Shown here one piece after another: positions 1 to 64,000 of a stretch of 64,000 nucleotides of DNA (positions within the stretch are counted from its first letter, which is position 1; the number at the start of each line of letters is the position of its first letter). The stretch is taken from contig NZ_GL987988.1 of the NCBI RefSeq assembly GCF_000158195.2, forward strand, positions 705,847 through 769,846. The letters are read 5' to 3'. A program made the translations under genes and the position numbers. Under the pieces are notes generated by a model that worked only from the letters and a program-made list of their open reading frames with translations, was not told the DNA's origin and did no database searches. This DNA comes from Fusobacterium mortiferum ATCC 9817 (GTDB taxonomy: Bacteria > Fusobacteriota > Fusobacteriia > Fusobacteriales > Fusobacteriaceae).

Positions 1-196
1 TTTACAAGAATTTAAATTTATGAGCGCTACCGCACAGAGGGCATTGATAAACAATGAAAGCTTTATCAATTGAACAAGCAAGAAATTTTTGAATAGTCTC
101 TTCAATGTAAAGAAAATGATTATAGTAAAAATATTTTTTGACATGAGTTAAAAGATTTGATATATTAATATTGGAGAATATGTGTTTTAAAAGCAT
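1..196 (-). CDS. Transposase, zinc-ribbon (IS91-like) type, 5' end only
   Basis: The gene runs leftward off the window, so only about 65 N-terminal residues are present. The last visible part reads CPLCGSAHKFKF after FLACSIDKAF. This is the first half of the zinc-binding domain found at the N terminus of IS91-like and related transposases, where a second CxxC pair follows. An in-frame start further upstream (base 241) exists, but the ATG at 194-196 has a clear AAAGGAG seven bases before it, so that start is preferred. The family call rests on a short stretch and the catalytic domain is not visible. Confidence 0.55.
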
Positions 197-251
197 GTAT
201 ATCTCCTTTTGTATATTTTGTTTGGTGACTATATTATACAAAAAAAGAGAG

Positions 252-289
252 CTGAGTAAAGCATTTTTTTAATGCTACTCAGTTTTTTT
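252..289. terminator. Hairpin with T-run beside the transposase
   Basis: CTGAGT..AGCATT pairs with AATGCT.ACTCAG around a T-rich loop (arms about 253-266 and 271-282). T7 follows on the + strand and a CT/T-rich stretch follows on the - strand. It could be a bidirectional terminator or a terminal hairpin of the insertion element at the window edge. Confidence 0.6.
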
Positions 290-326
290 ATTATATAATA
301 AAAAACTGTATATTAAGTTTAAAAAA

Positions 327-335
327 TGATATAAT
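327..335 (+). promoter_or_regulatory. Extended -10 promoter for the 402-2519 operon
   Basis: TGATATAAT is an exact extended -10 (TGnTATAAT) lying about 65 bases before the first gene. No good -35 is seen at the usual distance, as is common for extended -10 promoters. Confidence 0.5.
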
Positions 336-401
336 ATAAATGAAGAGTAAAATTATTGTAATATTTTTAAAAATACTAACAAAAAAGGAGAAAGTATAAA
401 A

Positions 402-755
402 ATGGAGCAAGAATTTGAAACATATAAATTAAAAGTAAATAGACTTTTTGAACAACCTAGATTTATAATCCTATCTCAAGAAAAAGACATGGATGAAAGA
501 AAAAAAACAGAGATGACATTAAACATAATAAAAGCTGTTGTAGTAAGATTTATAAAAACAATATTAATAAAAAATAAAAATATAATCTTATGCACTTCTA
601 ATGATGAGATAACAAACTATGTAAAAATAGGATTATTGAGATATTTAGCATTAGAAGATAAAGCTAACAGAGAGCTTATAGAAAAAAATATAGAGGGATT
701 AAAAGAGATTTTAAAAGAAGTCAATAGATATAATACATATGAAGAAGCTATGTAA
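402..755 (+). CDS. Hypothetical protein, 117 aa
   Basis: I do not recognise this protein. It is mostly helical and charged, with no signal peptide or membrane segment. It has a lysine/isoleucine-rich middle (VVVRFIKTILIKNKN) and an acidic C-terminal helix. AAAGGAG precedes the ATG by nine bases. It is the first gene of an apparent operon with the CoA-transferase (15-base gap) and the MntP-like protein. Nothing in the sequence suggests a specific function. Confidence 0.75.
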   Translation: MEQEFETYKLKVNRLFEQPRFIILSQEKDMDERKKTEMTLNIIKAVVVRFIKTILIKNKNIILCTSNDEITNYVKIGLLRYLALEDKANRELIEKNIEGLKEILKEVNRYNTYEEAM

Positions 756-770
756 AAATAGAGGTGAAAT

Positions 771-1952
771 ATGAAAATATTACAAGGTTTAAAAATTTTA
801 GATTTTACAACTCTTTTACCTGGACCGTATGCTACACTTATGCTAGGAGATATGGGAGCAGAGATTATAAAGATTAGTTCTCCAGATAAGCCAGATATAG
901 TGGCTGACTATCCTCCATACACAGAGGATGAAAATTTATCAGCTAATCAAGCTTGGTTAGGTAGAACTAAAAAAAATCTATTTCTAAATTTAAAAACTCA
1001 AGAAGGAGTAGATATAGTAAAAAAATTAGTAAAAGAGTATGATATTGTAATAGAACAATTTAGACCAGGGGTAATGAAAAAATTAGGACTTGGGTATGAA
1101 GAGTTAAAAGAGATAAATCCTAGATTAATCTACTGTTCTCTCACTGGTTATGGACAAACTGGAGCTATGAAAGATAGAGCAGGGCATGATATTAACTATC
1201 TAGCAAGAAGTGGGAATATGAGTTATTCAGGAAGAAAGGGAATAGGACCTGTATTGACTAATATGCAGATAGCAGATATAGGAGTAGGTTCTTTACATTC
1301 TGTAATAGGGATTCTTTCAGCTGTATATCATAGAACACTTACAGGAGAGGGACAATATATAGATATATCTATGTTTGATGGACTTTTACCATTTCATGCT
1401 ATGGAAGGAGCAGCTTTTTTATTAGATGGAATAGAACCTGTTAGAGAGGAAACTAGATTAAATGGTGGAAGTGCCTATGATTTTTATGAAACAAAAGATG
1501 GTAGATATATAAGTGTAGGTTCATTAGAGCCAAAGTTTTGGAGTGGATTTTGTGATGCAATAGGAGCACCACATCTAATTGAAAATGGTGTTATGCCAGA
1601 AAATATTTCTAAATTAAAAAGAGAGATAAGAGAGATTTTTCTTACTAAAGACTTGAGAGAGTGGATAGAGATATTTAAGAATAAAGATGTCTGTGTAGAG
1701 CCAGTACAAAATTTAAAAGAAGTACTATTAGAAGATGAGCATGTAAAAGATAGAGAGCTGGTAGTAGAAGTTCCTGTAATGAATAGTGAGAAAAAAATAA
1801 AACAGATAGCTACTCCTATAAAATTTTCAAAAACTCCAATAGAGTATAGTGATAGTGGTTATCCACTTGGGTATCACACAGATAAAATATTAGAAAAATT
1901 AGGATATTCTAAAGAAGATATAAAAAAATTAAAAGAGAAAAATGTAATATAG
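771..1952 (+). CDS. CaiB/BaiF (family III) acyl-CoA transferase
   Basis: This 393-residue cytosolic enzyme has the usual length of family III CoA-transferases, which move CoA between carboxylic acids through an aspartyl-CoA thioester. The N-terminal LKILDFTTLLPGPYATLMLG, the GYG segment near residue 126 and IADIGVG near 168-174 are family signatures. D169 sits where the catalytic aspartate of formyl-CoA transferase lies. The substrate (carnitine, bile acid, oxalate or branched acids) cannot be read from sequence. Some members are alpha-methylacyl-CoA racemases. The RBS is AGAGGTG. The gene is second in the 402-2519 operon. Confidence 0.9.
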   Translation: MKILQGLKILDFTTLLPGPYATLMLGDMGAEIIKISSPDKPDIVADYPPYTEDENLSANQAWLGRTKKNLFLNLKTQEGVDIVKKLVKEYDIVIEQFRPGVMKKLGLGYEELKEINPRLIYCSLTGYGQTGAMKDRAGHDINYLARSGNMSYSGRKGIGPVLTNMQIADIGVGSLHSVIGILSAVYHRTLTGEGQYIDISMFDGLLPFHAMEGAAFLLDGIEPVREETRLNGGSAYDFYETKDGRYISVGSLEPKFWSGFCDAIGAPHLIENGVMPENISKLKREIREIFLTKDLREWIEIFKNKDVCVEPVQNLKEVLLEDEHVKDRELVVEVPVMNSEKKIKQIATPIKFSKTPIEYSDSGYPLGYHTDKILEKLGYSKEDIKKLKEKNVI

Positions 1953-1976
1953 GAAAAATTATAAGGTGGAAATTAA

Positions 1977-2519
1977 ATGTATTTTATAGAAACAATATTA
2001 ATAGGTATAAGTTTAGCAATGGATGCCTTTGCTATATGTCTTTGTCAAGGATTGACGACTAAAGAAAATAAAGAGATTTTAGCACTGAAATTAGGAATAA
2101 CATTTGGAGCTTTTCAGGCTATAATGCCATGGTTAGGGTATAGTGTAGGGAATATTTTTAGTAGTAAGGTTTCAACTTATGGAAATATTTTAGCTTTTAT
2201 TATCCTACTTTTAATAGGTATAAATATGATAAAAGAAGGAAAAGAAGAGGAGAAATGTGAAGTTTTAATAGGGTTAAAGGCTCTATTAGGATTAGGAATA
2301 GCTACAAGTATAGATGCTTTAGCAGTAGGACTTTCTTTTGCTATGAATGGACAAGAAAAAATATATTTATCAGTTGGAATAATAGGAATAGTAACATTTA
2401 TCATTTCAGTGATAGGAACAAATTTAGGAAGCAAGGTAGGAGAGTTATTAGGGAGCAAGGCTCACTATTTTGGTGGAATCGTTTTAATATTAATTGGAGT
2501 AAAATCGTTAATAGGATAA
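1977..2519 (+). CDS. mntP: MntP-like manganese efflux pump
   Basis: This is a 180-residue, six-helix inner-membrane protein in two similar halves. Each half has the family's acidic membrane motif: SLAMDAFAICLC near residue 13 and SIDALAVGLSFAM near 112. MntP exports Mn2+ and the intramembrane aspartates are needed for this. AAGGTGG precedes the ATG, and a strong terminator follows. No yybP-ykoY Mn riboswitch is visible upstream, since the gene is downstream of the CoA-transferase in one operon. The name rests on motifs and length. Confidence 0.85.
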   Translation: MYFIETILIGISLAMDAFAICLCQGLTTKENKEILALKLGITFGAFQAIMPWLGYSVGNIFSSKVSTYGNILAFIILLLIGINMIKEGKEEEKCEVLIGLKALLGLGIATSIDALAVGLSFAMNGQEKIYLSVGIIGIVTFIISVIGTNLGSKVGELLGSKAHYFGGIVLILIGVKSLIG

Positions 2520-2525
2520 AATGAA

Positions 2526-2560
2526 AAGAGGAGAAAATTTTTAATGAATTTTCTCCTCTT
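2526..2560 (+). terminator. Intrinsic terminator of the mntP operon
   Basis: A perfect 14-bp stem (2526-2539 with 2547-2560) has a 7-base loop and is followed by a T-rich stretch. The A-rich 5' side may also let it stop leftward transcripts. Confidence 0.85.
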
Positions 2561-2589
2561 ATTATTATTAAATTATTTTATTGATAAAA

Positions 2590-3243
2590 TTAAAGTTGAA
2601 CATATTTACTCTTAGCATAATAAGTTTCATCATTTCCATTGATATATAGAACAGTTCCACCTTTTATATAATCAATAACCTCTTTAGATATCTCTTCTGG
2701 GATAGCAGGACAACCTAAACTTCTACCTAAAAACCCATATTTATCCATAAACTCCTTTGTAGCATAGTCAGCTCCATGTACTACAATATTTCTATCCATA
2801 GCATTAGAATTTATACCAGGCTCAAGCCCTAATAACCTTAGAGAGTAACCATTACTTCCCTCATATGTATTTTTAGTAAGATAAAATCCAAGTGAGCTTT
2901 GATAAGAGTTAGGATTATTTGAAAATTTTACAGCTGTACCAAGTCCACTGTTTTTCCCATGAGTTACATATGTAGAAAAATCAACTTTCTTATTTTCTAA
3001 ATCTATTACAAAAAATCTTTCTTCATTAGAAGGTTTAGAAAAATCTATTATTGTAATATAACCAGCTTTTTTATCTTCAATTCTATTATAACCTTGAATA
3101 GCTTTTAAAAATGTAGAGTATTCTAACTTATTCTCTATACCTAAATCTTTGTAAATTGTTTTTATATTCTCTTCACAACTTAAATCAGCACCAAATAATA
3201 AACTTCCACACAATACAAGTCCAGTAACTATTTTTTTCAACAT
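2590..3243 (-). CDS. Secreted L,D-transpeptidase-family protein (YkuD_2 type)
   Basis: This is a 217-residue protein with an N-terminal signal peptide (hydrophobic residues 5-18) and therefore acts in the periplasm. The catalytic signature is present as VVHGADYA (H156) followed by SLGCPAIP (C178), which is the HG...SxGCP pattern of L,D-transpeptidase catalytic domains. These proteins cross-link or trim peptidoglycan peptides, or act as related murein hydrolases. It stands alone between two + strand units. The SD sequence GAGGAAG lies about 12 bases from the ATG, which is rather long. Confidence 0.85.
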   Translation of the reverse strand: MLKKIVTGLVLCGSLLFGADLSCEENIKTIYKDLGIENKLEYSTFLKAIQGYNRIEDKKAGYITIIDFSKPSNEERFFVIDLENKKVDFSTYVTHGKNSGLGTAVKFSNNPNSYQSSLGFYLTKNTYEGSNGYSLRLLGLEPGINSNAMDRNIVVHGADYATKEFMDKYGFLGRSLGCPAIPEEISKEVIDYIKGGTVLYINGNDETYYAKSKYVQL

Positions 3244-3353
3244 TTTATTTTATCACTTCCTCATAAAAATAGATGTTTGCTATTAAAATTATAGTGATTT
3301 TTAGGCAAAAAGTCAATAAAAATACAAGTTAACATATATTTTTCAAAAATATA

Positions 3354-3362
3354 TGATATAAT
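3354..3362 (+). promoter_or_regulatory. Extended -10 promoter of the OLD-type gene
   Basis: TGATATAAT lies 31 bases before the ATG at 3394. No clear -35 is seen. Confidence 0.45.
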
Positions 3363-3393
3363 TAAAATACCATATAATTAGGGGGACAGCATT

Positions 3394-4740
3394 ATGTATT
3401 TAAAAGAATTAAAAATAAAAAACTGGCAATGTGTGGAAAATACTGAGGTAAAATTTGAAAATTTGATGCTTTTTATAGGACAGAGCAACAGTGGAAAATC
3501 AAGTATAATGTCAGCTATTATGTTCTTTTTAGGATATAGAAATTTTAGAGTTAGAGATTTAAGAAATGGAGCAACATTTTTATCTTTAGAAGGACGTTTT
3601 TATAATTATTTTAATAAAACTTTTAAACTAAATTCCATAGATATATCAAATAAAAATATATGGTTAAAGGTAGAAAAATCACTTGATGAAGAGATAAGAT
3701 ATTTTGTTTTATACAATAATATTTGGACAAAAATTACCAAGGAAGAGTATTGTTATATTGCAGAGTCAGTACCTATTTTATTTATTCCATCTTTTTCTGA
3801 AAAGGAGCAGACAGAGTTTTTTATATACTCCCTTCTAAAAATCTTGGAGAGTAAAAAGGTAAATCAACCAGAAGCACTAAATAGAATAATAGATACTTTT
3901 AATGAATTACAAAGTGAATATACAAGTAGAGGTCTATATAGAAACCTTATTTTTGAGATATTTTGTTCTTTAGCTCAATATTCTAAGAAAAATGAACATT
4001 CTATTTTAGAAAATACTCTTATTCTTTTTGAGGAACCAGAGTTATATTTACACCCTCAAAAGCAAAAGGAACTATTCTCAAATATATGTATTCTTACAAA
4101 ATTAGGAAACCAGATATATGTATCTACTCATTCTAATAATTTTATAAATCTTCATATGTATAAATCTATATGTATAGTGAGAAAAGAGGAGAAGATAGGA
4201 ACTAAGGCATTTCAATTTAAAGGATATCTATTTTCAGGAGATGAAATAAAAAATTTCAATATGAACTATTGGATAAATCCAGATAGAAGTGAAATTTTCT
4301 TTGCTAAGAAAGTGATATTAGTTGAGGGACAGACAGATAAAATAGTACTTGGATATCTTTCGAAGAGATTGGGAATATATAAATATGATTATTCTATATT
4401 AGAGTGTGGTAGTAAGAGTCTTATTCCTCAGTTTATAAAGTTACTAAATGTATTTAAAATTCCATATGTAGCTGTGTACGATAGAGATAACCATCTTTGG
4501 AGAACACCAGAAGAGATAGAAAATTCTAATCAGAAAAATAAGATAATACAAAATAGTGTAAAAAAAGATATAGGAAATTGGCTAGAGTTTGAAAACGATA
4601 TAGAAGAGGAGATTTATGAGGAGAATAGAGAGAGAAAAAATTATAAAAATAAACCTTTCTATGCACTAAAAACAGTAACTAATTCAGAATATATTATACC
4701 TAAAAAACTTGAGAAAAAAGTTAGATTTATATTTAAATAA
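3394..4740 (+). CDS. OLD-family ATPase with TOPRIM nuclease domain
   Basis: This 448-residue protein has an N-terminal SMC/RecF-like ATPase with Walker A GQSNSGKS (29-36) and a Walker B region FEEPELYLHP near residues 211-220. A TOPRIM domain follows, with VEGQTDK near 309 and VYDRDNH near 360. This layout matches OLD (overcoming lysogenization defect) proteins, ATP-dependent DNA nucleases tied to phage defence or DNA repair. It stands alone with its own promoter. Class 2 OLD (Gabija GajA) is paired with a helicase, GajB, and no helicase is adjacent here, so a solitary class 1 OLD is the better reading. Confidence 0.85.
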   Translation: MYLKELKIKNWQCVENTEVKFENLMLFIGQSNSGKSSIMSAIMFFLGYRNFRVRDLRNGATFLSLEGRFYNYFNKTFKLNSIDISNKNIWLKVEKSLDEEIRYFVLYNNIWTKITKEEYCYIAESVPILFIPSFSEKEQTEFFIYSLLKILESKKVNQPEALNRIIDTFNELQSEYTSRGLYRNLIFEIFCSLAQYSKKNEHSILENTLILFEEPELYLHPQKQKELFSNICILTKLGNQIYVSTHSNNFINLHMYKSICIVRKEEKIGTKAFQFKGYLFSGDEIKNFNMNYWINPDRSEIFFAKKVILVEGQTDKIVLGYLSKRLGIYKYDYSILECGSKSLIPQFIKLLNVFKIPYVAVYDRDNHLWRTPEEIENSNQKNKIIQNSVKKDIGNWLEFENDIEEEIYEENRERKNYKNKPFYALKTVTNSEYIIPKKLEKKVRFIFK

Positions 4741-4759
4741 GTATTGAAGAGGATAATAA

Positions 4760-4915
4760 AATTTAAGAATAACGAAGATTGAGAAGAATAAATAGAGCAA
4801 GTCAGCGAAAGCAAACGCTAAAAAACACAACTGTTTGAACGAAGTGAGTTTTGTGTTTTTAGTGAGCTAAGCTATACTTGCTCTTTATTCTTTGAACGAA
4901 AGTTATTCTTAAATT
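4760..4915. repeat. Nested-hairpin dispersed repeat, copy A
   Basis: The outer 14-bp perfect arms are 4760-4773 and 4902-4915. Inside are AGAGCAAGT/ACTTGCTCT and AAAACACAA/TTGTGTTTT stems plus small AGCG..CGCT side hairpins. Copy B (28205-28358) matches along its full length and copy C (27071-27109) keeps only the outer arms. It lies between convergent genes and can act as a bidirectional terminator. Confidence 0.85.
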
Positions 4916-4953
4916 ATTTTTGATTAGATTAATTTTTATTATACTCTATTAAT

Positions 4954-6024
4954 TTAGAAGCTTTTTATTATATCTTCATTTAATTCCTCTATTACAGCTT
5001 TTGCAAGCTCAATAGCAGATATTAAATCATCAATTGAAGCATAAGAGTAATGAGTGTGGATATATCTAGTTGGGATACCTAGTACAAGTACAGGGATACC
5101 AGTTTCTGAAATATGGTATTTTCCACCATTTGTAGAACCTTTCTCTCTAGCTATTACTTGATATTTTATTCCTCTTTTCTTAGCAATTTCTTTAGCAAAT
5201 CTTAGAACTCTAGGATTAGAAATCATAGCTCCATCTACCACTCTAAGTTGCACTCCTTTTCTTAGAGCTCCGTGAGCAGATGTTCCATCTTTGAAGCTAT
5301 CATCAGCAGGAGAACCTTCAAATACTATTGCAAAATCTGGTTTTACTTTATAAGCAGCTACTTGAGCTCCTCTTAGCCCTACCTCTTCTTGAGAAGCAAA
5401 AGCTCCAACTACATTTACATTACAGTTTTTATCTTTTAAAGATGAAAGAACTTCAATAGAAGCTACACAACCAAGTCTATTGTCAAAAGCTTTAGCTCTC
5501 ATTACTCCAATTTTTTCATCATAAGTAAACTTTACATCTGGAACAATAGGATTTCCTACTTCAATTCCATATAGTTCAGTAGTTTCTTCATAACTACTAG
5601 TACCTAAGTCTATTGTTAATTCTGACATCTTAGGAAGTCTACTTTTTTCCTCATCAGTCATAAAATGAGGTGGCTTAGAAGTAACAGTTCCTAAATATTT
5701 CTCTCCCTTTTCATTTTTAACTATGACACTACTAGCAGGTACATTTCCTACATACCAACCTCCTAGTGGAAGAAAACTGATAGAACCATTTTTATTGATA
5801 TTTTCTACTATAAATCCTACTTCATCAGTATGGCAATCTAAAGCTACAGTTGGTTTTTTACTATCTCTCTCTTTAAGTCCAGCAAATAGGTTATTTATTG
5901 AATCCCTCTCTAAACTTAAAAAATCTAAATGAGATTTAATCTTTTCTATTACCTCATCTTCATATCCTGGTGCTCCAAAGGTATTAGTTAATTCTTCGGA
6001 TAATTTAATAAGTCTTTCTTTCAT
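4954..6024 (-). CDS. M42-family metallo-aminopeptidase
   Basis: This is a 356-residue cytosolic peptidase. Metal and catalytic motifs are in order: DCHTDEVG (H65), AFDNRLG, SQEEVGLRGA, EGSPADD and IHTHYSYAS. These are the M42 (FrvX / glutamyl aminopeptidase) set, which uses two metal ions and forms dodecamers that trim peptides. The RBS is GGAGGG. The gene starts 15 bases after the peptide-binding lipoprotein gene and is probably cotranscribed with it. That makes a unit for taking up and breaking down peptides, fitting an amino-acid fermenter. Confidence 0.9.
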   Translation of the reverse strand: MKERLIKLSEELTNTFGAPGYEDEVIEKIKSHLDFLSLERDSINNLFAGLKERDSKKPTVALDCHTDEVGFIVENINKNGSISFLPLGGWYVGNVPASSVIVKNEKGEKYLGTVTSKPPHFMTDEEKSRLPKMSELTIDLGTSSYEETTELYGIEVGNPIVPDVKFTYDEKIGVMRAKAFDNRLGCVASIEVLSSLKDKNCNVNVVGAFASQEEVGLRGAQVAAYKVKPDFAIVFEGSPADDSFKDGTSAHGALRKGVQLRVVDGAMISNPRVLRFAKEIAKKRGIKYQVIAREKGSTNGGKYHISETGIPVLVLGIPTRYIHTHYSYASIDDLISAIELAKAVIEELNEDIIKSF

Positions 6025-6039
6025 CTTTGCCCTCCATTA

Positions 6040-7569
6040 TTATTTATCAGATACTTTAAATTTTAATTCATTGAAACGAATATACGATGTTGGTTTCATT
6101 CCTTCTACATTTTTAGTAGAAGCTACAGTATTGTTAGTATAATACATAGGAATAACAGGTACATCAGTGTAGATTATATCTGCTACCTCTTTATATAACT
6201 CTTTTCTCTTTTCAACATCTATCTCTCTTTTTGCTTCATCTAAAACTTTATCCATTTGAGGATTGATATATTGAGAACGGTTTCCAGCAGAACCTAATTG
6301 TGAACTATGGAAGTTAGGATAATATCCATAATCTCCATCATAAGTAGATGGTCCCCATCCTAAGCTAAACATATCTAAATCTCCTCTTCCAGTAGCTGTT
6401 AAAAATGCTCCCCACTCTAGAGATTCTACCGTTACATCAAGTCCAATCTCTTTAAGTTGAGCTTGGATTATTTCAGACATTTGCATTCTTATAGGACTGT
6501 TACTTACTCCAATAGTTAATTTAGAACCAGTAAGTCCTTTCTCTTCTATTATTTTTTTAGCTTCTTCAGGATTATACTCCAAAGTTTTAGCTTCTGGAGT
6601 GTATCCAAAAACTCCTGGTGCTATGAAGCTATTAGCTTTTTGAACAGAACCTAATAATAATATACTATCTATGATAGCATCTCTATCTATTCCCATAGCA
6701 ATTGCTCTTCTTACATCTTTATCTTTTAAGATACCCTTATCAGTATTTAATCCTACATAGTTTACACTTATTCCACTTTGCTCCATATATACTAACTCTG
6801 GATTATCCATAACAAGTCTTCTAGATTCAGCATTTAAGTCTGCTGTCATATCTATCTCTCCTGTTTCTAATCCTATTACACTACTATTTTCCTCTGGAAT
6901 AGCTCTAATAACAACATATTTAATACTTGGCTTCTCTCCAAAATAGTTGTCATTAGCTTCAAGAGTTATTCTATCTCCAACTTTCCAATCTTTATATTTA
7001 TATGGTCCTGTTCCTACAGGATTATGGAATCCCTCTTCCCCTTTCTCTTCAAAATATTTTTTACTTATAATTGAAGCAGTCTTATGGCTAAGGTGTGCAA
7101 GCAGTGGAGCGAAAGGCTCACTAGTATGTATTTTTACAGTATTATCATCTACTACTTCAATATTATCTATTAAAGAGTAAAGATGAGCTACTTTAGGTAG
7201 TGTTTTAGCTCTTTCCAATGTAAATTTTACATCTTCAGCACTGAATTTATTTCCATTGTGGAAAGTTATTCCTTCATTAAGATGGAATAAAATTGTATTA
7301 TCATCTAGTTGTTCCCAACTTTTTGCAAGACCTGGAACAATCTTTCCTGTCATCTCATCTATCTCAACTAATCTATCATAGATTACAGTGATAACTCTTT
7401 GTGAATATTGCTCAGTTGTATCTTGAGGATCTAATGTTTTACCTTCAGATATTTGAGAAAATACAAGAGTATCCTTTGTAGCATTTGCTGTATTTTCTTT
7501 ATTTTCTCCACAGGCAGCAAGTAATCCTAGCATCATAAAAGAGAATAGTAATTTTTTTCTTATTTTCAT
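6040..7569 (-). CDS. Family 5 ABC solute-binding lipoprotein (oligopeptide type)
   Basis: This 509-residue lipoprotein has a signal with lipobox LLAAC (Cys20), so it is anchored in a membrane facing the periplasm. The body is SBP_bac_5: an early DTLVFSQISEGKTLDPQD, the family segment EDVKFTLERAK, the GTGPYKYKDW motif and a C-terminal WGPSTYDGDY region. These proteins deliver peptides (sometimes nickel or glutathione) to Opp/Dpp permeases. No permease or ATPase gene is adjacent, so it is an orphan binding protein. The RBS is GGGAGGG. The M42 peptidase follows. Confidence 0.9.
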   Translation of the reverse strand: MKIRKKLLFSFMMLGLLAACGENKENTANATKDTLVFSQISEGKTLDPQDTTEQYSQRVITVIYDRLVEIDEMTGKIVPGLAKSWEQLDDNTILFHLNEGITFHNGNKFSAEDVKFTLERAKTLPKVAHLYSLIDNIEVVDDNTVKIHTSEPFAPLLAHLSHKTASIISKKYFEEKGEEGFHNPVGTGPYKYKDWKVGDRITLEANDNYFGEKPSIKYVVIRAIPEENSSVIGLETGEIDMTADLNAESRRLVMDNPELVYMEQSGISVNYVGLNTDKGILKDKDVRRAIAMGIDRDAIIDSILLLGSVQKANSFIAPGVFGYTPEAKTLEYNPEEAKKIIEEKGLTGSKLTIGVSNSPIRMQMSEIIQAQLKEIGLDVTVESLEWGAFLTATGRGDLDMFSLGWGPSTYDGDYGYYPNFHSSQLGSAGNRSQYINPQMDKVLDEAKREIDVEKRKELYKEVADIIYTDVPVIPMYYTNNTVASTKNVEGMKPTSYIRFNELKFKVSDK

Positions 7570-7698
7570 GTAATCCCTCCCAGTTTATTTTTTAAATATG
7601 TAACTATAATATCATATTTTTAATATAATGTATAGTTGTTTTTAAATTATATAAAAATGAAAATAAATTTCAAAAATAAAAAAATAAGAGATTTTAAA

Positions 7699-8577
7699 TT
7701 AATTAAAGAAAATCTTAGTAAGATATTTTTTTAAATCTTCTCTAAGTTTATCCAATTCCTTTTGATAATTTTCATTAGAAAGTTTAGGATATCTATCATT
7801 TACAAATCTACCTAGATTTTTCATACCCCACCAATTAGCTAAGTCATCATCAAAAACTTTGTAAGCTTTCATATAATTATCCCATTTTTCATCTTCTATA
7901 CCTATTCCATCTCCGATAAAACCTCTTCCTCCACCAAGGTATCCACAGTTCATTATAGTAAATATTCCTTTTCCATTTAAAATTCCACGAGGTCCATTAG
8001 GGGTATCTATATAAGCAAATTTTTTTCCAAAAACTCTTTCCTGATATCCTTTTACTATAGAGGTAGCACTATCATGCCAGTTAGGATAAGCAAATATAAT
8101 ATAATCAGCTTTTGTAATAAAGTTTTGTTCAATGATTACATCTTCAGGAGTAGCTCCTATCCCATCTTTTTGAGAATAAAACTCATCAGGGTGTAAAACA
8201 GGGTTAAAATTTATTTTATATAAATCTCTAATCTCTACCTCTATACCATTTTCTTCCAAATATTTCATAGAGGTATATACCATATCAAAAAGTAGAGAAT
8301 TATCTCTATTATCTCCTACTATAAAGAGAGCTTTTTTCTTATTAGAATTTGTAAATCCATGAGGAATATATTTTGAAACATAAGAAGCTGGAACTACTGA
8401 AGCAGATGTTATTCCATCTAATTTTTCTCTCTCTTTTTCTGAAAGAGTAGAACTATAATTATTAGAATTGATTATTTTAATTTCTACTTTCTCATCTCTA
8501 TTTATATAGTTATAGAGTCCAATTACTCCTAAACCTAAAAATCCCATCAAAATTAAACTTTTTAGCTGACTATTCAT
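7699..8577 (-). CDS. Membrane-anchored NAD(P)H oxidoreductase, flavodoxin-like fold
   Basis: This 292-residue protein has one N-terminal hydrophobic segment (about residues 6-22), probably a membrane anchor. From about residue 80 a Flavodoxin_2 fold follows: KKALFIVGDNRDNS with the SLLFDM helix, FAYPNWHDSATSIVKGYQ and a flavin-site NCGYLGGGRG loop. Relatives are quinone or azo reductases using FMN or FAD. The N-terminal anchor of about 80 residues is unusual for the family, whose members are normally soluble. AAGGAAG precedes the ATG. It is 12 bases downstream of the metallopeptidase gene. Confidence 0.75.
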   Translation of the reverse strand: MNSQLKSLILMGFLGLGVIGLYNYINRDEKVEIKIINSNNYSSTLSEKEREKLDGITSASVVPASYVSKYIPHGFTNSNKKKALFIVGDNRDNSLLFDMVYTSMKYLEENGIEVEIRDLYKINFNPVLHPDEFYSQKDGIGATPEDVIIEQNFITKADYIIFAYPNWHDSATSIVKGYQERVFGKKFAYIDTPNGPRGILNGKGIFTIMNCGYLGGGRGFIGDGIGIEDEKWDNYMKAYKVFDDDLANWWGMKNLGRFVNDRYPKLSNENYQKELDKLREDLKKYLTKIFFN

Positions 8578-8589
8578 ATTTTCACTTCC

Positions 8590-9243
8590 TTAAGTATTAG
8601 ATCTCAATTGTTTTCTTTTTTCTTTCCAACTTGGCATATATTTTTCTACAAAATCCCAAAATTCCTTTTGATGATGTGGATATGGAATATGAGCTAATTC
8701 ATGAAGAATAACATAATCGATTATATCCTTTGACTTTTTATAGAGTTGATGATTAAAGGTTATACTTCTAGAGAGAGTGTTACAAGAACCCCATCTAGTT
8801 TTCATATCCCTAAATTTTATCATTTTAGGAGAATAGCCTATACTTTCTCCTATCTCCATAGTTCTATTGATAACATAGGGATAAAAGTTGTCATATATCC
8901 ATTGATTGATTAATTTTTTTCTCTTTTCAAAGCTATTGTCTTTAAGGTAGATTATAAAGTTATTATCTTTAATCTCACACCTTTCTTGAAGAGATATTTC
9001 TAACTTGATAATATATGGAAATCCCAAATAATAGAATTTACCTCCTTCTTCAAACTTAGTTTCTAACTTTTTCCTCTCTTCTACTAGAGCTATTTTTTCT
9101 CTTATCCATTTTTCTTTTTCTTTTAAGAGAGATTCTATATATGAGTTTGGAACTCTTATTGGAGCAGATACAAGAACTTCCCCGTCACTATTTATTCTAA
9201 TTGTAATATTTTTCATTTTTTTTCTAGTTATTTTTATCTTCAT
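8590..9243 (-). CDS. YgjP-like M48/SprT-related metallopeptidase
   Basis: This is a cytosolic zinc protease of the YgjP (DUF45) family. HELAH is followed by PHHQKEFW with the third ligand, and RWGSC is the family signature. I chose the ATG at 9243 (217 aa), which gives a normal family N terminus (ITRKKMKNITIRI). An in-frame start at 9300 adds 19 hydrophobic residues. No Shine-Dalgarno precedes either. A TGATATAAT extended -10 ends seven bases before the 9243 ATG, so the message may be leaderless. The gene heads a two-gene unit with the reductase. Confidence 0.75.
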   Translation of the reverse strand: MKIKITRKKMKNITIRINSDGEVLVSAPIRVPNSYIESLLKEKEKWIREKIALVEERKKLETKFEEGGKFYYLGFPYIIKLEISLQERCEIKDNNFIIYLKDNSFEKRKKLINQWIYDNFYPYVINRTMEIGESIGYSPKMIKFRDMKTRWGSCNTLSRSITFNHQLYKKSKDIIDYVILHELAHIPYPHHQKEFWDFVEKYMPSWKEKRKQLRSNT

Positions 9244-9250
9244 AGTTTTT

Positions 9251-9259
9251 ATTATATCA
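9251..9259 (-). promoter_or_regulatory. Extended -10 immediately upstream of the metallopeptidase ATG
   Basis: Read on the - strand this is TGATATAAT, with seven bases (AAAAACT) before the ATG. The predicted transcription start falls on or next to the start codon. Confidence 0.5.
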
Positions 9260-9310
9260 TATTTTTTAGCTAAATAAAGATAAAAGAGAACTCTAACCAT
9301 AAAAAATATA

Positions 9311-9339
9311 TTGTTTTTTTTTGTATTATCTCTTATAAT
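9311..9339 (+). promoter_or_regulatory. lepA promoter
   Basis: TTGTTT (9311-9316), a 17-base spacer and TATAAT (9334-9339) lie 37 bases before lepA. Confidence 0.6.
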
Positions 9340-9375
9340 ATTATGTGAATAAGTAGGATTTATTAGGAGGTAAGA

Positions 9376-11178
9376 ATGTTACAAAAACATAAAAGAAACT
9401 TCTCAATAATAGCACATATAGACCATGGAAAATCTACAATAGCAGATAGATTATTAGAGTATACTGGTGCTGTTTCTAAAAGAGAGATGAAAGAGCAACT
9501 TCTTGATTCAATGGATTTGGAAAGAGAGAAGGGAATAACTATAAAAGCTCAAGCTGTAACTTTATATTATAAGGCAAAAGATGGAATAGAGTATGAATTA
9601 AACTTAATTGATACTCCAGGACACGTAGACTTTATCTATGAGGTATCAAGATCATTATCAGCTTGTGAGGGAGCTTTACTGGTAGTAGATGCTGCTCAAG
9701 GAGTAGAGGCTCAAACTTTAGCTAACGTATATTTAGCAATAGAGAACAATCTTGAGATAGTACCTGTAATCAATAAAATAGATTTACCAGCAGCTGACCC
9801 AGAAAAAGTAAAAATTGAGATAGAGGATGTAATAGGATTACCAGCTGATGATGCTGTAATGTGTTCAGGTAAGACAGGAATAGGTATTGAAGATTTATTA
9901 GAAGCAATAGTAAAAAGAATACCAGCTCCAAATTATGAAGAGGATGCTCCTTTAAAAGCTTTAATATTCGACTCTAAATTTGATGATTATAGAGGTGTAA
10001 TCACATATGTAAAAGTTTTAGATGGAAGTATTAAAAAGGGAGATAAAATTAGAATCTGGTCAACAGAGAAAGATTTTGATGTTTTAGAGGTTGGAGTATT
10101 CTCTCCTACTATGAGACCTCAAGATGAGCTTTCTTCTGGTTCAGTTGGATATATAATAACAGGAGTTAAAACAATACATGATACAAGAGTAGGAGATACT
10201 ATTACTCATACAAATAATCCTTGTATATTCCCATTAGAGGGATTTAAACCAGCTCAATCAATGGTATTTGCTGGAGTATATCCACTATTTACAGATGACT
10301 ATGAAGATTTAAGAGAGGCATTAGAAAAATTACAATTAAATGATGCTTCATTAACCTTTGTACCAGAGACATCAATAGCTCTAGGATTTGGATTTAGATG
10401 TGGATTCTTAGGATTACTACATATGGAGATTATAGTTGAAAGACTTAGAAGAGAGTACAATATAGACTTGATTTCTACTACACCATCAGTTGAGTATAGA
10501 GTAAATATGGATAAGGGAGAGGTACTTGTAATAGATAATCCTTGTGAATTCCCAGATGGTGGAAGAGGAAGATTATCAGTAGAGGAACCATTTATAAGAG
10601 GTAAGGTAATAGTTCCTAAGGACTATGTAGGAAATGTAATGGAGCTTTGCCAAGAGAAGAGAGGAATATTTATAGGTATGGACTTTATTGATGAAAATAG
10701 ATCAATGCTTACTTATGAATTACCACTTGCAGAGATAGTAATAGATTTCTATGATAAATTAAAATCAAGAACTAAAGGATATGCTTCATTTGAATATGAA
10801 TTAGTAGGATATAAGGAATCAGATTTAGTTAAGGTAGATATACTTGTATCTGGAAAACCTGTGGATGCTTTCTCATTTATAGCTCATAAAGATGGAGCTT
10901 ACAGTAGAGGAAGAGCTATCTGTGAAAAGTTAAAAGAGGTTATCCCAAGACAACAATTTGAAATACCTATACAAGCAGCACTAGGAGCAAAGGTTATAGC
11001 AAGAGAGACTATCAAGGCATATAGAAAGAACGTTATAGCAAAATGTTATGGTGGAGATATCACAAGAAAGAAAAAACTTCTTGAAAAACAAAAAGAGGGT
11101 AAAAAGAGAATGAAGAGCATAGGAAATGTTGAGATCCCTCAAGAAGCTTTCGTATCAGTATTAAAATTAAATGATTAA
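9376..11178 (+). CDS. lepA: Elongation factor 4 (LepA)
   Basis: This is a 600-residue translational GTPase of standard length. G1 is AHIDHGKST near residue 13, G3 DTPGH, and G4 NKIDLP. The EF-G-like domains follow, with the LepA-specific C-terminal domain ending in [16 protein letters not shown]. LepA acts on ribosomes during stalling or initiation-related steps and is nearly universal. The RBS AGGAGG is six bases from the ATG. The glycosyltransferase gene follows by 18 bases and is probably cotranscribed. Confidence 0.97.
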
Positions 11179-11196
11179 TCTTAGGGAGAAATTAAA

Positions 11197-12207
11197 ATGA
11201 AAAAAATATTGGTGATTAGATACAAAAAAAGTGTAGGGGATACAATAATAGGAACTACTCTTTGTGAAAGTATAAAGAAAAAATATCCAGATGCTAGAGT
11301 TGATTATTTGGTATATGAAAATTTAAAAGAGATATTCTACAATCATAGAGCTATAGACAATGTTTTAACACTAGATAGAAAAGCTGGATTAAAAGGTTGG
11401 TTTAAAACTTTAGGTGAGATAAGAAGAAATAAGTATGATGTGATAATTGATTGTAGAACAATAGTTATCACAGCTTTACTCTCTTTTTTCTCTGGAGCAA
11501 AGCTTAGAATAGGAAAGTATCATAAGTATAGATTTTTCTTCTATCATCACGCTATAAAAGGGTTTACAGAGAAGATGAATCAGATGAAAAAATATCATCA
11601 ACTTCTAAAACCATTAGGGATAGAAGAGGTAAGTACAGAGTATGCTATCTGTCTAAAAGATGAAGAAAAGAATGAGTGGAAAAAAATAATGGAAGCAGAG
11701 GGAATAGATATGTCTAAGCTTATCATTCCTATGGCTGTAAATGCTAGACAAAGCAATAAAAAATATCCAGAGGAGTATATGTTACAAATAACAAAAACTC
11801 TTATAGATAAATATGATGCTCAAATTATACTATTCTACTCTCCATCAGAAGAAGCTTATGCTAAAGAGTTTTATAACAAGTTAGATTGTAATAAAAATAT
11901 ATTTATCAATCTAAAGACTAAAAATGTAAGAGAGTTAGCTTGTATATTTAGTAATTGTGATCTATTTGTAGGAAATGAGGGTGGAACAAGACACGTAGCT
12001 GAGGCAGTAGGACTTGCTAACCTATGTATAGTAGCCCCTCAAACTTGCAAAGAGGAATGGATAAGCAATGAAAATGATAGAAACCAATGTATCACAGTAA
12101 AAGATGTAAATGGTAGTGATTATGAGGATATCAAACCAGAGTATGTTCTTGAAAGAGCAGATAAGCAATTAAAATTATTTAATTTCTTCAATAAAAAAGT
12201 AAAATAA
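11197..12207 (+). CDS. Family 9 glycosyltransferase (heptosyltransferase-like)
   Basis: This 336-residue GT-B enzyme starts with KILVIRYKKSVGDTIIGTTL, the GT9 N-terminal motif. The C-terminal half has FVGNEGGTRHVAEAVG, matching the ADP-heptose binding motif of heptosyltransferases (usually D-x-G-x-x-H; here N-E-G-G-T-R-H). GT9 enzymes add heptose to the lipopolysaccharide inner core, which fits a diderm organism. The acceptor is unknown. It follows lepA, and the operon ends at the terminator just downstream. Confidence 0.85.
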   Translation: MKKILVIRYKKSVGDTIIGTTLCESIKKKYPDARVDYLVYENLKEIFYNHRAIDNVLTLDRKAGLKGWFKTLGEIRRNKYDVIIDCRTIVITALLSFFSGAKLRIGKYHKYRFFFYHHAIKGFTEKMNQMKKYHQLLKPLGIEEVSTEYAICLKDEEKNEWKKIMEAEGIDMSKLIIPMAVNARQSNKKYPEEYMLQITKTLIDKYDAQIILFYSPSEEAYAKEFYNKLDCNKNIFINLKTKNVRELACIFSNCDLFVGNEGGTRHVAEAVGLANLCIVAPQTCKEEWISNENDRNQCITVKDVNGSDYEDIKPEYVLERADKQLKLFNFFNKKVK

Positions 12208-12225
12208 TTATTTAGATAGAAAATT

Positions 12226-12267
12226 AAAAGAGGAGTAAAGCTTATAAGTTAAGCTTTCTCCTCTTTT
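12226..12267. terminator. Bidirectional terminator
   Basis: AAAAGAGGAG.TAAAGCTTA pairs with TTAAGCTTT.CTCCTCTTTT, with A-rich and T-rich flanks. It serves the rightward lepA-GT9 unit and the leftward chaperone-usher operon, whose last gene ends at 12272. Confidence 0.85.
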
Positions 12268-12271
12268 TATA

Positions 12272-13003
12272 TTATAAAGTTATATTTTTATTATAGTGGA
12301 CTTTTCCTGTTTGATCTTTTATAGTAAGAGTGATTTTTTCTCCTTTTTTAACTCCACTAAGATTAATACTAGTAGTTATATTACTATTTCCAGTTCTTGC
12401 TGATATTCCTAGTCTTCCTTCTGATTTTATATTTTTTCCATTGATAACATAATCAAATTTTAAAGAGGTATTTCCTTTGGAATAACTATTAGCTGAGATA
12501 GTTAGTATCTCATTTTCAAATTGAGTAGAGATATTTTTTATTCCACCATCTATAGTAGAATTTTCTCCTACACCATAAACAGAAATCATAATAGCAGTAA
12601 TCATCTGTACTTCACTAGAAATATTTTCACTTACTTCTTCACTTCTTTTTATCTCTGCAGGTATTTCTGTGAAAGTTATATAACTTTTATACTCTCCATC
12701 TTTTAAATTTTTATCTGGAATAACTCTAAATCTTACAATCTGTTTTCCTGCTGGTTTTACAGATACAACTTTAGGGAAAACTTTTATATTAGAGTTTAAG
12801 TTATAATTTTCTCCAAATTTTTTATCACTTTCTGGAGCTATTCCAACTCTTAAAGGAGAGTCAGTGTTATTAACAATATACATCTCTTGTGTACTACTCT
12901 TTGATAAATCTACTTCAAATTTTGTAGGATAAATAGTAAAATTGAGAGCAAAAGAAAGTGTTCCTATAATGATAAATAAGCATAGTATTATAATTTTTTT
13001 CAT
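12272..13003 (-). CDS. Periplasmic pilus-assembly chaperone (PapD-like)
   Basis: This 243-residue protein has a signal peptide (residues 1-19, ending SFA). The N-terminal half matches a chaperone immunoglobulin domain: FTIYPTKFEVDLSKSSTQEMYIVNNTDSPL, then KVFPKVVSVKPAGKQIVRF, the G1-F1 strand area of PapD-type chaperones. Such proteins cap pilus subunits by donor-strand complementation and hand them to the usher. It is the last gene of the 19147-12272 operon, next to the putative major subunit. Classical FGS or FGL loop features are not clear, so it belongs to a divergent branch. Confidence 0.7.
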   Translation of the reverse strand: MKKIIILCLFIIIGTLSFALNFTIYPTKFEVDLSKSSTQEMYIVNNTDSPLRVGIAPESDKKFGENYNLNSNIKVFPKVVSVKPAGKQIVRFRVIPDKNLKDGEYKSYITFTEIPAEIKRSEEVSENISSEVQMITAIMISVYGVGENSTIDGGIKNISTQFENEILTISANSYSKGNTSLKFDYVINGKNIKSEGRLGISARTGNSNITTSINLSGVKKGEKITLTIKDQTGKVHYNKNITL

Positions 13004-13014
13004 ATAAATTCCTC

Positions 13015-13512
13015 CTAATCATATTGAACTTTTACTGTAAATTTTCCTTTATATTTTCCAGGAATTACATTTCCAGCATCAAGTGTTCCACTAACATTAA
13101 AATTTACTTCCCCATTTTGTGGAATAATGATAGAATTGCTTTTAAGTCTAGTATTATTATAAAAAATATCAGCATAGTAATAAAGAGATTTAGATAAATC
13201 TCCAAAATCTACCTCTCCATTTGGAGCTAAAATAACTAGTACAGCTTCTTTTGTAGCATCCCACTCTCTATCTGAACTTGTAAAAGAAACAGTGATATTT
13301 GCACCCTCAGTTCCTCTTATATTTATTGTACCTTCTGTTTGTGGAGTATTTCTGTTACTATTTTTAGCTACTACTCCAAAGTTTACAGGAGTAGTTTCTA
13401 TCTCTAATGGACCTAAAACTTCAGCATATACTTCCACATCAGCACTAGCGTCGCCTAAAGCAAAGGATAGAGTAGTTAGTAAAAATAAAAAAGTAGCTAC
13501 AATTTTTTTCAT
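13015..13512 (-). CDS. Putative pilin-like surface subunit
   Basis: This 165-residue secreted protein uses the ATG at 13512, chosen because AAGGAGG lies seven bases before it; an upstream in-frame start adds eight residues. After the signal peptide (ending ALG) it is beta-rich, with PVNFGVV near the mature N terminus and GKYKGKFTVKVQYD at the C terminus. A similar ending (YRGFFTVKVEYLD) occurs in the 16937-17779 protein, so the two are probably related subunits. The pattern resembles DUF4402 or spore-coat-U type subunits. Its position between the chaperone and usher genes supports a pilin role. Confidence 0.65.
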   Translation of the reverse strand: MKKIVATFLFLLTTLSFALGDASADVEVYAEVLGPLEIETTPVNFGVVAKNSNRNTPQTEGTINIRGTEGANITVSFTSSDREWDATKEAVLVILAPNGEVDFGDLSKSLYYYADIFYNNTRLKSNSIIIPQNGEVNFNVSGTLDAGNVIPGKYKGKFTVKVQYD

Positions 13513-13525
13513 ATAAATTCCTCCT

Positions 13526-14407
13526 TTATATTTCATCTAGAATATCATCATATTTTTTATATTCTAATTCATCTGTAAATTTTTTAAAACCATCTAAAAT
13601 TTTATCCCCATAATTTTTATATTCTTCATTTTCACCTACCTCTATTCCATCTAAAAATTTTAGTTTTTGTAGTATCTCTCCTCCTTTTCCATATATAATA
13701 CTTTCACCATCTCTTTTTCCATCTTTGTAATTGATAATAGTTTTTAACTCTCCACTACTATAATAAAATTTCCACTCTCCCTCTCTTTTATTTAGAATAT
13801 AGTATCCCTCAACTGTTTTTACACCTTGAGTAGTAAAGAGTAACAAGTTTCCATCTAATTTACCATAATTAAAATTAGCGACAGTTGATATATTACCATT
13901 TGTATAATAAGTAGTAAATTCTTTATTGAGTAATCCCATATCAAAATTCATTTCCATCTTAGGTGTTCCTTTATTATTAAAAACATTTATAGATCCTTGG
14001 AGTTCTCCCTCTTTAAATCTATCTATTTCAAAAATGTTTCCATTGGGATAAAAATATTTCCATTCTCCAATAGGTCTATCATATTGATATTTAAGTATAG
14101 CTTTTAAATTTCCCTGAAAAGATTTTATTATCCATTCTCCATTTTTTAATCCATTACTAAATCTTCCTTCACAAATAAATTTTTCATTATCTATTATAAT
14201 TTCGCCTTTATAATATCCCTCTCTAACTCCTTCTAGATACTCTTCTTCAATATTATTTCCAATGAATTTACCAGAGAATGGAAGAGATTCATTTTTAAAA
14301 TAGGCTATATTATCTATTAGTTTTTTATTTTTTATATCTTCAATTCTCACTTTAGCAAAAATAAAAGTAGAAAATATTAAAAAAATTGTAATTATATATC
14401 TTTTCAA
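13526..14407 (-). CDS. MORN-repeat secreted protein (YwqK-like)
   Basis: This is a 293-residue protein with a signal peptide (about 1-18) and tandem 20-24 residue MORN-type repeats of the GEWKFYYSSGELKTIINYKDG kind across most of its length. Related YwqK proteins are often miscalled antitoxins, and here the exported form in a pilus operon suggests an envelope scaffold. The start is TTG at 14407, preceded by AAGGAGG, and overlaps the usher stop codon as TTGA, indicating coupled translation. Its job in assembly is unknown. Confidence 0.75.
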   Translation of the reverse strand: MKRYIITIFLIFSTFIFAKVRIEDIKNKKLIDNIAYFKNESLPFSGKFIGNNIEEEYLEGVREGYYKGEIIIDNEKFICEGRFSNGLKNGEWIIKSFQGNLKAILKYQYDRPIGEWKYFYPNGNIFEIDRFKEGELQGSINVFNNKGTPKMEMNFDMGLLNKEFTTYYTNGNISTVANFNYGKLDGNLLLFTTQGVKTVEGYYILNKREGEWKFYYSSGELKTIINYKDGKRDGESIIYGKGGEILQKLKFLDGIEVGENEEYKNYGDKILDGFKKFTDELEYKKYDDILDEI

Positions 14408-16944
14408 TTTTTTTCCTCCTTTTCCCCTTTTATCATTTCAGTATCTAAACCATCAAAATACTCTCCATCATCACTATTTTTGATTTCAATATCAATACTC
14501 TTAGTGGAAAAATCTACATTTTCATAGCCTAAATAATTAAATTTAATAGTATATTTACCTGGAAGAATATCTTCAAAGAAATACATACCATCAAATTCAG
14601 GTTCTGTTTCAGTAATAACTTCTCCATCTTGTTCTAATAAAATAGTAATCAATGATAAGTTTTGTACAAATTGCTTTTCAGTAAAATCTTTAGTTAGAAC
14701 AATATTACCAGCTAAAAATGAGATTGCTTGTACAGGTATATCTAATTTTAATGATGATGAGTCCCTAACTTTTATTTTAATCTTTCCATCACTATTTTTG
14801 TAACCAGGATCAACACTTTTTCTATTTAAACTAATAGTTACAATTTTATTACTAGCTATTCCATCAGCTATATAATTTCCATTTTTATCTGTGATAAATC
14901 CCTTGTTATCTACTAAAACTTCAGCATTAGTTAGAGGAATATCTTCTGAATCAAATTGATGATTTCCATTTTTATCAAGATATACTTTTCCATATATCCA
15001 AGAATTACTTACAGAAGTTGTATTATCTATTTTTGCAAATGGAGCTTGAAGATTGATTAGTTTACTTGTTTCTATACTATTAGTAGTAGTTCTCTTGCCG
15101 TTTTCAGAAATATTAGTACTAGAAGAAACTTCTAAATGTACATAATTATCCCAATTTATAGTAAATACTATTCCATACCTAAATTTTTCACTGATATTAG
15201 AGTATCTAGTAAATATTCCAAAATCAAGATAAATTTTATCTTTTATAATTTCAATATCTCTTTTATTTAATCTTAGGTTGTAGTTTTGAGTATATTTTTC
15301 TTCTGCTCTCTCTTTTCCAATCTCTCCATCTAATATAACTGAAAAAATTCCAGAATAGCTTACACTTGGATAAAAAACATTATAGTCATATCCTCTATAT
15401 AAATCTTTTTCCATTTTTAGTGAAAATGAAATAGGAGAGAAAAGAGATGTATACCAAGCTAGATATATATTGTCACTTTTATACTCTTCATTCTCTTCAA
15501 AAAAACTTTTACTGTTTATTCCAATTTCAAGAGAGTTTTTATTAAATGTTTTTCCTAATGTTATAGAGCTATATTCTTTAAGGTTACTTTCTTCATATAT
15601 ATATTTTGAATATTTTTCTTTAAGGTACCTTAAAGTATAAGTTTTTAATTTTTGTTCAACTATAAAATTATAACTATTCTCTTTTTCATTTGTTTCATAA
15701 TAATTTTTATAAGTAACAAGCGTTGGATAACTTTTATGCCCTGTATTAAAAAGAATATCATTTTGTAAAAGTTGATATTTTCTATTTTCAAAAGAGAGAA
15801 GTTCCATAGCACCAAGTCCTAATGTTAAATTATCAGTTATTCCATAATAAAAGTGAGAAACTCCTTGATTTTTTCCATCATTAGAGTTTTTTCCAAGTTG
15901 TAAGTTGACTCTACCTTTTCCTTTTTGAAGAATATCCATATCACTTAAAGAAAAAACTTTTTTATCTTCAACTCTTCCATCATTATAATATATTTTTAAA
16001 GTATAATCAGAGTTTAGAATACCGTCAACTATTCTAAATTCAAAATTTTTAGACTTAGGGTAGAGATAATCAATAAGAGAAAAATCTCTATATAATTCTA
16101 TTATCTGAGCATTTTCAGCCTCACCCTTTATAATAGTAATTCCACCATCTCTTGTCATATATGTATCTTCATCTCTTATACTAACTCCAAGTACATCAGA
16201 TCCTAAATTTATAAAATGTGGAGTTATCATAGAAAAACTTCCAATAACTAAATCATTCCCTTTCCAAAAGTCATTATAAGTAAGATTTCCATATTCAATC
16301 TTATTTTCTGGATAAAATTCTCCATTTAAATATAGGCTACCATATAAAAATTGAGTTCCATACTCATAATCTAAATTATAAGTACTCTTTTTTAAATTAT
16401 ATTTACTCCAATTGACTTTTAAAAATCCAGGAGAGATAAGTTGAGATTTCATCTCCATATCTATTTTATTATCTTGATGATTTTCTTCATCTAGCCTTAA
16501 TCTATCTATCTTACTTTTTTCTCTCTGTTCATAAGGAAGAGGAAAGTTAGCTACTAAGGTAAGAGAAAGTAGTGAGAAATCAAAAGATATACTTTTAAAA
16601 TTTAATTTTTCTTGAATAGAGGATATATTAGCATAAATACTATTATCCATAACAAAGGCTTCATTACTATCAAATTTTACATCAATAGTTTTATTATCTA
16701 AATTTCCATAAACTTTCATATTTTTTAAATCTATCTCTAAAGAATAGATTTCTAGAAAATACAATAGTGAATTTAATCCAACATAAACTTGATTATTTTC
16801 TATATCATATTTAACCATAAAAAAGCTATCTTTTAATTCTCCACATTTAATCTGAATAAAAGAATCTTCAAAATCATTATAATTTTCTATTGGGTAGGTA
16901 ATTTGAGTAAGCAACAGTAGAAATAAAATAATTTTTTTAATCAA
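14404..16944 (-). CDS. Outer-membrane usher-like protein
   Basis: This is an 846-residue secreted protein. After a signal peptide (1-18) comes a small N-terminal domain, then a long region of alternating amphipathic strands (about 170-620) expected of a beta-barrel. The C-terminal part has IYGKVYLDKNGNHQFDSEDI and a second segment ending in DILPGKYTIKFNYLGY, both carboxypeptidase-regulatory/SdrD-like beta folds. The layout resembles CS1/TcfC-type ushers more than classical PapC. It would translocate the neighbouring subunits across the outer membrane. The start is TTG at 16944, inside the previous gene, with GTGGAG upstream. Confidence 0.65.
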   Translation of the reverse strand: MIKKIILFLLLLTQITYPIENYNDFEDSFIQIKCGELKDSFFMVKYDIENNQVYVGLNSLLYFLEIYSLEIDLKNMKVYGNLDNKTIDVKFDSNEAFVMDNSIYANISSIQEKLNFKSISFDFSLLSLTLVANFPLPYEQREKSKIDRLRLDEENHQDNKIDMEMKSQLISPGFLKVNWSKYNLKKSTYNLDYEYGTQFLYGSLYLNGEFYPENKIEYGNLTYNDFWKGNDLVIGSFSMITPHFINLGSDVLGVSIRDEDTYMTRDGGITIIKGEAENAQIIELYRDFSLIDYLYPKSKNFEFRIVDGILNSDYTLKIYYNDGRVEDKKVFSLSDMDILQKGKGRVNLQLGKNSNDGKNQGVSHFYYGITDNLTLGLGAMELLSFENRKYQLLQNDILFNTGHKSYPTLVTYKNYYETNEKENSYNFIVEQKLKTYTLRYLKEKYSKYIYEESNLKEYSSITLGKTFNKNSLEIGINSKSFFEENEEYKSDNIYLAWYTSLFSPISFSLKMEKDLYRGYDYNVFYPSVSYSGIFSVILDGEIGKERAEEKYTQNYNLRLNKRDIEIIKDKIYLDFGIFTRYSNISEKFRYGIVFTINWDNYVHLEVSSSTNISENGKRTTTNSIETSKLINLQAPFAKIDNTTSVSNSWIYGKVYLDKNGNHQFDSEDIPLTNAEVLVDNKGFITDKNGNYIADGIASNKIVTISLNRKSVDPGYKNSDGKIKIKVRDSSSLKLDIPVQAISFLAGNIVLTKDFTEKQFVQNLSLITILLEQDGEVITETEPEFDGMYFFEDILPGKYTIKFNYLGYENVDFSTKSIDIEIKNSDDGEYFDGLDTEMIKGEKEEKN

Positions 16945-17779
16945 GATACTCCACCTTTACAGTAAAAAATCCACGATAAACTCCTCTACTAGTTTTTTTA
17001 GTTTGAGTTTCACCATCTATGAGGATATCTTTAGTGATAACTCTTCCATCATTTCCTACCCTATATGTATTTTTACTATTAGAAGACAATCTTCTAATTA
17101 ATTCTTGACTATTATTATCTCTAAATCTTATATTAACAGTAAGAGTATCATTATTAGAATTTTTTATAGTTGTACTACTTGGAATATAAATATTTATACT
17201 TTTATTCTCTTCTCCCTCAATACTTAGATTAGCAGGTTCACCAGATTCTTTAGTAGAGAGTTTTTCTCCAGCTACTCCTTTTCCCAAGTTCATATTATTT
17301 AAAACTTTAATTTTTAAACTATGAATAGGTTTTAACTCTTTAGTATCTAAGTTTAAATAAACTGGATTGATACTAGAATTTATATACCCTATTTTTATAT
17401 TTTCTTTTTCTCTACTTTGATTTAACCAATTAAAAACGAATTCTCCCTCTACCAAAATTTTAATCTCTTGCAATCCTTCGCCATTAGTAGTGTTTTTAAA
17501 ATAGATCTTATTTCCTACTTTTGTTCCAGATATATTTGTTATCTTAAGTTCAGCTAAATTTATAAATGAATTATTACTATTAGTTTCTAATTGAAAAAAA
17601 TCTTGAATATTACCATTTTCTTTGATTATACTTACTTCACTAGAAAATTTTAACCTACTAGTTGTTCCTATAACTAAATTATCATTTGAATATACTTTAG
17701 AAATCTCAGCAATATAATTTTTTCCAAAGGAAAAATAAGAGAAGATGAAAAAAATAATGAAAACTAATATTTTTTTCAA
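16937..17779 (-). CDS. Secreted subunit or adhesin of the chaperone-usher operon
   Basis: This 280-residue protein has a signal peptide (to about residue 19) and a beta-rich, Asn/Ser-rich body. The C terminus (YRGFFTVKVEYLD) resembles that of the 13015-13512 protein (YKGKFTVKVQYD), pointing to a shared subunit fold at the end. It is larger than the other subunit, so it may be a tip adhesin with an extra N-terminal domain. The start is TTG at 17779 with AAGGAGG seven bases upstream. It overlaps the usher gene by eight bases. Confidence 0.6.
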   Translation of the reverse strand: MKKILVFIIFFIFSYFSFGKNYIAEISKVYSNDNLVIGTTSRLKFSSEVSIIKENGNIQDFFQLETNSNNSFINLAELKITNISGTKVGNKIYFKNTTNGEGLQEIKILVEGEFVFNWLNQSREKENIKIGYINSSINPVYLNLDTKELKPIHSLKIKVLNNMNLGKGVAGEKLSTKESGEPANLSIEGEENKSINIYIPSSTTIKNSNNDTLTVNIRFRDNNSQELIRRLSSNSKNTYRVGNDGRVITKDILIDGETQTKKTSRGVYRGFFTVKVEYLD

Positions 17780-17791
17780 GCTATTACCTCC

Positions 17792-19147
17792 TTACTCTTC
17801 AAGAGCTCTATTGATTAAGATATATAATGAATGGTGTTCTAAAGGAATATATGGTAATTTTTTAGAAATTTCGTTTACTCCTTCAATAAAGATTTTCTCT
17901 CTCTTTTCTAAATTCTCTTCCTTTTCAAACCTATTTTCAAAGTAATTTATCTCTTTATAGAGATTATCATCATAAATATCATAAAGAATAACCTTTCCTA
18001 AAGATATTCTTGGATATTTTTTATTGAAAACTAAATGTTGAAGAGCTATATCAAAATTTTTGGATTTTATTTTATAATAGTAAGCATCTACTTGATAAGG
18101 AAGAATTTTTACTATAATTTCATATTTTTTTAATCTATTCTTTATATTCTCAGCTAGTTTTCTATCTTCTTCAGTATTTAATATCATAAGTTCAACAATT
18201 TTTTCTTTATCATTTAAAGTATTTAATTCTTTATTTATATTAAAATTTTTAACTTTATCAATATCTTCTAAATTTTTATCATAAATTTCTGGGGGTAAAA
18301 GAGATTCTTCTGTATTTAAAATATTATTTAGAATTTTTTTAAATTTTAAATCTCTATTTTTATTAAATACTAAGGCAGTAGTTACTATATTTTCACTTTT
18401 TTTAATATCAATATTTTTTTCATCAATAATTTTTAAATTTTTACCATTTTTAATATCAAAATTAGTAATATCATAAATTACATCAGAGTTATTATTAAAA
18501 AGAGAGAGTAATCTATCTTGAATTGAAAAAATTCTATCAATAATAATTTTTTTATATGGAAATTCTATATTTGAAAGAGTAACACTATCTTTTTGTAAAG
18601 CTTCAACTTGATATAAACCTGTGCCAATAATTTTACCTGCTTTTTCTTTTATAATAGAACTCATAGTGTGCGAAAGAGTTTCAAATATATATTTGTCTTC
18701 TTGACTAAATTTGATAATAAACTCTCTATTATTAATAATTTCTATTTCTTCTATATTTTTATAAAACTCCTTTAAAGCTCCTTGAGTTTTTACTCTCAGT
18801 AAAGAATTTTTTACATCTTCTGATGTAAGAGAAGTTCCATCTTGAAATTTTATTCCATCTTTAAGTTTAATATATAACAGCTTTTTTGTTATATAATAAT
18901 ACTCTTGAGCTAACTTAGGAGTGATTTTACCATCAATATCTATTTCAAAAAGAGTATCATAGATAAATCTAAAAGCTCTTTTAGAGTAAATATCTGTTAA
19001 TTTGATTGGGTCAAGAGTAGTAACCCTTAATTCTTGTGAGATTCTTATCTTATTTTTTTCTTCTTTTTTTTCAAAAATATAATCTTCTAACTCTGCAAAA
19101 GAGAGTTGACTAAATAATAATATAAAAATAAAAAATAATCTTTTCAT
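17792..19147 (-). CDS. Divergent family 5 solute-binding protein, first gene of the usher operon
   Basis: This is a 451-residue exported protein. The signal peptide (1-18) ends SFA and there is no lipobox cysteine. The body follows SBP_bac_5: RVTTLDPIKLTDIYSKRAFRFIYDTLFE, GIKFQDGTSLTSEDVKNSLL and IGTGLYQVEAL correspond to family landmarks. It is about 60 residues shorter than the 6040-7569 homologue, and the later binding-pocket tryptophan/aspartate segment is not recognisable. It is 12 bases upstream of the subunit gene, so it is cotranscribed with a pilus system rather than a permease. Ligand binding may have been lost. Confidence 0.7.
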   Translation of the reverse strand: MKRLFFIFILLFSQLSFAELEDYIFEKKEEKNKIRISQELRVTTLDPIKLTDIYSKRAFRFIYDTLFEIDIDGKITPKLAQEYYYITKKLLYIKLKDGIKFQDGTSLTSEDVKNSLLRVKTQGALKEFYKNIEEIEIINNREFIIKFSQEDKYIFETLSHTMSSIIKEKAGKIIGTGLYQVEALQKDSVTLSNIEFPYKKIIIDRIFSIQDRLLSLFNNNSDVIYDITNFDIKNGKNLKIIDEKNIDIKKSENIVTTALVFNKNRDLKFKKILNNILNTEESLLPPEIYDKNLEDIDKVKNFNINKELNTLNDKEKIVELMILNTEEDRKLAENIKNRLKKYEIIVKILPYQVDAYYYKIKSKNFDIALQHLVFNKKYPRISLGKVILYDIYDDNLYKEINYFENRFEKEENLEKREKIFIEGVNEISKKLPYIPLEHHSLYILINRALEE

Positions 19148-19176
19148 ATTTCACCACACTTTCATATAAGAAAAAA

Positions 19177-19215
19177 GCAATTATAAATTTAGAAAATACT
19201 CTAACTTATAATTGC
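19177..19215 (-). promoter_or_regulatory. Inverted repeat in the usher-operon leader
   Basis: GCAATTATAA (19177-19186) and TTATAATTGC (19206-19215) are perfect 10-bp arms between the predicted promoter and the first gene. It could be a leader hairpin or an operator. Confidence 0.45.
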
Positions 19216-19275
19216 AAAATAAACACTTCTAAATAAAGAATCTTTCAGTCTTTTATTATATTCTTTTCTATTCTA

Positions 19276-19304
19276 AGTGTAGCTCTATTTTATTTAAAAG
19301 TCAA
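19276..19304 (-). promoter_or_regulatory. Promoter of the chaperone-usher operon
   Basis: On the - strand, TTGACT, a 17-base spacer and TACACT lie about 130 bases upstream of the 19147 start. The rest of the 19148-19381 gap holds only the leader inverted repeat and the htpG terminator. Confidence 0.5.
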
Positions 19305-19321
19305 TAGTAAAATAAAAAATA

Positions 19322-19362
19322 AAAGAGAAAAATTTACCTAGTTTAAATAAATTTTTCTCTTT
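19322..19362. terminator. htpG terminator
   Basis: A perfect 14-bp stem (19322-19335 with 19349-19362) is AT-rich with AAAGAGAAA/TTTCTCTTT ends. It lies just past the htpG stop. Confidence 0.7.
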
Positions 19363-19381
19363 AAGAATTTAATTTTAAATT

Positions 19382-21204
19382 TTATTTTAAAAGATTATTT
19401 AATTTTTTAATAAACTCAACAGGATTTTCTATTTGGAATCCTTCAAGCATAAGAGCCTCTGTATAAAGAATATCTAATAAATCATCAAATTTAGGAGTAT
19501 CTTTACACTCTTGAAGTTTTGCAAATAGAGGGTGTTCTGGGTTTAGTGCTAAAATCTTTTCAGCTTTTATATTTTCATTTCCAGGAATTTGAGAAAGTAC
19601 TTTTTCCATCTCAAGAGAGATTTCTCCCTTAGCAAGTAGAGCAGAAGCACCACTACCTAAGTTATTACTTAGCTCAACATCTACTATTTTTCCTGTTAAG
19701 CTCTCTTTTATCTTATCTAGCATAGATTTATTGTCTTCAGATAATTTTTTAATCTCTTCCTCTTTTTCTTTGTTTTCCTCTAATTTGAAATCAGAATCAC
19801 TTATAGATTTGAAAGTTTTTCCTTCAAACTCATTCATAGTTTTTAGAGCAAACTCATCAATCTTATCAGTTAAGATTAAGACTTCTATTCCTTTTTCTTT
19901 TAGAGCTTCCATCTTAGGTAGAGATTTTACAGTGGCTAAATCCTCTCCTACTACATAAAGAATCTCTTTTTTCTCTTCTCCCATACGCTCTACATACTCT
20001 TTCAATGTAACATATTTATCATCTAGAGAACTTCTAAATATTAATAAGTTTTGAAGTTTGTCTTTATTCATTCCAAACATATCGTGGATACCAAATTTTA
20101 TATTTCTACCAAAAGCTTCCCAGAACTCAATATATTTTTCTCTATCATTTTTTAAGATATATTCAAGCTCTGATATGATTTTTTTCTCAAGATTTTTAGA
20201 AATAGCAGTAAGTTCACTATTTTGTTGTAAAATCTCTCTTGAGATATTTAGTGATAAATCATCACAATCTACAAGCCCTTTTACAAAACTAAAATATTCT
20301 GGAATTAGCTCATCACATTTATCCATTATAAAGACATTTTTTGTATAAAGTTGTAATCCTTTTTTATAATCTTTTGAGTAAAAATCCATTGGAGCTTTTT
20401 TAGGAATATATAGTAAAGCTGTATATTCAATACTACCTTGTACTTTTAGATGAAAGTGGAACATAGGATCTTCCCAATCGTGGAAAGTAGATTTATAGAA
20501 CTCATTATAATTTTCATCTTTAAGTTGCGATTTATCTGTTTTCCAAATTGGTTTTGTAGAGTTAATTGTTTCATCATTGAAAATAATTGGATATCTTACA
20601 TAGTCAGAGTATTTTTTAACTAAATCTCTTATCTTCCAATCTTCTAAGAAAGTCATAAACTCCTCTCCATCTTTTATAGTAAGAGTGATAGAAGTTCCTC
20701 TCTCTTTTTTTCAAACTCCTCTATCTCATAAGAACCATCTCCAGTAGATGTCCACTTTACTCCCATATCAGATTTTGGAGATTTTGTAATAAGAGTCATC
20801 TTATCAGCTACCATAAATCCAGAATAGAACCCTACTCCAAACTGTCCAATAATATCTATATCATCTTTTGAAGTGTTTTCTAATTTTTCTTTAAAAGCTT
20901 TTGAACCAGATTTTGCAATAGTTCCTATATTTTCAGCTACCTCATCATAAGTCATTCCTATTCCATTATCTGTAATTGTTATCTCTTTTTTATCCTTATT
21001 TACTGATAGAGTTATTTTAAAATCTCTATCTTCTCCTAAAATTTCACTATTAGTAAGAGCCTCAAATTTTATTTTATCAATAGCATCACTAGCATTTGAT
21101 ATAAGCTCTCTTAAAAAAATCTCTCTATTTGTATAGATAGAGTGTATCATCAAGTTTAATAATTCTTTAGTTTCTGCTTGAAACATTTTTGCTTCTTTTC
21201 TCAT
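19382..21204 (-). pseudogene. htpG: Chaperone HtpG (Hsp90), one-base frameshift
   Basis: Two leftward frames together make a normal-length HtpG. The first (21204 to about 20705) has the GHKL ATPase N terminus [33 protein letters not shown] and [11 protein letters not shown]. The second (from about 20705 to 19382) has the middle and C-terminal domains, starting near EFMTFLEDWKIRDLVKKY. They join at a run of seven A (T7 at 20705-20711 on the + strand). One more A restores the expected [11 protein letters not shown]. This is either a sequencing error, a real knock-out or a variable homopolymer. Htp90 remodels client proteins with ATP. CIRCE control is visible upstream. Confidence 0.9.
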
Positions 21205-21219
21205 TTAAAAATTACCTCC

Positions 21220-21246
21220 TTAGCACTCTAATAAATTACTGGCTAA
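21220..21246 (-). promoter_or_regulatory. CIRCE element (HrcA operator) of htpG
   Basis: TTAGCACTC, a 9-base spacer and ACTGGCTAA compare with the consensus TTAGCACTC-N9-GAGTGCTAA. One half is perfect and the other keeps GCTAA. It sits at the predicted start of transcription and next to the ribosome site, as expected for HrcA repression relieved by heat. Confidence 0.8.
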
Positions 21247-21253
21247 CAATTAA

Positions 21254-21282
21254 TATATACCATAATCAATAAAAGTTGTCAA
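21254..21282 (-). promoter_or_regulatory. htpG promoter
   Basis: On the - strand there is a consensus TTGACA (21282-21277), a 17-base spacer and TATATA (21259-21254). Transcription would start at the edge of the CIRCE element. Confidence 0.75.
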
Positions 21283-21333
21283 TAATTTTTTATATTATAA
21301 AATTTTTGATTCAAGTTAAATAAAAAATAAAAT

Positions 21334-21348
21334 AGTAAAATTTTTACT
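21334..21348. promoter_or_regulatory. Galactoside operon operator, distal copy
   Basis: AGTAAAATTTTTACT is a perfect 15-bp palindrome. An identical copy lies 122 bases away at 21456-21470. Two identical palindromes bracketing a promoter suggest repression by looping, with the LacI-type protein at 27137-28153 as the natural candidate. Confidence 0.6.
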
Positions 21349-21367
21349 TTTAATATTTTAATAACTA

Positions 21368-21397
21368 TTGAAATATAAATATATTTTATGGTAATAT
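21368..21397 (+). promoter_or_regulatory. Candidate promoter of the galactoside operon
   Basis: TTGAAA, an 18-base spacer and TAATAT lie between the two operator palindromes. The region is very AT-rich and other choices, such as a TATAAA near 21423, are possible. Confidence 0.35.
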
Positions 21398-21455
21398 TTT
21401 ATTGTAAAATAAATGAAATGTATTATAAACAAATAAAAAATTCTAAAATAAAATC

Positions 21456-21470
21456 AGTAAAATTTTTACT
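21456..21470. promoter_or_regulatory. Galactoside operon operator, proximal copy
   Basis: This is the second AGTAAAATTTTTACT palindrome. It ends 24 bases before the alpha-galactosidase ATG and just before the AAAGGAAG ribosome site, so bound repressor would block transcription or elongation. Confidence 0.6.
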
Positions 21471-21494
21471 AATTAAGAGAAAGGAAGAGGATAA

Positions 21495-23690
21495 ATGATA
21501 AACTTCAATGAAAAAAATAGAGAGTTTCATTTACAAGGGAAGAATTTTAGTTATGTTTTTAATGTTATGCAAAATGGACAATTAGGGCAACTTTATTTTG
21601 GAAAAAAAATAAGACATAGAGAAGATTTTTCACATTTTTTCTATAAACCTGAGGTTGGAATTGGAATAATAGCTCATTATGAAGAGGATCCAGGATTTTC
21701 ATTAGAGTATTTCAAACAGGAGTACCCATCATATGGAACAACAGATTTTAGAAAGCCAGCTTTCGAGATAGAGGATGAGAATGGAAGTAGGGTAAGTAAT
21801 TTTGTATATAAAGGATATAGAATTTATAAGGGGAAAGAAAAATTACAAGGATTACCAGCTACTTATGTGTTATCAGAAGAGGAAGCTGAAACTTTAGAGA
21901 TTACTTTAGAGGATGAAGTTTTAGAATGTAGACTATATCTTACTTACACTATTTTCAATGAAAGAGATATTTTAACTAGAAATGCTAGATTTGAAAATTA
22001 TGGAAAACAAAATCTAAAATTAAATAGAGCAATGAGTTTATCATTAGACTTACCAGATTATAACTATGAGATGTTACACTTTTCAGGAGCTTGGGCTAGA
22101 GAAAGACATCTTAAAACTAGAAAATTAGAGGTAGGAAATCAATATATAGATAGTACAAGAGGAGCAAGTAGTGCTCATCAAAATCCTTTTATTATTTTAA
22201 AAAGACCTAATACAGATGAGGATATGGGAGAGGCTATTGGATTTTCCTTAGTTTATTCTGGAAATTTTTTAGCACACGTAGAGGTAGATCATTTTGATGC
22301 TACAAGGGTAACTATGGGAATAAATTCTTTTGATTTCTCTTGGAACTTAAATGGAGGAGGAAGTTTCCAAACACCTGAAGCTATAATCTCTTTTACAAGT
22401 ACAGGACTTAATAGTTTAAGTCAAAATTTTCATTCACTATACAGAGAAAGACTTATGAGAGGAGAGTGGAAAGAGAAAGAGAGACCAATTCTTATAAATA
22501 ACTGGGAAGCAACATATTTTGATTTTAATGAAGAAAAACTTCTAAATATGGTAAGAAAAGCTAAAAAACTTGGATTTGAACTTTTTGTATTAGATGATGG
22601 TTGGTTTGGAAAGAGAAATGATGATAAAAGTTCTTTAGGAGATTGGTTCCCTAACTTAGAAAAATTACCTAACGGTATAAAAGGTTTGGCTGAAAAAATA
22701 GAAACTGAGGGAATGAAATTTGGACTTTGGTTTGAACCAGAGATGATAAGTAAAGAGAGTGAACTTTATAAGAAACATCCTGATTGGATATTAGGAGTAA
22801 AGGGAAGAAAATTGTCACTAGGAAGAAATCAATATATCTTAGATCTATCTAGAGAAGATGTACAAAATTATATAATTTCTGTACTTGATGAGAGATTTGC
22901 TGAAGCTCCAATATCTTATGTTAAATGGGATATGAATAGAAATATGACAGAAATAACTTATGGAGATTTACCTCATAAGTATATTTTAGGACTATATAGA
23001 ATATTAGAAAAAATAACTACAAAATATCCACATGTACTATTTGAGTCTTGTGCTTCTGGTGGTGGAAGATTTGATGCTGGTATGTTATATTATATGCCGC
23101 AAGTATGGACAAGTGATGATACTGATGCAATAGTTAGATTAAAAGTTCAACATGGGACTTCAATGGGATATCCATTACTCACTATGGGGGCTCATGTTTC
23201 AGATATTCCTAACCATCAAACCGCTAGAAAAACAAGTTTAGATATTAGAAATCATGTAGCTTATTTTGGAAACTTTGGGTATGAGTTAAATCCACTTATT
23301 TTTGATGAAGAGATGGATAAAAAAGTAATTAAATATTTAGATTTCTATAAAGAAAATAGAAAATTAATTCAATTTGGGGATTTTTATAGAATAGAGAGTC
23401 CATTTGAAGGAAATACAACATCTTGGATAGTAGTCAACAAAGATAAATCTGAAGCTTTAGTTGGATATTTCCAGATTTTAGCTGAACCAAATCCTGGTTA
23501 TAATAAAAAAGTTATTTTAAAAGGATTAGATCCAGATAAAAAATATTTAGTTAATGATGAATTTGAAGCTTATGGAGATGAACTTATGAATATGGGAATA
23601 GTTTTCCCGCAACCTGATAGATATTTTTCTAAAGATTCAGAAACACAAGATTTTCAAAGTAAAATATTTAAATTGAAAGAGATAAAATAA
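21495..23690 (+). CDS. Alpha-galactosidase, GH36
   Basis: This 731-residue enzyme has the full length of tetrameric GH36 alpha-galactosidases. It has an N-terminal beta-sandwich, then a TIM barrel with VLDDGWFGKRND, LWFEPEM, YVKWDMNR (nucleophile D479), FESCASGGGRFD and TSDDTDA (acid/base D541). It hydrolyses terminal alpha-1,6-galactose from melibiose, raffinose and related sugars. There is no signal peptide, so the sugars must be imported first, probably by the adjacent GPH symporter. It is the first gene of a three-gene operon behind paired operators. Confidence 0.95.
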   Translation: MINFNEKNREFHLQGKNFSYVFNVMQNGQLGQLYFGKKIRHREDFSHFFYKPEVGIGIIAHYEEDPGFSLEYFKQEYPSYGTTDFRKPAFEIEDENGSRVSNFVYKGYRIYKGKEKLQGLPATYVLSEEEAETLEITLEDEVLECRLYLTYTIFNERDILTRNARFENYGKQNLKLNRAMSLSLDLPDYNYEMLHFSGAWARERHLKTRKLEVGNQYIDSTRGASSAHQNPFIILKRPNTDEDMGEAIGFSLVYSGNFLAHVEVDHFDATRVTMGINSFDFSWNLNGGGSFQTPEAIISFTSTGLNSLSQNFHSLYRERLMRGEWKEKERPILINNWEATYFDFNEEKLLNMVRKAKKLGFELFVLDDGWFGKRNDDKSSLGDWFPNLEKLPNGIKGLAEKIETEGMKFGLWFEPEMISKESELYKKHPDWILGVKGRKLSLGRNQYILDLSREDVQNYIISVLDERFAEAPISYVKWDMNRNMTEITYGDLPHKYILGLYRILEKITTKYPHVLFESCASGGGRFDAGMLYYMPQVWTSDDTDAIVRLKVQHGTSMGYPLLTMGAHVSDIPNHQTARKTSLDIRNHVAYFGNFGYELNPLIFDEEMDKKVIKYLDFYKENRKLIQFGDFYRIESPFEGNTTSWIVVNKDKSEALVGYFQILAEPNPGYNKKVILKGLDPDKKYLVNDEFEAYGDELMNMGIVFPQPDRYFSKDSETQDFQSKIFKLKEIK

Positions 23691-23710
23691 AATATAAGGG
23701 GGATAAAAAA

Positions 23711-25069
23711 ATGGTAGATTTTAAAATGAAACTTTCATATGGAATAGGAGCGTTAGGAAAAGACTATGCTTGTGCTATAATATATATTTTCTTAATGTAT
23801 TATTTAACTGACGTAGTAGGGTTAGTACCTGCTTTTGTTGGAACACTGTTTCTAGTAGCAAGATTATGGGATGCAATCAATGATCCTATGATGGGAATGA
23901 TAGTTGACAATACAAGAAGTAGATGGGGAAAATTTAGACCTTGGATACTTATAGGAACTATTTTAAATGCTGTGGTTTTAATTGCTATGTTTTTCAAACC
24001 TAATGGATTAGAAGGAAAAATGTTATATGCTTATATCTCTGTTGCTTACATTTTATGGGGAATGACTTATACAGTAATGGATATACCTTTCTGGTCTATG
24101 ATACCAGCTCTATCTAGTGACAAAAAAGAGAGAGAAAAGATAGCTGTTGTACCTAGAATATTTGCTAGTTTAGCGTGGTTAAGTATAGGAAGTTTTGGAT
24201 TACCAGTTATAGGATTACTTGGAAATGGAAATGAGGGAAGAGGATTTTCTCTACTAGCAGTTGGAATAGCAATTTTCTTTATATTTGCTTCAACTTTAAC
24301 AGTTATAAATGTAAAGGAACAAATAGTAAGTGACCAAAAAGCTCCAAAGGTAAATTTAAAAGATACATTTAGATTGATTTTTAAAAATGACCAACTAGTA
24401 GCTTTAATAGGAACAGTTTTAATGTATAACTTAGTTGCTCAAATATCTGGAGGGGTAGCTATATACTACTTCAAATATGTAATAGGAAGAGAAGCACTAT
24501 TTTCAGTTTTTACAGGATTTTCTGGAATAGCTGAAATAGCAGCATTAATGACTTTTCCAATGTTATCAACTAAAATAGGAAGAAAGAAAGTATTTTTCTT
24601 AGCTTGTAGCTTACCAGTTATTGGTTTTGGGTTATTATGTTTAGCTGGATATATTGCTCCAGAAAGTGCTACTTTAGTTGCTGCTTGTGGAATTGTAGCT
24701 AAATTAGGATCAGGACTTTCTTTAGGTATTTCAACAGTTATGTTAGCTGACGTTGTTGATTATGGAGAATATAAATTTGGAAGTAGAAATGAAAGTGTAA
24801 TTTTCTCTGTCCAAACACTACTTGTTAAATCTGCTTCAGCTGTAAGTGGTTGGTTAATAGGAATAGGATTGTCTTTAGTAGGATATGTAGCTAATGTACA
24901 ACAAACAGCTTCTGCTATAATGGGAATAAGAAGTTTAATGATAATTTTCCCTATGTTATTATCAGCTATGGGATATGTAATATATAAAAAGTATTATAAA
25001 TTAAATGATGAGTATTACGATGAGATTGTAGAAAAATTAATGGAAAATAGAAAACAAAGAACAGTTTAA
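23711..25069 (+). CDS. GPH-family sugar:cation symporter (MelB-like)
   Basis: This is a 452-residue inner-membrane protein with about 12 helices. The N-terminal WDAINDPMMGMIVDNTRSRWGKFRPW is the glycoside-pentoside-hexuronide family signature, including the Asp pairs that bind cation and sugar in MelB. The central FLxK-like loop and the C-terminal VVDYGEYKFGSRNESV also fit. It lacks the C-terminal IIA domain found in lactose permeases of Gram-positive bacteria. The SD sequence AAGGGGG is nine bases before the ATG. It probably brings alpha- and beta-galactosides in for its two neighbours. Confidence 0.9.
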   Translation: MVDFKMKLSYGIGALGKDYACAIIYIFLMYYLTDVVGLVPAFVGTLFLVARLWDAINDPMMGMIVDNTRSRWGKFRPWILIGTILNAVVLIAMFFKPNGLEGKMLYAYISVAYILWGMTYTVMDIPFWSMIPALSSDKKEREKIAVVPRIFASLAWLSIGSFGLPVIGLLGNGNEGRGFSLLAVGIAIFFIFASTLTVINVKEQIVSDQKAPKVNLKDTFRLIFKNDQLVALIGTVLMYNLVAQISGGVAIYYFKYVIGREALFSVFTGFSGIAEIAALMTFPMLSTKIGRKKVFFLACSLPVIGFGLLCLAGYIAPESATLVAACGIVAKLGSGLSLGISTVMLADVVDYGEYKFGSRNESVIFSVQTLLVKSASAVSGWLIGIGLSLVGYVANVQQTASAIMGIRSLMIIFPMLLSAMGYVIYKKYYKLNDEYYDEIVEKLMENRKQRTV

Positions 25070-25083
25070 TAAGGAGAAATAGT

Positions 25084-27030
25084 ATGTGGTTAGGAGTAGA
25101 TTATTATCCTGAACAATGGGATATATCAATGATAGATAAGGATTTAGACAATATAATAGAACTTGGGAGTAATGTAATCAGGATAGGAGAGTTTGCTTGG
25201 CATATTATGGAAAAAGAAGAAGGAAAATATGATTTTTCCTTCTTCGATATGGTTATAAAAAAAGCTAGTGAGAAAGGACTAAAAGTAATTTTTGGAACAC
25301 CAACAGCTACAATTCCAGCTTGGCTTGCTAAAAAATATCCTGAAGTATTATCAGAATTTGAAAATGGTCAAAAAAGAAGATTTGGTGGACGTCATACAAG
25401 CTGTTATAACAGTGAAAAATATGTAGAGTATTCTAAAAAAATTGTACAAACTCTTGTAGAACACTATAAAGATGAAAAAAATATAGTGGCTTGGCAACTT
25501 GATAATGAGTTTGGACATGAAGGAAGCGACGAGTGTTTCTGTAAATGTTGTGAAAGAGAATTCCAAAAATTCCTTTCTAAAAAATTTAATGGAGATATCA
25601 ATAAATTAAATGAAACTTATGGAACAACTTTCTGGTCTCAAGAGTATAACTCTTTTGAAGAGATACCTGTACCAGCCGCTACAATTACCACTCATAATCC
25701 AGCTTTAAGATTAGATTGGGAAAGATTTAGAAGTGAGAGTATTGTAAAATATTCTGATATGCAAGTTGAGATAATTAGAAATATAATTCCTGAGGCAGTA
25801 ATTATTCATGATTTTCCAGGTGGAGGATTAGATAAGCATGTGGACTACTCTAAGTTAGCAGAAAAATTAGATGTAGTAGCTTACAATAACTATCCAGTAT
25901 GGGGAGGACAAAAGAAACCTATTCCACCTTGTGAAATAGCTTTTGGTTTGGATTATATGAGAGGGTTGAAAAGACAAAATTTCTGGATAACAGAGGGGAT
26001 AATGGGAGCTCAAGGACATGATATAACAGGATATCTTCCAAGACCTAATCAAGCTAAGATGTGGTCATATCAAGGAGTAGCTAGAGGGGCTGAAACATTT
26101 ATTTACTTCAGATATCGTGGAGCTACTAAAGGAGCAGAGCAATTTTGTTATGGAGTAATAGATGCTGATAACCAAAAGAGAAGAAAATTTTATGAAGTTC
26201 AAAATTTCTTTAGAGTAGCTAAGGAAAATGAAAAATCTTTAGAAACTCCAATAGAGAGTAAAATAGCTATGATATATGACTATGATTCATTAGCATCTTT
26301 TAGAATACAAAAACAAAGTATATTATTAGATTGTCATAGTGAGATGAAAAGAATACATAAAGTTTTCTATGAAAAAAATATAATGATAGATATCATTCCT
26401 CATACAATGGATATTTCTAAATATGAAGTAGTAATTCTTCCGTTTATGATAATTTGGAAAGAGGAATTTGTAACTAAGATAAAAGAGTTTGTAAATAATG
26501 GTGGTAAAGTTGTATTTACTTACCGTAATGCTATAAAAGATATAGATAATAACTTGACATTAAATGAGATGCTACCTGTAAGATATACTGATTTAACTGG
26601 AGTATATATAGAGGAAACAGAAAGCTTACAAGAGTATGATGAGTTACCATTAAAAGGTATAGGAGAATTTGAAGGAGTAGAGGGAAGAGCCGGAATATTT
26701 AGAGATATGCTTGTACCTACTGCTGCACAAACTTTAATGAAGTATGATGATAAATTCTATAACGAGTTTTCAGCTGTGACAAAAAATAAAGTTGGGGCTG
26801 GAGAGATTTACTATATAGGTTGTGGATTAGAAGATAAACTTATGACTAAGGTTATGGAAAAAGTTCTTGAAGGAACAGATGTAGTAGAAGAGATTACTCC
26901 TGAAGGTGTAGAAGTAGTTGAAAGAGGAAATCTAGAAAATAGAGTAAAAATCTATATAAATCATAATGATTATTCAGTTAAGGTAAAAGATTTTGAGCTT
27001 GCACCTTTTGAATGTAAAGTTGTTAAATAA
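25084..27030 (+). CDS. Beta-galactosidase, GH42
   Basis: This 648-residue protein is typical of GH42. The barrel starts with GVDYYPEQW. The acid/base is E142 in QLDNEFG and the nucleophile E304 in ITEGIMG. The zinc-site cysteines are present as C107 and the cluster CFCKCC (151-156). The trimerisation and C-terminal beta domains follow. It cleaves beta-galactosides and is intracellular. AAGGAG precedes the ATG by eight bases. Pairing with GH36 lets one operon process mixed galactosides. Confidence 0.93.
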   Translation: MWLGVDYYPEQWDISMIDKDLDNIIELGSNVIRIGEFAWHIMEKEEGKYDFSFFDMVIKKASEKGLKVIFGTPTATIPAWLAKKYPEVLSEFENGQKRRFGGRHTSCYNSEKYVEYSKKIVQTLVEHYKDEKNIVAWQLDNEFGHEGSDECFCKCCEREFQKFLSKKFNGDINKLNETYGTTFWSQEYNSFEEIPVPAATITTHNPALRLDWERFRSESIVKYSDMQVEIIRNIIPEAVIIHDFPGGGLDKHVDYSKLAEKLDVVAYNNYPVWGGQKKPIPPCEIAFGLDYMRGLKRQNFWITEGIMGAQGHDITGYLPRPNQAKMWSYQGVARGAETFIYFRYRGATKGAEQFCYGVIDADNQKRRKFYEVQNFFRVAKENEKSLETPIESKIAMIYDYDSLASFRIQKQSILLDCHSEMKRIHKVFYEKNIMIDIIPHTMDISKYEVVILPFMIIWKEEFVTKIKEFVNNGGKVVFTYRNAIKDIDNNLTLNEMLPVRYTDLTGVYIEETESLQEYDELPLKGIGEFEGVEGRAGIFRDMLVPTAAQTLMKYDDKFYNEFSAVTKNKVGAGEIYYIGCGLEDKLMTKVMEKVLEGTDVVEEITPEGVEVVERGNLENRVKIYINHNDYSVKVKDFELAPFECKVVK

Positions 27031-27070
27031 CCTACTACTCTCTCTTGATTTCAATTTAAAAAATTAGAAT

Positions 27071-27109
27071 AATTCAAGAATGACGAAGAACGAAAGTCAT
27101 TCTTGAATT
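27071..27109. repeat. Dispersed repeat copy C (short form), also a terminator
   Basis: AATTCAAGAATGAC and GTCATTCTTGAATT are perfect 14-bp arms with an 11-base loop that keeps the GAAG..AACGAAAG edges of copies A and B. The whole inner hairpin of about 110 bases is missing. It lies between the convergent beta-galactosidase and lacI-type genes and is followed by T-rich sequence. Confidence 0.85.
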
Positions 27110-27136
27110 TTATTTATTAAGAATTTTTAATATTGA

Positions 27137-28153
27137 CTATATAGTTTTATCTTTTACACTTTCTCTCTCAATAAGATTACAAGGCATAATAACTTTTTTT
27201 ACCCCGTGTTCTCCTTCCCAAAGTTCTTCCATAAGTCTTATAGCTGCATCAGCATACTCTCTCATAAAAATTCTTATAGATGAAAGAGCTGGAGTAGCAA
27301 ATTCAGAAAGAGGAGTATCGTTGAAGGTAATAATACTTACATCTTCAGGAATTTTTATATTCTTTTCACTAAAAGCTTTTAATATACCAGAAGCAATAGC
27401 ATCAGATGAGATAAAGAAAGCACTTGGTAATTTAGAATTTTTTAAAAATTTAATAATGTTATTATAACCAGATTTTGAATTCATCTCACACTCAACTATA
27501 TATTTTTCATTAAAGAGATTATGCCCTTCTAAAAAACTTTTAAAATATACATATCTAGAATCTATCTCCCATTCTTTTGTATTACCAAAAGTATATTTAC
27601 TTCCAATAAAACCAATATCTTTATGCCCTTTATCTAAAAAATGTTTTAAAGCAATTCTTACTCCTAATTGATAGTTGGGAATAATACTGTGATAGGTCAA
27701 CTCATCAGGAGATGAATCTATAAAAACAATATTTCTAGTATAGGATTCAAAATCAGCTATTTCCTCTAATGTAAATCTTCCTATTGGAAATATCCCATCT
27801 AATTTCTTTTTATTAATTTTTATAAAGTTTTTATCTTTATTTCTAAAAAGAGAGATAACCTCTATTCCTTTTTCTAAACAAACTTCTTCTAGAACATTTT
27901 TCATCATAATATAGTAAATATCTTTTTTCTGCTCTTCTAATTCAAACATTTGAGCTATACCAATCTTATACTTTTTAGCTTTTCTATCTTTGTATCTCTG
28001 TCCTATTGTTTTATAGTTTAATTTGTTAGCTATCTCTATAACTTTTTCTTTAGTTTTATTAGAAACATTTAAGGTAGTATCATTGTTTAATATTCTTGAT
28101 ACTGTTGTTATTGAAACATCGCTTAATTCAGCTATCTCTTTAAGTGTTGCCAT
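27137..28153 (-). CDS. LacI-family transcriptional regulator
   Basis: This 338-residue repressor has the LacI helix-turn-helix at residues 1-50 (TLKEIAELSDVSITTVSRIL, then the NKLNY hinge). A periplasmic-binding-protein-like effector domain follows, with FISSDAIASGI and VSIITFNDTPLSEFATPALS. Convergent placement right after the galactoside operon makes it the likely local regulator, with the two palindromes at 21334 and 21456 as operators. The effector would be a galactoside or galactose. The RBS is AGGAG. This target assignment is inference. Confidence 0.9.
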   Translation of the reverse strand: MATLKEIAELSDVSITTVSRILNNDTTLNVSNKTKEKVIEIANKLNYKTIGQRYKDRKAKKYKIGIAQMFELEEQKKDIYYIMMKNVLEEVCLEKGIEVISLFRNKDKNFIKINKKKLDGIFPIGRFTLEEIADFESYTRNIVFIDSSPDELTYHSIIPNYQLGVRIALKHFLDKGHKDIGFIGSKYTFGNTKEWEIDSRYVYFKSFLEGHNLFNEKYIVECEMNSKSGYNNIIKFLKNSKLPSAFFISSDAIASGILKAFSEKNIKIPEDVSIITFNDTPLSEFATPALSSIRIFMREYADAAIRLMEELWEGEHGVKKVIMPCNLIERESVKDKTI

Positions 28154-28204
28154 AAATATCTCCTATCTCTATTTATCATAATTTTAGTTAGATATATAAG
28201 AAAA

Positions 28205-28358
28205 TTCAAGAATGATGAAGATTGATAAGAATAAATAGAGCAAGTCAGCGAAGGTAAATGCTAAAAAACACAACTGTCTGAGACGAAGTCGAGTTTTGTG
28301 TTTTTAGTGAACCAAGCCATACTTGCTCTTTATTCTTTGAACGAAAGTCATTCTTGAA
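28205..28358. repeat. Nested-hairpin dispersed repeat, copy B
   Basis: The outer arms TTCAAGAATGA (28205-28215) and TCATTCTTGAA (28348-28358) enclose the same inner stems as copy A, including AGAGCAAGT/ACTTGCTCT and AAAACACAA/TTTTGTGTTTT. The interior is near-identical to copy A, with several paired changes in the AGCG-type side hairpins and loop. It lies in the 28154-28442 gap downstream of mgtE, and nothing else is seen in that gap. Confidence 0.85.
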
Positions 28359-28442
28359 GTATTTTAATTAATTATAACGGTCTCTAATATTCTTCTTAAT
28401 TTTTATATTTTGTTTATGAATATCTTGTTTAAAACAATAATT

Positions 28443-29789
28443 TTATGCTAGATGTAAATAGTGAGTACATACTAAGAAAAATACTATCAAAGCACAAGCA
28501 TCAATTATAGTAGTAATAAATGGACTTGCTATAATAGCAGGGTCTAGTTTAAGTCCTTTAGCTATAATAGGAAGAGTACTACCTACAACTTTAGCTATAA
28601 TTATTGTAATAAATAGGCTAAGAGATATAGCAAAGGAAACAGCAAAATTAATATCACTTAGGTAGTAAATAATTAAAAAGTTTACTACAGATAAAACCAC
28701 ACCAATTATTACACTAACTCTTAACTCTTTCCAAAATATCATACCAATATCAGATAACTCTATCTCTTCAAGTGCTATTCCACGAGTAATTAACATAGAA
28801 GATTGAGAACCAGCATTTCCTCCAGTAGACATAAGCATAGGAATAAAAGAGATAAGAACAATAGCTGATTGTAAAACTCCCTCATAAGTTCTAATTATAA
28901 TACCAGTAAAAGTTGCTAGTATCATTAAAATTAAAAGCCAACCTATTCTCTGTTTAACTAAAGAAAAAACAGATTCTTTTAAATACTCTTCATCAGATGG
29001 AGCCATAGCAGCCATCTTTTGCATATCTTCAGTATTTTCTTGGTCGATTACATCTACTACGTCATCTATTGTAATAATACCAACAAGTCTATCTTCATTA
29101 TCCACAACAGGCATAGATGTCAAATCATATTTTCTAAAGTCAGAAGCGATGTTTTCTTGGTCATCAGTAGTATGACAACTTACAAAATTTGTTTCCATAG
29201 CTTCTCTAAGTGGTACATCATCATCTAAGAATATCAGTTTCTTAAGTGAGATATATCCTACAAGTTTTCTTTGATTATCTATTATATAACAGATATCAAT
29301 AGTTTCATTATCAATTCCAAATCTTTTGATAGAGTGTAATGCTTGTCCAATATTCATATCATTTTTTAAAGATAGATACTCTACAGTCATAACACTACCA
29401 GCACTATTTTCTGGATATCTTAAAAATTGGTTAATCAAATTTCTCATATCAGAAGAAGTATTTTGTAGAATTTTATCTACAATATTTGCTGGCATCTCCT
29501 CTATAAAGTCAACAGTATCATCAATAAACATATCATTTACAATATTACGTATCTCCTCATCAGTTATGTTTTCAATGATTTCTTGTTGCTTATCAGAAGA
29601 AAGATAAGAAAAAATATCTGCTGATAAACTCTTAGGTAAAATTCTAAAAAGCTTTAAGCTTTGTTCCTTGCTCATCTCCTCAAATAGCTCTGCTATATCA
29701 ACAGGTTGTAAATCAACTAATATCTCCCTTACTTTGTTAAGCTGATTAGTCTCTAATAAATGATAAATATCTTCCAACGGAACCTCCAT
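28443..29789 (-). CDS. mgtE: Magnesium transporter MgtE
   Basis: This 448-residue channel has all MgtE parts: an N-terminal helical domain (about 1-130), two CBS domains (about 130-255), a plug helix, and five membrane helices from about 280. The pore signature is MSTGGNAGSQSSMLITRGI, and a conserved acidic site is in the last helices. It imports Mg2+, with cytosolic Mg2+ closing the channel through the N and CBS domains. I chose the ATG at 29789 because GGAGG lies nine bases upstream; a GTG at 29804 is in frame but has no ribosome site. Confidence 0.95.
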   Translation of the reverse strand: MEVPLEDIYHLLETNQLNKVREILVDLQPVDIAELFEEMSKEQSLKLFRILPKSLSADIFSYLSSDKQQEIIENITDEEIRNIVNDMFIDDTVDFIEEMPANIVDKILQNTSSDMRNLINQFLRYPENSAGSVMTVEYLSLKNDMNIGQALHSIKRFGIDNETIDICYIIDNQRKLVGYISLKKLIFLDDDVPLREAMETNFVSCHTTDDQENIASDFRKYDLTSMPVVDNEDRLVGIITIDDVVDVIDQENTEDMQKMAAMAPSDEEYLKESVFSLVKQRIGWLLILMILATFTGIIIRTYEGVLQSAIVLISFIPMLMSTGGNAGSQSSMLITRGIALEEIELSDIGMIFWKELRVSVIIGVVLSVVNFLIIYYLSDINFAVSFAISLSLFITIIIAKVVGSTLPIIAKGLKLDPAIIASPFITTIIDACALIVFFLVCTHYLHLA

Positions 29790-29932
29790 ATAAAAAACCT
29801 CCACATAATAAAATTTCTCTTTATATAGATTACCATTTTAATTGAAAAAAGGCAAATAAAAATTCTATATTACTACAAAAGATTTAATAAATATTGTATA
29901 ATATATTTGAATGAAAAATTAGGAGGATAAAA

Positions 29933-31234
29933 ATGAATATAAAAGCTAGAGTTATCAGCTTGATTAAAGAGGTAGAAAATGGCAAATTTTCTAATATAGC
30001 ATTGAATGAATATTTTAAAGAGAATAATCTTTCTAAAAAAGAAAGAGGTTTTATAACTGAGCTTTTCTATGGAGTAATTAGAAATAAAATATTTCTTGAC
30101 TATGAGATAGATAAAAGAACTACTACTATAAAAAAAGATTGGATAAGAAATATTTTGAGAATATCTATGTATCAAATAAGTTTTATGAATAGTGACGATA
30201 AAGGAGTTATCTGGGAAGCTACAGAGCTTGCTAAGAAAAAATTTAGTGTTCCAGTTGGGAAATTTATCAATGGAGTATTAAGAAGCTATCAGAGAGAGTG
30301 GCAAGAAGATGTAAAAGAGCTAAAAGAGAGTGGAAAAAATTATATATATCTTTCATATCCAGAGTGGTTTTATAATAAGCTTGTTTCTGAGTATGGAGAA
30401 GAGGAGGGAGAGTTATTTCTACAATCTTTAAAAAAAATCCCGTATATCAGTTTTAGAGTAAATAGATTAAAATATAGCTGTGAAGAGTTTGAAAAATTAT
30501 TAGAAGAGAAAAAAATCGACATAATAAAAAAAGTGGATAGTGTATACTATGTAGATTCTGGAATATTACTGTATAGTGATGAATTTAGAGATGGAAAAAT
30601 AATAGTACAAGATGCCTCATCATATCTATCAGCTAGAAATTTAAATCCAAAACCTGATGAATCAGTACTAGATACTTGTAGTGCTCCAGGTGGAAAGACT
30701 GCTGTACTTGGAGAGCTTATGGAGAATAGAGGAGAGCTATTAGCTCTAGACATATATCCACATAAATTAAAATTAATAGAAGAAAATTGTCATAAATGTG
30801 GTGTAGATATTGTTAGAACTGTAAAGATGGATGCTAGAAAATTAAAGGAGCAAGGAAAGAAATTTGATAAGATATTAGTAGATGCTCCATGTAGTGGTTA
30901 TGGTGTACTTAGAAAAAAACCAGAGGCTATATATAATAAAAATTCTGAAAATGTAGAGGAATTAGCTAAACTTCAGTTTGAAATTTTAGAATCAGCTTCT
31001 CAAGTTTTAAAAGATAATGGAGAATTGGTATATAGTACTTGCACTATTTTAAAAGAGGAAAATGGAGAAAATATTAAAAAGTTTTTAGAAAAATATCCAA
31101 ATTTTGAAACAGTAGAGCTATATATTCCTGAAAACGTAAATGGAAGCTATGACAATGTAGGTGGATTTACTGTAGATTATAAAGAGGATATTTTAGATGG
31201 ATTTTATATAGTAAAACTTAAAAAAAATAAATAG
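29933..31234 (+). CDS. rsmB: 16S rRNA m5C967 methyltransferase RsmB
   Basis: This 433-residue protein has a NusB-like RNA-binding domain (about 1-140), then a Rossmann methyltransferase. It has DTCSAPGGKT (SAM site), DAPCSGYGVLR (motif IV with the release cysteine) and YSTCTI (motif VI catalytic cysteine). It methylates C967 of 16S rRNA. AGGAGG is seven bases before the ATG. The TrmR-like gene follows by 11 bases in the same operon. Confidence 0.95.
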   Translation: MNIKARVISLIKEVENGKFSNIALNEYFKENNLSKKERGFITELFYGVIRNKIFLDYEIDKRTTTIKKDWIRNILRISMYQISFMNSDDKGVIWEATELAKKKFSVPVGKFINGVLRSYQREWQEDVKELKESGKNYIYLSYPEWFYNKLVSEYGEEEGELFLQSLKKIPYISFRVNRLKYSCEEFEKLLEEKKIDIIKKVDSVYYVDSGILLYSDEFRDGKIIVQDASSYLSARNLNPKPDESVLDTCSAPGGKTAVLGELMENRGELLALDIYPHKLKLIEENCHKCGVDIVRTVKMDARKLKEQGKKFDKILVDAPCSGYGVLRKKPEAIYNKNSENVEELAKLQFEILESASQVLKDNGELVYSTCTILKEENGENIKKFLEKYPNFETVELYIPENVNGSYDNVGGFTVDYKEDILDGFYIVKLKKNK

Positions 31235-31245
31235 AAAGGATAGTT

Positions 31246-31902
31246 ATGTTAGAAGAATTAAAAGAAGCAAATGAATATATAATAAGCAAGATAAAAGAGA
31301 ATGATGAATTAATACTTGAGATGGAAAAATATGCTAGGGAGTATAATGTTCCAATAGTTACTAAAGAGGTAGCTGAATATCTTAAATTTATAGTAAAAAG
31401 TAATGGGATAAAAAATATATTAGAAGTAGGAACAGCTATTGGTTATTCTGGAATATTAATGGCTAAAGAGATAGAGAAAAATGGTGGAAAACTTTATACA
31501 ATAGAGATAGATGAAGAAAGATATAATCTAGCTCAAGAAAATTTTAAAAAGTCTGGATTAAATAATATTGTATCTATAAAAGGAGATGCAGTAGAAGAGA
31601 TTAAAAAAATAGATGAAAAATTTGATTTTGTCTTTATTGATGCTTCTAAGGGACACTATATGGAATTTTTTGAAGATTCATATAAATTATTAAATAAAGA
31701 TGGAATAATATTTATTGATAATATTATGTTTAGAGGATATCTATATAAAGAGTATCCAAAGAGATTTAAAACAATAGTAAGAAGGTTAAATGAGTTTATT
31801 GAGTATCTATATTCAAGAAATGGAGGAGAGTTTGTACTTCTTCCTTTTGGAGATGGAATTGGTCTTTTCCGCAAGAAAAAAACCGAAAATACAAACGAAT
31901 AA
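31246..31902 (+). CDS. TrmR-like tRNA/O-methyltransferase
   Basis: This 218-residue SAM-dependent methyltransferase is of the catechol-O-methyltransferase-like family 3. It has ILEVGTAIGYSGILMA for SAM, IEIDEERYNLAQ, DFVFIDASKGHYMEFFE and FIDNIMFRGYLYKEYP. The nearest well-studied bacterial protein of this size and motif set is TrmR (YrrM), which methylates 5-hydroxyuridine at tRNA wobble position 34. The C terminus is intact, so phage insertion did not disrupt it. It is the last host gene before the prophage. Confidence 0.85.
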   Translation: MLEELKEANEYIISKIKENDELILEMEKYAREYNVPIVTKEVAEYLKFIVKSNGIKNILEVGTAIGYSGILMAKEIEKNGGKLYTIEIDEERYNLAQENFKKSGLNNIVSIKGDAVEEIKKIDEKFDFVFIDASKGHYMEFFEDSYKLLNKDGIIFIDNIMFRGYLYKEYPKRFKTIVRRLNEFIEYLYSRNGGEFVLLPFGDGIGLFRKKKTENTNE

Positions 31903-31911
31903 AACATAAAG

Positions 31912-31945
31912 AAAAGAGAGGATAATTAAATTATTCCTCTCTTTC
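31912..31945. terminator. Bidirectional terminator at the host/prophage edge
   Basis: AAGAGAGGATAATT pairs with AATTATTCCTCTCTT around a short loop. It overlaps the stop codon of the leftward 31931-32494 gene. Confidence 0.75.
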
Positions 31946-32494
31946 TTTATAAGAAATGTAATCAGCTAAGAAGCCTTTGAAAGCTAGATGATAAGAATTC
32001 TTATACTTTTCAAAATATACTCTTTCTTTTAAAGAGTATGTTCTTCTAAAAGCTTCAAGTTTTTCTTTTTTTCCATAGAGTTCTATATGCTTTTTATATA
32101 ACTCTATTTTGAAATCTGAAGTATCAATAGCTATATCTACATATTTTAAAAACTCTTTAGGTATAGATGTTGAGTTGTAAATATAACCATCCTTCAATTG
32201 TTTTTTTAAATGATTAATATCTTTATTGAATTTAATACCCCAGGTACGAAGTGAAAACCCGCTTTTATATAATTTAAAAATAGTTGCTATCTCTTTATTA
32301 TTTGATAATTTGGGATAATCTTTCTTAAATTCTTCAAGAGAATAATCCAAATTATTTATAGTTAAATAAGAGGTTATATTATACAGCTCGCCTTTAAAAT
32401 CACTTCTTTTAAAATATAAGAACCAACTTCCAAAGATCTTTTTTAATTCCAAAATTGAATATTTTTCCAAAATTTTCTCTTTTATTATTAACAT
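31931..32494 (-). CDS. Hypothetical protein next to the integrase, 187 aa
   Basis: I do not recognise this protein. It is charged and helical, with aromatic segments and no membrane helix or signal peptide. AGGAG precedes the ATG. It begins eight bases after the serine recombinase gene and is read in the same direction, so it is probably cotranscribed and may help or control recombination. It could also be a host gene bordering the insertion. Confidence 0.7.
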   Translation of the reverse strand: MLIIKEKILEKYSILELKKIFGSWFLYFKRSDFKGELYNITSYLTINNLDYSLEEFKKDYPKLSNNKEIATIFKLYKSGFSLRTWGIKFNKDINHLKKQLKDGYIYNSTSIPKEFLKYVDIAIDTSDFKIELYKKHIELYGKKEKLEAFRRTYSLKERVYFEKYKNSYHLAFKGFLADYISYKEREE

Positions 32495-32502
32495 AGCCGC
32501 TC

Positions 32503-33936
32503 CTAAAATTTTAAATGGATGTAGAATCTATAATCATTTACCATTTCGATTTCATCTATTATAAGTTTTAAAAAATTATTTATTTTTTCTGGAGCTTTTT
32601 CCTTTTCTAATTTAAAAAAATATTTTTTTAATATCTCTGAATTTTTATTAGTATTTTTTTTATTAGTAATTAATGTAGTTAAATTTTTGATTTTTTCCTC
32701 CGGGAACGCCTTTTTTTCTTTTAACTCTTTCATTAACTTTTCGAAAACTTCCTCAGATATAAGAGAATTTAATAACTGCCTGGCTAGGAGTTCTTCTTTT
32801 CCAGAGAGAGAAGCCAACTCTTTTTTATAAAGAACTAATTGAGATTGATAATCATCAAATTTGGTATCAATGTTCTCTACTTCTAAAGAAAAAATAATTT
32901 TTTTTAAAGAAGCCATAACTTCTTCAAATAACTCTTCTTCATGAATACCAATAGCACCACACCCAAGACTTTTATATTTATCAGAAGTTCTACAATAATA
33001 TAGGTTCTCTGTTTTTCTAGAAATTTCATTGGTTGATTTTTTTAAATAATTATATTTATTTACAACCCGATACATCTTTCTTCCACAAGTACATTTTATT
33101 AAATCTTTAAAGATATATACATCTGTATTTCTTTCAACCTTAATATTTTTTAATTTACCTTGCACCAGGGAAAAAGTACTTTCATCTATAATAGGCTCAT
33201 GGATCCCATTCAACACTTTATAATCTTTATGAAGAATTTTTTTCTTATTAATTATTTCAACAGAATGGAATTTTAATTTTCCAATGTAGACGGGATTTTC
33301 TAATAATCTTCTAACCTTTTTTACTTCATATCCAAAAAAATTAGCAATGGATTGTCTGGTTTTTCCATCAAGAAAAAGTTTAAAAATAGTTTTAACCTTT
33401 TCTGCATCCTCTGGAACTATTACCAGCTCTTTATTAACTAATTTATATCCCAAGGGAGCTGGGCCTCCAGTCCATCTCCCTTGCTCTGCTAATTCAGTCA
33501 TTCTGTCCTTACTTCTTTTAGCTGTTTTCCTTCCCTCTCTAGCATCTAATAAATTTAAAAGATTAGTCAGAAAGGTATCATCAGCATCTTGTAAGTCTAA
33601 CCAACCATGTGTAACAGTATAAACTTTAACATTATGAACTCTTAATAATCCATAAAATATATGATGCTCCAATTCATCTCTTGTAAGCCTAGAACTTTCA
33701 TACAATACTAAAGTATCAACTAAATTATTTTGGATATCTTCTTTTAATTTACTATATTGTTCTCTGTCTTTATTGTACCCAGATGCTACATCATAATAAA
33801 CTTTTATATTTTGAAGATTTATTTTTTTAGCAGCTTTTTTACACATATCTATAAGACTTTGTATATTTTGCTTTTCTGTACTTTCCCTGCAATAAATAGC
33901 TGAAATTTTAGCAGGAGAAGAAAAACTATTCGACAT
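32503..33936 (-). CDS. Large serine recombinase (prophage integrase)
   Basis: This 477-residue enzyme has the N-terminal resolvase domain with IYCRESTEKQ (catalytic Ser19 and Arg17) and YESSRLTRDE. A recombinase domain follows (about 155-265), and a zinc ribbon starts with CTCGRKMYR and has later cysteines near CRTSDK and LGCGA. A coiled-coil motif (about 350-440) comes last. This order is that of large serine integrases, which join attP and attB without host factors. As the leftmost phage gene it places attL near 31.9-32.5 kb. It overlaps the 33-residue ORF upstream by 11 bases. Confidence 0.92.
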   Translation of the reverse strand: MSNSFSSPAKISAIYCRESTEKQNIQSLIDMCKKAAKKINLQNIKVYYDVASGYNKDREQYSKLKEDIQNNLVDTLVLYESSRLTRDELEHHIFYGLLRVHNVKVYTVTHGWLDLQDADDTFLTNLLNLLDAREGRKTAKRSKDRMTELAEQGRWTGGPAPLGYKLVNKELVIVPEDAEKVKTIFKLFLDGKTRQSIANFFGYEVKKVRRLLENPVYIGKLKFHSVEIINKKKILHKDYKVLNGIHEPIIDESTFSLVQGKLKNIKVERNTDVYIFKDLIKCTCGRKMYRVVNKYNYLKKSTNEISRKTENLYYCRTSDKYKSLGCGAIGIHEEELFEEVMASLKKIIFSLEVENIDTKFDDYQSQLVLYKKELASLSGKEELLARQLLNSLISEEVFEKLMKELKEKKAFPEEKIKNLTTLITNKKNTNKNSEILKKYFFKLEKEKAPEKINNFLKLIIDEIEMVNDYRFYIHLKF

Positions 33937-34027
33937 TTAATTCTTCTTTAGCTGCTTGTAATAATAGTCTTAAGATAGTATTTTTCTCTTCAGGTGTTAT
34001 ATTTTCATTTCTAATAATAGTATCCAT
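33926..34027 (-). CDS. 33-residue ORF coupled to the integrase
   Basis: A GGAGG ribosome site six bases before an ATG at 34027 opens a 33-residue acidic helical peptide (MDTIIRNENITPEEKNTILR at its start). Its stop lies 11 bases inside the recombinase gene, which itself has no good ribosome site. Reading this ORF probably couples translation into the recombinase. It may be only a leader peptide. Confidence 0.6.
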   Translation of the reverse strand: MDTIIRNENITPEEKNTILRLLLQAAKEELNVE

Positions 34028-34043
34028 ATTTACCTCCAGTATT

Positions 34044-34068
34044 AAAAGAAGAGGGAAAATCCCTCTTC
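34044..34068 (-). terminator. Leftward terminator between early operon and integrase
   Basis: GAAGAGGGA (34048-34056) and TCCCTCTTC (34060-34068) form a 9-bp stem with a three-base loop. T4 follows on the - strand. It would separate integrase expression from the early operon. Confidence 0.65.
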
Positions 34069-34087
34069 AAATAACTTATTTTTATTT

Positions 34088-34627
34088 TTAGTATTCTTCT
34101 TCATCTTCCCAGTCATCTTCAAACTCTTCTTCATCCTCGTCATAGATTATTTTTATACCAAGGATTTTATCGTTGTTCTTAGTAACATAAACTCCATATC
34201 TTCCATCACCCCATCCAGTACTAGTAATGAAAGAGTTTTCTCTAAAACATATAGTATCGGTATCTTGGGAGAATAACTCGCATATTTCTTTATAATATTT
34301 ATCTTCCCATTTTTTTTCATTCCTATTTTTACATCTTCTCATCTCTTCATGTAAGCTATAATTAATCACTCCAGCTATGGCAGCATCAACACAAATAAAT
34401 CCTTCCTGTAGCCACAAGTAACCTTCTTGTTCATAAATTGATAAGCTTTCATGTAAAATTATTGCTTCTTTTACTCTATTTTCTTTGTTATAAAGAACAC
34501 AACATTTATAATCTCCAGCTTGAACATTCTCTAAAAGTACTATTCCTCTTTGATTTGGTTCATAGCAGTAGCAAGGGTCTGTTACCACAACCTTGTCCTC
34601 TAATTTTAATTTAGTTATAAATTCCAT
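34088..34627 (-). CDS. Phage hypothetical protein with acidic tail, 179 aa
   Basis: I do not recognise a named family. The N terminus has KVVVTDPCYCYE, a pattern seen in phage and plasmid proteins of unknown role. The C terminus is very acidic (EDEEEFEDDWEDEEEY), which can mimic DNA. A DNA-mimic or inhibitor role is possible but unproven. AGGAGG precedes the ATG. It is the last gene of the leftward early operon. Confidence 0.7.
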   Translation of the reverse strand: MEFITKLKLEDKVVVTDPCYCYEPNQRGIVLLENVQAGDYKCCVLYNKENRVKEAIILHESLSIYEQEGYLWLQEGFICVDAAIAGVINYSLHEEMRRCKNRNEKKWEDKYYKEICELFSQDTDTICFRENSFITSTGWGDGRYGVYVTKNNDKILGIKIIYDEDEEEFEDDWEDEEEY

Positions 34628-34749
34628 AATGTCCTCCTTATTGGCTCTCTAGCCTTGTATTTCTTAGGTTGTGTGTATATTACCTTACTATTCCTTTAAT
34701 TACAAGTTATTTCTCAACTTTTTATTCAATTTCCAATGTCCTTTTTTAT

Positions 34750-35034
34750 TTAATCGTAAATTCTTTCCTCCAGCTTGATAGCATAAACTCTAACAGGAGC
34801 AGCTCCAAATTCATCATGTTGGATAGTTTTAACTTCATAACTAGCCCACTTAAATTTTAAAATTTTGTTTTTTTCATCTTTCCTTGGGTATCCTAGAGTA
34901 ATATGAACTTCGTCATATTCCTTTAGGAGTCTTTTTCCCCAATATTTTTTTACTAACCGATATTCTTCAGTTTTAGTACCTTGTTTTATTTCGTTGAAAT
35001 ATTGTTCTTTAACTGCTAGTTTTAAAATTCTCAT
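34750..35034 (-). CDS. ASCH-domain protein
   Basis: This 94-residue protein starts with ILKLAVKEQYFNEIKQGTKTEEYR, the ASCH/PUA-like pattern (K..f..I..G.K..E.R), and continues with a short beta-barrel. ASCH domains bind RNA or modified nucleotides. It is common in phage early regions. It follows the YopX-like gene with no gap. Confidence 0.8.
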   Translation of the reverse strand: MRILKLAVKEQYFNEIKQGTKTEEYRLVKKYWGKRLLKEYDEVHITLGYPRKDEKNKILKFKWASYEVKTIQHDEFGAAPVRVYAIKLEERIYD

Positions 35035-35613
35035 TTAATCAACCTCAAAAAACTCTTTTACTAAATCTTCATTTTCATAAACATTTCCAATAATTTCCAT
35101 AGAAAGACAATCATGTTTACCAAGATGATTACATACTATTGGATAAGTATTAGTTCCATCTTCTCTTTCAAAATAAAATCCATTTATCTCTACAACAGGA
35201 GCTCCATACATTAAATCTAATAACTTCTCTAAATTATTTTCTAAATCTAATTCTGGTAATAATTTTCTTTTTACTTTTCCATATTTACAAATAACTACAA
35301 CTGTCTCTTCATTTTCTGTTTCTATTTTTAAAATGTCTCCTTCATAAATACTTTTATAATTTTTATCTATCCAACCACTATCTTGTCCTAATGATTTAGG
35401 ATCTATTTTATTTGCAATTTTAACTCCTCTTGACATCCACCAATCCGAAAAATCATCAAAAACAATTAAATGTTCAGTATGTTTCTCATACCATTCTTCC
35501 TTCTCTGCTTCTGAAGGAAATATACAGGGAGTAGCATTAATATGTTTTATATAATAACCATAACACCATGTTTTTGAGTCTAAATCAAATCCCCTAAATT
35601 GTATATCTCTCAT
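35035..35613 (-). CDS. YopX-family phage protein
   Basis: This 192-residue protein begins RDIQFRGFDLDSKTWCYGYY and contains DKNYKSIYEGDILKIE, the two hallmarks of YopX. It ends with a VYENEDLV segment. YopX proteins are widespread in phages of low-GC bacteria and their function is not established. The gene overlaps its upstream neighbour by one base. Confidence 0.85.
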   Translation of the reverse strand: MRDIQFRGFDLDSKTWCYGYYIKHINATPCIFPSEAEKEEWYEKHTEHLIVFDDFSDWWMSRGVKIANKIDPKSLGQDSGWIDKNYKSIYEGDILKIETENEETVVVICKYGKVKRKLLPELDLENNLEKLLDLMYGAPVVEINGFYFEREDGTNTYPIVCNHLGKHDCLSMEIIGNVYENEDLVKEFFEVD

Positions 35614-35831
35614 TATCTTTTACCTCCATTTTTTCTCTCCTTCTTAGTAATAGCAACTTCCAATTTAAATTCTTCCCAATCTTTATTTTTAATTATTATC
35701 CTATTTCTCTTAGCAAATATCCATTGCCCAGTTAGGAAATATATTGAAATATTATTATCGAATTTATATCCTTTTTTATTTTTTAAAATATATTTTTTAT
35801 ATTTTTCTAAATTATCCGAATTAAACTCCAT
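35613..35831 (-). CDS. Phage hypothetical protein, 72 aa
   Basis: This is a small basic protein (many Lys, C-terminal KKERKNGGKR), translationally coupled to YopX through a one-base overlap. No family is recognised. It has no membrane helix. Confidence 0.65.
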   Translation of the reverse strand: MEFNSDNLEKYKKYILKNKKGYKFDNNISIYFLTGQWIFAKRNRIIIKNKDWEEFKLEVAITKKERKNGGKR

Positions 35832-35833
35832 TT

Positions 35834-36046
35834 TTATACCTCCTGAAAGATAACAGTTTTCCCATCTTCTCTATCCCTTCCATCACATTGTGGAATAATT
35901 CCAAGATCTTGTAGATAAAAACAGGGAATATTTTTAAATAAACATAAATCACATTCTATGTACCCCACTTCTTTTACATATATATTTTTATTTCCACAAG
36001 GAAAAGTTTCTCCTGGTTTCAAATTTTTAAAATCTTTATCATTCAT
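35834..36046 (-). CDS. Phage cysteine-rich protein, 70 aa
   Basis: It begins with KNLKPGETFPCGNK and carries CDLCLFKNIPC and CDGRDREDGK. The pattern recurs in short zinc-binding proteins of Firmicutes and Fusobacterium phages of unknown role. Its ATG overlaps the stop of the 48-residue gene upstream as ATGA. Confidence 0.7.
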   Translation of the reverse strand: MNDKDFKNLKPGETFPCGNKNIYVKEVGYIECDLCLFKNIPCFYLQDLGIIPQCDGRDREDGKTVIFQEV

Positions 36047-36189
36047 TTATTTACCTCTTTTTTATTTTCTTTAGGTTCATACTTTACACAGGAATTTATT
36101 TCTATTTCATAAATGAATACTCCTCTTTGACCACAATATTCCTCATTGTAAGCAATGAAACAATGTTTACAGTTGATACAATTATTCAT
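36043..36189 (-). CDS. Small zinc-finger-like phage protein, 48 aa
   Basis: An ATG at 36189 with GGAGATAACCT upstream opens a 48-residue protein starting MNNCINCKHCFIAYNEEYCG. It has a CxxCxxC motif and two later cysteines, consistent with one bound zinc. The stop overlaps the next start by four bases (ATGA), as in a tight operon. The function is unknown. Confidence 0.7.
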   Translation of the reverse strand: MNNCINCKHCFIAYNEEYCGQRGVFIYEIEINSCVKYEPKENKKEVNK

Positions 36190-36200
36190 AGGTTATCTCC

Positions 36201-36638
36201 TTATTCATTTCCTAATTTTCTCCAATAGATTCCTTTTTCAAAGCAACCACATATCCCAGCTATATTGATTTCTTCATTGTATTTAATAGAATTCTTGTTT
36301 CCACACAATTTTAATTCTCCTATACATTCACAGTAGTAACAATTATTACAAACTTTTAAAATTTTATAATCATTCTTTCTCCCACTAAGAGCTCCTCTTT
36401 CATCATAACTTATACCTAATTCTAGTACTTGTATAAGTTCATCAAAACTACCTAATTTAAGATTGTGGCAGCGTTCTCGTATAAAAGTTACTTCTCCAAT
36501 ACTTAAATCTTTTAAATCAGTTACTCTATATTTCATACTGCGAATAAAATCATATGTGCTCTTTAATTCTTTTGAAACAAGCTTTCTTATACCTTTCGCT
36601 CCTTTATGACGCAAAAGGATTGAGTATTCCCCTTCCAT
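36201..36638 (-). CDS. Phage hypothetical protein with cysteine cluster, 145 aa
   Basis: The N-terminal 90 residues are helical and charged. The C-terminal 55 carry CNNCYYCECIGELKLCG and ICGCFE, a probable zinc-binding unit. GGAGG precedes the start. No family is recognised. It shares the cysteine-rich character of the next two genes in the operon. Confidence 0.65.
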   Translation of the reverse strand: MEGEYSILLRHKGAKGIRKLVSKELKSTYDFIRSMKYRVTDLKDLSIGEVTFIRERCHNLKLGSFDELIQVLELGISYDERGALSGRKNDYKILKVCNNCYYCECIGELKLCGNKNSIKYNEEINIAGICGCFEKGIYWRKLGNE

Positions 36639-36658
36639 AATTTCCTCCTTGGATAGTA

Positions 36659-37168
36659 TTAATTCCCATTAAGTTTTAATTTGTTTTTATAATTTTCTTT
36701 ATCTAACCAACTGTTACCAAAGTAAGCTTTTAAAAATTCATCGCTACGTTGTTTTTTAGGAGAACCATCATTAGTGGAAGCAACAGGAACTATAACTTGA
36801 GAATGTAGATATCTAACAGTAGTTCCCTCTAAAATTTGCGTAAGTTTCAAACGATGATGTTCAAACTCATCTTTTACTGCAAGGTATTCAGAATCTGTTG
36901 CATAGAAATAAAATCTTAATCTAGATTTATTTTTCATACGATAAATACCTAAATTAAAAGTATCTAAGATAGCATATAACAAATAAGTTTCATACTGGTT
37001 ATCAACCTTTATATCAAAAAGTTCTTTCTGACTTTCTACATCATCTAAACCATATTTGTTTTTATATTCTATATATCTTTGATAAGCTAATTCCCTTTCA
37101 CTAGGAGTAGTTCTATTATCTTCAGCAAGAGCTCTAAGCTTTCTTAATTTTTCTAATTTATTATTCAT
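36659..37168 (-). CDS. DUF2786-like phage protein
   Basis: This is a 169-residue protein. The first 40 residues (KLRKLRALAEDNRTTPSERE, then a KNKYGL ending) match the helix pair of DUF2786 domains. The rest is an alpha/beta region with a conserved-looking HSQVIVPVAS. DUF2786 proteins occur in many phages and plasmids without known function. The RBS is GGAGG. Confidence 0.65.
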   Translation of the reverse strand: MNNKLEKLRKLRALAEDNRTTPSERELAYQRYIEYKNKYGLDDVESQKELFDIKVDNQYETYLLYAILDTFNLGIYRMKNKSRLRFYFYATDSEYLAVKDEFEHHRLKLTQILEGTTVRYLHSQVIVPVASTNDGSPKKQRSDEFLKAYFGNSWLDKENYKNKLKLNGN

Positions 37169-37203
37169 CTATTCCTCCAAGAGAGAGAAGAGGGAAGCTC
37201 CCT

Positions 37204-37263
37204 CTAAAATCTCCCATAAAATTTTATTTTATACCCTAAAAGTTTTTTTAATCTTGCTATCAT
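37204..37263 (-). CDS. Possible 19-residue basic ORF
   Basis: AAGGAG lies ten bases before an ATG at 37263, opening a 19-residue basic peptide (MIARLKKLLGYKIKFYGRF). It sits in the gap between the DUF2786-like gene and the ParA-partner gene. The stop overlaps the edge of a small AGAGGGA..TCCCTCT hairpin (37189-37205). It may be chance. Confidence 0.3.
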   Translation of the reverse strand: MIARLKKLLGYKIKFYGRF

Positions 37264-37264
37264 A

Positions 37265-38248
37265 CTAGTTAATCTCCTTTAAAGGTTTCATTTTTTTACT
37301 TCTAGCATAAGAAATTAAATCTGCATAAGCTTCTCCTCTTGTTTTTCTATATGGAAGTAAAGGAGATTTTACTCCATGAACTCTAAAATCATTTTTATAA
37401 TCTGTTAACGTCTTAGCAAAATAAACTTTAAATTCACTTCCCCCTATCCCAGCACGGACAAAATAGATATATCCTTTTTCATCAATAAATGCTGATGAGT
37501 TGTTAAAATCATTATCACTAAACTCTTCAATTACAGGAGCTGGAGAAGTAGGTAATTTCAAATTATTTTGATTTTCATACTCCTTCTCTTTAGCGGATAT
37601 ATCTTTCTCCATTTCAGAAAGAAGTTTTTTCATAGCTTCAATCTCTTTTTTTGCCGAGCTAAGTTCAGCAGGAGAAGATGATTTTTTAATCTGTTTTTCA
37701 ATACTTTTAATAGCTCCTAAAGATTTTTTAGAAATGCTGCCTTTGTATTCAACAGCTCTTTTAGGTTCTGCTGGAGAGAGAGCTAGTTCGATTAGCTCTC
37801 TTATATCCTCCATGTTTTTCACACCTTTTTCCATAATGTCTAATGCTAATTGAGGATCAACATCTTTATGAGTAAGAAGTCTAACAGCTACTCCAGAGAG
37901 AGAACTGATATAATCTTTCATATGCGGGGCTTGGATGTAGAGCTCATAAGTTTTTAAAAGCTCACTCACCTTATCTTTAGTGAAGCCAAGATGACTATAC
38001 CAAGCCATGAAGCTACCCTCTTTAGCTTTTTGAAGTTTTATTTTAACTTCCACAAGTGCCATACAGATATCATATTTGGAAGAACTATATCTCTTAAAAC
38101 TATTTGAAATAAGTTCCTCTTTTTTTTCAATGAAGGCTTTATCTTCTGCATTGATTTCGTAACTCTCGAAATCAAAAGTTGAATGCCATTCTACTTCCTG
38201 CATAGTATTTTTTAATTTATCAAACATAGCTAATTTATTTGACATCAT
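37265..38248 (-). CDS. ParA partner / DUF3102-like DNA-binding protein
   Basis: This 327-residue protein starts at the ATGATG at 38248, chosen because GGAGG lies four to seven bases upstream and the start overlaps the parA stop (ATGA). An in-frame start at 38314 has no ribosome site. Residues 30-130 are helical and include GFTKDKVSELLKTYELYI, like the HTH of DUF3102. A coiled coil (about 170-230) and a C-terminal alpha/beta part follow. A role as centromere-binding partner of ParA is inferred from context only. Confidence 0.6.
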   Translation of the reverse strand: MMSNKLAMFDKLKNTMQEVEWHSTFDFESYEINAEDKAFIEKKEELISNSFKRYSSSKYDICMALVEVKIKLQKAKEGSFMAWYSHLGFTKDKVSELLKTYELYIQAPHMKDYISSLSGVAVRLLTHKDVDPQLALDIMEKGVKNMEDIRELIELALSPAEPKRAVEYKGSISKKSLGAIKSIEKQIKKSSSPAELSSAKKEIEAMKKLLSEMEKDISAKEKEYENQNNLKLPTSPAPVIEEFSDNDFNNSSAFIDEKGYIYFVRAGIGGSEFKVYFAKTLTDYKNDFRVHGVKSPLLPYRKTRGEAYADLISYARSKKMKPLKEIN

Positions 38249-38955
38249 AACACCTCCAGAACCTGTAAAAATAATTCTTGAAGTGTCACAGCATCTTTTG
38301 CTCTGTATTCCCAAATTGTTTTTCCTTCATCAATAGCTTTTGAAATGAAAGAACTTTGTTTTATAGGAACAGAAAGTAAAATATTTTGAGAAACAATCTT
38401 CTTTAAATTATCATAGTACTCTCTCTCAAGCTTGGTTCTCCCAGTACGATTTGGAATAATAGCTTTAACTTTACTTTTAGGGCTTATTTGCTCCATTAAA
38501 GTAATTATAGAACCTAAAGTTACTTGATCAAGGAAAGTTGGGATAACTACTTCATCTGCTAAGTCTATAAATTTTTTATCCAAGTTCAACACAGGTGTAG
38601 AATCAATGAAGATATAATCAAACTCTCCTTTTAAAACATTGATAAAACTCTCAAATCTTACTTCTAATTCCTCTGGAAGTACAGCCGAGTGAAATGGGAT
38701 ATAATAAAGGTTTTTTCTTAACTCTGTGAACCCACCATTACCACTTTTAAGCCATTCATCTAACCCTAGTGGAGTAAGACTACCATTACCACTAAAATCC
38801 AAAATATTATTTTGAGAATCAGAAGTAATTATTATAACCTTACTTCCATCAAGAGCAGCTTTATGTGCAAGTTGGAGAGTTATCCAACTTTTACCAACTC
38901 CACCTTTATTTGCTTTTACCAAAATTGTTTTACATCTATTTTTAAATTCTTCCAT
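38245..38955 (-). CDS. ParA-family ATPase
   Basis: This 236-residue protein has a deviant Walker A KANKGGVGKSW (near residues 14-24), a switch I-like IITSDSQNNILDF, and Walker B YIFIDSTPVLN. ParA/Soj ATPases move plasmids or chromosomes, and phage copies also occur in lysogens that replicate as plasmids. It overlaps the upstream gene by 14 bases and the downstream gene by four, so the three are one unit. Confidence 0.88.
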   Translation of the reverse strand: MEEFKNRCKTILVKANKGGVGKSWITLQLAHKAALDGSKVIIITSDSQNNILDFSGNGSLTPLGLDEWLKSGNGGFTELRKNLYYIPFHSAVLPEELEVRFESFINVLKGEFDYIFIDSTPVLNLDKKFIDLADEVVIPTFLDQVTLGSIITLMEQISPKSKVKAIIPNRTGRTKLEREYYDNLKKIVSQNILLSVPIKQSSFISKAIDEGKTIWEYRAKDAVTLQELFLQVLEVL

Positions 38956-39274
38956 TATCCACCTCTACTAATTTAAATTTATTAGGATTATTTATTACTA
39001 ATCTATAACCTTTTTGATAATCCAAACCGAAAGCTTCAGTATAAGTTTTTATATCTCTATATTCAAATCCAGTTTCTAAATCTATTACTTTTCTACAAAC
39101 CCTAGGTCTTTTAACATATTTTTCTCTATAATCTAAGATATGATGAGCCAACTCAAGTTTATTAACTTTGTATTTATCTGCCAGATTAAAAAGAAAATCA
39201 ATTTCATGATCATGAACATCTAATAAAAAACTATTCATAAAAGAAATTTCTTTAAAGAAATTATCTACAGTCAT
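38942..39274 (-). CDS. Phage hypothetical protein, 110 aa
   Basis: The start is taken as the ATG at 39274 behind GGAAGGTGG; a GTG nine bases upstream is in frame. The protein is helical and charged with no recognised domain. It overlaps both neighbours (14 bases each side), so translation is coupled between the 75-residue gene and parA. It could be a regulator of the partition unit, but this is a guess. Confidence 0.6.
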   Translation of the reverse strand: MTVDNFFKEISFMNSFLLDVHDHEIDFLFNLADKYKVNKLELAHHILDYREKYVKRPRVCRKVIDLETGFEYRDIKTYTEAFGLDYQKGYRLVINNPNKFKLVEVDNGRI

Positions 39275-39488
39275 ACTTACCACCTTCCATGTAATCAGCT
39301 GGAATGGGAGCTAAAATTCTCCCAGCAGCTAAGTCGCCTTGATGAAACATTTTTAGCTTCACTAAATCAAGGATTAATTTTCCAGCTAAGTCACCTTTGA
39401 TAGAATTATATCTATCTGAATCAATTCCTAACTCATCACATAATTCATGAATTTTATTATAATTTTCTACAGAAATTTTTATTGACAT
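39261..39488 (-). CDS. Phage hypothetical protein, 75 aa
   Basis: This is a small mixed alpha protein with LAGKLILDLVKLKMF in the middle and no recognised family. It directly follows the replication initiator stop (no gap), placing it in the replication/partition operon. Confidence 0.6.
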   Translation of the reverse strand: MSIKISVENYNKIHELCDELGIDSDRYNSIKGDLAGKLILDLVKLKMFHQGDLAAGRILAPIPADYMEGGKYDCR

Positions 39489-40415
39489 TTAAGCTCCTTT
39501 TAAACTAGATAGATGACTCTTAAATTCAAATACAGTCATCTTAGACAACTTGCTTTTATTTTTGTTTAAAGTTTCTAAAGGGATATTTATTATTATTTTT
39601 TCAATTTCACTTCTCAATTCTTTATCTGAATAGATACCAGAAAAATATTTAAGCCATTTGATTTTAGCTTCCATATCCTCTGGAGCAGCAGGAGAAATTT
39701 CAGCTTTAATCTCCCAATTATCTCTCAAGGCTTGATAGACAGCACCATCATCCCATTTTTTTAACTGAGCTGTCATAAGAACGAGCTTTATTCTCTCCAA
39801 ACCAACACTACCTTGTTCAACCAAAGTCATGATATTTTTACAAGTAGGAATACTTAAGCCATGACTTTGAAGTGCTGACTTGATTTGATAGATAGTATCT
39901 TTATCCAAATTATTCAAGTTAGAACTACTACTAATTTTTTTACTAACTTCCATTTGGTCTATCTTATTTACTTTATCTAACTTAGTAGTAGTTATTATAT
40001 TTAAATTAGTATTCTTAATATTAGTATTCTTAGGGGTACATTTCATGCTACTACCCCTACCCACATTTGATGTAGGTACTGTACCCTCATTTGATGTAGT
40101 GGGTACATTAAATGTAGGTACATCAGATGTAGGTACTTCTACATTGTTGAGATAATAAAGATTTGAACTTCCTTTTCTTTTTTCTATCTCAATCAACCCT
40201 TTTTCTTCTAAGGATTTTATATATTTAACAACTGTTCTATTGTCTTTTACTCCTAATTCATCACAAAGAGTAGCTAATTTAGGAAAAGCATAATCATTGT
40301 TTCCAGCATGTCTTGCTAAGCAGATGTACAACATTTTTTCATACAGATTTAAATCTCTTCTATCTACTAAAGCATTATCTACCCAAAACCAATCTTTTTG
40401 TCTTCTATCTCTCAT
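39489..40415 (-). CDS. DnaD-like replication initiator with winged-helix N terminus
   Basis: This is a 308-residue protein. The N-terminal 95 residues form a winged helix (FWVDNALVDRRDLNLYEKML, then LCDELGVKDNRTVVKYIKSLEEKGLI), as in RepA_N/phage initiators. A low-complexity linker (about 95-145) has repeated VPT units (VPTSDVPTFNVPT). The C-terminal part (180-300) has helices like DnaD domains, which load helicase. The linker DNA holds iteron-like repeats and is probably the origin, as in the lambda O gene. It is leftward and followed by parA-type genes. Confidence 0.75.
   Translation of the reverse strand: MRDRRQKDWFWVDNALVDRRDLNLYEKMLYICLARHAGNNDYAFPKLATLCDELGVKDNRTVVKYIKSLEEKGLIEIEKRKGSSNLYYLNNVEVPTSDVPTFNVPTTSNEGTVPTSNVGRGSSMKCTPKNTNIKNTNLNIITTTKLDKVNKIDQMEVSKKISSSSNLNNLDKDTIYQIKSALQSHGLSIPTCKNIMTLVEQGSVGLERIKLVLMTAQLKKWDDGAVYQALRDNWEIKAEISPAAPEDMEAKIKWLKYFSGIYSDKELRSEIEKIIINIPLETLNKNKSKLSKMTVFEFKSHLSSLKGA
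39960..40136. other. Candidate replication origin inside the initiator gene
   Basis: Four units ending in ATGTAG(TG)GGTAC or close variants lie at 40062-40136 (ACATTTGATGTAGGTAC, CATTTGATGTAGTGGGTAC, ATTAAATGTAGGTAC, ATCAGATGTAGGTAC). Beside them 39960-40030 is very AT-rich and contains ATTAGTATTCTTA twice. Iterons next to an AT-rich unwinding stretch, within an initiator gene, are the lambda-type origin layout. Confidence 0.6.
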
Positions 40416-40427
40416 AACCTCTCCTTT

Positions 40428-40655
40428 CTACTCTTTCTTTTCTTTCAAGGCAATGCCTTCCAGTATAAATTTTGCTCTCTTTGCAAAATCCATATCAATA
40501 TCTAAATTTACAAGTTCAATGGAGAATCTTTCTCCTCTTTCCATTATTTCTTTAACTAGATGGTCTTTAGCAGATTGCTCTCTAGTATAAGCTTTCATAG
40601 GAACACCGTCTGGATTGCATACTATATAGATAACTGAATCAAATATCTTAGTCAT
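40428..40655 (-). CDS. Phage hypothetical protein, 75 aa
   Basis: This 75-residue soluble protein begins KIFDSVIYIVCNPDGVPMKAY and is mostly a two-strand plus helix arrangement. No family is recognised. Its ATG lies inside the end of the 35-residue gene upstream, so the two are coupled. Confidence 0.6.
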   Translation of the reverse strand: MTKIFDSVIYIVCNPDGVPMKAYTREQSAKDHLVKEIMERGERFSIELVNLDIDMDFAKRAKFILEGIALKEKKE

Positions 40656-40755
40656 CTAAACCACCAGCCTTAACTAACTCTAAAGCTTTTTCTAGAGTAG
40701 TAGTCTTTCCATATTTTTTAATTAACATTTCTAATTGTTCGTAGCTTGTAACCAT
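40648..40755 (-). CDS. 35-residue first gene of the early operon
   Basis: GGAGG followed by eight bases and ATG at 40755 starts MVTSYEQLEMLIKKYGKTTT and continues to a stop overlapping the next gene by eight bases. The sequence forms an amphipathic helix pair. The good ribosome site and overlap support translation. The function is unknown. Confidence 0.6.
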   Translation of the reverse strand: MVTSYEQLEMLIKKYGKTTTLEKALELVKAGGLDD

Positions 40756-40777
40756 ATTTTTTTACCTCCAATAAAGT

Positions 40778-40807
40778 TTGATAAAAAAATTTGATTTATT
40801 ATATAAA
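40778..40807 (+). promoter_or_regulatory. Rightward promoter for a short RNA
   Basis: TTGATA (40778-40783) and TATATA/TATAAA (40800-40807) have a 16-18 base spacer. No gene follows before the terminator at 40894-40922. Confidence 0.4.
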
Positions 40808-40848
40808 GTATGCTAGACTTAATACATAAGCGGCATATAGCAGAGTGA

Positions 40849-40854
40849 TGTCAA
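40849..40854 (-). promoter_or_regulatory. TTGACA of the leftward early promoter
   Basis: A consensus -35 is read on the - strand. The matching -10 is not clear (GCTTAT at 17 bases); a TATAAT further down (about 40804-40799) may be used instead. Confidence 0.35.
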
Positions 40855-40893
40855 TCCTCATTTTTCTTAGGTTATGTTATGTGTCCATTTAGA

Positions 40894-40922
40894 AGAGCAA
40901 CGTGCGGGTTGCTCTTTTTTTA
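40894..40922 (+). terminator. Rightward terminator
   Basis: AGAGCAAC (40894-40901) and GTTGCTCT (40908-40915) have loop GTGCGG and T7 following. The - strand side has no T-run, so it acts on + strand transcripts. Confidence 0.75.
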
Positions 40923-40925
40923 TTA

Positions 40926-41168
40926 CTACTCTTCAACATCTTTATAAATTCTACCAAGTTCAAAGTAATCGCTTTTCACTTCATCAACAGCAGCTAGAAA
41001 TTCAGCAGTAATATCAAACAAAGCTTTAAATAGTTGAATATCTCCTTTGTGTGAATGCATTAATTCACATAGACTTTGATTGACCTGTTCAACTCTTTCA
41101 GAAGAGCTTAATTTTAAAATTTTCTCTTCCTCAGCTTTTTTAATTGTTGCAAAAATTTTTCTATTCAT
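40926..41168 (-). CDS. Phage hypothetical protein, 80 aa
   Basis: This is a helical, charged protein (AEEEKILKLSSSERVEQVNQ near the start) without a recognised domain. AGGAGG precedes the ATG. It is the first leftward gene after the switch region and is divergent from the HTH gene at 41423. Confidence 0.6.
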   Translation of the reverse strand: MNRKIFATIKKAEEEKILKLSSSERVEQVNQSLCELMHSHKGDIQLFKALFDITAEFLAAVDEVKSDYFELGRIYKDVEE

Positions 41169-41267
41169 AACATCCTCCTAAGTAATTTGTTAGCACCCCC
41201 CCTTCCTGTAAAATTTTCCTGCTATTTTTATATAATTTTTCAAATTTTTATTTAATTTTTAAGAATT

Positions 41268-41375
41268 AAATTTTAAATTTATAAAATTATAATATAATTC
41301 CTTAAACATATAATACAATGTTATAACCAAATTGTCAAATTAAATTTTAATTCTATAACCACAAATTTTAAATTT
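41268..41375. promoter_or_regulatory. AT-rich switch region with two identical 13-mers
   Basis: AAATTTTAAATTT occurs at 41268-41280 and again at 41363-41375, where it touches the -35 of the rightward promoter. The copies may be operators for the 41423 regulator. The surrounding bases are almost all A or T, so chance is a real possibility. Confidence 0.35.
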
Positions 41376-41401
41376 GATTAAATATATATTTATGTTATAA
41401 T
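41374..41401 (+). promoter_or_regulatory. Promoter of the 41423 HTH gene
   Basis: TTGATT, a 16-base spacer and TATAAT with an upstream TG (TGTTATAAT) lie 22 bases before the ATG at 41423. Confidence 0.55.
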
Positions 41402-41422
41402 TAGTAAAAAAGGAGGTTTCCA

Positions 41423-41650
41423 ATGTTAAAATCAAAGTTAAGACATTTAATGGCAGATAAAAAAATAAATTCCTTATCAGCTTTAATTAGAGATTCCAAA
41501 ATTAGTAGAGAAACTTTAAATAAGTTGTACCATGAAGAAAAAATGGAAACTCTAAAGTTAGAAATGATAGTAAAAATTTGTGAATATTTTAATTGCAATA
41601 TCCAAGACTTAATAGAGTATATCCCAGATGAAGAAACTTTACAGAACTAA
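41423..41650 (+). CDS. XRE-type helix-turn-helix regulator, 75 aa
   Basis: This small Cro/CI-like protein has an HTH over about residues 15-65 (SLSALIRDSKISRETLNKLY and a following MIVKICEYFNCNIQDLIEY helix pair). The pattern matches short one-domain repressors of the YozG type. AGGAGG precedes the ATG. It is divergent from the leftward 40926-41168 gene, the usual place for a Cro or early repressor. The first palindromic repeat starts at its stop codon. Confidence 0.8.
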   Translation: MLKSKLRHLMADKKINSLSALIRDSKISRETLNKLYHEEKMETLKLEMIVKICEYFNCNIQDLIEYIPDEETLQN

Positions 41651-41722
41651 TCTACTCAAGAGAGCATCCTAGACCGACCCGCCAAAGTCTTTTTAATTCT
41701 AGGACACTCTATTCAGTAGATT
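41649..41722. repeat. Palindromic boundary repeat, copy 1
   Basis: This is a 74-bp imperfect palindrome. AATCTACT pairs with AGTAGATT, AGAG with CTCT and TCCTAGA with TCTAGGA, separated by symmetric unpaired steps and a loop of about 24 bases. Copy 2 at 43836-43908 is identical except for a few bases, all in the loop. Confidence 0.85.
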
Positions 41723-41762
41723 ATGCTATTGAATAAATATTTTTTATAAGGGGAGATTTTTT

Positions 41763-42935
41763 ATGAAAAAAATCGCGTTGTTTATTTGGTTTATTTGTTT
41801 ATTATTAGGATGTGGAGATGAAGAGAGAAAATCTCAAGTACCTGATACTAAAATAGTTATTCCATATGACTATTATCAGGAAAGAGCTAATTCAGTAAAA
41901 TTACAAGGTATAGTTTCTCTAAATCTATTTGAAAATAATCTTCCTACAGAAGAGCAATTAAAAAATATTGCAGAAGACTTAATTATGAAGAATCCAGACT
42001 ATGAAAATTATTTTTTTACATTCAAATTTCCATTTACTCAAAAAAGACCTGAGAAAGATGCTAATAATTTTCAGTTGTATTACAATATTAATAAATTAGG
42101 AAAAAATGATTTTGAAATTCAAGCTCTATATCCTCAAATGAAATATTATAATTTAACTTTGAGTAAAAATATTATTGGTAAATTAGGTATTAATCAAATT
42201 TCAAATATAACTCCAATAAAAGTTGGAACTTCATTAAATGAGATATTTTCTAAATTAGGAAATCCTTCAGAAAAAAAGGATAATACTTATATTTATTATA
42301 TTGTCAATAATAGAAATCAAACTTTTGGAACTCTTTATTTAGAAGAAAATGATAGTAAGATTTCTAATGTCGCATTTTATTCAAACAATTTAAACTTTGA
42401 TGAAAACCAGTTATCTCAAATAGAAAAATATATAGTAGGAGATATCTCATTATCAGACTTGAAAATAAAGGAGATAGATGACATATATCCATTTAGTATT
42501 TCAATTAAACAATTTCCAGAAAGATTAAATTATTCTCGTTTAAGTATGGGAGATATAGATAATGTGGATTATTTAGAAAAAGTTAATAAAACAACTGTTG
42601 ATTTTATAATCCCAGCAAAACAAAAAAATTATGTTAAGTATACTTTTGATATTAAAAGTCAAAATTTATCAAAAGTTACAATAGTATCAGAAGATAATAC
42701 AGATGAAAATTATGAAAAATTCTTATCTGATATGAGTAGAGCTTTTCTTGTTTTGGATCCAGAATGTAATTTCCTCAGAATAAATAGTACAATATTAAGT
42801 AAATTAAATTTTCTTTATGATAATTTTGTTAATTCTAAAAACTATAAGGCTTCTATTCTTATGGGAAAATATAAAATTGATTTACAAAAAAATAAAGCTA
42901 AAGTAATTCTAAATATTTCCGAAAATAAAGATTAA
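41763..42935 (+). CDS. Lipoprotein with BamE-like segment, cassette cargo
   Basis: This 390-residue lipoprotein has a signal with lipobox LLLGC (Cys17). The body is unrecognised apart from a central part (about residues 155-200) that resembles the SmpA/OmlA/BamE fold: KVGTSLNEIFSKLGNPSEKK followed by two strands and FGTLYLEEN. It is the only exported protein in the prophage seen here and lies in the 2.2-kb cassette. Such genes often change the surface of the lysogen (superinfection exclusion or host interaction), which is inference. The RBS is AAGGGGAG. Confidence 0.75.
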   Translation: MKKIALFIWFICLLLGCGDEERKSQVPDTKIVIPYDYYQERANSVKLQGIVSLNLFENNLPTEEQLKNIAEDLIMKNPDYENYFFTFKFPFTQKRPEKDANNFQLYYNINKLGKNDFEIQALYPQMKYYNLTLSKNIIGKLGINQISNITPIKVGTSLNEIFSKLGNPSEKKDNTYIYYIVNNRNQTFGTLYLEENDSKISNVAFYSNNLNFDENQLSQIEKYIVGDISLSDLKIKEIDDIYPFSISIKQFPERLNYSRLSMGDIDNVDYLEKVNKTTVDFIIPAKQKNYVKYTFDIKSQNLSKVTIVSEDNTDENYEKFLSDMSRAFLVLDPECNFLRINSTILSKLNFLYDNFVNSKNYKASILMGKYKIDLQKNKAKVILNISENKD

Positions 42936-42940
42936 GCATT

Positions 42941-42972
42941 CATTTCTTAGCTATAATTATGGCTAAGAAATG
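42941..42972. other. Hairpin after the lipoprotein gene
   Basis: CATTTCTTAGC (42941-42951) and GCTAAGAAATG (42962-42972) are perfect 11-bp arms without a T-run. It may protect the 3' end or bind a protein. The real terminator follows at 43046. Confidence 0.5.
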
Positions 42973-43045
42973 CAAGTATAAAAATTCCAAAATAAGTTAA
43001 TAAGGATACAATTGAGTAAAAATATACAAAAATAATAATAAATTG

Positions 43046-43080
43046 AATAAACTTTGCTAATTGAGCAAGGTTTATTTTTT
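43046..43080 (+). terminator. Terminator of the lipoprotein gene
   Basis: AATAAACTTTGCT and AGCAAGGTTTATT form a 13-bp stem (one G-T pair) with a five-base loop and T-run. Confidence 0.8.
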
Positions 43081-43168
43081 GGATAATAAATAATCTAGGA
43101 TAATAACAACTATTATTTGGTAAATAATTTGCTCAAATGTAGTAAAAATAAAATAATTCAAATAATCT

Positions 43169-43531
43169 TTATTCATAATAAACTCCTTGTGAATTTTGGT
43201 TAATAAAGTTCATAACTCTGCTTATATAAAAACTTGTTAATTTAGCCTGAGTAGAATAATAATTATTTTTTAATTTTATTCCCTTTTGTTTCTTTATACG
43301 TTTTTTAGAAATACAGGAATATTTATATTTTATTATTCTTTTTTTATAAATTATTAGACACTTAGCTACTGCTATTTGAAAATCCCAAAATGTTTCTATA
43401 TTTTTCCTATTATAAAATTTTCTCTTGTCCTCTTTTACTTCATTTAAAAAAGAAATGCTATTTTTTAAAACTATTTTTTTAGTTCTATCTAAAATTAATA
43501 GCTCTCTATTTTTATTTCTATTTTTTTTCAT
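43169..43531 (-). CDS. Very basic hypothetical protein, 120 aa
   Basis: About a third of the residues are Lys or Arg, with clusters such as KNRNKNRELLILDRTKK. It has no membrane helix or recognised family. GTGGAGG precedes the ATG. It probably binds nucleic acid. It is read leftward, convergent with the lipoprotein gene, and downstream of the 81-residue gene. Confidence 0.55.
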   Translation of the reverse strand: MKKNRNKNRELLILDRTKKIVLKNSISFLNEVKEDKRKFYNRKNIETFWDFQIAVAKCLIIYKKRIIKYKYSCISKKRIKKQKGIKLKNNYYSTQAKLTSFYISRVMNFINQNSQGVYYE

Positions 43532-43562
43532 ATATCCTCCACTTAAAGAAATATAATACTAT

Positions 43563-43808
43563 TTATTTTTGATTAAAAAAATTTTTTAAAATATCTCTAA
43601 TAGCAAAAAATCTACTGGATACCATGATATTAGAAATTTTTTTAGGAATGAGAATAACTTCATCATCTTTAATAGTGCAGATTTTAACTATTCTATTATC
43701 ATTTAAAAATGTAATAGTTGTAGTTTCTACTCTATGTACATTAGCTGGAGTTAATCCCTTAAAATTATTTAACTTTCTTACTAAGGATTTTCTAATCCAT
43801 TTTTTCAT
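43563..43808 (-). CDS. Basic hypothetical protein, 81 aa
   Basis: This 81-residue basic protein is unrecognised. It has a strand-rich centre (ETTTITFLNDNRIVKICTI) between helices. AAGGTGG lies before the ATG. Its start is 28 bases from palindromic repeat copy 2, mirroring the way copy 1 precedes the lipoprotein gene. Confidence 0.55.
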   Translation of the reverse strand: MKKWIRKSLVRKLNNFKGLTPANVHRVETTTITFLNDNRIVKICTIKDDEVILIPKKISNIMVSSRFFAIRDILKNFFNQK

Positions 43809-43835
43809 AAAACACCACCTTTTTAATATTTGAGT

Positions 43836-43908
43836 AATCTACTCAAGAGAGCATCCTAGACCGACCGCCAAGTCTTATTTAACTCTAGGACACTCTATTC
43901 AGTAGATT
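43836..43908. repeat. Palindromic boundary repeat, copy 2
   Basis: This is a 73-bp copy of the 41649-41722 palindrome. The three stem segments are identical to copy 1. The loop differs by two deletions and a few changes. Together the copies bound a 2.2-kb segment. Confidence 0.85.
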
Positions 43909-43916
43909 AATCACAA

Positions 43917-43946
43917 TTTGACTTTTTGTCAAAAACTTGCTATAAT
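43917..43946 (+). promoter_or_regulatory. Strong promoter with overlapping operator for the 35-aa peptide
   Basis: TTGACT (43918-43923), a 17-base spacer and TATAAT (43941-43946) are near consensus. TTTGAC-TTTTT-GTCAAA (43917-43933) is a perfect dyad covering the -35, a likely repressor site. Confidence 0.75.
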
Positions 43947-43952
43947 TTAATT

Positions 43953-44081
43953 ACCTAGAACCCGTATGGGTACTTAAATGTTTGTTTGATTAAGCTTAGA
44001 ATATTAGCCCTAATAATTTATTGGGGCTTTTATTCTGCCCTTAAGCAAGGTAGACAAACAAATATTTAAGGAGGTACAGAA
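43953..44081 (+). promoter_or_regulatory. Structured leader of the 35-aa peptide mRNA
   Basis: CTTAAATGTTTGTTTG (43973-43988) pairs with CAAACAAATATTTAAG (44055-44070) over 16 positions with one G-U. It encloses AGAATA/TATTCT and an AGCCC..GGGCT hairpin followed by TTTTATT, which could terminate transcription. The outer stem ends inside the AAGGAGG ribosome site, so translation may be hindered. Confidence 0.6.
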
Positions 44082-44189
44082 ATGACTGTAACAATTGAGC
44101 AGCTGACTATCATCTTTGATGGTGGAGCAATTCTTCTAGGTGGATTGCTTCTCATCATTGTGATATGGTTGATTAAAAAGTACAGATAA
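44082..44189 (+). CDS. 35-residue membrane peptide (type I toxin-like)
   Basis: This peptide (MTVTIEQLTIIFDGGAILLG, then one membrane helix and a KKYR end) has a perfect AAGGAGG upstream. Length, an N-terminal E-x-L segment, a single helix and a basic tail resemble holin-like/TxpA-type toxins of type I toxin-antitoxin pairs. A rightward promoter, structured leader and terminator make it an independent unit, and an opposing promoter lies just downstream. It could instead be a small phage coat or membrane protein of the neighbouring rolling-circle module. Confidence 0.6.
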   Translation: MTVTIEQLTIIFDGGAILLGGLLLIIVIWLIKKYR

Positions 44190-44199
44190 TTCTGACCTC

Positions 44200-44221
44200 A
44201 TACCCTACGGGGTATTTTTTT
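44200..44221 (+). terminator. Terminator of the 35-aa peptide gene
   Basis: ATACCC.TACG.GGGTAT hairpin followed by T7. Confidence 0.75.
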
Positions 44222-44231
44222 ATTTAAAAAT

Positions 44232-44243
44232 TGCTAATTAGCA
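44232..44243. promoter_or_regulatory. Operator 1, TGCTAATTAGCA
   Basis: This is a perfect 12-bp palindrome at the predicted start of the leftward promoter 44257-44285. Related sites are at 44304, 45063 and 45291. Confidence 0.6.
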
Positions 44244-44256
44244 TTTTATTAATTTA

Positions 44257-44285
44257 ATAATAACACTAAAAAAGTTAATTTGCAA
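44257..44285 (-). promoter_or_regulatory. Leftward promoter opposing the 35-aa peptide gene
   Basis: On the - strand: TTGCAA, a 17-base spacer, TATTAT. Transcription would start near 44250 and be antisense to the peptide mRNA from its 3' end. It may also feed the leftward 43808 and 43531 genes. Confidence 0.5.
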
Positions 44286-44303
44286 TATAAAAATAAAAAA
44301 AGT

Positions 44304-44315
44304 TGCTAAAAAGCT
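44304..44315. promoter_or_regulatory. Operator 2, TGCTAAAAAGCT
   Basis: This is a variant of the TGCTAATTAGCA palindrome, 62 bases before the repressor ATG at 44377. Confidence 0.45.
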
Positions 44316-44376
44316 ATTTTTTTTATTAATATTGAGGTATACTATAATTAAGCAGAAAAGAAAGGGAGTGGTTATT

Positions 44377-44970
44377 ATGAAACTTTCAGAGGAAGATATT
44401 AAGAAGTTGGGAATATTTTTACAAAATAAACGTAGAAGTCTTAGTTTTACTTTAGATGATGTCAAAGAAAAATTAGAAGAATTAGGACAAAATGTAAATA
44501 CAAGTGATATTTTAAGACTGGAAAAGGGAGAAAGAAAAACCCCAAATGCTATCTTACTAAAAAACTTATGCAAAATATATGGGGTTGATGTTATAAGATT
44601 ATTTCAAGACATAGGATACTTAGATTTAGAAAAACAACTAAAAAAGAAAGTTAAAATTTATAGTGAATTAACAATAGCTTTTACAAATCCAGAGAGATAT
44701 ATAGAAGAAATAGATTTAAATTTTAATAGAGAAATCATTGGAATAAAAAATGATAATATTACAATTTTAATTGAAAAATATAGACTTGTAGAAAATAATC
44801 AAAGTGGAGTATATAAAATAAATGGAGAATATTGTATAAAAAAGAAAAGTATGATAAATCCAACGGAATATATTTTATTAGGAAAAGAATCTGAACCCCC
44901 AATTTTTGTTAATCTAGAAGAAAATATTAGAGAGTGTGGAACAGTTATTGGGAAAATTATTTTGGAATAA
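44377..44970 (+). CDS. HTH repressor, CI-like, 197 aa
   Basis: The start is taken as the ATG at 44377 behind AAAGGGAG; an earlier in-frame start lacks a ribosome site. Residues 1-70 form an XRE HTH (LGIFLQNKRRSLSFTLDDVK, SDILRLEKGERKTPNAILLK). The C-terminal part (about 100-197) is beta-rich, like S24/LexA-type domains, but the catalytic serine-lysine pair is not recognisable, so self-cleavage is uncertain. Four TGCTAATTAGCA-type sites around this gene and the next two are likely operators. It has its own terminator. Confidence 0.75.
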   Translation: MKLSEEDIKKLGIFLQNKRRSLSFTLDDVKEKLEELGQNVNTSDILRLEKGERKTPNAILLKNLCKIYGVDVIRLFQDIGYLDLEKQLKKKVKIYSELTIAFTNPERYIEEIDLNFNREIIGIKNDNITILIEKYRLVENNQSGVYKINGEYCIKKKSMINPTEYILLGKESEPPIFVNLEENIRECGTVIGKIILE

Positions 44971-45017
44971 GACTTGATTTATTTTTTATTTTATGATATT
45001 TTATAGAAAATGATATT

Positions 45018-45051
45018 GCTTTCACATTTTATTTAGTGAAAGCTTTTTTTT
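45018..45051 (+). terminator. Terminator of the repressor gene
   Basis: GCTTTCAC (45018-45025) and GTGAAAGC (45036-45043) are followed by T8. Confidence 0.85.
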
Positions 45052-45062
45052 AAAGAAAAAAT

Positions 45063-45074
45063 TGCTAATTAGCT
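45063..45074. promoter_or_regulatory. Operator 3, TGCTAATTAGCT
   Basis: This TGCTAATTAGCA variant lies 33 bases before the ATG of the 59-residue regulator. Confidence 0.55.
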
Positions 45075-45106
45075 TTTTTTATAAAATAAAAGTAAAGGAG
45101 TGAAAA

Positions 45107-45286
45107 ATGGATAAAGAAGAATTAGCAAAAGAAAAGTGGAAAGAAATCAAAAAAAAATTAATTGATAAAGATCTTAAATTTGGAGAGTTAGCTGAAAAGA
45201 TAGGATATACTCCATGGGGATTAAGAAATGCTATCAATAATTTACAACCTAAAGTTTTGGACAGTATTGAAAAAATTTTAATCTAA
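45107..45286 (+). CDS. Cro-like small HTH protein, 59 aa
   Basis: AAAGGAG and an ATG at 45107 start this short protein. The segment LKFGELAEKIGYTPWGLRNA has the spacing of a helix-turn-helix as in Cro or small XRE proteins. It has an operator-like palindrome just upstream and lies directly after the CI-like gene, although both genes run the same way. Confidence 0.65.
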   Translation: MDKEELAKEKWKEIKKKLIDKDLKFGELAEKIGYTPWGLRNAINNLQPKVLDSIEKILI

Positions 45287-45290
45287 AAAA

Positions 45291-45302
45291 AGCTAATTGG
45301 CA
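45291..45302. promoter_or_regulatory. Operator 4, AGCTAATTGGCA
   Basis: This is a degenerate copy (TGCCAATTAGCT on the other strand) between the Cro-like gene and the 77-residue gene. Confidence 0.45.
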
Positions 45303-45323
45303 ATAAAATGAAGAGGAGAGTAT

Positions 45324-45557
45324 ATGGAAATTGAAAAAATTAAATTTGTTATAATTGTTTACAACTCTCAAATTAAATATAATAATGAATTTTTTGAAGA
45401 AGTTCTTAATAAAGAAACAACATCAACCTGGAAAAAAGCTATAAGCATTGCAGAAAAAATGAAAAGAAAATTTTCTAAAAAAGATTATCCACAAAGAAAA
45501 ATAGTTATAAAAGAAAGATATAAAGAAGGATGGAAAGTAGTATCAACAAGAACTTGA
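45324..45557 (+). CDS. Hypothetical basic protein, 77 aa
   Basis: This is an unrecognised basic protein with a hydrophobic strand at the start (IKFVIIVYNS) and a Lys-rich second half. AGAGGAG precedes the ATG. It is immediately upstream of the inverted repeats and the replication protein. A DNA-binding helper for the rolling-circle module is possible. Confidence 0.6.
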   Translation: MEIEKIKFVIIVYNSQIKYNNEFFEEVLNKETTSTWKKAISIAEKMKRKFSKKDYPQRKIVIKERYKEGWKVVSTRT

Positions 45558-45563
45558 TATTGG

Positions 45564-45633
45564 AGTGAAACTTACTAGTCTTTCCCCATCTTATCCAGTC
45601 TTAATAAAATAAAAATATCTAGTAAGTTTCACT
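45564..45633. repeat. Inverted repeat 1 upstream of the replication gene
   Basis: AGTGAAACTTACTAG (45564-45578) and CTAGTAAGTTTCACT (45619-45633) are perfect 15-bp arms around a 40-base loop that contains CATCTTATCC and GTCTTAATAAA. Confidence 0.85.
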
Positions 45634-45643
45634 TGAATATTAA

Positions 45644-45747
45644 ATGAAACTCATTATTAAATCTTTTTTTAATCTAAAAAACTCCTGAATTTAAATTAAG
45701 AATAAATAAAAATTAGCTGCTGCACACTGCATAATAATGAGTTTCAT
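45644..45747. repeat. Inverted repeat 2 upstream of the replication gene
   Basis: ATGAAACTCATTATTA (45644-45659) and TAATAATGAGTTTCAT (45732-45747) are perfect 16-bp arms 72 bases apart. The TGAAACT core is shared with inverted repeat 1. Together they fill the 45558-45775 gap and look like origin structure. Confidence 0.85.
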
Positions 45748-45775
45748 CTAGTATTTAATAAAAGCGAGGTAAAAA

Positions 45776-46855
45776 ATGGTAGGGCTAGACAGGGCGGCAG
45801 TCTGGGTGCAACTGGAAGTGGAAGCTGACCTTGTCATATTGGGAATCCAAAAAAGATTTGCTGATGTCAAACCTAAAAAACTTGCAGGGAATACTCAGAC
45901 TTTTAAATTAAATGAAAATAATCTCAATGAGATTAGAGTTAAAGAAAAGCTAGGGAAAACTCTGGTAAAAATAGATTTTTCATATTCAAAATATGGGAAA
46001 GAAAACAATTTATACCCTTTAGAAAATGAGATCTCCAAAATTATAGTTGAAGAGAAATTAATAGACATAATTGAAGATATCTCTCTCATCAAAATCACTC
46101 GTTCTGATTTGAATTATGATTTCATAGAAGTTTGCACCCAGGAAGCAGTAAAGAGTTTTTATGAATATCATAATATAATTTCAACATTTTATAAATCATT
46201 AAGAAGAGCCATTTCTCATCAACAAGGAGTTAGATTTGAGAACTATGACTTGAATCTTGATTTTTTTTATAGTACAGGATTTATATTTCAAATGAATCCA
46301 GGCTGGAAGATGAGATTATACAGTAAAACTCATGAACATAATAAAAAAAATTCCCAGAACAAAATATTTGGTGGAAACATAAGGCTTGAACATAGGTTAA
46401 CTAGTACAGCCTTAAATTATTTTTGTAAAAGTTCAAGAGTAAGTGAAATATCTATAGATATTTTAAAAGAAAAAGTATTGAAAAAAATTGGAGTCCAGCT
46501 CTTTAAGTGTCTTGAAGCTGAGATTCAAAGAGATATTGATATTTTAGAAGTTAAGTTGAAAGACTATACTTCTAGAACTTTACCTCTTCTAGTTAGAGAT
46601 CTACAAGAACATATTCTTGATGAGGAAACTGTTAACTATGTAGTAACAAAGTTAGCAACAACAAGTGAACGGCAAATAAAGAGATATAGGCAAAAAATAA
46701 AAGTAGCTTTAGAAGAGTTCCAAAATAAAGGAAGTCCAAAAAGAAGTAATTTTGGGAACATAGAAAGATTAGAATTTTTTATAAATAAAATATTATTATA
46801 CCAGGTAAAAGTTAAATGCAAATACAAAGAGCGTTTAACTTTTAATGCTACTTAA
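45776..46855 (+). CDS. Phage/plasmid replication protein, filamentous-phage II/X-like
   Basis: This 359-residue protein has landmarks of the II/X (gpII/CRI-like) initiators of inoviruses. There is an R-x-D in ITRSDLNYDFIE near residue 105, then GWKMRLYSKTHEHNKK around 182-197 and IRLEHRLTS, the R-x-E-x-R-L motif. These proteins nick one strand to start rolling-circle replication. GAGG lies about eight bases before the ATG. The first 17 codons are 61% GC, very unlike the rest. No Zot-like assembly ATPase or coat gene set accompanies it, so this is not a complete inovirus. A helical C terminus (240-359) is unassigned. Confidence 0.6.
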   Translation: MVGLDRAAVWVQLEVEADLVILGIQKRFADVKPKKLAGNTQTFKLNENNLNEIRVKEKLGKTLVKIDFSYSKYGKENNLYPLENEISKIIVEEKLIDIIEDISLIKITRSDLNYDFIEVCTQEAVKSFYEYHNIISTFYKSLRRAISHQQGVRFENYDLNLDFFYSTGFIFQMNPGWKMRLYSKTHEHNKKNSQNKIFGGNIRLEHRLTSTALNYFCKSSRVSEISIDILKEKVLKKIGVQLFKCLEAEIQRDIDILEVKLKDYTSRTLPLLVRDLQEHILDEETVNYVVTKLATTSERQIKRYRQKIKVALEEFQNKGSPKRSNFGNIERLEFFINKILLYQVKVKCKYKERLTFNAT

Positions 46856-47031
46856 AGGTGTCAAAAATATGTCCCTTTTTTGTGCCAAAAAAAATTAAAA
46901 ACTTAGGAAAATCAATACTTTGAAATACCTTCCTCGCGTGATAATAATGTGTGGGGCTTTTCAATCCTAAAAGTGAAATAAAAAAATATATAAAATAACT
47001 AACGAGAAAAAACGAAAGGAGTTGAAACCTT

Positions 47032-48351
47032 ATGGAGATACTAGAAATAAAAATAGAAAATATTAAACTTAGTAAGTTAAATCCTAGAGTATCTACCCCA
47101 GAGCAGATAGAACAATATAAAAAGATTTTATCTAAGATAGGATTTATTATTCCAATCTTTATATCTTCAAATAATGAAATTTTATATGATACAGCTAAAT
47201 ATGAAGCTGCAAAACAATTAGGTTTTAAAACTATAAAAGCCATAAGAATAGAAGAGCTCCCAGAAAGCACTCTTGAAACATTAAGGGTAGCTGAAATGAA
47301 AGCTTTTGAAATGGGAGAATGGGATAATGAAGTTCTGTATGAAATTCTTGCTAACCTTGATGAAGAGAGTAGAAGCTTAACAGGATTTGACTTTGATAAA
47401 TTAAAAGCTGAAATAGATGCCTTTGAAACAATAGAAGAGATAGAAGAAATTGATACTCCAGAGGTAGAAGAAGAATACTTCTCTAAAGCTGGAGATATAT
47501 ATCTTCTTGGAGAGCATAGATTGATGTGTGGAGATTCTACTAAGAAAGAAGATGTAGAAAAGTTAGTAGATGGAGCAACCATTGATTTGATGATAACAGA
47601 CCCTCCATACAATGTTAACTATGAATCAACTGCTGGAAAAATTAAAAATGATAATATGAGTTCAAATGACTTTTATGAATTTTTAAAAAAGTTTTATGCA
47701 AATGCTTTTTCAGTGATGAGAGATGGAGCAGCCTTTTATATTTTCCATGCTGATAGTGAAACAAAAGCTTTCAGGGGAGCCTGTGAAGAAGTAGGATTCA
47801 AGATATCTCAATGTCTAATATGGGTAAAAAATGCCTTTAATCTTTCAATGCAAGATTATCACTGGAGGCATGAGCCTTGTCTTTATGGTTGGAAACTCGG
47901 GACAGCACATTATTTTATAGCAGACCGTTCCCAAGATACTATCTTAGAAGATATAGAAAGTCTGAAATCAAAAAGTAAAACTGAGCTTTTAGAGATGTAC
48001 CTAACTCTTCAAAAAACATTAGAGAATGTTTCCACTATTATCAGAGAAAATAAACCTTTAAAAAATGATGTACATCCAACAATGAAACCATTGAAATTAC
48101 TAGCAAGATTAATGGTTAATAGCTCTCAAAAAGAATGGAATATCCTAGATTTATTTGGGGGCTCTGGAAGTACAATGATGACTGCTGAACAGCTGGGTAG
48201 AAAAAGTTATTTGATGGAGTATGATCCAAGATTTGCAGATGTCATAGTAAAAAGATTTGCAAGTGTGAACAAAAATATAACTCTTCTTAGAGATGGAAAG
48301 GAATACTCTTGGAATGATATAAAATCTAACTTTGGAGAAATAGATGAGTAA
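47032..48351 (+). CDS. ParB-like / DNA methyltransferase fusion
   Basis: This is a 439-residue protein. The first 90 residues match a ParB/sulfiredoxin-type domain (KIENIKLSKLNPRVSTPEQI). Then comes a DNA N4-cytosine/N6-adenine methyltransferase of the beta arrangement, with DPPYNVNYE (motif IV, near 190) and DLFGGSGST (SAM motif I, near 375). Such fusions are common next to terminase genes in tailed phages and protect phage DNA from restriction. The recognition sequence is unknown. AAAGGAG is 11 bases from the ATG. It is the first gene of the late operon. Confidence 0.9.
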   Translation: MEILEIKIENIKLSKLNPRVSTPEQIEQYKKILSKIGFIIPIFISSNNEILYDTAKYEAAKQLGFKTIKAIRIEELPESTLETLRVAEMKAFEMGEWDNEVLYEILANLDEESRSLTGFDFDKLKAEIDAFETIEEIEEIDTPEVEEEYFSKAGDIYLLGEHRLMCGDSTKKEDVEKLVDGATIDLMITDPPYNVNYESTAGKIKNDNMSSNDFYEFLKKFYANAFSVMRDGAAFYIFHADSETKAFRGACEEVGFKISQCLIWVKNAFNLSMQDYHWRHEPCLYGWKLGTAHYFIADRSQDTILEDIESLKSKSKTELLEMYLTLQKTLENVSTIIRENKPLKNDVHPTMKPLKLLARLMVNSSQKEWNILDLFGGSGSTMMTAEQLGRKSYLMEYDPRFADVIVKRFASVNKNITLLRDGKEYSWNDIKSNFGEIDE

Positions 48352-49093
48352 AAAAATAGAGAACTTGGACAAGCAGAAGCTCCAAGTCCTAGAATTATAT
48401 TTACAACTGGAATCCATCAAATTTGGTAAAACCAAGAAAGAAAAGTATAGAGAGATAGCTAAAAGATTAAAGATAGCTGAAAATACTATAAACACTTGGG
48501 TAAGAAGATATTATGAAGACTATCTTGTGTATCTTCAAGAAGCCAAAGAATTAGAAGAAAATTCAAAAATATCTAATTTTGAGGGCTTGACAGAAAAACA
48601 GTCAATATACATCATAGCAAGACTGCACGGAAATAGTCCAGAGAAAGCCAAAGAGTTAGCTGGATACTCTCCTAAAACAAAAGCTGCTGATATAGAAAAA
48701 AATCCTAAAGTAAGAAGAGTAATGGCTCAACTAAGAGAAGAGTTAAAAGATGATGTGAAGCTAAGTGCAAGAAGTGTAATAAATAAACTTGTAGAGGTAT
48801 CAGAGAAAGCAGAACATGGGATTGAATACACAGAAACAGAATACCATGATGAAACTAATCCAGATGGAAGAAAAGTCTACAAGAATGCTAAAAAGAAAGT
48901 TGAGATAAGTATATCTGCAGCAGTAAATGGTTGGACCAATATAGCAAAACTCTTAGGATATGATAGCAAGTTAGAAGCTAAGCATGAGTTAAATACTGTT
49001 GAGTTAGCACAGCAAAGGTTAGCAGAGTTAAAAGCTAAAAAGCTAGAAAAAGAGTTAAAAGATGATGATAATCAACCTAAAGTCCTCAAATAA
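48344..49093 (+). CDS. Small terminase-like protein with N-terminal HTH
   Basis: This is a 249-residue protein. An N-terminal HTH (KYREIAKRLKIAENTINTWVRR) is followed by GLTEKQSIYIIARLHGNSPE and a central helix set, as in Terminase_2 small subunits of low-GC phages. The C terminus is coiled and Lys/Glu-rich. It overlaps the methyltransferase by eight bases. Another small-terminase candidate follows at 49239, so this one may instead recognise cos/pac DNA or regulate. Confidence 0.7.
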   Translation: MSKKIENLDKQKLQVLELYLQLESIKFGKTKKEKYREIAKRLKIAENTINTWVRRYYEDYLVYLQEAKELEENSKISNFEGLTEKQSIYIIARLHGNSPEKAKELAGYSPKTKAADIEKNPKVRRVMAQLREELKDDVKLSARSVINKLVEVSEKAEHGIEYTETEYHDETNPDGRKVYKNAKKKVEISISAAVNGWTNIAKLLGYDSKLEAKHELNTVELAQQRLAELKAKKLEKELKDDDNQPKVLK

Positions 49094-49238
49094 TTCAAGG
49101 TACTGTCTACAGGATTACAGCTCGAGGGGCTTGCGACCCCGAAAGTTTTCAGTTCCCCAGGATTTTTGGAGTTTGCCAAAATTTTTTTTAGAAAATTTTT
49201 GAAAAATTAGTAAGAAATTTGCAAAGGAGAAAAGAGAA

Positions 49239-49703
49239 ATGAATCAACCAGAGGTAATAGCATCTGAAAATAGACTTTCCAAGCTATTTGGCTTTTCAGA
49301 AAGAAAAGTAAGAACTTACTTCAAAGAAGCTAGAGTGCAACCTGGAATGTATGACCTAGAGAAAGTCATACAAATCTATGTGGAAAATACCTCTGGAGAT
49401 GATGAAGTGGCTGAAGCTAGAAAAGTAGAAACAGAAACTAAAAAATTTAAACTTAGCATCTTACAAGGAGAGTATCACAGGGCAGATGACATAGCTATCT
49501 TGGTTACAGATATGCTAATAAGATTTAAACAAAAGATGACAGCCATTCCTGTTAAAGCAAGCATAGAACTTTTAAATAAATCTAATCGTAGAGAAATAGA
49601 AGAGATTTTGAGAAAAAATATTTCAGAAGCACTTGAAGAGCTTTCTGAATATAAAAATTTAAGGGCAATAGAGGTTGAAACAGATGGAACAGAGGACAGT
49701 TAG
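49239..49703 (+). CDS. Small terminase subunit, lambda Nu1-like
   Basis: This 154-residue protein has an N-terminal winged helix (ENRLSKLFGFSERKVRTYFK) and a helical tail (LLNKSNRREIEEIL near 110-125) that fits the gpNu1 oligomerisation region. gpNu1 binds cos DNA and loads the GpA ATPase, and here it directly overlaps the GpA gene. AAAGGAG precedes the ATG. The 49094-49238 gap holds a GGGG..CCCC hairpin and A/T runs, possibly part of the packaging site. Confidence 0.75.
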   Translation: MNQPEVIASENRLSKLFGFSERKVRTYFKEARVQPGMYDLEKVIQIYVENTSGDDEVAEARKVETETKKFKLSILQGEYHRADDIAILVTDMLIRFKQKMTAIPVKASIELLNKSNRREIEEILRKNISEALEELSEYKNLRAIEVETDGTEDS

Positions 49704-51462
49704 CTTTTTTGAAGATTTATTAAAAGTCTTAAAACCAGCTCCAAATTTAACAATTGGAGAATGGGCAGATAAATATAGGATATTATCACAAGAGGGAGCT
49801 GCTGAAGCTGGTAAATGGAGAACTGATAGAACACCATATATGGTAGAAATATATAATTGTTTAACAGATAGCCATACTGAGTCTGTAACTATAAAAAGTT
49901 CCAGCCAAATTGGAAAAACAGAAATGTTGTTAAATATCTTGGGAAGATATATGCACCTTGACCCTTGTTCAATCTTATTTGTCCAACCTACTGTTGATGA
50001 TGCCAAATCTTTCTCAAAGGAAAGAGTTGAGCCAATGATAAGAGATACAAAAGTTTTAAAAACTCTTATTAAACAGGCGAATAAAAAAGGAGAAGGAACA
50101 GTACAAGGAAAAATGTTCCCAGGGGGATACGTTAGATTCGTTGGTGCTAACTCTCCTTCTGGTCTAGCTTCTAGAACTATAAGAATAACTCTTCTTGATG
50201 AGGTAGATAGATTTCCTCAATCTGCAGGAGATGAGGGGGACCCAGTAAAACTAGCTGAACGTAGAACTGCGACATTTTTTAATAGAAAAATGCTAAGAGT
50301 ATCCACACCAACTGATGATACCACCTCTAAAATACAAAAATTATACCTTGAAGGTTCCCAGGAAGAGTGGTGCCTACAATGTAAACATTGTGGGGAGTAT
50401 CAACCTCTCAAATGGGAAGATATAAGAGATGATGAAGGAGTTGTTAAATTAGAATGTAGACATTGTGGAGTATTAGGAACAGAAGAGGAATGGAAAAGAG
50501 AGAATCAAAAATCTGGGATATGGATTGCTAAATTTCCAAAAGAGAAAAAAAATAGAAGTTTTCATCTCAATGCTTTAGCTTCTCCTTGGGCAACATGGAA
50601 GGAAATATATGAAGAATATCTTCAAGTAAAAGATGATGAGATGAGAATGAGAACTTTCACCAATACAGTACTAGGAGAAACATTTGTTCTGCATCTTGAA
50701 GAGCAATTAGACTATGAAGCTTTATTTGAAAGAAGAGAAGATTATGGGGCAGAACTCCATGATAACATCCTTTTCTTAACAGCTGGAGTAGACGTTCAAG
50801 ATAATAGATTGGAGCTACTAGTAGTGGGTTGGGGGTATGGCTTTGAAAGTTATGTAGTTCAATATAGAGATTTCCCAGGCTCTCCAGGACAAGAAGATGT
50901 ATGGATACAACTAGACAATTATTTAAAGAGAACTTTCTCATTTAAAGATAAAAATAAGCGACCTCTACCAATTGCTTGTTGCTTAATAGATAGTGGAGGT
51001 CATCATACAGGAAATGTATATAAATATGTGTTTGGAAAATCTAAAAGAAATATTTTTGCTATAAAAGGTCTTGGAACTAATGGAGTAAATATCCTTAATG
51101 GATTTAGAAAAACAACCAAAAAGGGAGTCCCTAGTATTAACTTATTAAGCTTAGGAGTAAATGCCTTAAAAGATTTAGTCTATGCAAGATTGACAATTTT
51201 AGAAGGTCCTGGAACTTGTCATTTTCCTAAAGATTCTTTAAAAGGTTGTGGAATAGATTTCTTTAAAGGACTAACAGCAGAGGTTAAAGTAAAAGTAAGA
51301 ACTTCTAAAGGAGAAAAGATAGAGTGGCAAGTACTTCCAGGTAGGAGAAATGAACCTCTGGATTTAATGAACTATGCTACAGCTGCAATAGAGTTATTAG
51401 GAATAGATTTAAACAGAAATAGATTTAACAACAAAAGGGATAAGAAGGGAGAAGAGAGATGA
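49684..51462 (+). CDS. Large terminase subunit, GpA family
   Basis: This 592-residue protein has an ATPase with Walker A-like SSSQIGKTEM and Walker B ITLLDEVDRF, and a zinc pair (CKHCG and CRHCG). A nuclease domain follows with AGVDVQDNRLELL and IDSGGHH. It cuts and translocates phage DNA into heads. The ATG at 49684 is chosen over an in-frame TTG at 49675 because AGAGG lies nine bases upstream. It overlaps the Nu1-like gene by 20 bases and gpW by four. Confidence 0.95.
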   Translation: MEQRTVSFFEDLLKVLKPAPNLTIGEWADKYRILSQEGAAEAGKWRTDRTPYMVEIYNCLTDSHTESVTIKSSSQIGKTEMLLNILGRYMHLDPCSILFVQPTVDDAKSFSKERVEPMIRDTKVLKTLIKQANKKGEGTVQGKMFPGGYVRFVGANSPSGLASRTIRITLLDEVDRFPQSAGDEGDPVKLAERRTATFFNRKMLRVSTPTDDTTSKIQKLYLEGSQEEWCLQCKHCGEYQPLKWEDIRDDEGVVKLECRHCGVLGTEEEWKRENQKSGIWIAKFPKEKKNRSFHLNALASPWATWKEIYEEYLQVKDDEMRMRTFTNTVLGETFVLHLEEQLDYEALFERREDYGAELHDNILFLTAGVDVQDNRLELLVVGWGYGFESYVVQYRDFPGSPGQEDVWIQLDNYLKRTFSFKDKNKRPLPIACCLIDSGGHHTGNVYKYVFGKSKRNIFAIKGLGTNGVNILNGFRKTTKKGVPSINLLSLGVNALKDLVYARLTILEGPGTCHFPKDSLKGCGIDFFKGLTAEVKVKVRTSKGEKIEWQVLPGRRNEPLDLMNYATAAIELLGIDLNRNRFNNKRDKKGEER

Positions 51463-51677
51463 TATTCACAGAAGAACAATGCAGACGGCACCTTGATATG
51501 TGGTTAGCAGCTGAAGAAGCTTTAGCTAAAGGGCAAAGCTACACAATAGGAAATAGAACTATAACAAGAGTTAATGCTTCGGAAGTTTCGAAAAACATTG
51601 AAACTTGGGCTGACAGATTAGAACGAGTAAAAGGAAGTGGAAGTCCTAGATTTGTCAAATTTATACCAAGAGGTTAA
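51459..51677 (+). CDS. Head-tail joining protein, gpW-like
   Basis: This 72-residue helical protein starts TEEQCRRHLDMWLAAEEAL and has SYTIGNRTITRV and WADRLERV, the pattern of lambda gpW-type connectors that seal the portal after packaging. It is in the canonical place between terminase and portal. Confidence 0.85.
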   Translation: MIFTEEQCRRHLDMWLAAEEALAKGQSYTIGNRTITRVNASEVSKNIETWADRLERVKGSGSPRFVKFIPRG

Positions 51678-51687
51678 GGTGGAGTAA

Positions 51688-53187
51688 ATGGGAAAAAGAA
51701 GAAATAGAAGAGTTATAAAAAACACTCCTAAAGCTGAAACCTATCAAAGAATAAAAATGATAAGTGGGGCTGGATATAGTAACAAAAATGATATTACTTT
51801 TTCAACCTGGAATGTAGTATCAGAAAGTCCAGACAATGATATTTTATGGGATTTAGATGATTTAAGAGCAAAATCTAGAAACCTGTATATGAATAATGAG
51901 TTAGCTGGAGCTGCTCTAAAGAAAATGAGGACCAAAATAGTTGGAACAGGATTATTACCAAAACCAACTATTAATTACAACATCATAGGTATCTCTAAAG
52001 AAAAAGCTCAAGAAATTGAAAAAATAATCAAAACAAAATTCAATGCCTGGGCTTCATCAGCAAATGCTGATTATAATCGTATGCATGACTTCTTTATTTT
52101 ACAAGCCTTAATTCAATTAAGTTGGATAATGAACGGAGATGCCTTTGTTATTCCAAAAAGAAAAAAGAGAACAGGAGTAGATATAGATTTATGTCTACAA
52201 CTAATAGAAGCTGATAGAGTTCTAAATCCTCATGCTGTTTCAAATAATTTAGTAAAAGCAGGAGTAGAGTTTTCAGAAAATGGAGATTTACTGAAATACT
52301 ATATTGCGGATAAGCATCCTGGAGATTGTTATACAAAAGTAACAGGATATCCAGCTTTTAACTCTTTAGGAAGAAGAAATATTTTACATATTTTTGAACC
52401 AGAGAGAATAGGGCAAAGAAGAGGTGTTCCTCTTTTAGCTGGGATAATAGCTCCAATAAAGAAATTAGGAAGGTATAAGAGTGCTGAATTAGAAGCGGCA
52501 GTAATAAATGCTAGTCTAGGATTTATTGTTGAAACAAAAGACCCAGAAGGCTTTGTAAACAAAAGCTTTGGTGGGGAAAGTGATGAAGAGAAAAAAGAAA
52601 GAACTGAAAAAATAGAACTTGAAAATGGACTAGGGATAATTGCTAAAGAGGGAGAAACCATCAAAGAGTTTACAACCACTAGACCAAATAAATCTTATAA
52701 AGATTTTGTGGATGCAATTTATGAAGAAGTTGGAGCTCAATTAGAAATACCTCATGAAGTATTAATGAACTCCTTTAAGAGTTCATACTCTGCTGCAAAA
52801 GCAGCTCTAGAAGAAGCACACCAAAGATTTTTAGTGTGTAGAAAGCTATTAGAAAGGACTTTCTGTCAACCTGTTTATGAAGAGTTTATATTGGAACTCA
52901 TAAAAAATGGAGATATAGATTGTCCAAATTTCTTTGAGAGCAGTGCAATTAGATATGCTTTCACTAGATGTATATGGGTAGGAAGTGGGAAATCATCTTT
53001 AGACCCTTTAAAAGAAGCTAATGCTAATCAAAAAAGCCTTGAAAATTACACAACTACAAGAGGAATAATAGCTGCTGAAGCTGGATTGGATTTTGATGAA
53101 ATACTTGAAGCAAGAAGAGATGAGGAACTAAAAATAGCAGAGATAGAAAAGTTAAAAAGAGAAATAGGGGGAAATATAAATGCCTAG
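51688..53187 (+). CDS. Portal protein, lambda type
   Basis: This 499-residue protein follows the Phage_portal_2 family: NNELAGAALKKMRTKIVGTG near the start, then the wing/stem and the clip region (PHEVLMNSFKSSYSAAKAAL). It forms the dodecameric ring through which DNA enters. GGTGGAG precedes the ATG. It overlaps the protease gene by eight bases. Confidence 0.93.
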   Translation: MGKRRNRRVIKNTPKAETYQRIKMISGAGYSNKNDITFSTWNVVSESPDNDILWDLDDLRAKSRNLYMNNELAGAALKKMRTKIVGTGLLPKPTINYNIIGISKEKAQEIEKIIKTKFNAWASSANADYNRMHDFFILQALIQLSWIMNGDAFVIPKRKKRTGVDIDLCLQLIEADRVLNPHAVSNNLVKAGVEFSENGDLLKYYIADKHPGDCYTKVTGYPAFNSLGRRNILHIFEPERIGQRRGVPLLAGIIAPIKKLGRYKSAELEAAVINASLGFIVETKDPEGFVNKSFGGESDEEKKERTEKIELENGLGIIAKEGETIKEFTTTRPNKSYKDFVDAIYEEVGAQLEIPHEVLMNSFKSSYSAAKAALEEAHQRFLVCRKLLERTFCQPVYEEFILELIKNGDIDCPNFFESSAIRYAFTRCIWVGSGKSSLDPLKEANANQKSLENYTTTRGIIAAEAGLDFDEILEARRDEELKIAEIEKLKREIGGNINA

Positions 53188-54265
53188 TAAAAAGAGAACA
53201 TTCTTTGAAATAAAAAATATCTCTGATGATGTAGGAGAAATAAGAGTATATGGAGATATTTGTAAATGGGCTTGGGAAGAGTATGGAGAAACAAGTTCAG
53301 TAACATTTTCTAAGCAACTAGCAAATCTTAAAAATGTAAAAAAATTAGAGCTAAAAATAAACTCTCCTGGTGGAGATGTGTTTGAAGCTGTTGCTATGTA
53401 TCACGAAATAAAAAGATTTGCTCAAGGAAAAGAAGTGACAGCTTATATAGATGGAATGGCTGCTTCAGCTGCCACGATATTAACATTAGCAGCTAATAAA
53501 ACAATAATGGGGAAAGGGTGCTATTTTATGATACACAACCCATTAATGTATATGGGATATGCTAACGTCGAAGAAATGAACGAAGCTATTGAACACTTGA
53601 ATAAAACAAAAGACAATCTTTTAGACTTATATGAAGAGAAATGCAAATTATCAAGAGATGAGATAGCAGAAAAAATGGATAAAACAACTTGGTATACAGC
53701 TGAAGAAGCTTTGCAAGCTGGTTTTATAGATGAGATAGCTAATTATGATAGTTCTATAAGTAATTTAAACATTTCAAATGTATTTACCCCAGAACTTAAA
53801 AATCTAGCTATCCCAGAAAAATTAAAAGATATTTTACAAGAAAACAAGGAGGAAAAAATGACACTGCAAGATTTAAAAGTGCAACACCCAGAACTTTTAC
53901 AAGCTTATGAGAAAGAGGTAATTGACAAAATCAAAGGAACAGACACTGTAAAAAATGCTATTGATGCAGCTATTAAGGAAGAAAGAAAAAGAATAAAAGC
54001 ACTAGATGATATAAAAGTTACTTCAGAAGCTGCAAGAGAAATAGTAGACAAAGCTAAATTTGATGAAGTAAGAGATTATAGAGATGTAATAGTTGACCTG
54101 TATAACTTAAATGCTGAAAAAGCAGGGAGAGAAATAGCTCAAATGGAACAAGAGAAAAAAGATGCTGGAATTTATAATATTCAATCTGGAACACTAGGAA
54201 ACTCTAAAGAACAGCTAGAAAATGATATTATAAGTGCCGCATTAGCGGAATTAGGAATAAAATAG
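53180..54265 (+). CDS. Capsid maturation protease (ClpP-like) with C-terminal scaffold
   Basis: This 361-residue protein has a ClpP/SppA-like serine protease (LKINSPGGDVFEA, GMAASAATIL with the catalytic Ser, MIHNPLMYM with the His) in residues 30-190. A coiled helical region follows, typical of a scaffold. An internal in-frame ATG at 53858 has its own AAGGAGG, so a shorter scaffold is probably also made, as with lambda C and Nu3. Confidence 0.93.
   Translation: MPSKKRTFFEIKNISDDVGEIRVYGDICKWAWEEYGETSSVTFSKQLANLKNVKKLELKINSPGGDVFEAVAMYHEIKRFAQGKEVTAYIDGMAASAATILTLAANKTIMGKGCYFMIHNPLMYMGYANVEEMNEAIEHLNKTKDNLLDLYEEKCKLSRDEIAEKMDKTTWYTAEEALQAGFIDEIANYDSSISNLNISNVFTPELKNLAIPEKLKDILQENKEEKMTLQDLKVQHPELLQAYEKEVIDKIKGTDTVKNAIDAAIKEERKRIKALDDIKVTSEAAREIVDKAKFDEVRDYRDVIVDLYNLNAEKAGREIAQMEQEKKDAGIYNIQSGTLGNSKEQLENDIISAALAELGIK
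53858..54265 (+). CDS. Internal-start scaffold protein (Nu3-like)
   Basis: AAGGAGG ends six bases before the in-frame ATG at codon 227 of the protease gene. The 135-residue product is helical and charged (MTLQDLKVQHPELLQAYEKE at its start) and ends with the full gene. This is the arrangement of phage scaffolds that are cut from, or co-made with, the maturation protease. There is no separate scaffold gene. Confidence 0.75.
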   Translation: MTLQDLKVQHPELLQAYEKEVIDKIKGTDTVKNAIDAAIKEERKRIKALDDIKVTSEAAREIVDKAKFDEVRDYRDVIVDLYNLNAEKAGREIAQMEQEKKDAGIYNIQSGTLGNSKEQLENDIISAALAELGIK

Positions 54266-54275
54266 GAGGTTTAAA

Positions 54276-54608
54276 ATGAATAATACTAAATATACAAATG
54301 AAGAAAAACAAATTTTTTATGGAGATTACCCCTTAGTTGCTCAAAGTTTGCCTCTTAAAACAACAGTAGTTGAAGGAGATGTAATAGGGGTAGATGCCGA
54401 AGGAAATTATGGTAAATATGATGAAATTACATATACAACACCATATGCAGTAGCCACTCAAAAAGTTACTTTTTCAAGTGATCCAGTAAACTGCGAATGT
54501 ATATTGTCAGCATACTTAATGGAAAGCTTTGTTTTGCTTCCATCAGATGCAGGTAAAAAACTGAAACTTAAGCAAGAATTAAGAAAAATAGGAATATTTT
54601 TAAGATAA
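54276..54608 (+). CDS. Head decoration protein, gpD-like
   Basis: This is a 110-residue protein. The core SLPLKTTVVEGDVIGVDAEG and KYDEITYTTPYAVATQKV fit the HDPD family of lambda gpD/Shp. These trimers stabilise the capsid after expansion. It is located between protease and capsid genes as in lambda. AGGAGG precedes the ATG. Confidence 0.85.
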   Translation: MNNTKYTNEEKQIFYGDYPLVAQSLPLKTTVVEGDVIGVDAEGNYGKYDEITYTTPYAVATQKVTFSSDPVNCECILSAYLMESFVLLPSDAGKKLKLKQELRKIGIFLR

Positions 54609-54620
54609 TAGGAGGAAAAA

Positions 54621-55646
54621 ATGCCACAAGGATTTGATTTATATACACCAAAAACAATAAGAAAAATAAGAGAACAAGCTCCAATAAGAAAAAATTTTTT
54701 AAAGGATTTATTTTTTAGTAAAAGTTCTACTGTTACAACTGAAGAGATTATGCTTGAAATTACAAAATCAGGAGAACATATAGCTGCATTTGTAACACCT
54801 TTAGAGCTAGGGAAACCAATAGTAGATAGAAAAACAAAAACTAATTTAATTACAGCACCTAATATTGCTGTTGAGAGAACTTTAGGTCCTAAAGATTACT
54901 TTGTCAGAGAAGCTGGAATGAATGTTACTGGAGAATATAATCCATCACAAAGAATAGGAAAAAGAATTGCTGAAATATTAGCTGACCAGGAAAAATATAT
55001 TTCAAACAAAGAAGAATTAATGGTTGCACAATTTTTAACAACAGGGAAAGTAACTTCTACTACAGGAGAAGAGAGTTATGAAGTAGATTATGGATTAGAA
55101 AATCAATCAACTCTGCCTGGGGGAAGTAAATGGGGAGAATCTGGAGTAAATCCTCTTGTATCTTTAGACAAAATATTAGCAGAAGCTGAAGAGAGTGGAA
55201 TAATTATAAGAAATGTTGTTATGGGAATGGCAGCTGCTGAAAAATTTATGAACTCTTCTGAATTTAAAAAGGATATGTTGAGTAAAGATTTACAATCCGA
55301 ATTTGTAAAAACAGTTGTTAGAGAATACCCAGGGGTAGTGTGGTTAGGAACATATAAAACATATGGTGTCGAATTATTTAGATATTCAAGAAAAGTAATA
55401 GGACATGATGGGAAACCAATTCAATTAATGCCTACAAATATGATAATAGGAGCTCCTGTCGGTGGGGAAATATTATATGCACCAATTATCAATATGGGAG
55501 AAACAGACATGCATATAGTTCAGAGATTTAGTGATGTTTCTACACCAAATAAAAAATCTAAAATTATTTCTACTGAATCAAGACCAGTATTACAACCAAT
55601 GGATTTAGATGCTTATTTCTCAGTTGTAGTATGTGATGCAGAGTAA
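54621..55646 (+). CDS. Major capsid protein, lambda gpE-like
   Basis: This 341-residue protein resembles the Phage_cap_E family: TKTNLITAPNIAVERTLGPKD and REAGMNVTGEYN near the front, and DMHIVQRFSDVSTPNKKSKI plus VLQPMDLDAYFSVVV at the end. It has an HK97 fold by family. The RBS is GGAGG. Confidence 0.93.
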   Translation: MPQGFDLYTPKTIRKIREQAPIRKNFLKDLFFSKSSTVTTEEIMLEITKSGEHIAAFVTPLELGKPIVDRKTKTNLITAPNIAVERTLGPKDYFVREAGMNVTGEYNPSQRIGKRIAEILADQEKYISNKEELMVAQFLTTGKVTSTTGEESYEVDYGLENQSTLPGGSKWGESGVNPLVSLDKILAEAEESGIIIRNVVMGMAAAEKFMNSSEFKKDMLSKDLQSEFVKTVVREYPGVVWLGTYKTYGVELFRYSRKVIGHDGKPIQLMPTNMIIGAPVGGEILYAPIINMGETDMHIVQRFSDVSTPNKKSKIISTESRPVLQPMDLDAYFSVVVCDAE

Positions 55647-55676
55647 TTTCGAAAGTTACGAAAAAGGAGTTAGAAC

Positions 55677-55919
55677 ATGAAAGTAAAATTTTTAAGAAAA
55701 TATGGAAAATATAAAATTGGAGAAGTTACTGAAATTTCTTTAGATAAAAAAGAAAAAGAATATGTGATTAAAACAGGAACTCTCATTGTTTTAGAAGATG
55801 ATATTGAGGAAATTACTGAAAAAACCACAGAAGAAATTCCAAAAGTAGTAGTTCCAGAAGAGAATAAAGAAAAAGAGGTAAAAAATGGTGGAAGAGGAAA
55901 AGGTGGAAAAAAGGAGTAG
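55677..55919 (+). CDS. Phage structural-region hypothetical protein, 80 aa
   Basis: It is made of a small beta N-terminal half (MKVKFLRKYGKYKIGEVTEI) and a charged Glu/Lys/Gly C-terminal tail (GGRGKGGKKE). AAGGAG precedes the ATG. It overlaps the next gene by 35 bases. The position after the capsid gene matches lambda FI-like accessory proteins, but there is no sequence recognition. Confidence 0.6.
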   Translation: MKVKFLRKYGKYKIGEVTEISLDKKEKEYVIKTGTLIVLEDDIEEITEKTTEEIPKVVVPEENKEKEVKNGGRGKGGKKE

Positions 55920-56238
55920 TGAATTATCTCCATTTAAAAAAATGTTAAGGGAAGATATTGATATCTTCCTTAACATTGATGAATTTGGAGAAAATATAAC
56001 TATCAATGATATAGAGTATACTGCAGTAATAGAGCATCCAGAGAAAGATTTTTCAATTGTAGAAGATGGAATAGCTGAAGCTATTGCCATTATACTTTAC
56101 TTAAAAGAAAAAGATGAGTTTAAAAAATTTAAAACTGGTAAAAGTATTACTGTCAACTCTTCACAATATATCATAAACGATAGTTATGTAGAGGAAGGAA
56201 TGAGAATAATAAAACTATCTGAAAATAGAGGGTATTAA
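55885..56238 (+). CDS. Head-tail attachment protein, gpFII-like
   Basis: This 117-residue protein starts inside the previous gene with AGAGG upstream. The middle NIDEFGENITINDIEYTAVI and SEHP-like segments match the lambda FII/Gifsy-2-like barrel family that joins heads and tails. The N-terminal 30 residues are charged and probably flexible. Confidence 0.75.
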   Translation: MVEEEKVEKRSSELSPFKKMLREDIDIFLNIDEFGENITINDIEYTAVIEHPEKDFSIVEDGIAEAIAIILYLKEKDEFKKFKTGKSITVNSSQYIINDSYVEEGMRIIKLSENRGY

Positions 56239-56239
56239 T

Positions 56240-56812
56240 ATGTCAAGAGAAGATTTTATTGAGATAAGAAACCTTGCAAAAGTAGAAAAATTATTAAAAG
56301 ACATTCCTAATGGAGTAGAGAAAGCTACAAGTAGTGCAATTAATAGAAGCTTAGTTACTTTGAAAAAAAATGTAAAAAAAGAAGTAACAGATAACTATGG
56401 AATAAAATCAACAGAGGTTGAAAAAGCTATGGTTGTACAAAAAGCTATACCAATGAAAATAACAGGGTCTATCAAATCTAGGTCTCCTTTGCTCTCATTG
56501 TATAAATTTTTAAAATCTAACAATGAGAATGAAATAAAAGTTCTTATCAAAAAAACTTCTGGAACACAAAGAGTCAGAGGAAAGAAAAATCTAAAGGGAA
56601 AACCCTTTATAGCTAGAATGAAAAATGGTCATAAAGGGATTTTTCAAGAAAAAGAAAGTGGAAAAATAGAAGAGTTAAAGACATTAAGTATTCCACAAAT
56701 GCTTGGAAATGAAAGTGTTATGGAATATATAAAAAGTAATAATGAGGTTGATACCCTGTTAGAGAAAAACCTTGAAAGAGAAATAAATAGGATTTTAAAA
56801 GGATATGTATGA
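56240..56812 (+). CDS. Minor tail protein Z-like
   Basis: This 190-residue protein begins with SREDFIEIRNLAKVEKLLKD and has the TSSAINRSLVTLKKNVKKEV motif of gpZ-like tail completion proteins. KPFIARMKNGHKGIF is also typical. It lies just before the putative tail terminator. Confidence 0.8.
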   Translation: MSREDFIEIRNLAKVEKLLKDIPNGVEKATSSAINRSLVTLKKNVKKEVTDNYGIKSTEVEKAMVVQKAIPMKITGSIKSRSPLLSLYKFLKSNNENEIKVLIKKTSGTQRVRGKKNLKGKPFIARMKNGHKGIFQEKESGKIEELKTLSIPQMLGNESVMEYIKSNNEVDTLLEKNLEREINRILKGYV

Positions 56813-57312
56813 TGAAGATATTTGACTTAGAAAAGGAATTAAAAAAAATAATAGAAGAGAATATCAAAGAGTATAAACTAAAGTTACATCCAAAAAGTGA
56901 GGGTGAAAATGAGGGAGAAAGGATTCCAATTGTTATTATTGGAAATCAGCCAAGAGAAGCACTACAAGATATTATCCCTTGTGTCATTATAAAAACTCCT
57001 AATGGGAAAAATACTCTCTTGGAAAAATTACTAACACTAGCTATAGGTGTAGTTATCTATGAAACTGATACTAGTGTAGCATATAAAACAATATATGAAA
57101 TTATAGAAAAAATATCCACTGCTATCATAGAAAAAGGAATAATTTTAAAAGAATTTGAAATATTACCAACATATGAATGGAATATTTCTGATGAAGAAAT
57201 GTATCCGTTTTGGGCAGGAAACTTAAATTTCCATATAGTTGCAAAGAATGTTTATAGAACCGATGCAGATGATTTTATATACGGAGAAGATTGGGGGAAA
57301 AATGGCGAATAA
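56809..57312 (+). CDS. Tail terminator-like protein
   Basis: This 167-residue alpha/beta protein lies between gpZ-like and sheath genes. It contains RIPIVIIGNQPREALQDIIP and LLTLAIGVVIYETDTSVAY, compatible with tail terminator (gpU-like) folds, but the call is from position. The start at 56809 or the adjacent ATG at 56812 overlaps the gpZ stop. Confidence 0.55.
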   Translation: MMKIFDLEKELKKIIEENIKEYKLKLHPKSEGENEGERIPIVIIGNQPREALQDIIPCVIIKTPNGKNTLLEKLLTLAIGVVIYETDTSVAYKTIYEIIEKISTAIIEKGIILKEFEILPTYEWNISDEEMYPFWAGNLNFHIVAKNVYRTDADDFIYGEDWGKNGE

Positions 57313-57586
57313 GACAACTAAAAGCGAAGAGAAAAAAGTAATAAAAAAAGCTGAAAAAAAGATGTATTTGGGTCCAAATTTAAAAAAATATGGACTTATT
57401 ACAGGACAAATATACGAGGGAGAGCATTCAAATGTAAAAAATGCTATCTCAGAAATTAAAGGACTAGATAATTTGTTTGTGAAAATAGATAAAAATTTTC
57501 CAAAAGTAAAAGAAAGATTTGCACAAAAAGGAACAAAGGAAAATATCTTATATAGTCAAGTGTTAAAACAAATAGGAGGTAAATAA
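57302..57586 (+). CDS. Phage tail-region hypothetical protein, 94 aa
   Basis: The ATG at 57302 (MANKTTKSEEKK) follows GGGG and is chosen over a longer in-frame start that would lie deep in the previous gene. The protein is Lys-rich with VYEGEHSNV-like content (LITGQIYEGEHSNV). The stop overlaps the sheath ATG. No family is recognised; DUF2635-like proteins hold this position in Mu-like phages. Confidence 0.6.
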   Translation: MANKTTKSEEKKVIKKAEKKMYLGPNLKKYGLITGQIYEGEHSNVKNAISEIKGLDNLFVKIDKNFPKVKERFAQKGTKENILYSQVLKQIGGK

Positions 57587-59004
57587 TGGCATTTAAACAT
57601 GGAATAGGAACTACAGAGACACCTACAGCTATAACAGCAATAAAAGTTGATGGGATAACACCTGTTTATGTAGGAACAGCTCCTATAAATTTATGTGAAG
57701 AAAAAAATATAAATAAAGTAGTTTTATGTAATACTTATGCTGAAGCAATAGCTGCATTTGGATATGTAAAAGACTTTGAGAATTACACTTTGTGTGAAGC
57801 CATAGATGCACATTTTAGCAAATTTGGAGTAGCACCTATTGTACTTATAAATGTCCTTGACCCTGGAACACATAAGAAAAGTGTAACTCAAGATAGTGTA
57901 CCAATTGGAGAGGATAAAACTATAAAAATAAAAGAACTAGGGATTATAAAAGAAACTATCCAATTAACTCCAGAAAAGGAGTTTATAGCAACTTTTGATG
58001 ATGATGGATATGTTGACTTAATAATAACTGCTGAAGAATTGCCAGAAGGAAATAATATTCAAATAGCTTTTGATAAATTAGACCCAAGCATGATAGAAGC
58101 TGATGATATCATTGGGGGAATAGATGCAGGAACAGGTAGAAATAAAGGATTGGAATGTATAGAAGATGTATTCCCAGTAACTAGATTAGTTCCAAACTTA
58201 GTACTAGCTCCAAAATATTCTACTGATAGCACAGTTGCTGCTGTCATGGAAACAAAAGCGAAATTGATAAATGGACATTTTAAAGCATTGGCTTTAGTAG
58301 ATATAGACACTAAAACAATTACTAAATATACAGAAGCTCCTGCTACTAAAGAAACTAATAATCTAAGTTCAACTAATTTAGCAGTATATTATCCTAAAGT
58401 GGCACTTGGTGAATTACAATACCATATTTCTACTCAAATAGCTTGTTTAATTCAACAATTAGCATCTGAGTCTAATGGTGTACCTTATCGTTCTCCATCA
58501 AATATTAATATAAAAGCTGATAGAACTTGTCTAGCAAATGGCACAGATGTTTTATTAGCTATTAATCAGGCAAATTATCTTAATGGTAATGGAATAGGAA
58601 CAGTTATTAACTGGATAGGTGGATGGAAAGCTTGGGGGAATAGAACAGGATGCTATCCATCACTGCTGGATGCTAAAGATAATTTTATAGCTTCAAGAAT
58701 GATGTTTAATTTCTTGAATAATACTTTAATTACAAACTTCTGGGATAAAATAGATAAACCTACAAATAATAATCTCATAAAGAACTTTAAAGATAGTATA
58801 AATATATGGTTGAATGGTTTACAAGCCTCTGGAATGCTAATAGGTGGAAGAATAGAGTTCAGAGAAGAGGATAACCCTATAACATCATTATTAGATGGAA
58901 AAGTAAAATTTAAAATTTATTTTAGTCCAGCATTACCTATGGAATATGCTGAGTTTGATTGTGAAATAGATACAAACTATTATAATAATCTATTTTCAGC
59001 TTAA
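57586..59004 (+). CDS. Contractile tail sheath protein
   Basis: This 472-residue sheath subunit has an N-terminal handle (ITPVYVGTAPINL), a central insertion with repeats of beta strands, and the conserved C-terminal region DRTCLANGTDVLLAINQANY and GYWxxxG-like SLWDAK area. It is of P2 FI/Mu L type. Contractile tails make this a myovirus-like phage. AGGAGG precedes the ATG. Confidence 0.93.
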   Translation: MAFKHGIGTTETPTAITAIKVDGITPVYVGTAPINLCEEKNINKVVLCNTYAEAIAAFGYVKDFENYTLCEAIDAHFSKFGVAPIVLINVLDPGTHKKSVTQDSVPIGEDKTIKIKELGIIKETIQLTPEKEFIATFDDDGYVDLIITAEELPEGNNIQIAFDKLDPSMIEADDIIGGIDAGTGRNKGLECIEDVFPVTRLVPNLVLAPKYSTDSTVAAVMETKAKLINGHFKALALVDIDTKTITKYTEAPATKETNNLSSTNLAVYYPKVALGELQYHISTQIACLIQQLASESNGVPYRSPSNINIKADRTCLANGTDVLLAINQANYLNGNGIGTVINWIGGWKAWGNRTGCYPSLLDAKDNFIASRMMFNFLNNTLITNFWDKIDKPTNNNLIKNFKDSINIWLNGLQASGMLIGGRIEFREEDNPITSLLDGKVKFKIYFSPALPMEYAEFDCEIDTNYYNNLFSA

Positions 59005-59028
59005 AAACAATTTGAGGAGTGATAAATA

Positions 59029-59547
59029 ATGCTTATACCAGAAAAACTAAGTAACTATATGCTATATACTGATGGTAGTAGAACACAAACTGCTTTAGTA
59101 GATGTTGATTTACCAGAGTTACAATTTATGACAGAAACAATTTCAGGAGCTGGAATTGCAGGAGAGATTGAATCAATAACTGCAGGACATACTTCCCCTT
59201 TAACTTTAGGATTGAATATAAGAGCTTTAATAGGAGAAGATTTTACACTTCTTGAACCAAGAGCTTATAATCTAGAAATAAAGGCTGGAATACAATCTTT
59301 TGATAAAACAGCAGGAAAAATAGAGCAAGGGAAATTAAGCATTTTTGCAAGAGGTATTCCAAAAACAATGTCTTTAGGAAAGGTATCAGTTGGAAAAGCT
59401 ACAGATAGTAAAAAAGAATTTGCTGTTGATTATTTGAAAGTTGAATATGATGGAGAGGAAGTTCTTGAAATAGATAAATTAAATATGATTTGTAAAATAA
59501 AAGGAGTAGATTATTTAGCAGATTTAAGAGCTGCTATGGGAATGTAA
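59029..59547 (+). CDS. Tail tube protein, P2 FII-like
   Basis: This 172-residue protein matches Phage_tube: LPELQFMTETISGAGIAGEI at the front and VEYDGEEVLEIDKLNMICKI with DYLADLRAAMG at the end, the same ending as P2 gpFII. It forms the inner tube of the tail. GAGGAG lies upstream. Confidence 0.92.
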   Translation: MLIPEKLSNYMLYTDGSRTQTALVDVDLPELQFMTETISGAGIAGEIESITAGHTSPLTLGLNIRALIGEDFTLLEPRAYNLEIKAGIQSFDKTAGKIEQGKLSIFARGIPKTMSLGKVSVGKATDSKKEFAVDYLKVEYDGEEVLEIDKLNMICKIKGVDYLADLRAAMGM

Positions 59548-59556
59548 GGAGGATAA

Positions 59557-59940
59557 ATGAAATTAAGTAAACCAATTATTATTAAAAATATTGATGGTTC
59601 AGAAAAAAGAATAGAGGAAGTAAATATAACTAAAGAGAATTTTACTGCAAGAGCCGTATTAGAAGCAGAAAGAGAATTCTTATTGAATGAAGGACTTGGG
59701 CTTCCTAGTAATATCCCATTTGAAAATTTAAAATCTTATCAAGGATATATAGCAGCTAGAATAATAGGGTGTAGATATAATGAGTTATCAGGATTACCTG
59801 GAGATGACTTCTTAAAAATTGTGGGGGTAGTCAAGGGTTTCTTAGATGGCTTGGACTGGGAAATCTTAACGGATCTGATATCAGAAAAGTCGGAGTTATT
59901 ATCGCTAAAGAAACAAGAACAAGCCTCGAATATTGGCTAG
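59557..59940 (+). CDS. Tail assembly chaperone, first frame
   Basis: This 127-residue protein has the P2 gpE/Mu gp41-like tail chaperone pattern (KPIIIKNIDGSEKRIEEVNI, then AARIIGCRYNELSGLPGDDF). A second frame (59808-60011) continues with LEYWLDLPVYEWAEWLETIN, the typical second part. A programmed -1 shift within 59808-59938 would make the long form. AGGAGG lies upstream. Confidence 0.8.
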   Translation: MKLSKPIIIKNIDGSEKRIEEVNITKENFTARAVLEAEREFLLNEGLGLPSNIPFENLKSYQGYIAARIIGCRYNELSGLPGDDFLKIVGVVKGFLDGLDWEILTDLISEKSELLSLKKQEQASNIG

Positions 59941-60011
59941 ATCTCCCAGTTTATGAGTGGGCTGAATGGCTAGAAACTATTAATGAAATACTAGATGAAA
60001 AAAATAAATAA
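59808..60011 (+). CDS. Tail assembly chaperone extension, -1 frame
   Basis: Open from 59808 to the stop at 60009-60011 in the -1 frame relative to the first part, with no start codon and ribosome site of its own. The end (LEYWLDLPVYEWAEWLETIN) looks like the frameshifted domain in contractile-tail phages. A slip could occur at the GGGGG at 59823-59827 or the C-TTA-AAA at 59811-59817, but neither is a perfect heptamer. Confidence 0.55.
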   Translation, partial: LLKNCGGSQGFLRWLGLGNLNGSDIRKVGVIIAKETRTSLEYWLDLPVYEWAEWLETINEILDEKNK

Positions 60012-60015
60012 GTGG

Positions 60016-60044
60016 TTGCTCTTATTATGTTTATACAGTATAAT
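60016..60044 (+). promoter_or_regulatory. Promoter of the added membrane-protein cassette
   Basis: TTGCTC (60016-60021), a 17-base spacer and TATAAT (60039-60044) start just after the tail chaperone stop. This is unusual inside a structural operon. Confidence 0.7.
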
Positions 60045-60064
60045 CATAGTAAGAGGTGGATGGT

Positions 60065-60394
60065 ATGGTAAATAGCTTAAAAGAAGAATGGAGAAGAGTA
60101 AAAACAGATATAAAACAAATTTCTTTGGAATATAAGGAAAACTCTGCCAAAGCTAAAGACAGAATAGAAAAGGAAACCTATGAATCCTCTAAAAGAATTG
60201 ATGAATACTTAGCTGGAAATAAAAAAGTTAAATTGACACTTCTTGAGAAATTTATAGTATTTATTCCAAAAATATTTTGGGTTGTAGCTGTTTTGATTTG
60301 CATTATTCTAGCTATAATAGGAACTTTTTATTGGGTAGTTATTACATTGATTCTATCCATAATAATTGGATGTATACTATCAAAAATAATTTAA
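60065..60394 (+). CDS. Small two-helix membrane protein (moron candidate), 109 aa
   Basis: The ATG at 60065 is preceded by AAGAGGTGG; an in-frame GTG at 60056 is too close to it. The first 60 residues are a charged cytosolic helix (MVNSLKEEWRRVKTDIKQIS at the start). Then two membrane helices follow (about 65-85 and 87-108), separated by a short turn. No family is recognised. It has its own promoter and terminator, so it can be expressed in the lysogen. Exclusion of other phages or a change in host physiology is possible. Confidence 0.8.
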   Translation: MVNSLKEEWRRVKTDIKQISLEYKENSAKAKDRIEKETYESSKRIDEYLAGNKKVKLTLLEKFIVFIPKIFWVVAVLICIILAIIGTFYWVVITLILSIIIGCILSKII

Positions 60395-60407
60395 AATTAG
60401 GTATCAA

Positions 60408-60444
60408 AAGCCACTTATTCAGAAATGAGTAAGTGGCTTTTTTA
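60408..60444 (+). terminator. Terminator of the added cassette
   Basis: AAAGCCACTTATT and GAGTAAGTGGCTTT form a long stem with loop CAGAAAT and T6 following. It overlaps a false in-frame start of the tape measure gene. Confidence 0.85.
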
Positions 60445-60456
60445 TTTGGAGGAAAA

Positions 60457-63400
60457 ATGGCATTAAAGGAACTGGCAATATCTATTGGGATAGGAGCTGC
60501 ATTATCTACAAGTTTTAGTAAAAATATTAAAAGTGCTGGAACTTTGATGGATCAATTAAAAAATAAGACCTCGGATTTAAAAAAAACTCAAAGAGATTTA
60601 AAGAAATATGAAAATATGCAGCTTATTAGAAAAGAAACTAGGAGTGAAATAATTTATTCCCAAAAGGAATTGGTTAAATTAAAAAATAGATTATTAGAGG
60701 TAGATAAAGAGGGAAGAACTCTTGGATCTACTTATAAACTTTTAGAAAAAGAGATCAATCAACTCTCTTCTAAAGAAAAACTTTTAAAAGATAGAATGGC
60801 AATGGTTGCAATTGAAATGAAAGAAGGGAAGGGAGATAACAAAAAGTTACAAGAAGAGTATCGAAAACTACAAAAAGAAACTAAAGGAATTACTAACGAA
60901 TTAACTCCTTTAAAAAAAAGATTGAATGAAGTTGGGAAAGAACTTTCTTCTAATTCAAAAGAAAGTACTAATCTAGGAAAACAACAGCTTAATTTAGAAA
61001 ATAAAATTCAATCTCTAAGAGAAAAACAAAAGAAAAATATAAATGAAATTAGAGAAACTACAAAACAATTAAAAGAACAAAGTATTTCAATTAAAGATAC
61101 AGCAAAATCTTATGAAGAACTTGAAAAAAAGGCAAATGCATATAATAAAGCTTTAGAACACTACCAAAAAGCTAATGCTATAAAAGAAAAAGGTAGTAAA
61201 ATAGCATCTTATGGAAATTTACCTTTAAAAGCTGCTGGTGTTGCAACTGTTGCTGGAGCTGGAGCACTTTCGGAAGCTATAAGAGCAGAAACAGCTTTTG
61301 CAGGAGTAAAAAAGCAATTTGATTTTGAAACGGCTGAAGAAGAAGCTAAATTCAAAGAAGATTTATTAAAACTTGTTGCAGAAAAAAGGATAGCAGTTTC
61401 CTTAGAGGAATTATATGGCATGGCTGCTAATGCTGGTCAAAGTGGTTTGAATAAAGATGAAGCAGTAGGCTATATAGAAGCTGCTGCCAATATGGGAATG
61501 GCTTTTAATATGAGCAGAGAACAAGCTTCTGAGTATATGTTTGCCTGGAGAAATACCTTTGAAATGAATCTGACTCAATTAAAAGAATTAACAGATCAAA
61601 TTAATACTTTAGGGAATAATACAGGAGCTAGTGAAATTAAAATAGCAGAATTTATAACAAGAATGGGAAACCTTCCAACTGTAGTAGGAATGGCTACTAA
61701 TCAAACAGCAGCTCTTGGAGCTTCTTTAATGGAAATGGGAATGGCACCTGAAATAGCAGCAACAGGGGCAAAAAGACTGTTAACTATTTTAAATAAAGGT
61801 ATGGCAGCAACAGGAAGTGAAAAAGAAGCATTAAATATACTAGGATTAGACCCAGACTATTTGGCAAAAGCTACATTAGAGGACCCAGAAAAAGCATTAG
61901 AAACTGTATTTTTTAAGTTAAGTAAGTTAAAAGAACATGAACAAGGGGCAGTTATGACTATGCTTTTTGGAGAAGAGGGGAAAGTAGCTGCTGCTAATAT
62001 AATGGGAGCTTTTGATAGATTAAAAAGAAATATAAATTTAGCAAAAGACTCTAATATTTATTCTGGAGCAACTAATAAAGAAGCTGAAATTCAAAAAAAT
62101 ACAGCTGCTAATCAACTACAGGTTTTAAAGACAGAATTTGATGTAATCAAAGCAGACCTAGGAACAGAATTGTTACCTCTTGTAAAAGAAGGAGCTACAT
62201 ATCTCAAAGCTTTTTTAGAAAAACTTTTAAAAATAATGAAAGAAGATCCAGAAGGATTTAAAAGAATGGTAAAACTCTTTGTTTATGGAACTGGAGCTTT
62301 GTATGGGTTTGGAGGGGCTTTAAAACTTATAGGTGGGTTATTACACGGCTATGCTGGTATTGTTAATTTAGTAGGATTAGCAACTGAAAAAGAATTAGGA
62401 CTTAAAACTATAAGAGCTGCTAAAACAATAACACAACAATTTAAAAACTTAGGAAAAGCTGGACTTCAAGTAGGGAAAATAATAGGAAATGGAATATTGA
62501 ATGGTGGTAAACTTGCAAGTAATGGAGTAGTTAAATTCACCAAAATGAGCATTCAATATTTAAAACTATTAGGAAGTACTGGACTTCAAGTAGGAAAAAC
62601 AATTGGTCTTGGGATACTAAATGGTGGTAAATTTTTAATAGGTGGTTTAGCTAAGTTAGGCAGTCTTGGTATGGCTGCTTTAGCTAGTCCTATCACTTGG
62701 GTTATTTTAGGGATAACCGCTTTAATTGCAGCAGGATATATGCTTTATAAGAATTGGGATACAGTTAAAGAAAAAGCAGTTCAGCTCAAAGATAAAGTAG
62801 TTGAATTAGTAGACAAATATTGGTATTTACTTGGTCCTATTGGTTATATGATTAAAGGTGGAAAAGCTTTATACGAAAATTGGGATACTATAAAATTAAA
62901 AGCTGGTAAATTAAAAGATAAAATTGTAAATATGGTCACTGGAGCAATCGAGCAGTGGAATATATTCAAAGAGAAAAGTTTAGCAATATTAGGAATTCCT
63001 TTTGATTGGTTAGATAAAAAAATAGAAGGAATAAAGGAAAAAGGAGGACATATGCTTGATGGAGTATTAGAGATTTATGAAAAAATAAAGAATTTTAGTA
63101 TAACAGATAGCATAAAAAATGGAGCTTCCTGGCTTGGAGAACAATTTAATATTCCACAATTTGCAACAGGGGGAGTAGTTAATTCTCCAACACTTGCTTT
63201 AATTGGAGAAGGTGGAAGTTCTGAAAGTATAATTCCCCACGAAAGAACTCCTAAAAGCCTAAACTTATGGGAAAAAACAGGGAAATTACTCGGAGCTTAT
63301 AAACCTACTTCTACAACTAATAACAATTCATCAGCAACTATTACTTTTTCTTATTCTCCAACTATTTATGCTAATGATAGCAACAGTTTAGAAACAACTT

Positions 63401-63492
63401 TGAAAAAAGATAAAGGAGATTTTGAACGTTGGTTTAAAGAAAGTATGAATAAATACGAGAAAGAAAGATTTAGGAGAGGTTATGGAAGATAA
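60457..63492 (+). CDS. Tail tape measure protein
   Basis: This 1011-residue protein uses the ATG at 60457 behind GGAGG. Residues 1-230 are coiled coil. A TP901/P2 gpT-like core (EELYGMAANAGQSGLNKDEA and AAALGASLMEMGMAPEIAATG) follows, then hydrophobic helices (about 640-790) with two imperfect repeats of GLQVGK..GILNGGK, and a C-terminal tail with ATGGVVNSPTLALIGEGG. It sets tail length and may be ejected into the host. Confidence 0.92.
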   Translation: MALKELAISIGIGAALSTSFSKNIKSAGTLMDQLKNKTSDLKKTQRDLKKYENMQLIRKETRSEIIYSQKELVKLKNRLLEVDKEGRTLGSTYKLLEKEINQLSSKEKLLKDRMAMVAIEMKEGKGDNKKLQEEYRKLQKETKGITNELTPLKKRLNEVGKELSSNSKESTNLGKQQLNLENKIQSLREKQKKNINEIRETTKQLKEQSISIKDTAKSYEELEKKANAYNKALEHYQKANAIKEKGSKIASYGNLPLKAAGVATVAGAGALSEAIRAETAFAGVKKQFDFETAEEEAKFKEDLLKLVAEKRIAVSLEELYGMAANAGQSGLNKDEAVGYIEAAANMGMAFNMSREQASEYMFAWRNTFEMNLTQLKELTDQINTLGNNTGASEIKIAEFITRMGNLPTVVGMATNQTAALGASLMEMGMAPEIAATGAKRLLTILNKGMAATGSEKEALNILGLDPDYLAKATLEDPEKALETVFFKLSKLKEHEQGAVMTMLFGEEGKVAAANIMGAFDRLKRNINLAKDSNIYSGATNKEAEIQKNTAANQLQVLKTEFDVIKADLGTELLPLVKEGATYLKAFLEKLLKIMKEDPEGFKRMVKLFVYGTGALYGFGGALKLIGGLLHGYAGIVNLVGLATEKELGLKTIRAAKTITQQFKNLGKAGLQVGKIIGNGILNGGKLASNGVVKFTKMSIQYLKLLGSTGLQVGKTIGLGILNGGKFLIGGLAKLGSLGMAALASPITWVILGITALIAAGYMLYKNWDTVKEKAVQLKDKVVELVDKYWYLLGPIGYMIKGGKALYENWDTIKLKAGKLKDKIVNMVTGAIEQWNIFKEKSLAILGIPFDWLDKKIEGIKEKGGHMLDGVLEIYEKIKNFSITDSIKNGASWLGEQFNIPQFATGGVVNSPTLALIGEGGSSESIIPHERTPKSLNLWEKTGKLLGAYKPTSTTNNNSSATITFSYSPTIYANDSNSLETTLKKDKGDFERWFKESMNKYEKERFRRGYGR

Positions 63493-63691
63493 AATATATA
63501 TAACGGTATTAGGGGATACCTGGGATAGTATCTCTTATAAGCTATTTGGAGATTCGAAACTATATAATACTTTATTAGAAAAAAATCCAGGATATCATGG
63601 AACTTTAATTTTTGAAGCTGGTATCAAAATAAAATACCAGGAAATTCCTAAAACTTATGAAGAAAAAGTAGCACCTTGGAGAAGAAGATGA
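63482..63691 (+). CDS. Tail protein X-like (LysM)
   Basis: This 69-residue LysM-type protein (YITVLGDTWDSISYKLFGDS, then YNTLLEKNPGYHG) corresponds to P2 gpX, a tail hub component. It overlaps the tape measure by 11 bases and gpD by four. Confidence 0.9.
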   Translation: MEDKIYITVLGDTWDSISYKLFGDSKLYNTLLEKNPGYHGTLIFEAGIKIKYQEIPKTYEEKVAPWRRR

Positions 63692-64000
63692 ATTTAAGTG
63701 AAGAAGTAAAAAAAATGGTTTCTAACAGTAGAAAATTAAAGTTAAAAGTATTATATGAAAATACAGATATAACTAAGTATATAGACCAGGATTTAATTAG
63801 TTTTAGTTATTCAGACTCCTTAAATGAATTTGATAGCCTGGATTTAACTATTCAAAATAGAGAATTACTTTGGATGAATGACTGGAATCCTTTGAAGGGG
63901 GATAAACTTGAATGTTGGTTGTATCTATATAATTGGGAAACTAATAGTGAAGTAGAAATATATATTGGGACCTTTTATATTGATAGAGTTTCATATTCTG
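63688..64000 (+). CDS. Tail hub protein gpD-like (late control D), partial
   Basis: An ATG at 63688 overlaps the gpX stop (ATGA) and opens a frame that runs to the window end (104 residues). KLKVLYENTDITKYIDQDLI and SDSLNEFDSLDLTIQN match the N terminus of phage late control D proteins, which form the hub under the tube. The rest is outside the window. Confidence 0.85.
   Translation, partial: MNLSEEVKKMVSNSRKLKLKVLYENTDITKYIDQDLISFSYSDSLNEFDSLDLTIQNRELLWMNDWNPLKGDKLECWLYLYNWETNSEVEIYIGTFYIDRVSYS

Follow-up and report, generated by a model that had tools for sequence, protein, structure and literature searches.

Integration and partition are usually viewed as alternatives. In phage N15, a linear plasmid in lysogeny, the centromere sites are spread through the genome. 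They are four inverted repeats, IR1-IR4, served by the ParA/ParB-type system SopAB (PMC7205306). Phage-plasmids are typically free of an integrase and episomal during lysogeny (PMC12977533), and in the temperate cluster A mycobacteriophages a parABS system stands in place of the integration cassette (PMC7157519). Segregation-like modules are also known on elements that do integrate. The srpMRC system, a distant, actin-type relative of parMRC, stabilises the conjugative SXT/R391 elements, which have a circular plasmid-like phase (PMC4489591). In the integrated prophage CGP3, the actin-like AlpC and its adaptor AlpA, which binds repeats upstream of the alp operon, act on excised circles and raise circular phage DNA about twofold; this AlpAC-alpS module was judged an aid to replication that is unlikely to segregate phage DNA (PMC4446434).

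The stretch of DNA analysed here, 64,000 nucleotides from Fusobacterium mortiferum ATCC 9817 (the window), covers one end of a prophage of about 46.6 kb, with the serine integrase at that end (Table 1). Portal, head, sheath, terminase-like, holin and regulator genes mark a temperate tailed-phage genome. A 14-bp core is common to attL and attR, with attL falling at the 3' end of a host gene (31246-31902), and the relative G009 has an unoccupied site; on this sequence evidence the prophage is integrated into the chromosome by its serine recombinase. The first-pass annotation, which described an integrating prophage with a Rep-type initiator, a ParA and a serine integrase elsewhere, was right in each of these respects. 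ParA and its partner are predicted partition genes such as phage-plasmids carry, but the integrase and the attL/attR pair set the element apart from phage-plasmids, from N15 and from the cluster A phages, where parABS substitutes for integration; here the two coexist. It resembles SXT/R391 in having a probable partition system on an integrating element. The rep, ParA and partner genes belong to the early gene block, whose main genes run on the minus strand from 41168 to 31931, short overlapping plus-strand frames being treated as chance. Their order is identical in Fusobacterium phage Funu1 (KR131710), where the partner is annotated as hypothetical.

Table 1. Features of the prophage. Positions refer to the window, except those prefixed G000:C2, which refer to the contig of the host's own genome.
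Feature	Position	Strand	Evidence or context
attL core TTTGGAGATGGAAT	31846..31859	.	aligned with attR and with the unoccupied site of G009
Serine integrase (large serine recombinase)	32503..33936	-	Resolvase 8.1e-23; Recombinase 1.5e-13; phrog_95 7.3e-74
ParA partner, proposed centromere-binding protein	37265..38245	-	predicted ParB-like DNA-binding core, residues 51-158
Candidate centromere site, exact, ATTTCGTAACTCTCGAAAT	38154..38172	.	within partner gene
ParA ATPase, 236 aa	38245..38955	-	AAA_31 2.8e-13; phrog_164 'ParA-like partition protein' 1.8e-26
113-aa protein between Rep and ParA	38942..39283	-	weak match to phrog_33918 (0.0038), without assigned function
75-aa protein	39261..39488	-	relative (46% over 70 aa) adjoins Rep in L072
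Phage-type replication initiator, HTH_36 N-terminal domain	39489..40415	-	Pfam HTH_36 9e-15; phrog_270 'replication initiation protein' 4.3e-21
Iteron-like repeats ACATNNNATGT with GTACCT, candidate phage origin	40058..40137	.	within rep gene
Cro/C1-type HTH regulator	41423..41650	+	divergent from rep-par-int block
Degenerate candidate centromere site GCTTCGGAAGTTTCGAAAA	51576..51594	.	between terminase and portal genes; relaxed scan only
Candidate centromere site, one mismatch	55646..55664	.	starts at last base of major head protein gene
Candidate centromere site, exact	G000:C2:773040		within tail-region gene encoding 191 aa
Two candidate sites	~G000:C2 779977 and 780460 (joined coordinates 74131, 74614)		arms of one inverted duplication around N run
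attR core	~G000:C2:784249-784262		outside the window

The ParA has the deviant Walker A motif of a type I partition ATPase (KGGVGKS, residue 17). At E<=1e-10 it matches 17 plasmid records, 16 of them from Fusobacteriota and all at less than 60% identity; among PDB sequences it has no relative at 1e-6. As in the type I ParABS systems of plasmids, its gene is directly followed by that of a proposed DNA-binding partner. This partner had been called DUF3102-like and placed between 38245 and 40415. It is indeed next to ParA and has a ParB-like predicted core, but it lies just outside that span, and the likeness to DUF3102 is one seen by eye, the Pfam family being absent from its matches at E<=1. 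Pfam ParB_N, the domain of the ParB (CTPase) family, likewise gives no match at E<=1, which is a departure from type I ParABS. The best match is to phrog_32652, of unknown function (8.2e-29), and profiles of the phage-side and plasmid-side partners match one another with 98.9% probability (E 1.7e-17).

The closest alignments of the predicted partner core are to ParB/Noc DNA-binding domains, which take eight of the first nine VIA-align rows (7bnr, Z 8.1, rmsd 2.8 over 98 aligned residues; the ParB-parS structure 6s6h, Z 6.3), and SopB (3mkz) scores Z 5.0. RuBisCO accumulation factor chains are in the same list at Z 7.3, 6.3 and 6.1, and with a helical model a Z of about 8 may reflect no more than a common arrangement. 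Foldseek returned nothing for the partner model at E<=0.001, and among PDB sequences there was no convincing relative (best E 0.012). The partner may represent a centromere-binding family that lacks the ParB N-terminal domain. One of the four family members searched gave a UPF0137 match (E 0.00086); the neighbourhood of a Rhabdochlamydia ParA was read to follow this up.

The pairing of ParA and partner is nearly constant, the two being adjacent in 23 of 24 related elements and the remaining one being interrupted by a contig end. An integrase adjoins the pair in 20 of the 24. Integration and partition genes are retained side by side across diverse elements, among which the integrases are of two kinds and the replication modules, judged by eye, of two or more. 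A search of viral contigs gave four loci, all Funu1-like. In L133 a 'Tyr' integrase called by motif was discarded, the protein being 77% identical to one that is annotated as a RepB plasmid initiator.

The chief new finding is a candidate centromere, the palindrome ATTTCG-N7-CGAAAT. An ordinary array beside ParA was rejected because repeats in the window within 1.5 kb of par do not exceed those of shuffles; a search for parS-like repeats, as the first-pass annotation had advised, gave no such array there. The scattered palindrome was discovered only via the codons of the partner gene. A 97-nt repeat at 34618-34714, with three further copies near attR, was likewise discarded as a centromere, since every copy is a promoter-like leader preceding a minus-strand gene. 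The 2.67-Mb host genome has exactly two exact copies of the palindrome, both within this prophage. At up to one mismatch there are five raw sites over the 46.6 kb, or four independent ones (two exact and two with one mismatch), the arms of the inverted duplication being counted once, against zero in the 47.6 kb of flanking host DNA; for 119 alternative arms of equal composition the mean was 0.13 sites and the maximum one. By sequence alone, the element has the repeated centromere-like site expected of type I partition, with the difference from plasmid systems that the palindromes are dispersed over the genome of an integrating prophage.

Across 96 genomes the reversed control is the commoner pattern (143 sites, against 91 for the palindrome), so it is the location of the sites that carries the argument. 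The test of codon choice covered 22 of 34 related partner genes (the 12 omitted being lower-scoring, partly plasmid-side, plus L121); the exact site is present in 14 of them, where codon choice would predict 0.23. Among the 75 exact sites listed, from 91 forward sites, 42 are no more than 50 kb away from one of the 39 partner matches used, a count that omits most of the weaker-scoring matches; about 2.5 would be expected at the rate of the control pattern. The other 33 lie away from any partner, and 18 of these, in 14 regions, were examined: 14 are in regions with at least four phage-library matches, and of the other four, two have one such match in their region and two have none. Many relatives have no exact site near par. 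Funu1-type phages, L071 and L116 have one-mismatch forms or none there, Funu1 itself having one-mismatch sites only. Even at one mismatch no site was found near par in L029, L009, L034-L036, L070, L126, L131-L133 and others, or in the host genome's second prophage, which has AATTCG half-sites in place of ATTTCG. Three G071 elements, two with an integrase and one with TrbI, have the site in common and should therefore be incompatible as plasmids.

With homologues on plasmids, a ParB-like predicted fold and centromere-like sites, the ParA-partner pair resembles a genuine partition system, and the description of the locus as a partition block seems sound. Since the par genes lie between the replication gene and the integrase in the early block, we infer that they act on circular phage DNA, and a partition module serving the circular phase of a chromosomal prophage is the best reading and a fairly probable one. 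An integrating prophage with a full phage gene set would bring its own type I-like module; the partner would bind the palindromes dispersed over the phage genome and ParA would move the partner-site complexes across the nucleoid. This would occur while the phage DNA is circular, that is, after infection, before integration and after excision, with copies being positioned and handed to daughter cells until integration or lysis. What the sequence itself shows is the gene content, the integration, the distribution and DNA-level conservation of the sites, and the attP junction of a relative. A seemingly complete partition kit, with candidate sites along the phage DNA, suggests that the free circle is actively placed or passed on.

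The inheritance part of this reading would fall away if ParA and partner merely placed excised, replicating DNA during the lytic phase, as AlpAC does in CGP3. The par genes do share one block with rep and integrase, and the Alp proteins are a precedent, but the CGP3 motor is actin-like and the adaptor different. Moreover, the homologous pair occurs also on Fusobacteriota plasmids, where inheritance is the plain role, and next to TrbI-like conjugation genes (L077, L079), so that a purely lytic role is rather unlikely. Plasmid maintenance during lysogeny is possible, and some lysogens might even carry the phage as a replicating plasmid, whether in place of the integrated copy or alongside it; this is doubtful, though with a real chance of being right. 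The partition pair is of plasmid type, a related initiator domain occurs on Clostridioides plasmids bearing phage genes, and the assembly of Cetobacterium sp. 2A (contigs NZ_JACFAJ010000006.1 and NZ_JACFAJ010000008.1) contains both an integrated prophage and a separate contig bearing the joined attP. Such a junction would be yielded by a circle, as after induction, or by tandem prophages; a Pfam scan of 29 of the prophage's proteins revealed no plasmid-type replication gene, and the initiator appears phage-type. Of the earlier proposal that the element persists both integrated and as a plasmid, the integrated state stands and the relative's attP contig speaks for the other; the prophage's own assembly has no attP copy, its right end being complete there once. 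pSB029A was discounted as a demonstration that a plasmid form exists, since it has pta, acetate kinase, nifJ and pckA next to the prophage.

The palindromes could instead be operators of a regulon, with the partner as a transcription factor. In Leptotrichia plasmids identical half-sites precede ParA and lie in the gap between ParA and partner, where autoregulation would be expected, and two of the four independent prophage sites are between genes or at a gene end. Against this, both exact sites lie in coding sequence, sites of other prophages lie within terminase, protease and (by eye) endolysin genes, and the partner keeps its constant company with ParA; a regulon is improbable. That the par genes are an inert plasmid remnant is scarcely credible. 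Partition is unnecessary for integrated DNA, yet there is no positive evidence for a passenger, and it would be at odds with the purifying selection on ParA and partner (dN/dS 0.09 and 0.17 in the single pair compared, G000 and G011), with the keeping of the site at the DNA level in partner genes, and with the diversity and good support of the integrase-linked groups in the partner tree.

With a named candidate site, the question of why a chromosomal prophage would need partition becomes directly testable. More speculatively, temperate phages of the Fusobacteriota may form a lineage capable of facultative double lysogeny, in which integration is the default and a partitioned, replicating and stably inherited circle the other state. 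Partition would then depend on a ParB-fold partner devoid of the ParB N-terminal domain and on a centromere dispersed like that of N15, some of it inside coding genes; this proposal is tentative and probably too far-reaching.

The 'plasmid-like replication' of the first-pass annotation is unsupported, given a phage-type initiator. Over its N-terminal third this protein matches Clostridioides plasmids, and all three records examined carry phage genes; two have an extra annotated replication initiator a few kb from ParM, and the third has ParA and no extra gene so annotated. For the two small proteins encoded between Rep and ParA, Pfam gives nothing at E<=0.1. Palindromes similar to the repeats in the rep gene number at most one in each of the rep genes of L067, L072 and Funu1, and they recur inside the L074 rep gene, for which reason the repeats are read as origin iterons.

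The protein encoded directly downstream of ParA, here called the partner, was described in the first-pass annotation as DUF3102-like, a label that did not hold up: neither DUF3102 nor ParB_N gave a match at E ≤ 1. Its AlphaFold model (mean pLDDT 82.7, with 92-96 per ten-residue block over residues 31 to 150) retrieved nothing significant with Foldseek. With VIA-align, the top ranks were ParB and Noc DNA-binding domains (7bnr, Z 8.1, rmsd 2.8, 98 aligned; 7ng0, 8.0; 7ol9, 7.7; 1vz0, 7.1), with the ParB-parS complex 6s6h at Z 6.3 and SopB at Z 5.0; the only other rows in the top ten were RuBisCO accumulation factor chains (Z 7.3 and 6.3). There is also a weak match to UPF0137 (E 0.00086), a family of chlamydial plasmids that adjoins a ParA gene, and a distant relationship is possible.

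The ParA-partner pair is shared between plasmids and prophages. A ParA search at E ≤ 1e-10 gave 17 plasmid records, 16 of them from Fusobacteriota, and one phage, Funu1. A gene lies directly after ParA in all nine plasmids inspected (six of the 17 ParA matches and three found via the partner), and phage-side and plasmid-side partner profiles align at 98.9% probability. The partner was detected in 45 of 96 genomes of the order. In the closer group, ParA immediately precedes the partner in 23 of 24 elements, the remaining one being cut by a contig end, and in 20 an integrase lies downstream on that strand, no more than 4.2 kb away (8 serine, 12 tyrosine; Pfam confirmed 19, and the Funu1 type was assigned by motif only). 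None was found within that distance and strand in L073, L121, L077 and L079; the L121 partner is 0.5 kb from a contig end, and L077 and L079 carry TrbI-like conjugation genes. The integrase link is not recent as judged from the partner sequences, since 5 changes of the 'integrase-linked' label suffice on a tree of 41 partners (4 of them imposed by well-supported branches), where shuffles require 13.8. A second prophage of the genome (L028) combines ParA and partner with a tyrosine integrase, and a plasmid-type pair (L029) lies on another, large contig, adjoining what appear by eye to be thiamine-like genes. In the 218-kb record pSB029A (L032, L006; NZ_CP077186.1), labelled a plasmid, a Funu1-like prophage has pta, acetate kinase, nifJ and pckA as neighbours, and the record may be a chromosome fragment.

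The parS-like repeats proposed as a check were sought by sequence scan, and candidate palindromes were found in the prophage. The FDFxSxE codons of partner genes keep a palindrome while its central amino acid varies (Y, F, C or R); the exact site, ATTTCG-N7-CGAAAT, occurs in 14 of 22 partner genes, against 0.23 expected when codons are redrawn for the same proteins. Over 94 kb, the window continued rightward, the prophage contains five matches with at most one mismatch, and the host flanks contain none. One pair among the five is a single inverted duplicate, which leaves four independent matches. Control spacings of 10-39 gave one match over 30 scans, and 119 other arms at most one match apiece. 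Both exact sites in the 2.67-Mb genome lie within this prophage. Across the 96 genomes the pattern is rarer than its reversed control (91 forward exact sites against 143), and among 75 sites listed of the 91, 42 lie no more than 50 kb from a partner match (20 of these at one), where the rate of the reversed control predicts about 2.5 within that distance. The prophage of Cetobacterium sp. 2A (G041) has three sites with at most one mismatch, one of them exact, and none in 33 kb of flank. In other prophages, sites fall within genes for terminase, protease and, as judged by eye, endolysin. In many relatives no such site is present near par. One exact site each is present in G001, G002 and G008, where the partner was not detected; that of G008 is in a phage-like region behind an internal recombinase, as in the present prophage.

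Variant sites occur in relatives. The half-site is AATTCG in the second prophage, TTTTCG in G003 and CTTTCG (six copies) in G078, where six CTTTCGCAAGCTTGCGAAAG-type palindromes lie within 17 kb surrounding ParA and partner (L126, G078:C38). Leptotrichia plasmids have ATTTCGACCGCGGTCGAAAT upstream of ParA and in the ParA-partner gap. A different 28-bp palindrome, present three times (two slightly imperfect) around the pair of an F. varium plasmid (L033), is on its sequence a strong candidate for a centromere of other specificity. A 28-bp palindrome upstream of ParA in L029, AACTAAGTCGCATGCATGCGACTTAGTT, is of the same type as in the F. varium plasmid pFV113-g1-1.

That the element integrates, as first proposed, is borne out by an att core at both ends (TTTGGAGATGGAAT, common to attL and attR) and an uninterrupted locus in G009; aligned with this, host sequence ends at 31859 and restarts at joined position 78400, giving a prophage of about 46.6 kb. 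A close relative occupies the same site in G011. No attP copy of this prophage exists in its own assembly, because the prophage right end is present in full only once there. In G041, contig C1 (whose ends overlap) carries the prophage flanked by attL and attR, and the host flanks, once joined, form an open frame again. Contig C5 (17,404 bases) fuses the phage right end to the left end via the core AGGATGTAAGTGTTC and is the attP product either of a circle or of two tandem prophages; the assembly has further alternative contigs, C3 and C4, of the same region. Identity with the present prophage is 42% for partner, 48% for ParA, 44% over 142 residues for Rep and only 28% for the serine integrase.

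Replication was at first taken to be plasmid-like. The matches of Rep are to phage initiators. Repeats lie inside its gene, as they do in L074, a layout known from other phage origins. The N-terminal third of Rep resembles proteins of Clostridioides plasmids, which account for 21 of 23 plasmid records. Phage genes are present in all three such plasmids inspected; in two of them another gene annotated as a replication initiator lies a few kb from ParM, and one has ParA. The replication module alone is therefore no argument for a plasmid state.

Partition probably acts on a circular phase. Since par, rep and integrase belong to one block, the par genes would be expressed while the phage is active, not during repression. 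The partner would load onto the candidate sites scattered over circular copies, which ParA would then spread or pull over the nucleoid. The circle would thereby be protected in the interval from infection to integration, or following excision. The component parts are already known. Precedents are CGP3 AlpAC (PMC4446434) and SXT/R391 srpMRC (PMC4489591), segregation-like modules of integrating elements that act in the circular phase, and cluster A mycobacteriophages swap integration and partition modules for one another (PMC7157519), whereas the present prophage has both. An integrase with ParA, a ParB-fold partner lacking the ParB N-terminal domain and dispersed sites was not found together in open-licence literature on Fusobacterium prophage partition, phage-plasmids or DUF3102, which is weak evidence of absence.

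Features of the prophage and of related loci (window numbering unless a contig or locus is named; the window is G000:C2:705847-769846)
Feature	Coordinates	Strand	Remark
Gene block	41168 down to 31931	-	small proteins, Rep, two small proteins, ParA, partner, more small genes, integrase
Rep	39489-40415	-	phage initiator matches
Repeats	40058-40137		inside rep gene
Two small proteins	between Rep and ParA	-	
ParA	38245-38955	-	
Partner	37265-38245	-	directly after ParA
Serine integrase	32503-33936	-	last part of block, after further small genes
attL core	31846-31859		
Cro/C1-type regulator	from 41423		divergent from minus-strand block
32-bp palindrome	42941-42972		near-perfect, between convergent genes
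DNA methylase	47032-48351		
Leader copies	34618-34714; G000:C2 about 783114-783171, 783539-783636, 784041-784138		
Inverted duplication	G000:C2 about 779897-780576 (joined 74051-74730)		flanks N run
Plasmid-type pair	L029 7793-9608 (G000:C8 about 741792-743607)		same genome
F. varium 28-bp palindromes	L033 about 19258-19285, 19560-19587, 20703-20730		
G008 exact site	L176 9298 (G008:C1:1235297)		

Rightward of the regulator are methylase, terminase, portal, protease, head, sheath and tape-measure genes, followed past the window by baseplate, peptidase and holin genes, some of these names resting on inspection by eye or on the matching gene order of Funu1. The methylase has a weak ParB_N-like N-terminal domain (1.6e-4) and no linkage to ParA. 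The 32-bp palindrome is probably a two-way terminator. A promoter-like leader (TTGyAA, 17 nt, TAATAT, then a short hairpin and ribosome site) is present in four copies, each upstream of a minus-strand accessory gene, at both prophage ends near attL and attR. The inverted duplication, which is located behind an internal tyrosine recombinase and has repeated stretches of the tail region close by, looks like an invertible tail region; contigs C1, C3 and C4 of G041 differ by inversions at a comparable place.

What the first reader, a model, noticed from the sequence alone, without database searches (positions are those of the whole stretch)
41649..43908. 2.2-kb cassette bounded by two near-identical palindromes
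Copies of a 73-74 bp palindrome with perfectly kept stems and varied loops lie before a rightward lipoprotein gene and before two leftward basic-protein genes, so the cassette is symmetric: palindrome, gene, convergent genes, palindrome. Strict stem identity without compensatory change points to DNA recognition by a protein rather than RNA folding. It could be a site-specific recombination cassette or a non-autonomous mobile unit for surface cargo.
Basis: seen in the sequence. Interest (0 to 1): 0.75.

Follow-up and report, generated by a model that had tools for sequence, protein, structure and literature searches.

The report
Hairpin leader linking shuffled prophage genes
The two palindromes belong to an undescribed family of about 60-97-base hairpins in Fusobacteriota prophages that sit beside the starts of swappable accessory genes; each probably works as a transcribed control element, and the same short block turns up between otherwise unrelated genes, so genes appear to be exchanged around it.

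Summary
Imperfect palindromes P1 (41648-41723) and P2 (43835-43909) have identical arms, differ in their loops, lie in the same orientation, and are the only copies in this genome. They are in a prophage, between an HTH_26 gene and the late operon.

I found 38 copies in all: in 7 of 98 Fusobacteriota genomes, in about a dozen IMG/VR contigs, and in phage Funu1. One relative genome has a 6-copy array. Across relatives the arms DO change in compensatory fashion (11-13 of 19 pairs), around fixed mismatches.

P normally starts at the HTH stop codon and ends 10-50 nt before an accessory gene's start. In solitary units a sigma-70-like promoter lies upstream of P and none inside it, so P is transcribed as a leader.

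The same P block adjoins different HTH types and different cargo. Identical islands of about 110-125 bp end abruptly in unrelated sequence.

Best reading: a transcribed leader hairpin that doubles as a recombination linker, working like T4 PeSL cassettes. I found no recombinase, target duplication or excision event for P. The site-specific cassette reading is not excluded but is unsupported. All functional claims are inferred; there is no expression data.

The parts
41423..41650 (+). HTH_26 (Cro/C1-type) regulator, 75 aa; the constant left neighbour of the first P in homologous prophages
   Evidence: Pfam HTH_26 E=3e-20; homologues directly upstream of P in 18 loci
41648..41723 (+). P1: hairpin element, 26-nt arms; starts at the HTH stop codon, start codon of the lipoprotein gene 39 nt downstream
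41763..42935 (+). cargo gene: 390-aa predicted lipoprotein; middle domain weakly BamE-like
   Evidence: homologues follow P in L029 and L062 at 37-43% identity, and by eye in L032; Foldseek top hit BamE 5wam E=4e-3 on a low-confidence model
43169..43531 (-). leftward ORF, 120 aa, basic; function unknown
   Evidence: ORF list; weak PHROG 19155 hit E=2e-4
43563..43808 (-). leftward ORF, 81 aa, basic, starting 26 nt from P2 with an AAAGGTGG ribosome site
43835..43909 (+). P2: hairpin element, same orientation and arms as P1; last copy before the core rightward operon
43919..43947 (+). sigma-70-like promoter (TTGACT-17-TATAAT) overlapping an inverted repeat TTTGAC/GTCAAA, start of the core rightward transcript just right of P2
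   Evidence: read by eye; not tested

Best explanation
P is a transcribed hairpin control element. It lies in the leader, or between two cistrons, of prophage accessory ('moron') genes and abuts their ribosome sites, sometimes on both sides for divergent genes. Its 23-27 bp imperfect stem with fixed mismatches and a terminal stem-loop probably acts on the mRNA (processing by an RNase III-like enzyme, stabilisation, or protein-bound translation control). The P-plus-ribosome-site block is short, portable and shared between phages, so it also serves as a homologous linker at which new cargo genes are joined to the region next to the HTH gene, giving arrays of 0-5 cargo units. It works like the T4 PeSL regulatory cassettes. 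Shown by sequence: hairpin selection, position, a promoter upstream of P (hence P in the leader) at solitary loci, and identity islands with unrelated flanks. Inferred: what the hairpin does in the mRNA, and that homologous recombination rather than a recombinase moves it.
For: (1) Arms co-vary: 97% of cells paired versus 75% shuffled, 95 double-sided changes versus 37, 11 of 19 pairs; a larger set gives the same picture but counts both strands of many elements. Loop length runs from 6 to 45 nt, so the half-sites have no fixed spacing as double-stranded DNA. (2) Position: in most of 36 loci a gene with a ribosome site starts within 80 nt of P's right end, mostly 10-50 nt (L032 by eye). (3) Most of eight solitary copies have a sigma-70-like promoter upstream of P (L055's is borderline, L053 has none), and none stands out inside P, so the gene's mRNA must carry P. 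(4) The inner hairpin is more stable on the + strand in 27 of 31 distinct sequences. (5) P is not inherited with the HTH gene beside it (Mantel r=0.06, p=0.23). Identical islands of 15+81+15 and about 22+85+14 nt between L060 and Funu1, and 10+80+34 nt through the ribosome site inside the G004 array, end in unrelated sequence. (6) An array locus (seen in L026 and L046) and a chromosomal locus (seen in L049 and L052) keep a decayed tail of the HTH gene left of P.
Against: Pair changes at variable positions are almost all Watson-Crick, with wobble equally rare on both strands (18 versus 25 of 695), which is less RNA-like than expected. The conserved CA/CA mismatch pairs as G-U on the minus strand, so strand choice is not settled. 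In this window the inner hairpin is the exception (more stable on minus). Leftward genes starting at P have no visible promoter. No expression data exist, and no partner protein is identified.
Confidence: 0.55

Rival explanations
1. Integron-like site: P is an attC-like folded single-strand recombination site and the segments between P copies are mobile cassettes inserted next to the HTH gene.
For: Directly repeated sites with fixed mismatches and variable terminal loops; arrays of up to 5 units with different cargo; near-identical P copies within one array or between phages despite unrelated flanks; several joints lie next to P.
Against: No integron integrase seen; the phage tyrosine recombinase has its own tail-fibre sites AAATTCTGTAATTACAGAATTT and was not found in G004, which has the largest array. 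Identity islands run 10-34 nt past P on each side instead of breaking at one fixed base inside it. P is kept at solitary genes with no partner site. No attC R-box (GTTRRRY) was recognised by eye.
Confidence: 0.15
2. Double-stranded operator: P is bound by the neighbouring HTH_26 protein (or another repressor) through its two inverted half-sites.
For: An HTH gene lies directly beside P in 18 loci; arms are strictly kept among close relatives.
Against: Half-site spacing varies by about 40 bp; arms covary by pairing; P type does not follow HTH type; no further half-sites occur in the window; HTH relatives outside Fusobacteriota have no detectable P.
Confidence: 0.12
3. P is only the transcription terminator of the HTH gene, and cargo genes were parked behind it by chance.
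For: Inner hairpins followed by T-rich tracts in several copies; in L050 and L033 an extended P stem followed by TTTTTTT and no cargo gene.
Against: P is kept in front of solitary genes without an intact HTH gene, where a terminator in the leader would block expression; T-tracts are not consistent (8 of 31, no strand bias); the ribosome site is part of the conserved block in some pairs.
Confidence: 0.1
4. Non-autonomous transposon or MITE-like unit whose ends are the two palindromes.
For: Two near-identical repeats flank 2.2 kb of accessory genes.
Against: No target duplication seen at the P edges; loci with a single P are common; P sits at one fixed position (HTH stop) in different phages.
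Confidence: 0.04

Closest known systems
PeSL 'mobile regulatory cassettes' of T4-type phages (Arbiol et al. 2010; cited in PMC4177764, original not readable here)
   Same: A short intergenic regulatory block with a stem-loop, repeated in a phage genome, flanking accessory genes and thought to mediate shuffling (own knowledge plus the title).
   Different: PeSL carry an early promoter (own knowledge); P has no detectable promoter, a longer covarying stem with fixed mismatches, is used for divergent genes too, and sits beside a regulator gene of a prophage.
ESAS/SAS elements of cluster K mycobacteriophages (PMC3203893, PMC11373665)
   Same: Imperfect inverted repeats with a variable spacer directly upstream of the starts of selected phage genes; consensus differs between phage subgroups.
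   Different: ESAS are 17-bp repeats containing a SigA-like promoter, and the authors found little support for an mRNA hairpin; P arms covary and P lies downstream of the promoter where one is visible.
Integron attC sites
   Same: Imperfect palindromes in direct arrays with conserved mismatches, variable terminal loop and compensatory changes.
   Different: No integron integrase found, no R box seen, joints not at a fixed base, P is kept at solitary genes.
RNase III processing sites between T7 early genes (own knowledge)
   Same: Intercistronic hairpins of about two helical turns with internal mismatches just upstream of the next gene.
   Different: Cleavage of P not tested; P is shared between unrelated genes and across phages.

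Membership tests
T4 PeSL mobile regulatory cassette | repeated stem-loop block between accessory genes, shared by otherwise unrelated neighbours | tested here: met
T4 PeSL mobile regulatory cassette | contains an early promoter | tested here: not met
   no promoter clearly above background inside P on the gene strand; a phage-specific promoter type would be missed
ESAS (cluster K) | inverted repeat upstream of start codons of selected genes | tested here: met
ESAS (cluster K) | 17-bp repeats including SigA-like promoter; associated 13-bp SAS motif | tested here: not met
   arms 23-27 nt, no promoter in P, no constant motif seen between P and start codon
Integron attC | imperfect palindrome with pairing conserved by compensatory change and fixed unpaired bases | tested here: met
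Integron attC | R'/R'' boxes (GTTRRRY/RYYYAAC) | tested here: not met
   not seen in the arm alignment, by inspection only
Integron attC | integron integrase in the same element | tested here: not met
   only a serine recombinase and a tyrosine recombinase next to tail-fibre shufflon sites were found
Integron attC | precise excision and insertion of cassettes | not testable with these tools
   no reads
Known Rfam RNA family | match above a curated threshold | tested here: not met
Operator of the HTH_26 protein | site type follows regulator type | tested here: not met
   Mantel r=0.056, p=0.23

The most novel reading that the evidence does not exclude
P is the recognition site of an unidentified structure-specific DNA recombination (or copy-out) system in Fusobacteriota prophages: an integron-like cassette platform next to a lysogeny regulator, carrying defence-type cargo such as TIR, WYL and envelope proteins.
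Probability: 0.12. Interest if true: 0.85.

Novelty: new variant of a known kind. Interest (0 to 1): 0.6.

Why it matters
It gives a sequence tag for finding the swappable accessory region of a whole group of Fusobacteriota prophages, whose cargo includes a likely TIR defence effector. It is also a clean case of a hairpin that is both selected as a structure and found as a joint between unrelated genes. Fusobacteriota are medically important and, as far as I know, their prophage regulation is little studied. Whether the element acts as RNA or DNA is directly testable.

Tried and rejected
Tyrosine recombinase as the P enzyme: homologues in this prophage and in several other P-bearing records, but it lies beside a tail-fibre shufflon with 22-bp palindromic sites unrelated to P. 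Rfam: no hit. Exact-pattern and BLAST searches of plasmids, phages and GTDB contigs with the window's own P: no match; most relatives came through degenerate patterns and covariance models. Strand bias in the stem: none. T-tract test for terminators: no strand bias. Homology of the L048/L051 gene to the lipoprotein, first noted by eye, was dropped after alignment. P type being set by host clade looked attractive, but one type occurs in two different genomes beside other types and most IMG hosts are unknown, so I do not claim it. Literature searches found no description of this element. The two-strand alignment A5 inflates counts, so one search is the cleaner covariation test.

Full report
WHAT IS THERE. 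The window's right half (from about 32 kb) is a prophage: serine recombinase 32503-33936, leftward ParA and replication genes, rightward methylase, terminase, portal and tail genes. Between the leftward and rightward operons lie an HTH_26 gene (41423-41650), P1, a lipoprotein gene, two leftward basic ORFs and P2. P1 and P2 have identical arms, different loops and the same orientation, and occur nowhere else in the genome.

RELATIVES. A gapped pattern gave two IMG/VR contigs in which the same arms follow the stop codon of an HTH gene but precede a different gene. A same-genus genome (G004) has six copies separating five units with different cargo. A covariance model, a second pattern and a broader model then found copies in 7 of 98 Fusobacteriota genomes (4 genera), further IMG/VR contigs, and the named phage Funu1: 38 copies in all, the window's two included. 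Nothing was found in plasmids or in GTDB contigs with the window's own type; near relatives may have been withheld from those collections.

THE HAIRPIN IS SELECTED. In 21 aligned copies 97% of cells are paired (75% in shuffles) and 11 of 19 pairs show double-sided changes. In the larger alignment it is 13 of 19 pairs, though that set counts both strands of many elements. Inner stems change as TCCTAGA/TCTAGGA, TACCAAGA/TCTTGGTA, GTTGATTA/TAATCAAC and GTTCAAGA/TCTTGAAC. At the same time a C-C mismatch, AA/TT pairs and a CA/CA internal mismatch are nearly fixed. Loop length varies from 6 to about 45 nt. A paired-operator reading in double-stranded DNA does not explain this; a folded strand does.

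RNA OR DNA. P abuts ribosome sites: in most of 36 loci a gene starts within 80 nt of its right end, mostly 10-50 nt, and in several a leftward gene starts 19-26 nt from its left end. At most of eight solitary loci (L055 borderline, L053 not) a sigma-70-like promoter lies 21-98 nt upstream of P, and none stands out inside P, so P is in the leader. The terminal stem-loop is more stable on the + strand in 27 of 31 distinct copies; these copies are related, so this is not 31 independent observations. Against RNA, wobble pairs in the stem are rare and unbiased, and in this window the terminal loop appears reversed relative to relatives.

P AS A JOINT. P type does not follow the HTH type beside it (Mantel r=0.056, p=0.23), with pairs such as L060 and Funu1 having identical P and 61% different HTH proteins. 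Identity islands are sharp: 15+81+15 nt and about 22+85+14 nt between L060 and Funu1, with 25-33% ungapped identity outside; 10+80+34 nt within the G004 array, ending at the ribosome site. Remains of the HTH 3' end lie left of P2 in L026 and L046 and left of P at a chromosomal locus (L049, L052), so units are joined at or near the HTH end and some have moved to the chromosome. That chromosomal copy sits between transporter and cysteine-metabolism genes, with no phage genes in the 9 kb read.

CARGO. TIR-like (PADLOC TIR, E=4e-19), WYL-domain membrane proteins, a SWIM-like protein, and the lipoprotein family with a weakly BamE-like middle domain. A role in phage exclusion is a guess. The lipoprotein family is found behind P copies of different types.

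MECHANISM. I commit to a transcribed leader hairpin doubling as a recombination linker (0.55). Homologous exchange between phages is inferred from the islands. What the hairpin does to the mRNA is inferred from position and stem length. The integron-like reading (0.15) lacks an enzyme: the tyrosine recombinase shared by many of these phages sits in a tail-fibre shufflon with other sites.

WHAT IS KNOWN. It resembles T4 PeSL cassettes in logic, and cluster K ESAS elements in position. ESAS contain a promoter and their authors found little hairpin support (PMC3203893, PMC11373665); PeSL details are from own knowledge because the paper is not held. It fails defining features of both, so I describe it as working like them, not as a member. 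No paper found describes it.

Noticed in passing
L064 (G000:C2:769000-788999) about 6400-10900, same prophage but beyond the window: Tail-fibre shufflon: many copies, in both orientations, of sites around AAATTCTGTAATTACAGAATTT with alternative fibre ends, next to a tyrosine recombinase gene 9891-10898.
   Followed up: partly
window 43975-44210: Small membrane peptide ORF (MTVTIEQLTIIFDGGAILLGGLLLIIVIWLIKKYR) behind a long-range inverted repeat and before a terminator-like hairpin; looks like a type I toxin-antitoxin locus.
   Followed up: no
window 41674-41697 and 43861-43883: The terminal loops of both P copies look like the reverse complement of those in relatives (AAAAAGACT..GGGTC on the minus strand), suggesting an inversion inside the palindrome.
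   Followed up: no
L026 5954-6664, L046, L050: TIR-like protein (PADLOC TIR E=4e-19 for the L026 copy) as cargo directly behind P in several prophages.
   Followed up: partly
window 45776-46855: Conserved phage protein with weak similarity to filamentous-phage G2P replication initiators (PHROG 36664, Pfam E=0.011), in an otherwise tailed phage.
   Followed up: no
L063 (Funu1) about 10140-10165: A lone left half of P (TTTTCTCAATAGCGTAGTTCATAAATTT) before another gene, with no right arm: a decayed copy.
   Followed up: no

What the first reader, a model, noticed from the sequence alone, without database searches (positions are those of the whole stretch)
60016..60444. Moron: promoter, membrane protein and terminator inserted in the tail operon
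A complete expression cassette for a 109-residue two-helix membrane protein sits between tail chaperone and tape measure genes, with a strong terminator that late transcripts must read through. Exclusion or lysogen fitness functions are typical of such insertions. The protein is unrecognised.
Basis: partly seen in the sequence, partly recalled or inferred. Interest (0 to 1): 0.65.

Follow-up and report, generated by a model that had tools for sequence, protein, structure and literature searches.

The report
Swappable membrane-gene slot in phage tails
Between two tail-assembly genes, a family of Fusobacterium-type prophages keeps a small slot with its own start signal, a built-in RNA lock and a stop signal, in which different small membrane proteins are exchanged; these may help the infected bacterium keep out competing phages.

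Summary
The cassette is real: promoter, 109-aa C-terminally hydrophobic protein and strong terminator between the frameshifted tail chaperone and the tape measure. The slot is in every close relative examined, including the named phage Funu1, and absent from more distant tails apart from one independent look-alike.

The cargo changes: at least four sequence-unrelated small membrane proteins, once swapped between otherwise near-identical phages. The frame stays: -35, 17 nt, -10, 6 nt, Shine-Dalgarno (SD), and a terminator after the gene.

RNA from the slot's own promoter should start at about the SD and cannot form it; read-through late RNA can. Spacer shuffles and compensatory changes support selection on the hairpin. 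The same device is known from T4 (I-TevI and others).

Best reading: a lysogen-expressed, late-silenced cassette, most likely for superinfection exclusion acting on tape-measure-dependent DNA entry, as in HK97 gp15. In one swap, cargo and the first ~180 tape-measure residues moved together, hinting at matched pairs (one event). Exclusion and expression timing are untested; how late transcription passes the terminator is unexplained.

The parts
59557..59940 (+). tail assembly chaperone, zero frame (G-like)
   Evidence: PHROG tail assembly chaperone E 5.2e-8
59835..60011 (+). GGGTTTC slip site and -1 frame extension (T-like), ending just before the slot
   Evidence: GGGTTTN in 11 of 11 chaperones checked
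60007..60017 (+). 5' element AATAAGTGGTT, complementary to the terminator's left arm and nearly repeating its right arm; role unknown
   Evidence: duplex -9.4 to -16.3 kcal/mol in 9 of 9 slots, but pairing probability at most 0.10 in 8 of 9
60016..60021 (+). -35 box TTGCTC
   Evidence: TTGCTC/TTGCTT/TTGTTC in 8 of 9 variants at 17 nt from the -10
60039..60044 (+). -10 box TATAAT
   Evidence: conserved place, 6 nt before the SD in 9 of 9 variants
60019..60055 (+). RNA hairpin of read-through transcripts, covering the first part of the SD
   Evidence: fold; spacer shuffles; compensatory pairs
60051..60059 (+). SD AAGAGGTGG; 60051 is the predicted first base of the slot's own mRNA
   Evidence: sequence and 7th base after the -10; start site inferred
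60065..60394 (+). cargo: 109-aa protein, charged N-terminal half, hydrophobic residues 57-109
   Evidence: homologues in L043, L038, L037
60406..60441 (+). intrinsic terminator
   Evidence: pattern in 3 of 98 phylum genomes, only here
60457..63492 (+). tape measure protein, the gene after the slot
   Evidence: PhageMin_Tail E 1.4e-27

Best explanation
A lysogen-expressed moron slot with a T4-style RNA lock. In the prophage, RNA polymerase starts at the slot's own promoter; the mRNA begins at about the SD (near 60051), so the SD is free, the membrane protein is made, and transcription stops at the terminator before the tape measure. After induction, late RNA reads through from the chaperone genes, carries the left arm of the hairpin and hides the SD, so the cargo is little translated while virions assemble. 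The cargo is most likely a superinfection-exclusion protein in the inner membrane that hinders DNA entry by phages with a matching tape measure. Shown: anatomy, conservation of the frame, exchange of cargo, selection on the hairpin. Inferred: start site, lysogenic expression, translational silencing. Least certain: the exclusion function and its target.
For: Frame conserved around unrelated cargo. Hairpin as stable in 1, 0, 5, 0, 0, 1, 9, 10, 9 of 500 spacer shuffles for the nine variants; SD unpaired probability 0.01-0.49 on long and 0.74-0.99 on short RNA. Compensatory pairs, 3 of 14 shared between WIN and L038 and 1 of 17 between L140 and Funu1; 36 of 158 pairs are G-U. The T4 review describes the same promoter-in-hairpin device for I-TevI, I-TevII, I-TevIII, segB, Aeh1 mobE, and RBS hairpins for soc, e and others (PMC2988022, passages). 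Place next to the tape measure, small hydrophobic proteins, and exclusion by HK97 gp15 and Ltp being overcome by changing tail tube or tape measure (PMC10883804, passages). Cargo and tape-measure N-terminus exchanged together in L186. A prophage defence aimed at the tape measure needs to be countered in its own lytic cycle (Tab and anti-Tab, PMC10884400, passages), which gives the lock a purpose.
Against: No expression or exclusion data. In WIN, L043 and L182 spacer shuffles hide the SD as well as the real one in 82, 33 and 33 of 200; in the window only the first half of the SD is paired. The cargo-tape-measure link rests on one recombination event and may be a passive tract. The slot promoter could also fire in lytic growth. 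Late passage of the terminator is unexplained. No sequence match to any known exclusion protein.
Confidence: 0.5

Rival explanations
1. Lysogenic conversion without exclusion: the same lysogen-expressed, late-locked slot, but the proteins serve host fitness (membrane physiology, envelope, other competitors) and have nothing to do with the tape measure next door.
For: Unrelated cargo families share only size and hydrophobicity; nothing ties the sequence itself to phage entry.
Against: Joint exchange with the tape-measure N-terminus, and the same junction used by HK97 gp15 (position recalled).
Confidence: 0.22
2. Tab-like assembly interference: the protein is made in the lysogen and blocks tail assembly of a superinfecting phage rather than DNA entry.
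For: Tab is a prophage-expressed moron product targeting the tape measure (PMC10884400); here too the gene neighbours the tape measure and is apparently silenced late.
Against: Tab shows no noted membrane anchor in the passages seen; these cargos are strongly hydrophobic, which suits an entry block better.
Confidence: 0.1
3. The dyad over the promoter is an operator for a DNA-binding protein, not an RNA lock.
For: It overlaps the -10 box and is nearly palindromic.
Against: Sequence differs between variants, its centre shifts relative to the promoter, G-U pairs are common (36 of 158) and the SD end is kept in the stem.
Confidence: 0.08
4. A tail-assembly or virion factor of this clade, expressed late with the other tail genes.
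For: The slot is in all close relatives; a hairpin before the tape measure also exists in cargo-less L041.
Against: Cargo is exchanged for unrelated sequence with near-identical tail genes upstream; more distant tails do without it; the SD is predicted hidden on late RNA.
Confidence: 0.06
5. A type I toxin-like small membrane peptide kept by addiction.
For: Small hydrophobic proteins with a structured SD region.
Against: Most are 76-130 aa, several with a charged N-terminal region; no antisense promoter beyond chance numbers.
Confidence: 0.03

Closest known systems
HK97 gp15 moron (superinfection exclusion)
   Same: Moron in the tail region (between chaperone and tape measure genes: recalled); membrane protein; [quoted passage not shown]
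   Different: gp15 has one N-terminal membrane helix and YebO-like sequence (recalled from an abstract; the paper is not held); here the hydrophobic part is C-terminal and the sequence unrelated as far as family scans show; no SD hairpin reported in what I saw.
T4 promoter-in-hairpin control (I-TevI, segB, soc, e)
   Same: RBS hidden by an RNA hairpin on read-through transcripts, and a promoter placed so that its own RNA lacks the hairpin (PMC2988022, passage).
   Different: There late genes are silenced on early RNA; here, by inference, a lysogenic gene on late RNA. Host-type promoter instead of a T4 late promoter.
Tab of P. aeruginosa phage JBD26
   Same: Prophage-expressed moron with its own promoter in the late region; acts on the tape measure (PMC10884400, passages).
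   Different: Between the terminase genes, on the opposite strand, silenced by an anti-Tab protein rather than an RNA lock.
Funu1 CDS HMPREF1993_00051 (KR131710)
   Same: Same slot: promoter layout, hairpin, SD spacing, terminator, junction.
   Different: 76-aa cargo with no detectable similarity to the window's; annotated hypothetical protein.

Membership tests
Phage moron | Extra gene between two genes that are adjacent in relatives | tested here: met
   Chaperone and tape measure adjacent without hydrophobic ORF in 78 of 91 loci, 13 of 91 with it; absence only in tails of 51% tube identity or less
Phage moron | Own promoter and terminator | tested here: met
   Conserved promoter layout and terminator; function inferred from sequence
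Phage moron | Expressed from the prophage | not testable with these tools
   No RNA data
HK97 gp15 family | Sequence similarity to gp15/YebO | not tested
   gp15 was not compared directly; no family hit in Pfam or PHROGs
HK97 gp15 family | Single N-terminal membrane helix (recalled) | tested here: not met
   Hydrophobic residues 57-109, C-terminal
HK97 gp15 family | Blocks phage DNA entry | not testable with these tools
   Needs infection assays
T4-type promoter-in-hairpin control | SD hidden on read-through RNA | tested here: met
   Predicted unpaired probability falls in 9 of 9 variants, but only partly in WIN, L043, L182 (0.31-0.49)
T4-type promoter-in-hairpin control | Own promoter starts inside the hairpin | tested here: met
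   -10 box and predicted start lie within the hairpin in 9 of 9; start not mapped
Tab | Located between terminase genes, opposite strand, with anti-Tab gene | tested here: not met
   Slot lies between chaperone and tape measure, same strand
Type I toxin | Short hydrophobic peptide with antisense RNA | tested here: inconclusive
   51-130 aa; minus-strand promoter-like sites within chance numbers

The most novel reading that the evidence does not exclude
A phage exclusion-group locus: each cargo recognises the tape measure encoded right after it, and cargo plus tape-measure N-terminus are exchanged as a matched module between a fixed promoter-lock and the rest of the tape measure. Phages would switch exclusion type by recombination, as conjugative elements do with TraS/TraG pairs (recalled; listing only), and the RNA lock would keep the excluder from poisoning its own virion assembly.
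Probability: 0.2. Interest if true: 0.85.

Novelty: new variant of a known kind. Interest (0 to 1): 0.62.

Why it matters
Morons are usually described one at a time. This is a conserved, recognisable slot: the next cargo can be found from the frame alone, as was done here across several phages. It joins two known ideas, the tape measure as a target of exclusion and the promoter-in-hairpin switch of T4, into a simple way for a prophage to express a gene in the lysogen and hush it on late RNA that runs straight through it. If cargo and tape measure are matched pairs, cross-exclusion among these phages becomes predictable from sequence, which bears on phage work in Fusobacterium.

Tried and rejected
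Antitermination by the 5' element: AATAAGTGGTT (60007-60017) is complementary to the terminator's left arm in all slots, which could let late RNA escape termination. Folding of the read-through stretch gives this pairing a probability of at most 0.10 in 8 of 9 slots; the exception, L042 (0.95), lacks the terminator's end because its contig stops there. Not supported at equilibrium; a kinetic effect is not excluded; the repeat stays unexplained. The similar complementarity in cargo-less L041 (duplex -9.7, probability 0.09) is suggestive only.

Consensus promoter scan: no use here, count below chance. Rfam: only sub-threshold hits on the terminator (PyrG leader 36.7 bits against 65). Family scans: sub-threshold only (window protein: DUF2207_C E 0.003, 17.6 bits against 33; CrgA E 0.0045, 16.7 against 389; Funu1 cargo to Cas12a E 0.003, 13.6 bits, taken as composition). 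Structure: AlphaFold2 on the single sequence gave one continuous helix, pTM 0.35, not interpretable; no fold search was run on it. Cargo outside the slot: for the window protein 2 of 5 matching genomes are weak (E 0.005-0.009); for the L037 cargo three genomes gave E 0.002-0.006 to a conserved 223-228-aa multi-helix membrane protein, judged composition; for the 87-aa and 76-aa cargo only weak further hits, E above 0.001. One search found nothing because my gap range was too short. One search gave two chance hits, L263 and L264. Single-sequence searches of viral contigs with cargo or tail tube found nothing; no cargo match in the phage collection.

Literature: searches in the open PMC library listed no paper, as far as titles and abstract starts show, on a moron slot at this junction in Fusobacterium or on an SD-hiding hairpin of a moron; the library lacks most subscription papers. 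Passages seen: PMC2988022, PMC10884400, PMC10883804, PMC4825925, PMC13190303, PMC11436027, PMC11005410; others only as listings.

Full report
What is there. The window is part of a prophage (G000:C2:705847-769846) with a contractile tail: sheath, FII-type tube, chaperone, tape measure and tail protein X. The best match of the tail tube among phage records is Fusobacterium phage Funu1, 52.6%, so I call the group fusobacterial; the window's own organism is named by no call. The chaperone has a GGGTTTC slip site at 59835 and a -1 extension ending at 60011; GGGTTTN is in 11 of 11 chaperones checked. Then follow promoter, 109-aa ORF (60065-60394), terminator (60406-60441) and the tape measure at 60457.

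The slot is conserved, the cargo is not. I searched the tail tube in 61 family genomes: 21 hold it, in 29 places. I read 18 of those places plus the window. With the 80 viral contigs kept of 100 relatives found in IMG/VR this makes 98 loci. In 7 no tape-measure start lay within the locus. Of the other 91, a script flagged a hydrophobic ORF between tube and tape measure in 12, and reading showed one more (L182), so 13 of 91. Twelve are of the fusobacterial type; the thirteenth, L237, is discussed below. L042 has the slot too but its contig ends before the tape measure. Some loci may be one phage seen in two collections (L040 and L190; perhaps L039 and L185). The slot tracks relatedness: every phage whose tube is about 53% or more identical to the window's has it; those at 51% (L040) and 45% (L041) do not.

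Cargo groups by BLASTP and profile comparison. The window's protein, L043 (72%), L038 (42%) and, more distantly, L037 are one family (window to L037 28%, E 2e-9; profile probability 96%). The 87-aa protein of L039 and five IMG/VR loci, the 51-aa protein of L042 and the 76-aa protein of Funu1 and L189 show no credible similarity to it or to each other. L186 and L182 are weakly alike (33% probability), L186 and L039 weaker still (21%). That makes at least four groups, up to six. All have a strongly hydrophobic C-terminal part. None has a meaningful family match (the L037, L182 and L186 cargo in PHROGs only, the L042 cargo in none).

The frame. I compared nine variants, of which L039 and L140 are close to each other. 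The -10 lies 6 nt before the SD in 9 of 9; a -35 of TTGCTC, TTGCTT or TTGTTC lies 17 nt before the -10 in 8 of 9, and L182 has none recognisable. The motif AAGTGGTTGYTY-N17-TAYAMT occurs in 5 of 61 family genomes, once each, always here, with no hit of the reversed pattern. The terminator pattern occurs in 3 of 98 phylum genomes, again only here.

The lock. The predicted start, 7 nt after the -10 box, is the first base of the SD, so the leader of the slot's own mRNA would be 14 nt in the window. A read-through RNA also holds the spacer and the -35 region, and these pair with the -10 and SD region. Because the 17-nt spacer of a promoter is largely free in sequence, I shuffled it alone: hairpins as stable as the real one arose in 1, 0, 5, 0, 0, 1, 9, 10 and 9 of 500 shuffles for WIN, L043, L037, L038, L039, L140, Funu1, L042 and L182. 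In that order the mean chance that an SD base is unpaired goes, from long to short RNA, 0.33 to 0.98, 0.31 to 0.99, 0.01 to 0.74, 0.04 to 0.94, 0.01 to 0.99, 0.01 to 0.99, 0.03 to 0.99, 0.13 to 0.98 and 0.49 to 0.99. Against my reading: in WIN, L043 and L182 shuffles hide the SD as well or better in 82, 33 and 33 of 200, and in the window only the first half of the SD is paired. Between variants there are compensatory pairs: 3 of 14 shared pairs between WIN and L038, 1 of 17 between L140 and Funu1; 36 of 158 pairs are G-U, and the hairpin's centre moves relative to the promoter. Within the window, the structure upstream of this start is the second strongest of 51 SD-bearing starts. Selection on RNA pairing is the simplest account; a protein operator fits the shifting centre and the G-U pairs less well. 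The extension that ends at 60011 is reached only by frameshifted ribosomes, so few ribosomes would disturb the hairpin (inference).

The swap. L188 and L186 (IMG/VR 2831283689 and 2576861692) are 99-100% identical for the 400 nt before the promoter and stay so through the SD. Their cargo is unrelated (51-55%, the noise of a forced alignment). The first part of the tape-measure gene is 74-93% identical, and from about +1000 they are again nearly identical. In protein terms the difference covers tape-measure residues of about 21-180. Four other phages with L188's kind of cargo agree with it there at 93-100% in the two bins concerned, while differing elsewhere in the tape measure, down to 74%. 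So cargo and tape-measure N-terminus went together in one event. This may be function or simply one recombination tract; n is 1.

An independent look-alike. L237, a contig without the fusobacterial motif, has at the same junction a 92-aa hydrophobic protein, a TATAAT about 28 nt before its start codon and a GC-rich terminator before the tape measure. I see no SD-hiding hairpin of similar strength there. It suggests that this junction attracts such cassettes.

How it probably works. Lysogen: own promoter, free SD, protein made, stop at the terminator. Lytic growth: read-through RNA, SD hidden. The design is that of T4 I-TevI and others, where the late promoter is placed so that late transcripts lack enough sequence to form the inhibitory structure (PMC2988022, passage), here with the roles reversed by inference. 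A lock makes sense if the protein acts against the tape measure made from the next gene. HK97 gp15, Ltp and Sie2009 are membrane exclusion proteins; the HK97 and TP-J34 blocks are overcome by changed tail tube or tape-measure genes (PMC10883804, passage). Tab, which targets the tape measure, needs anti-Tab in its own lytic cycle (PMC10884400, passages). That the cargo here excludes phages is inference from place, kind and linkage.

Open. How late transcription passes a terminator this strong; why the 5' element nearly repeats the terminator's right arm and complements its left arm; whether the different membrane proteins share a target.

Noticed in passing
60007-60017 and 60408-60420: AATAAGTGGTT before the cargo complements the left arm and nearly repeats the right arm of the terminator after it, in all slots; cargo thus sits between direct repeats. 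Antitermination is not supported at equilibrium.
   Followed up: partly
L237:2690-3045: Non-fusobacterial-type contig with its own small membrane-protein cassette (TATAAT, 92 aa, terminator) at the same chaperone/tape-measure junction.
   Followed up: partly
L038:1500-3000: In one relative three more ORFs (57, 119 and 272 aa; the first looks AbrB-like and the last BRO/KilA-N-like by eye, no family scan) are inserted between chaperone and slot, the 57-aa one behind a strong inverted repeat over its promoter.
   Followed up: no
L184 and L187 tape measures, residues about 280-440 and 520-600: Other recombination blocks in the tape measure (40-90% and 65-80% identity in 20-aa bins against L188) that do not follow the cargo.
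   Followed up: no
37265-40415 (-): ORFs that look by eye like ParA, ParB and a replication initiator lie near the prophage's early region: perhaps a phage-plasmid ancestry. No family scan was made.
   Followed up: no
37168 (-): Strongest SD-proximal hairpin among 51 SD-bearing starts of the window (-15.2 kcal/mol), before a 169-aa ORF.
   Followed up: no
60060-60071: Out-of-frame ATG GTA TGG TAA overlaps the cargo start in the window; not present in L043.
   Followed up: no
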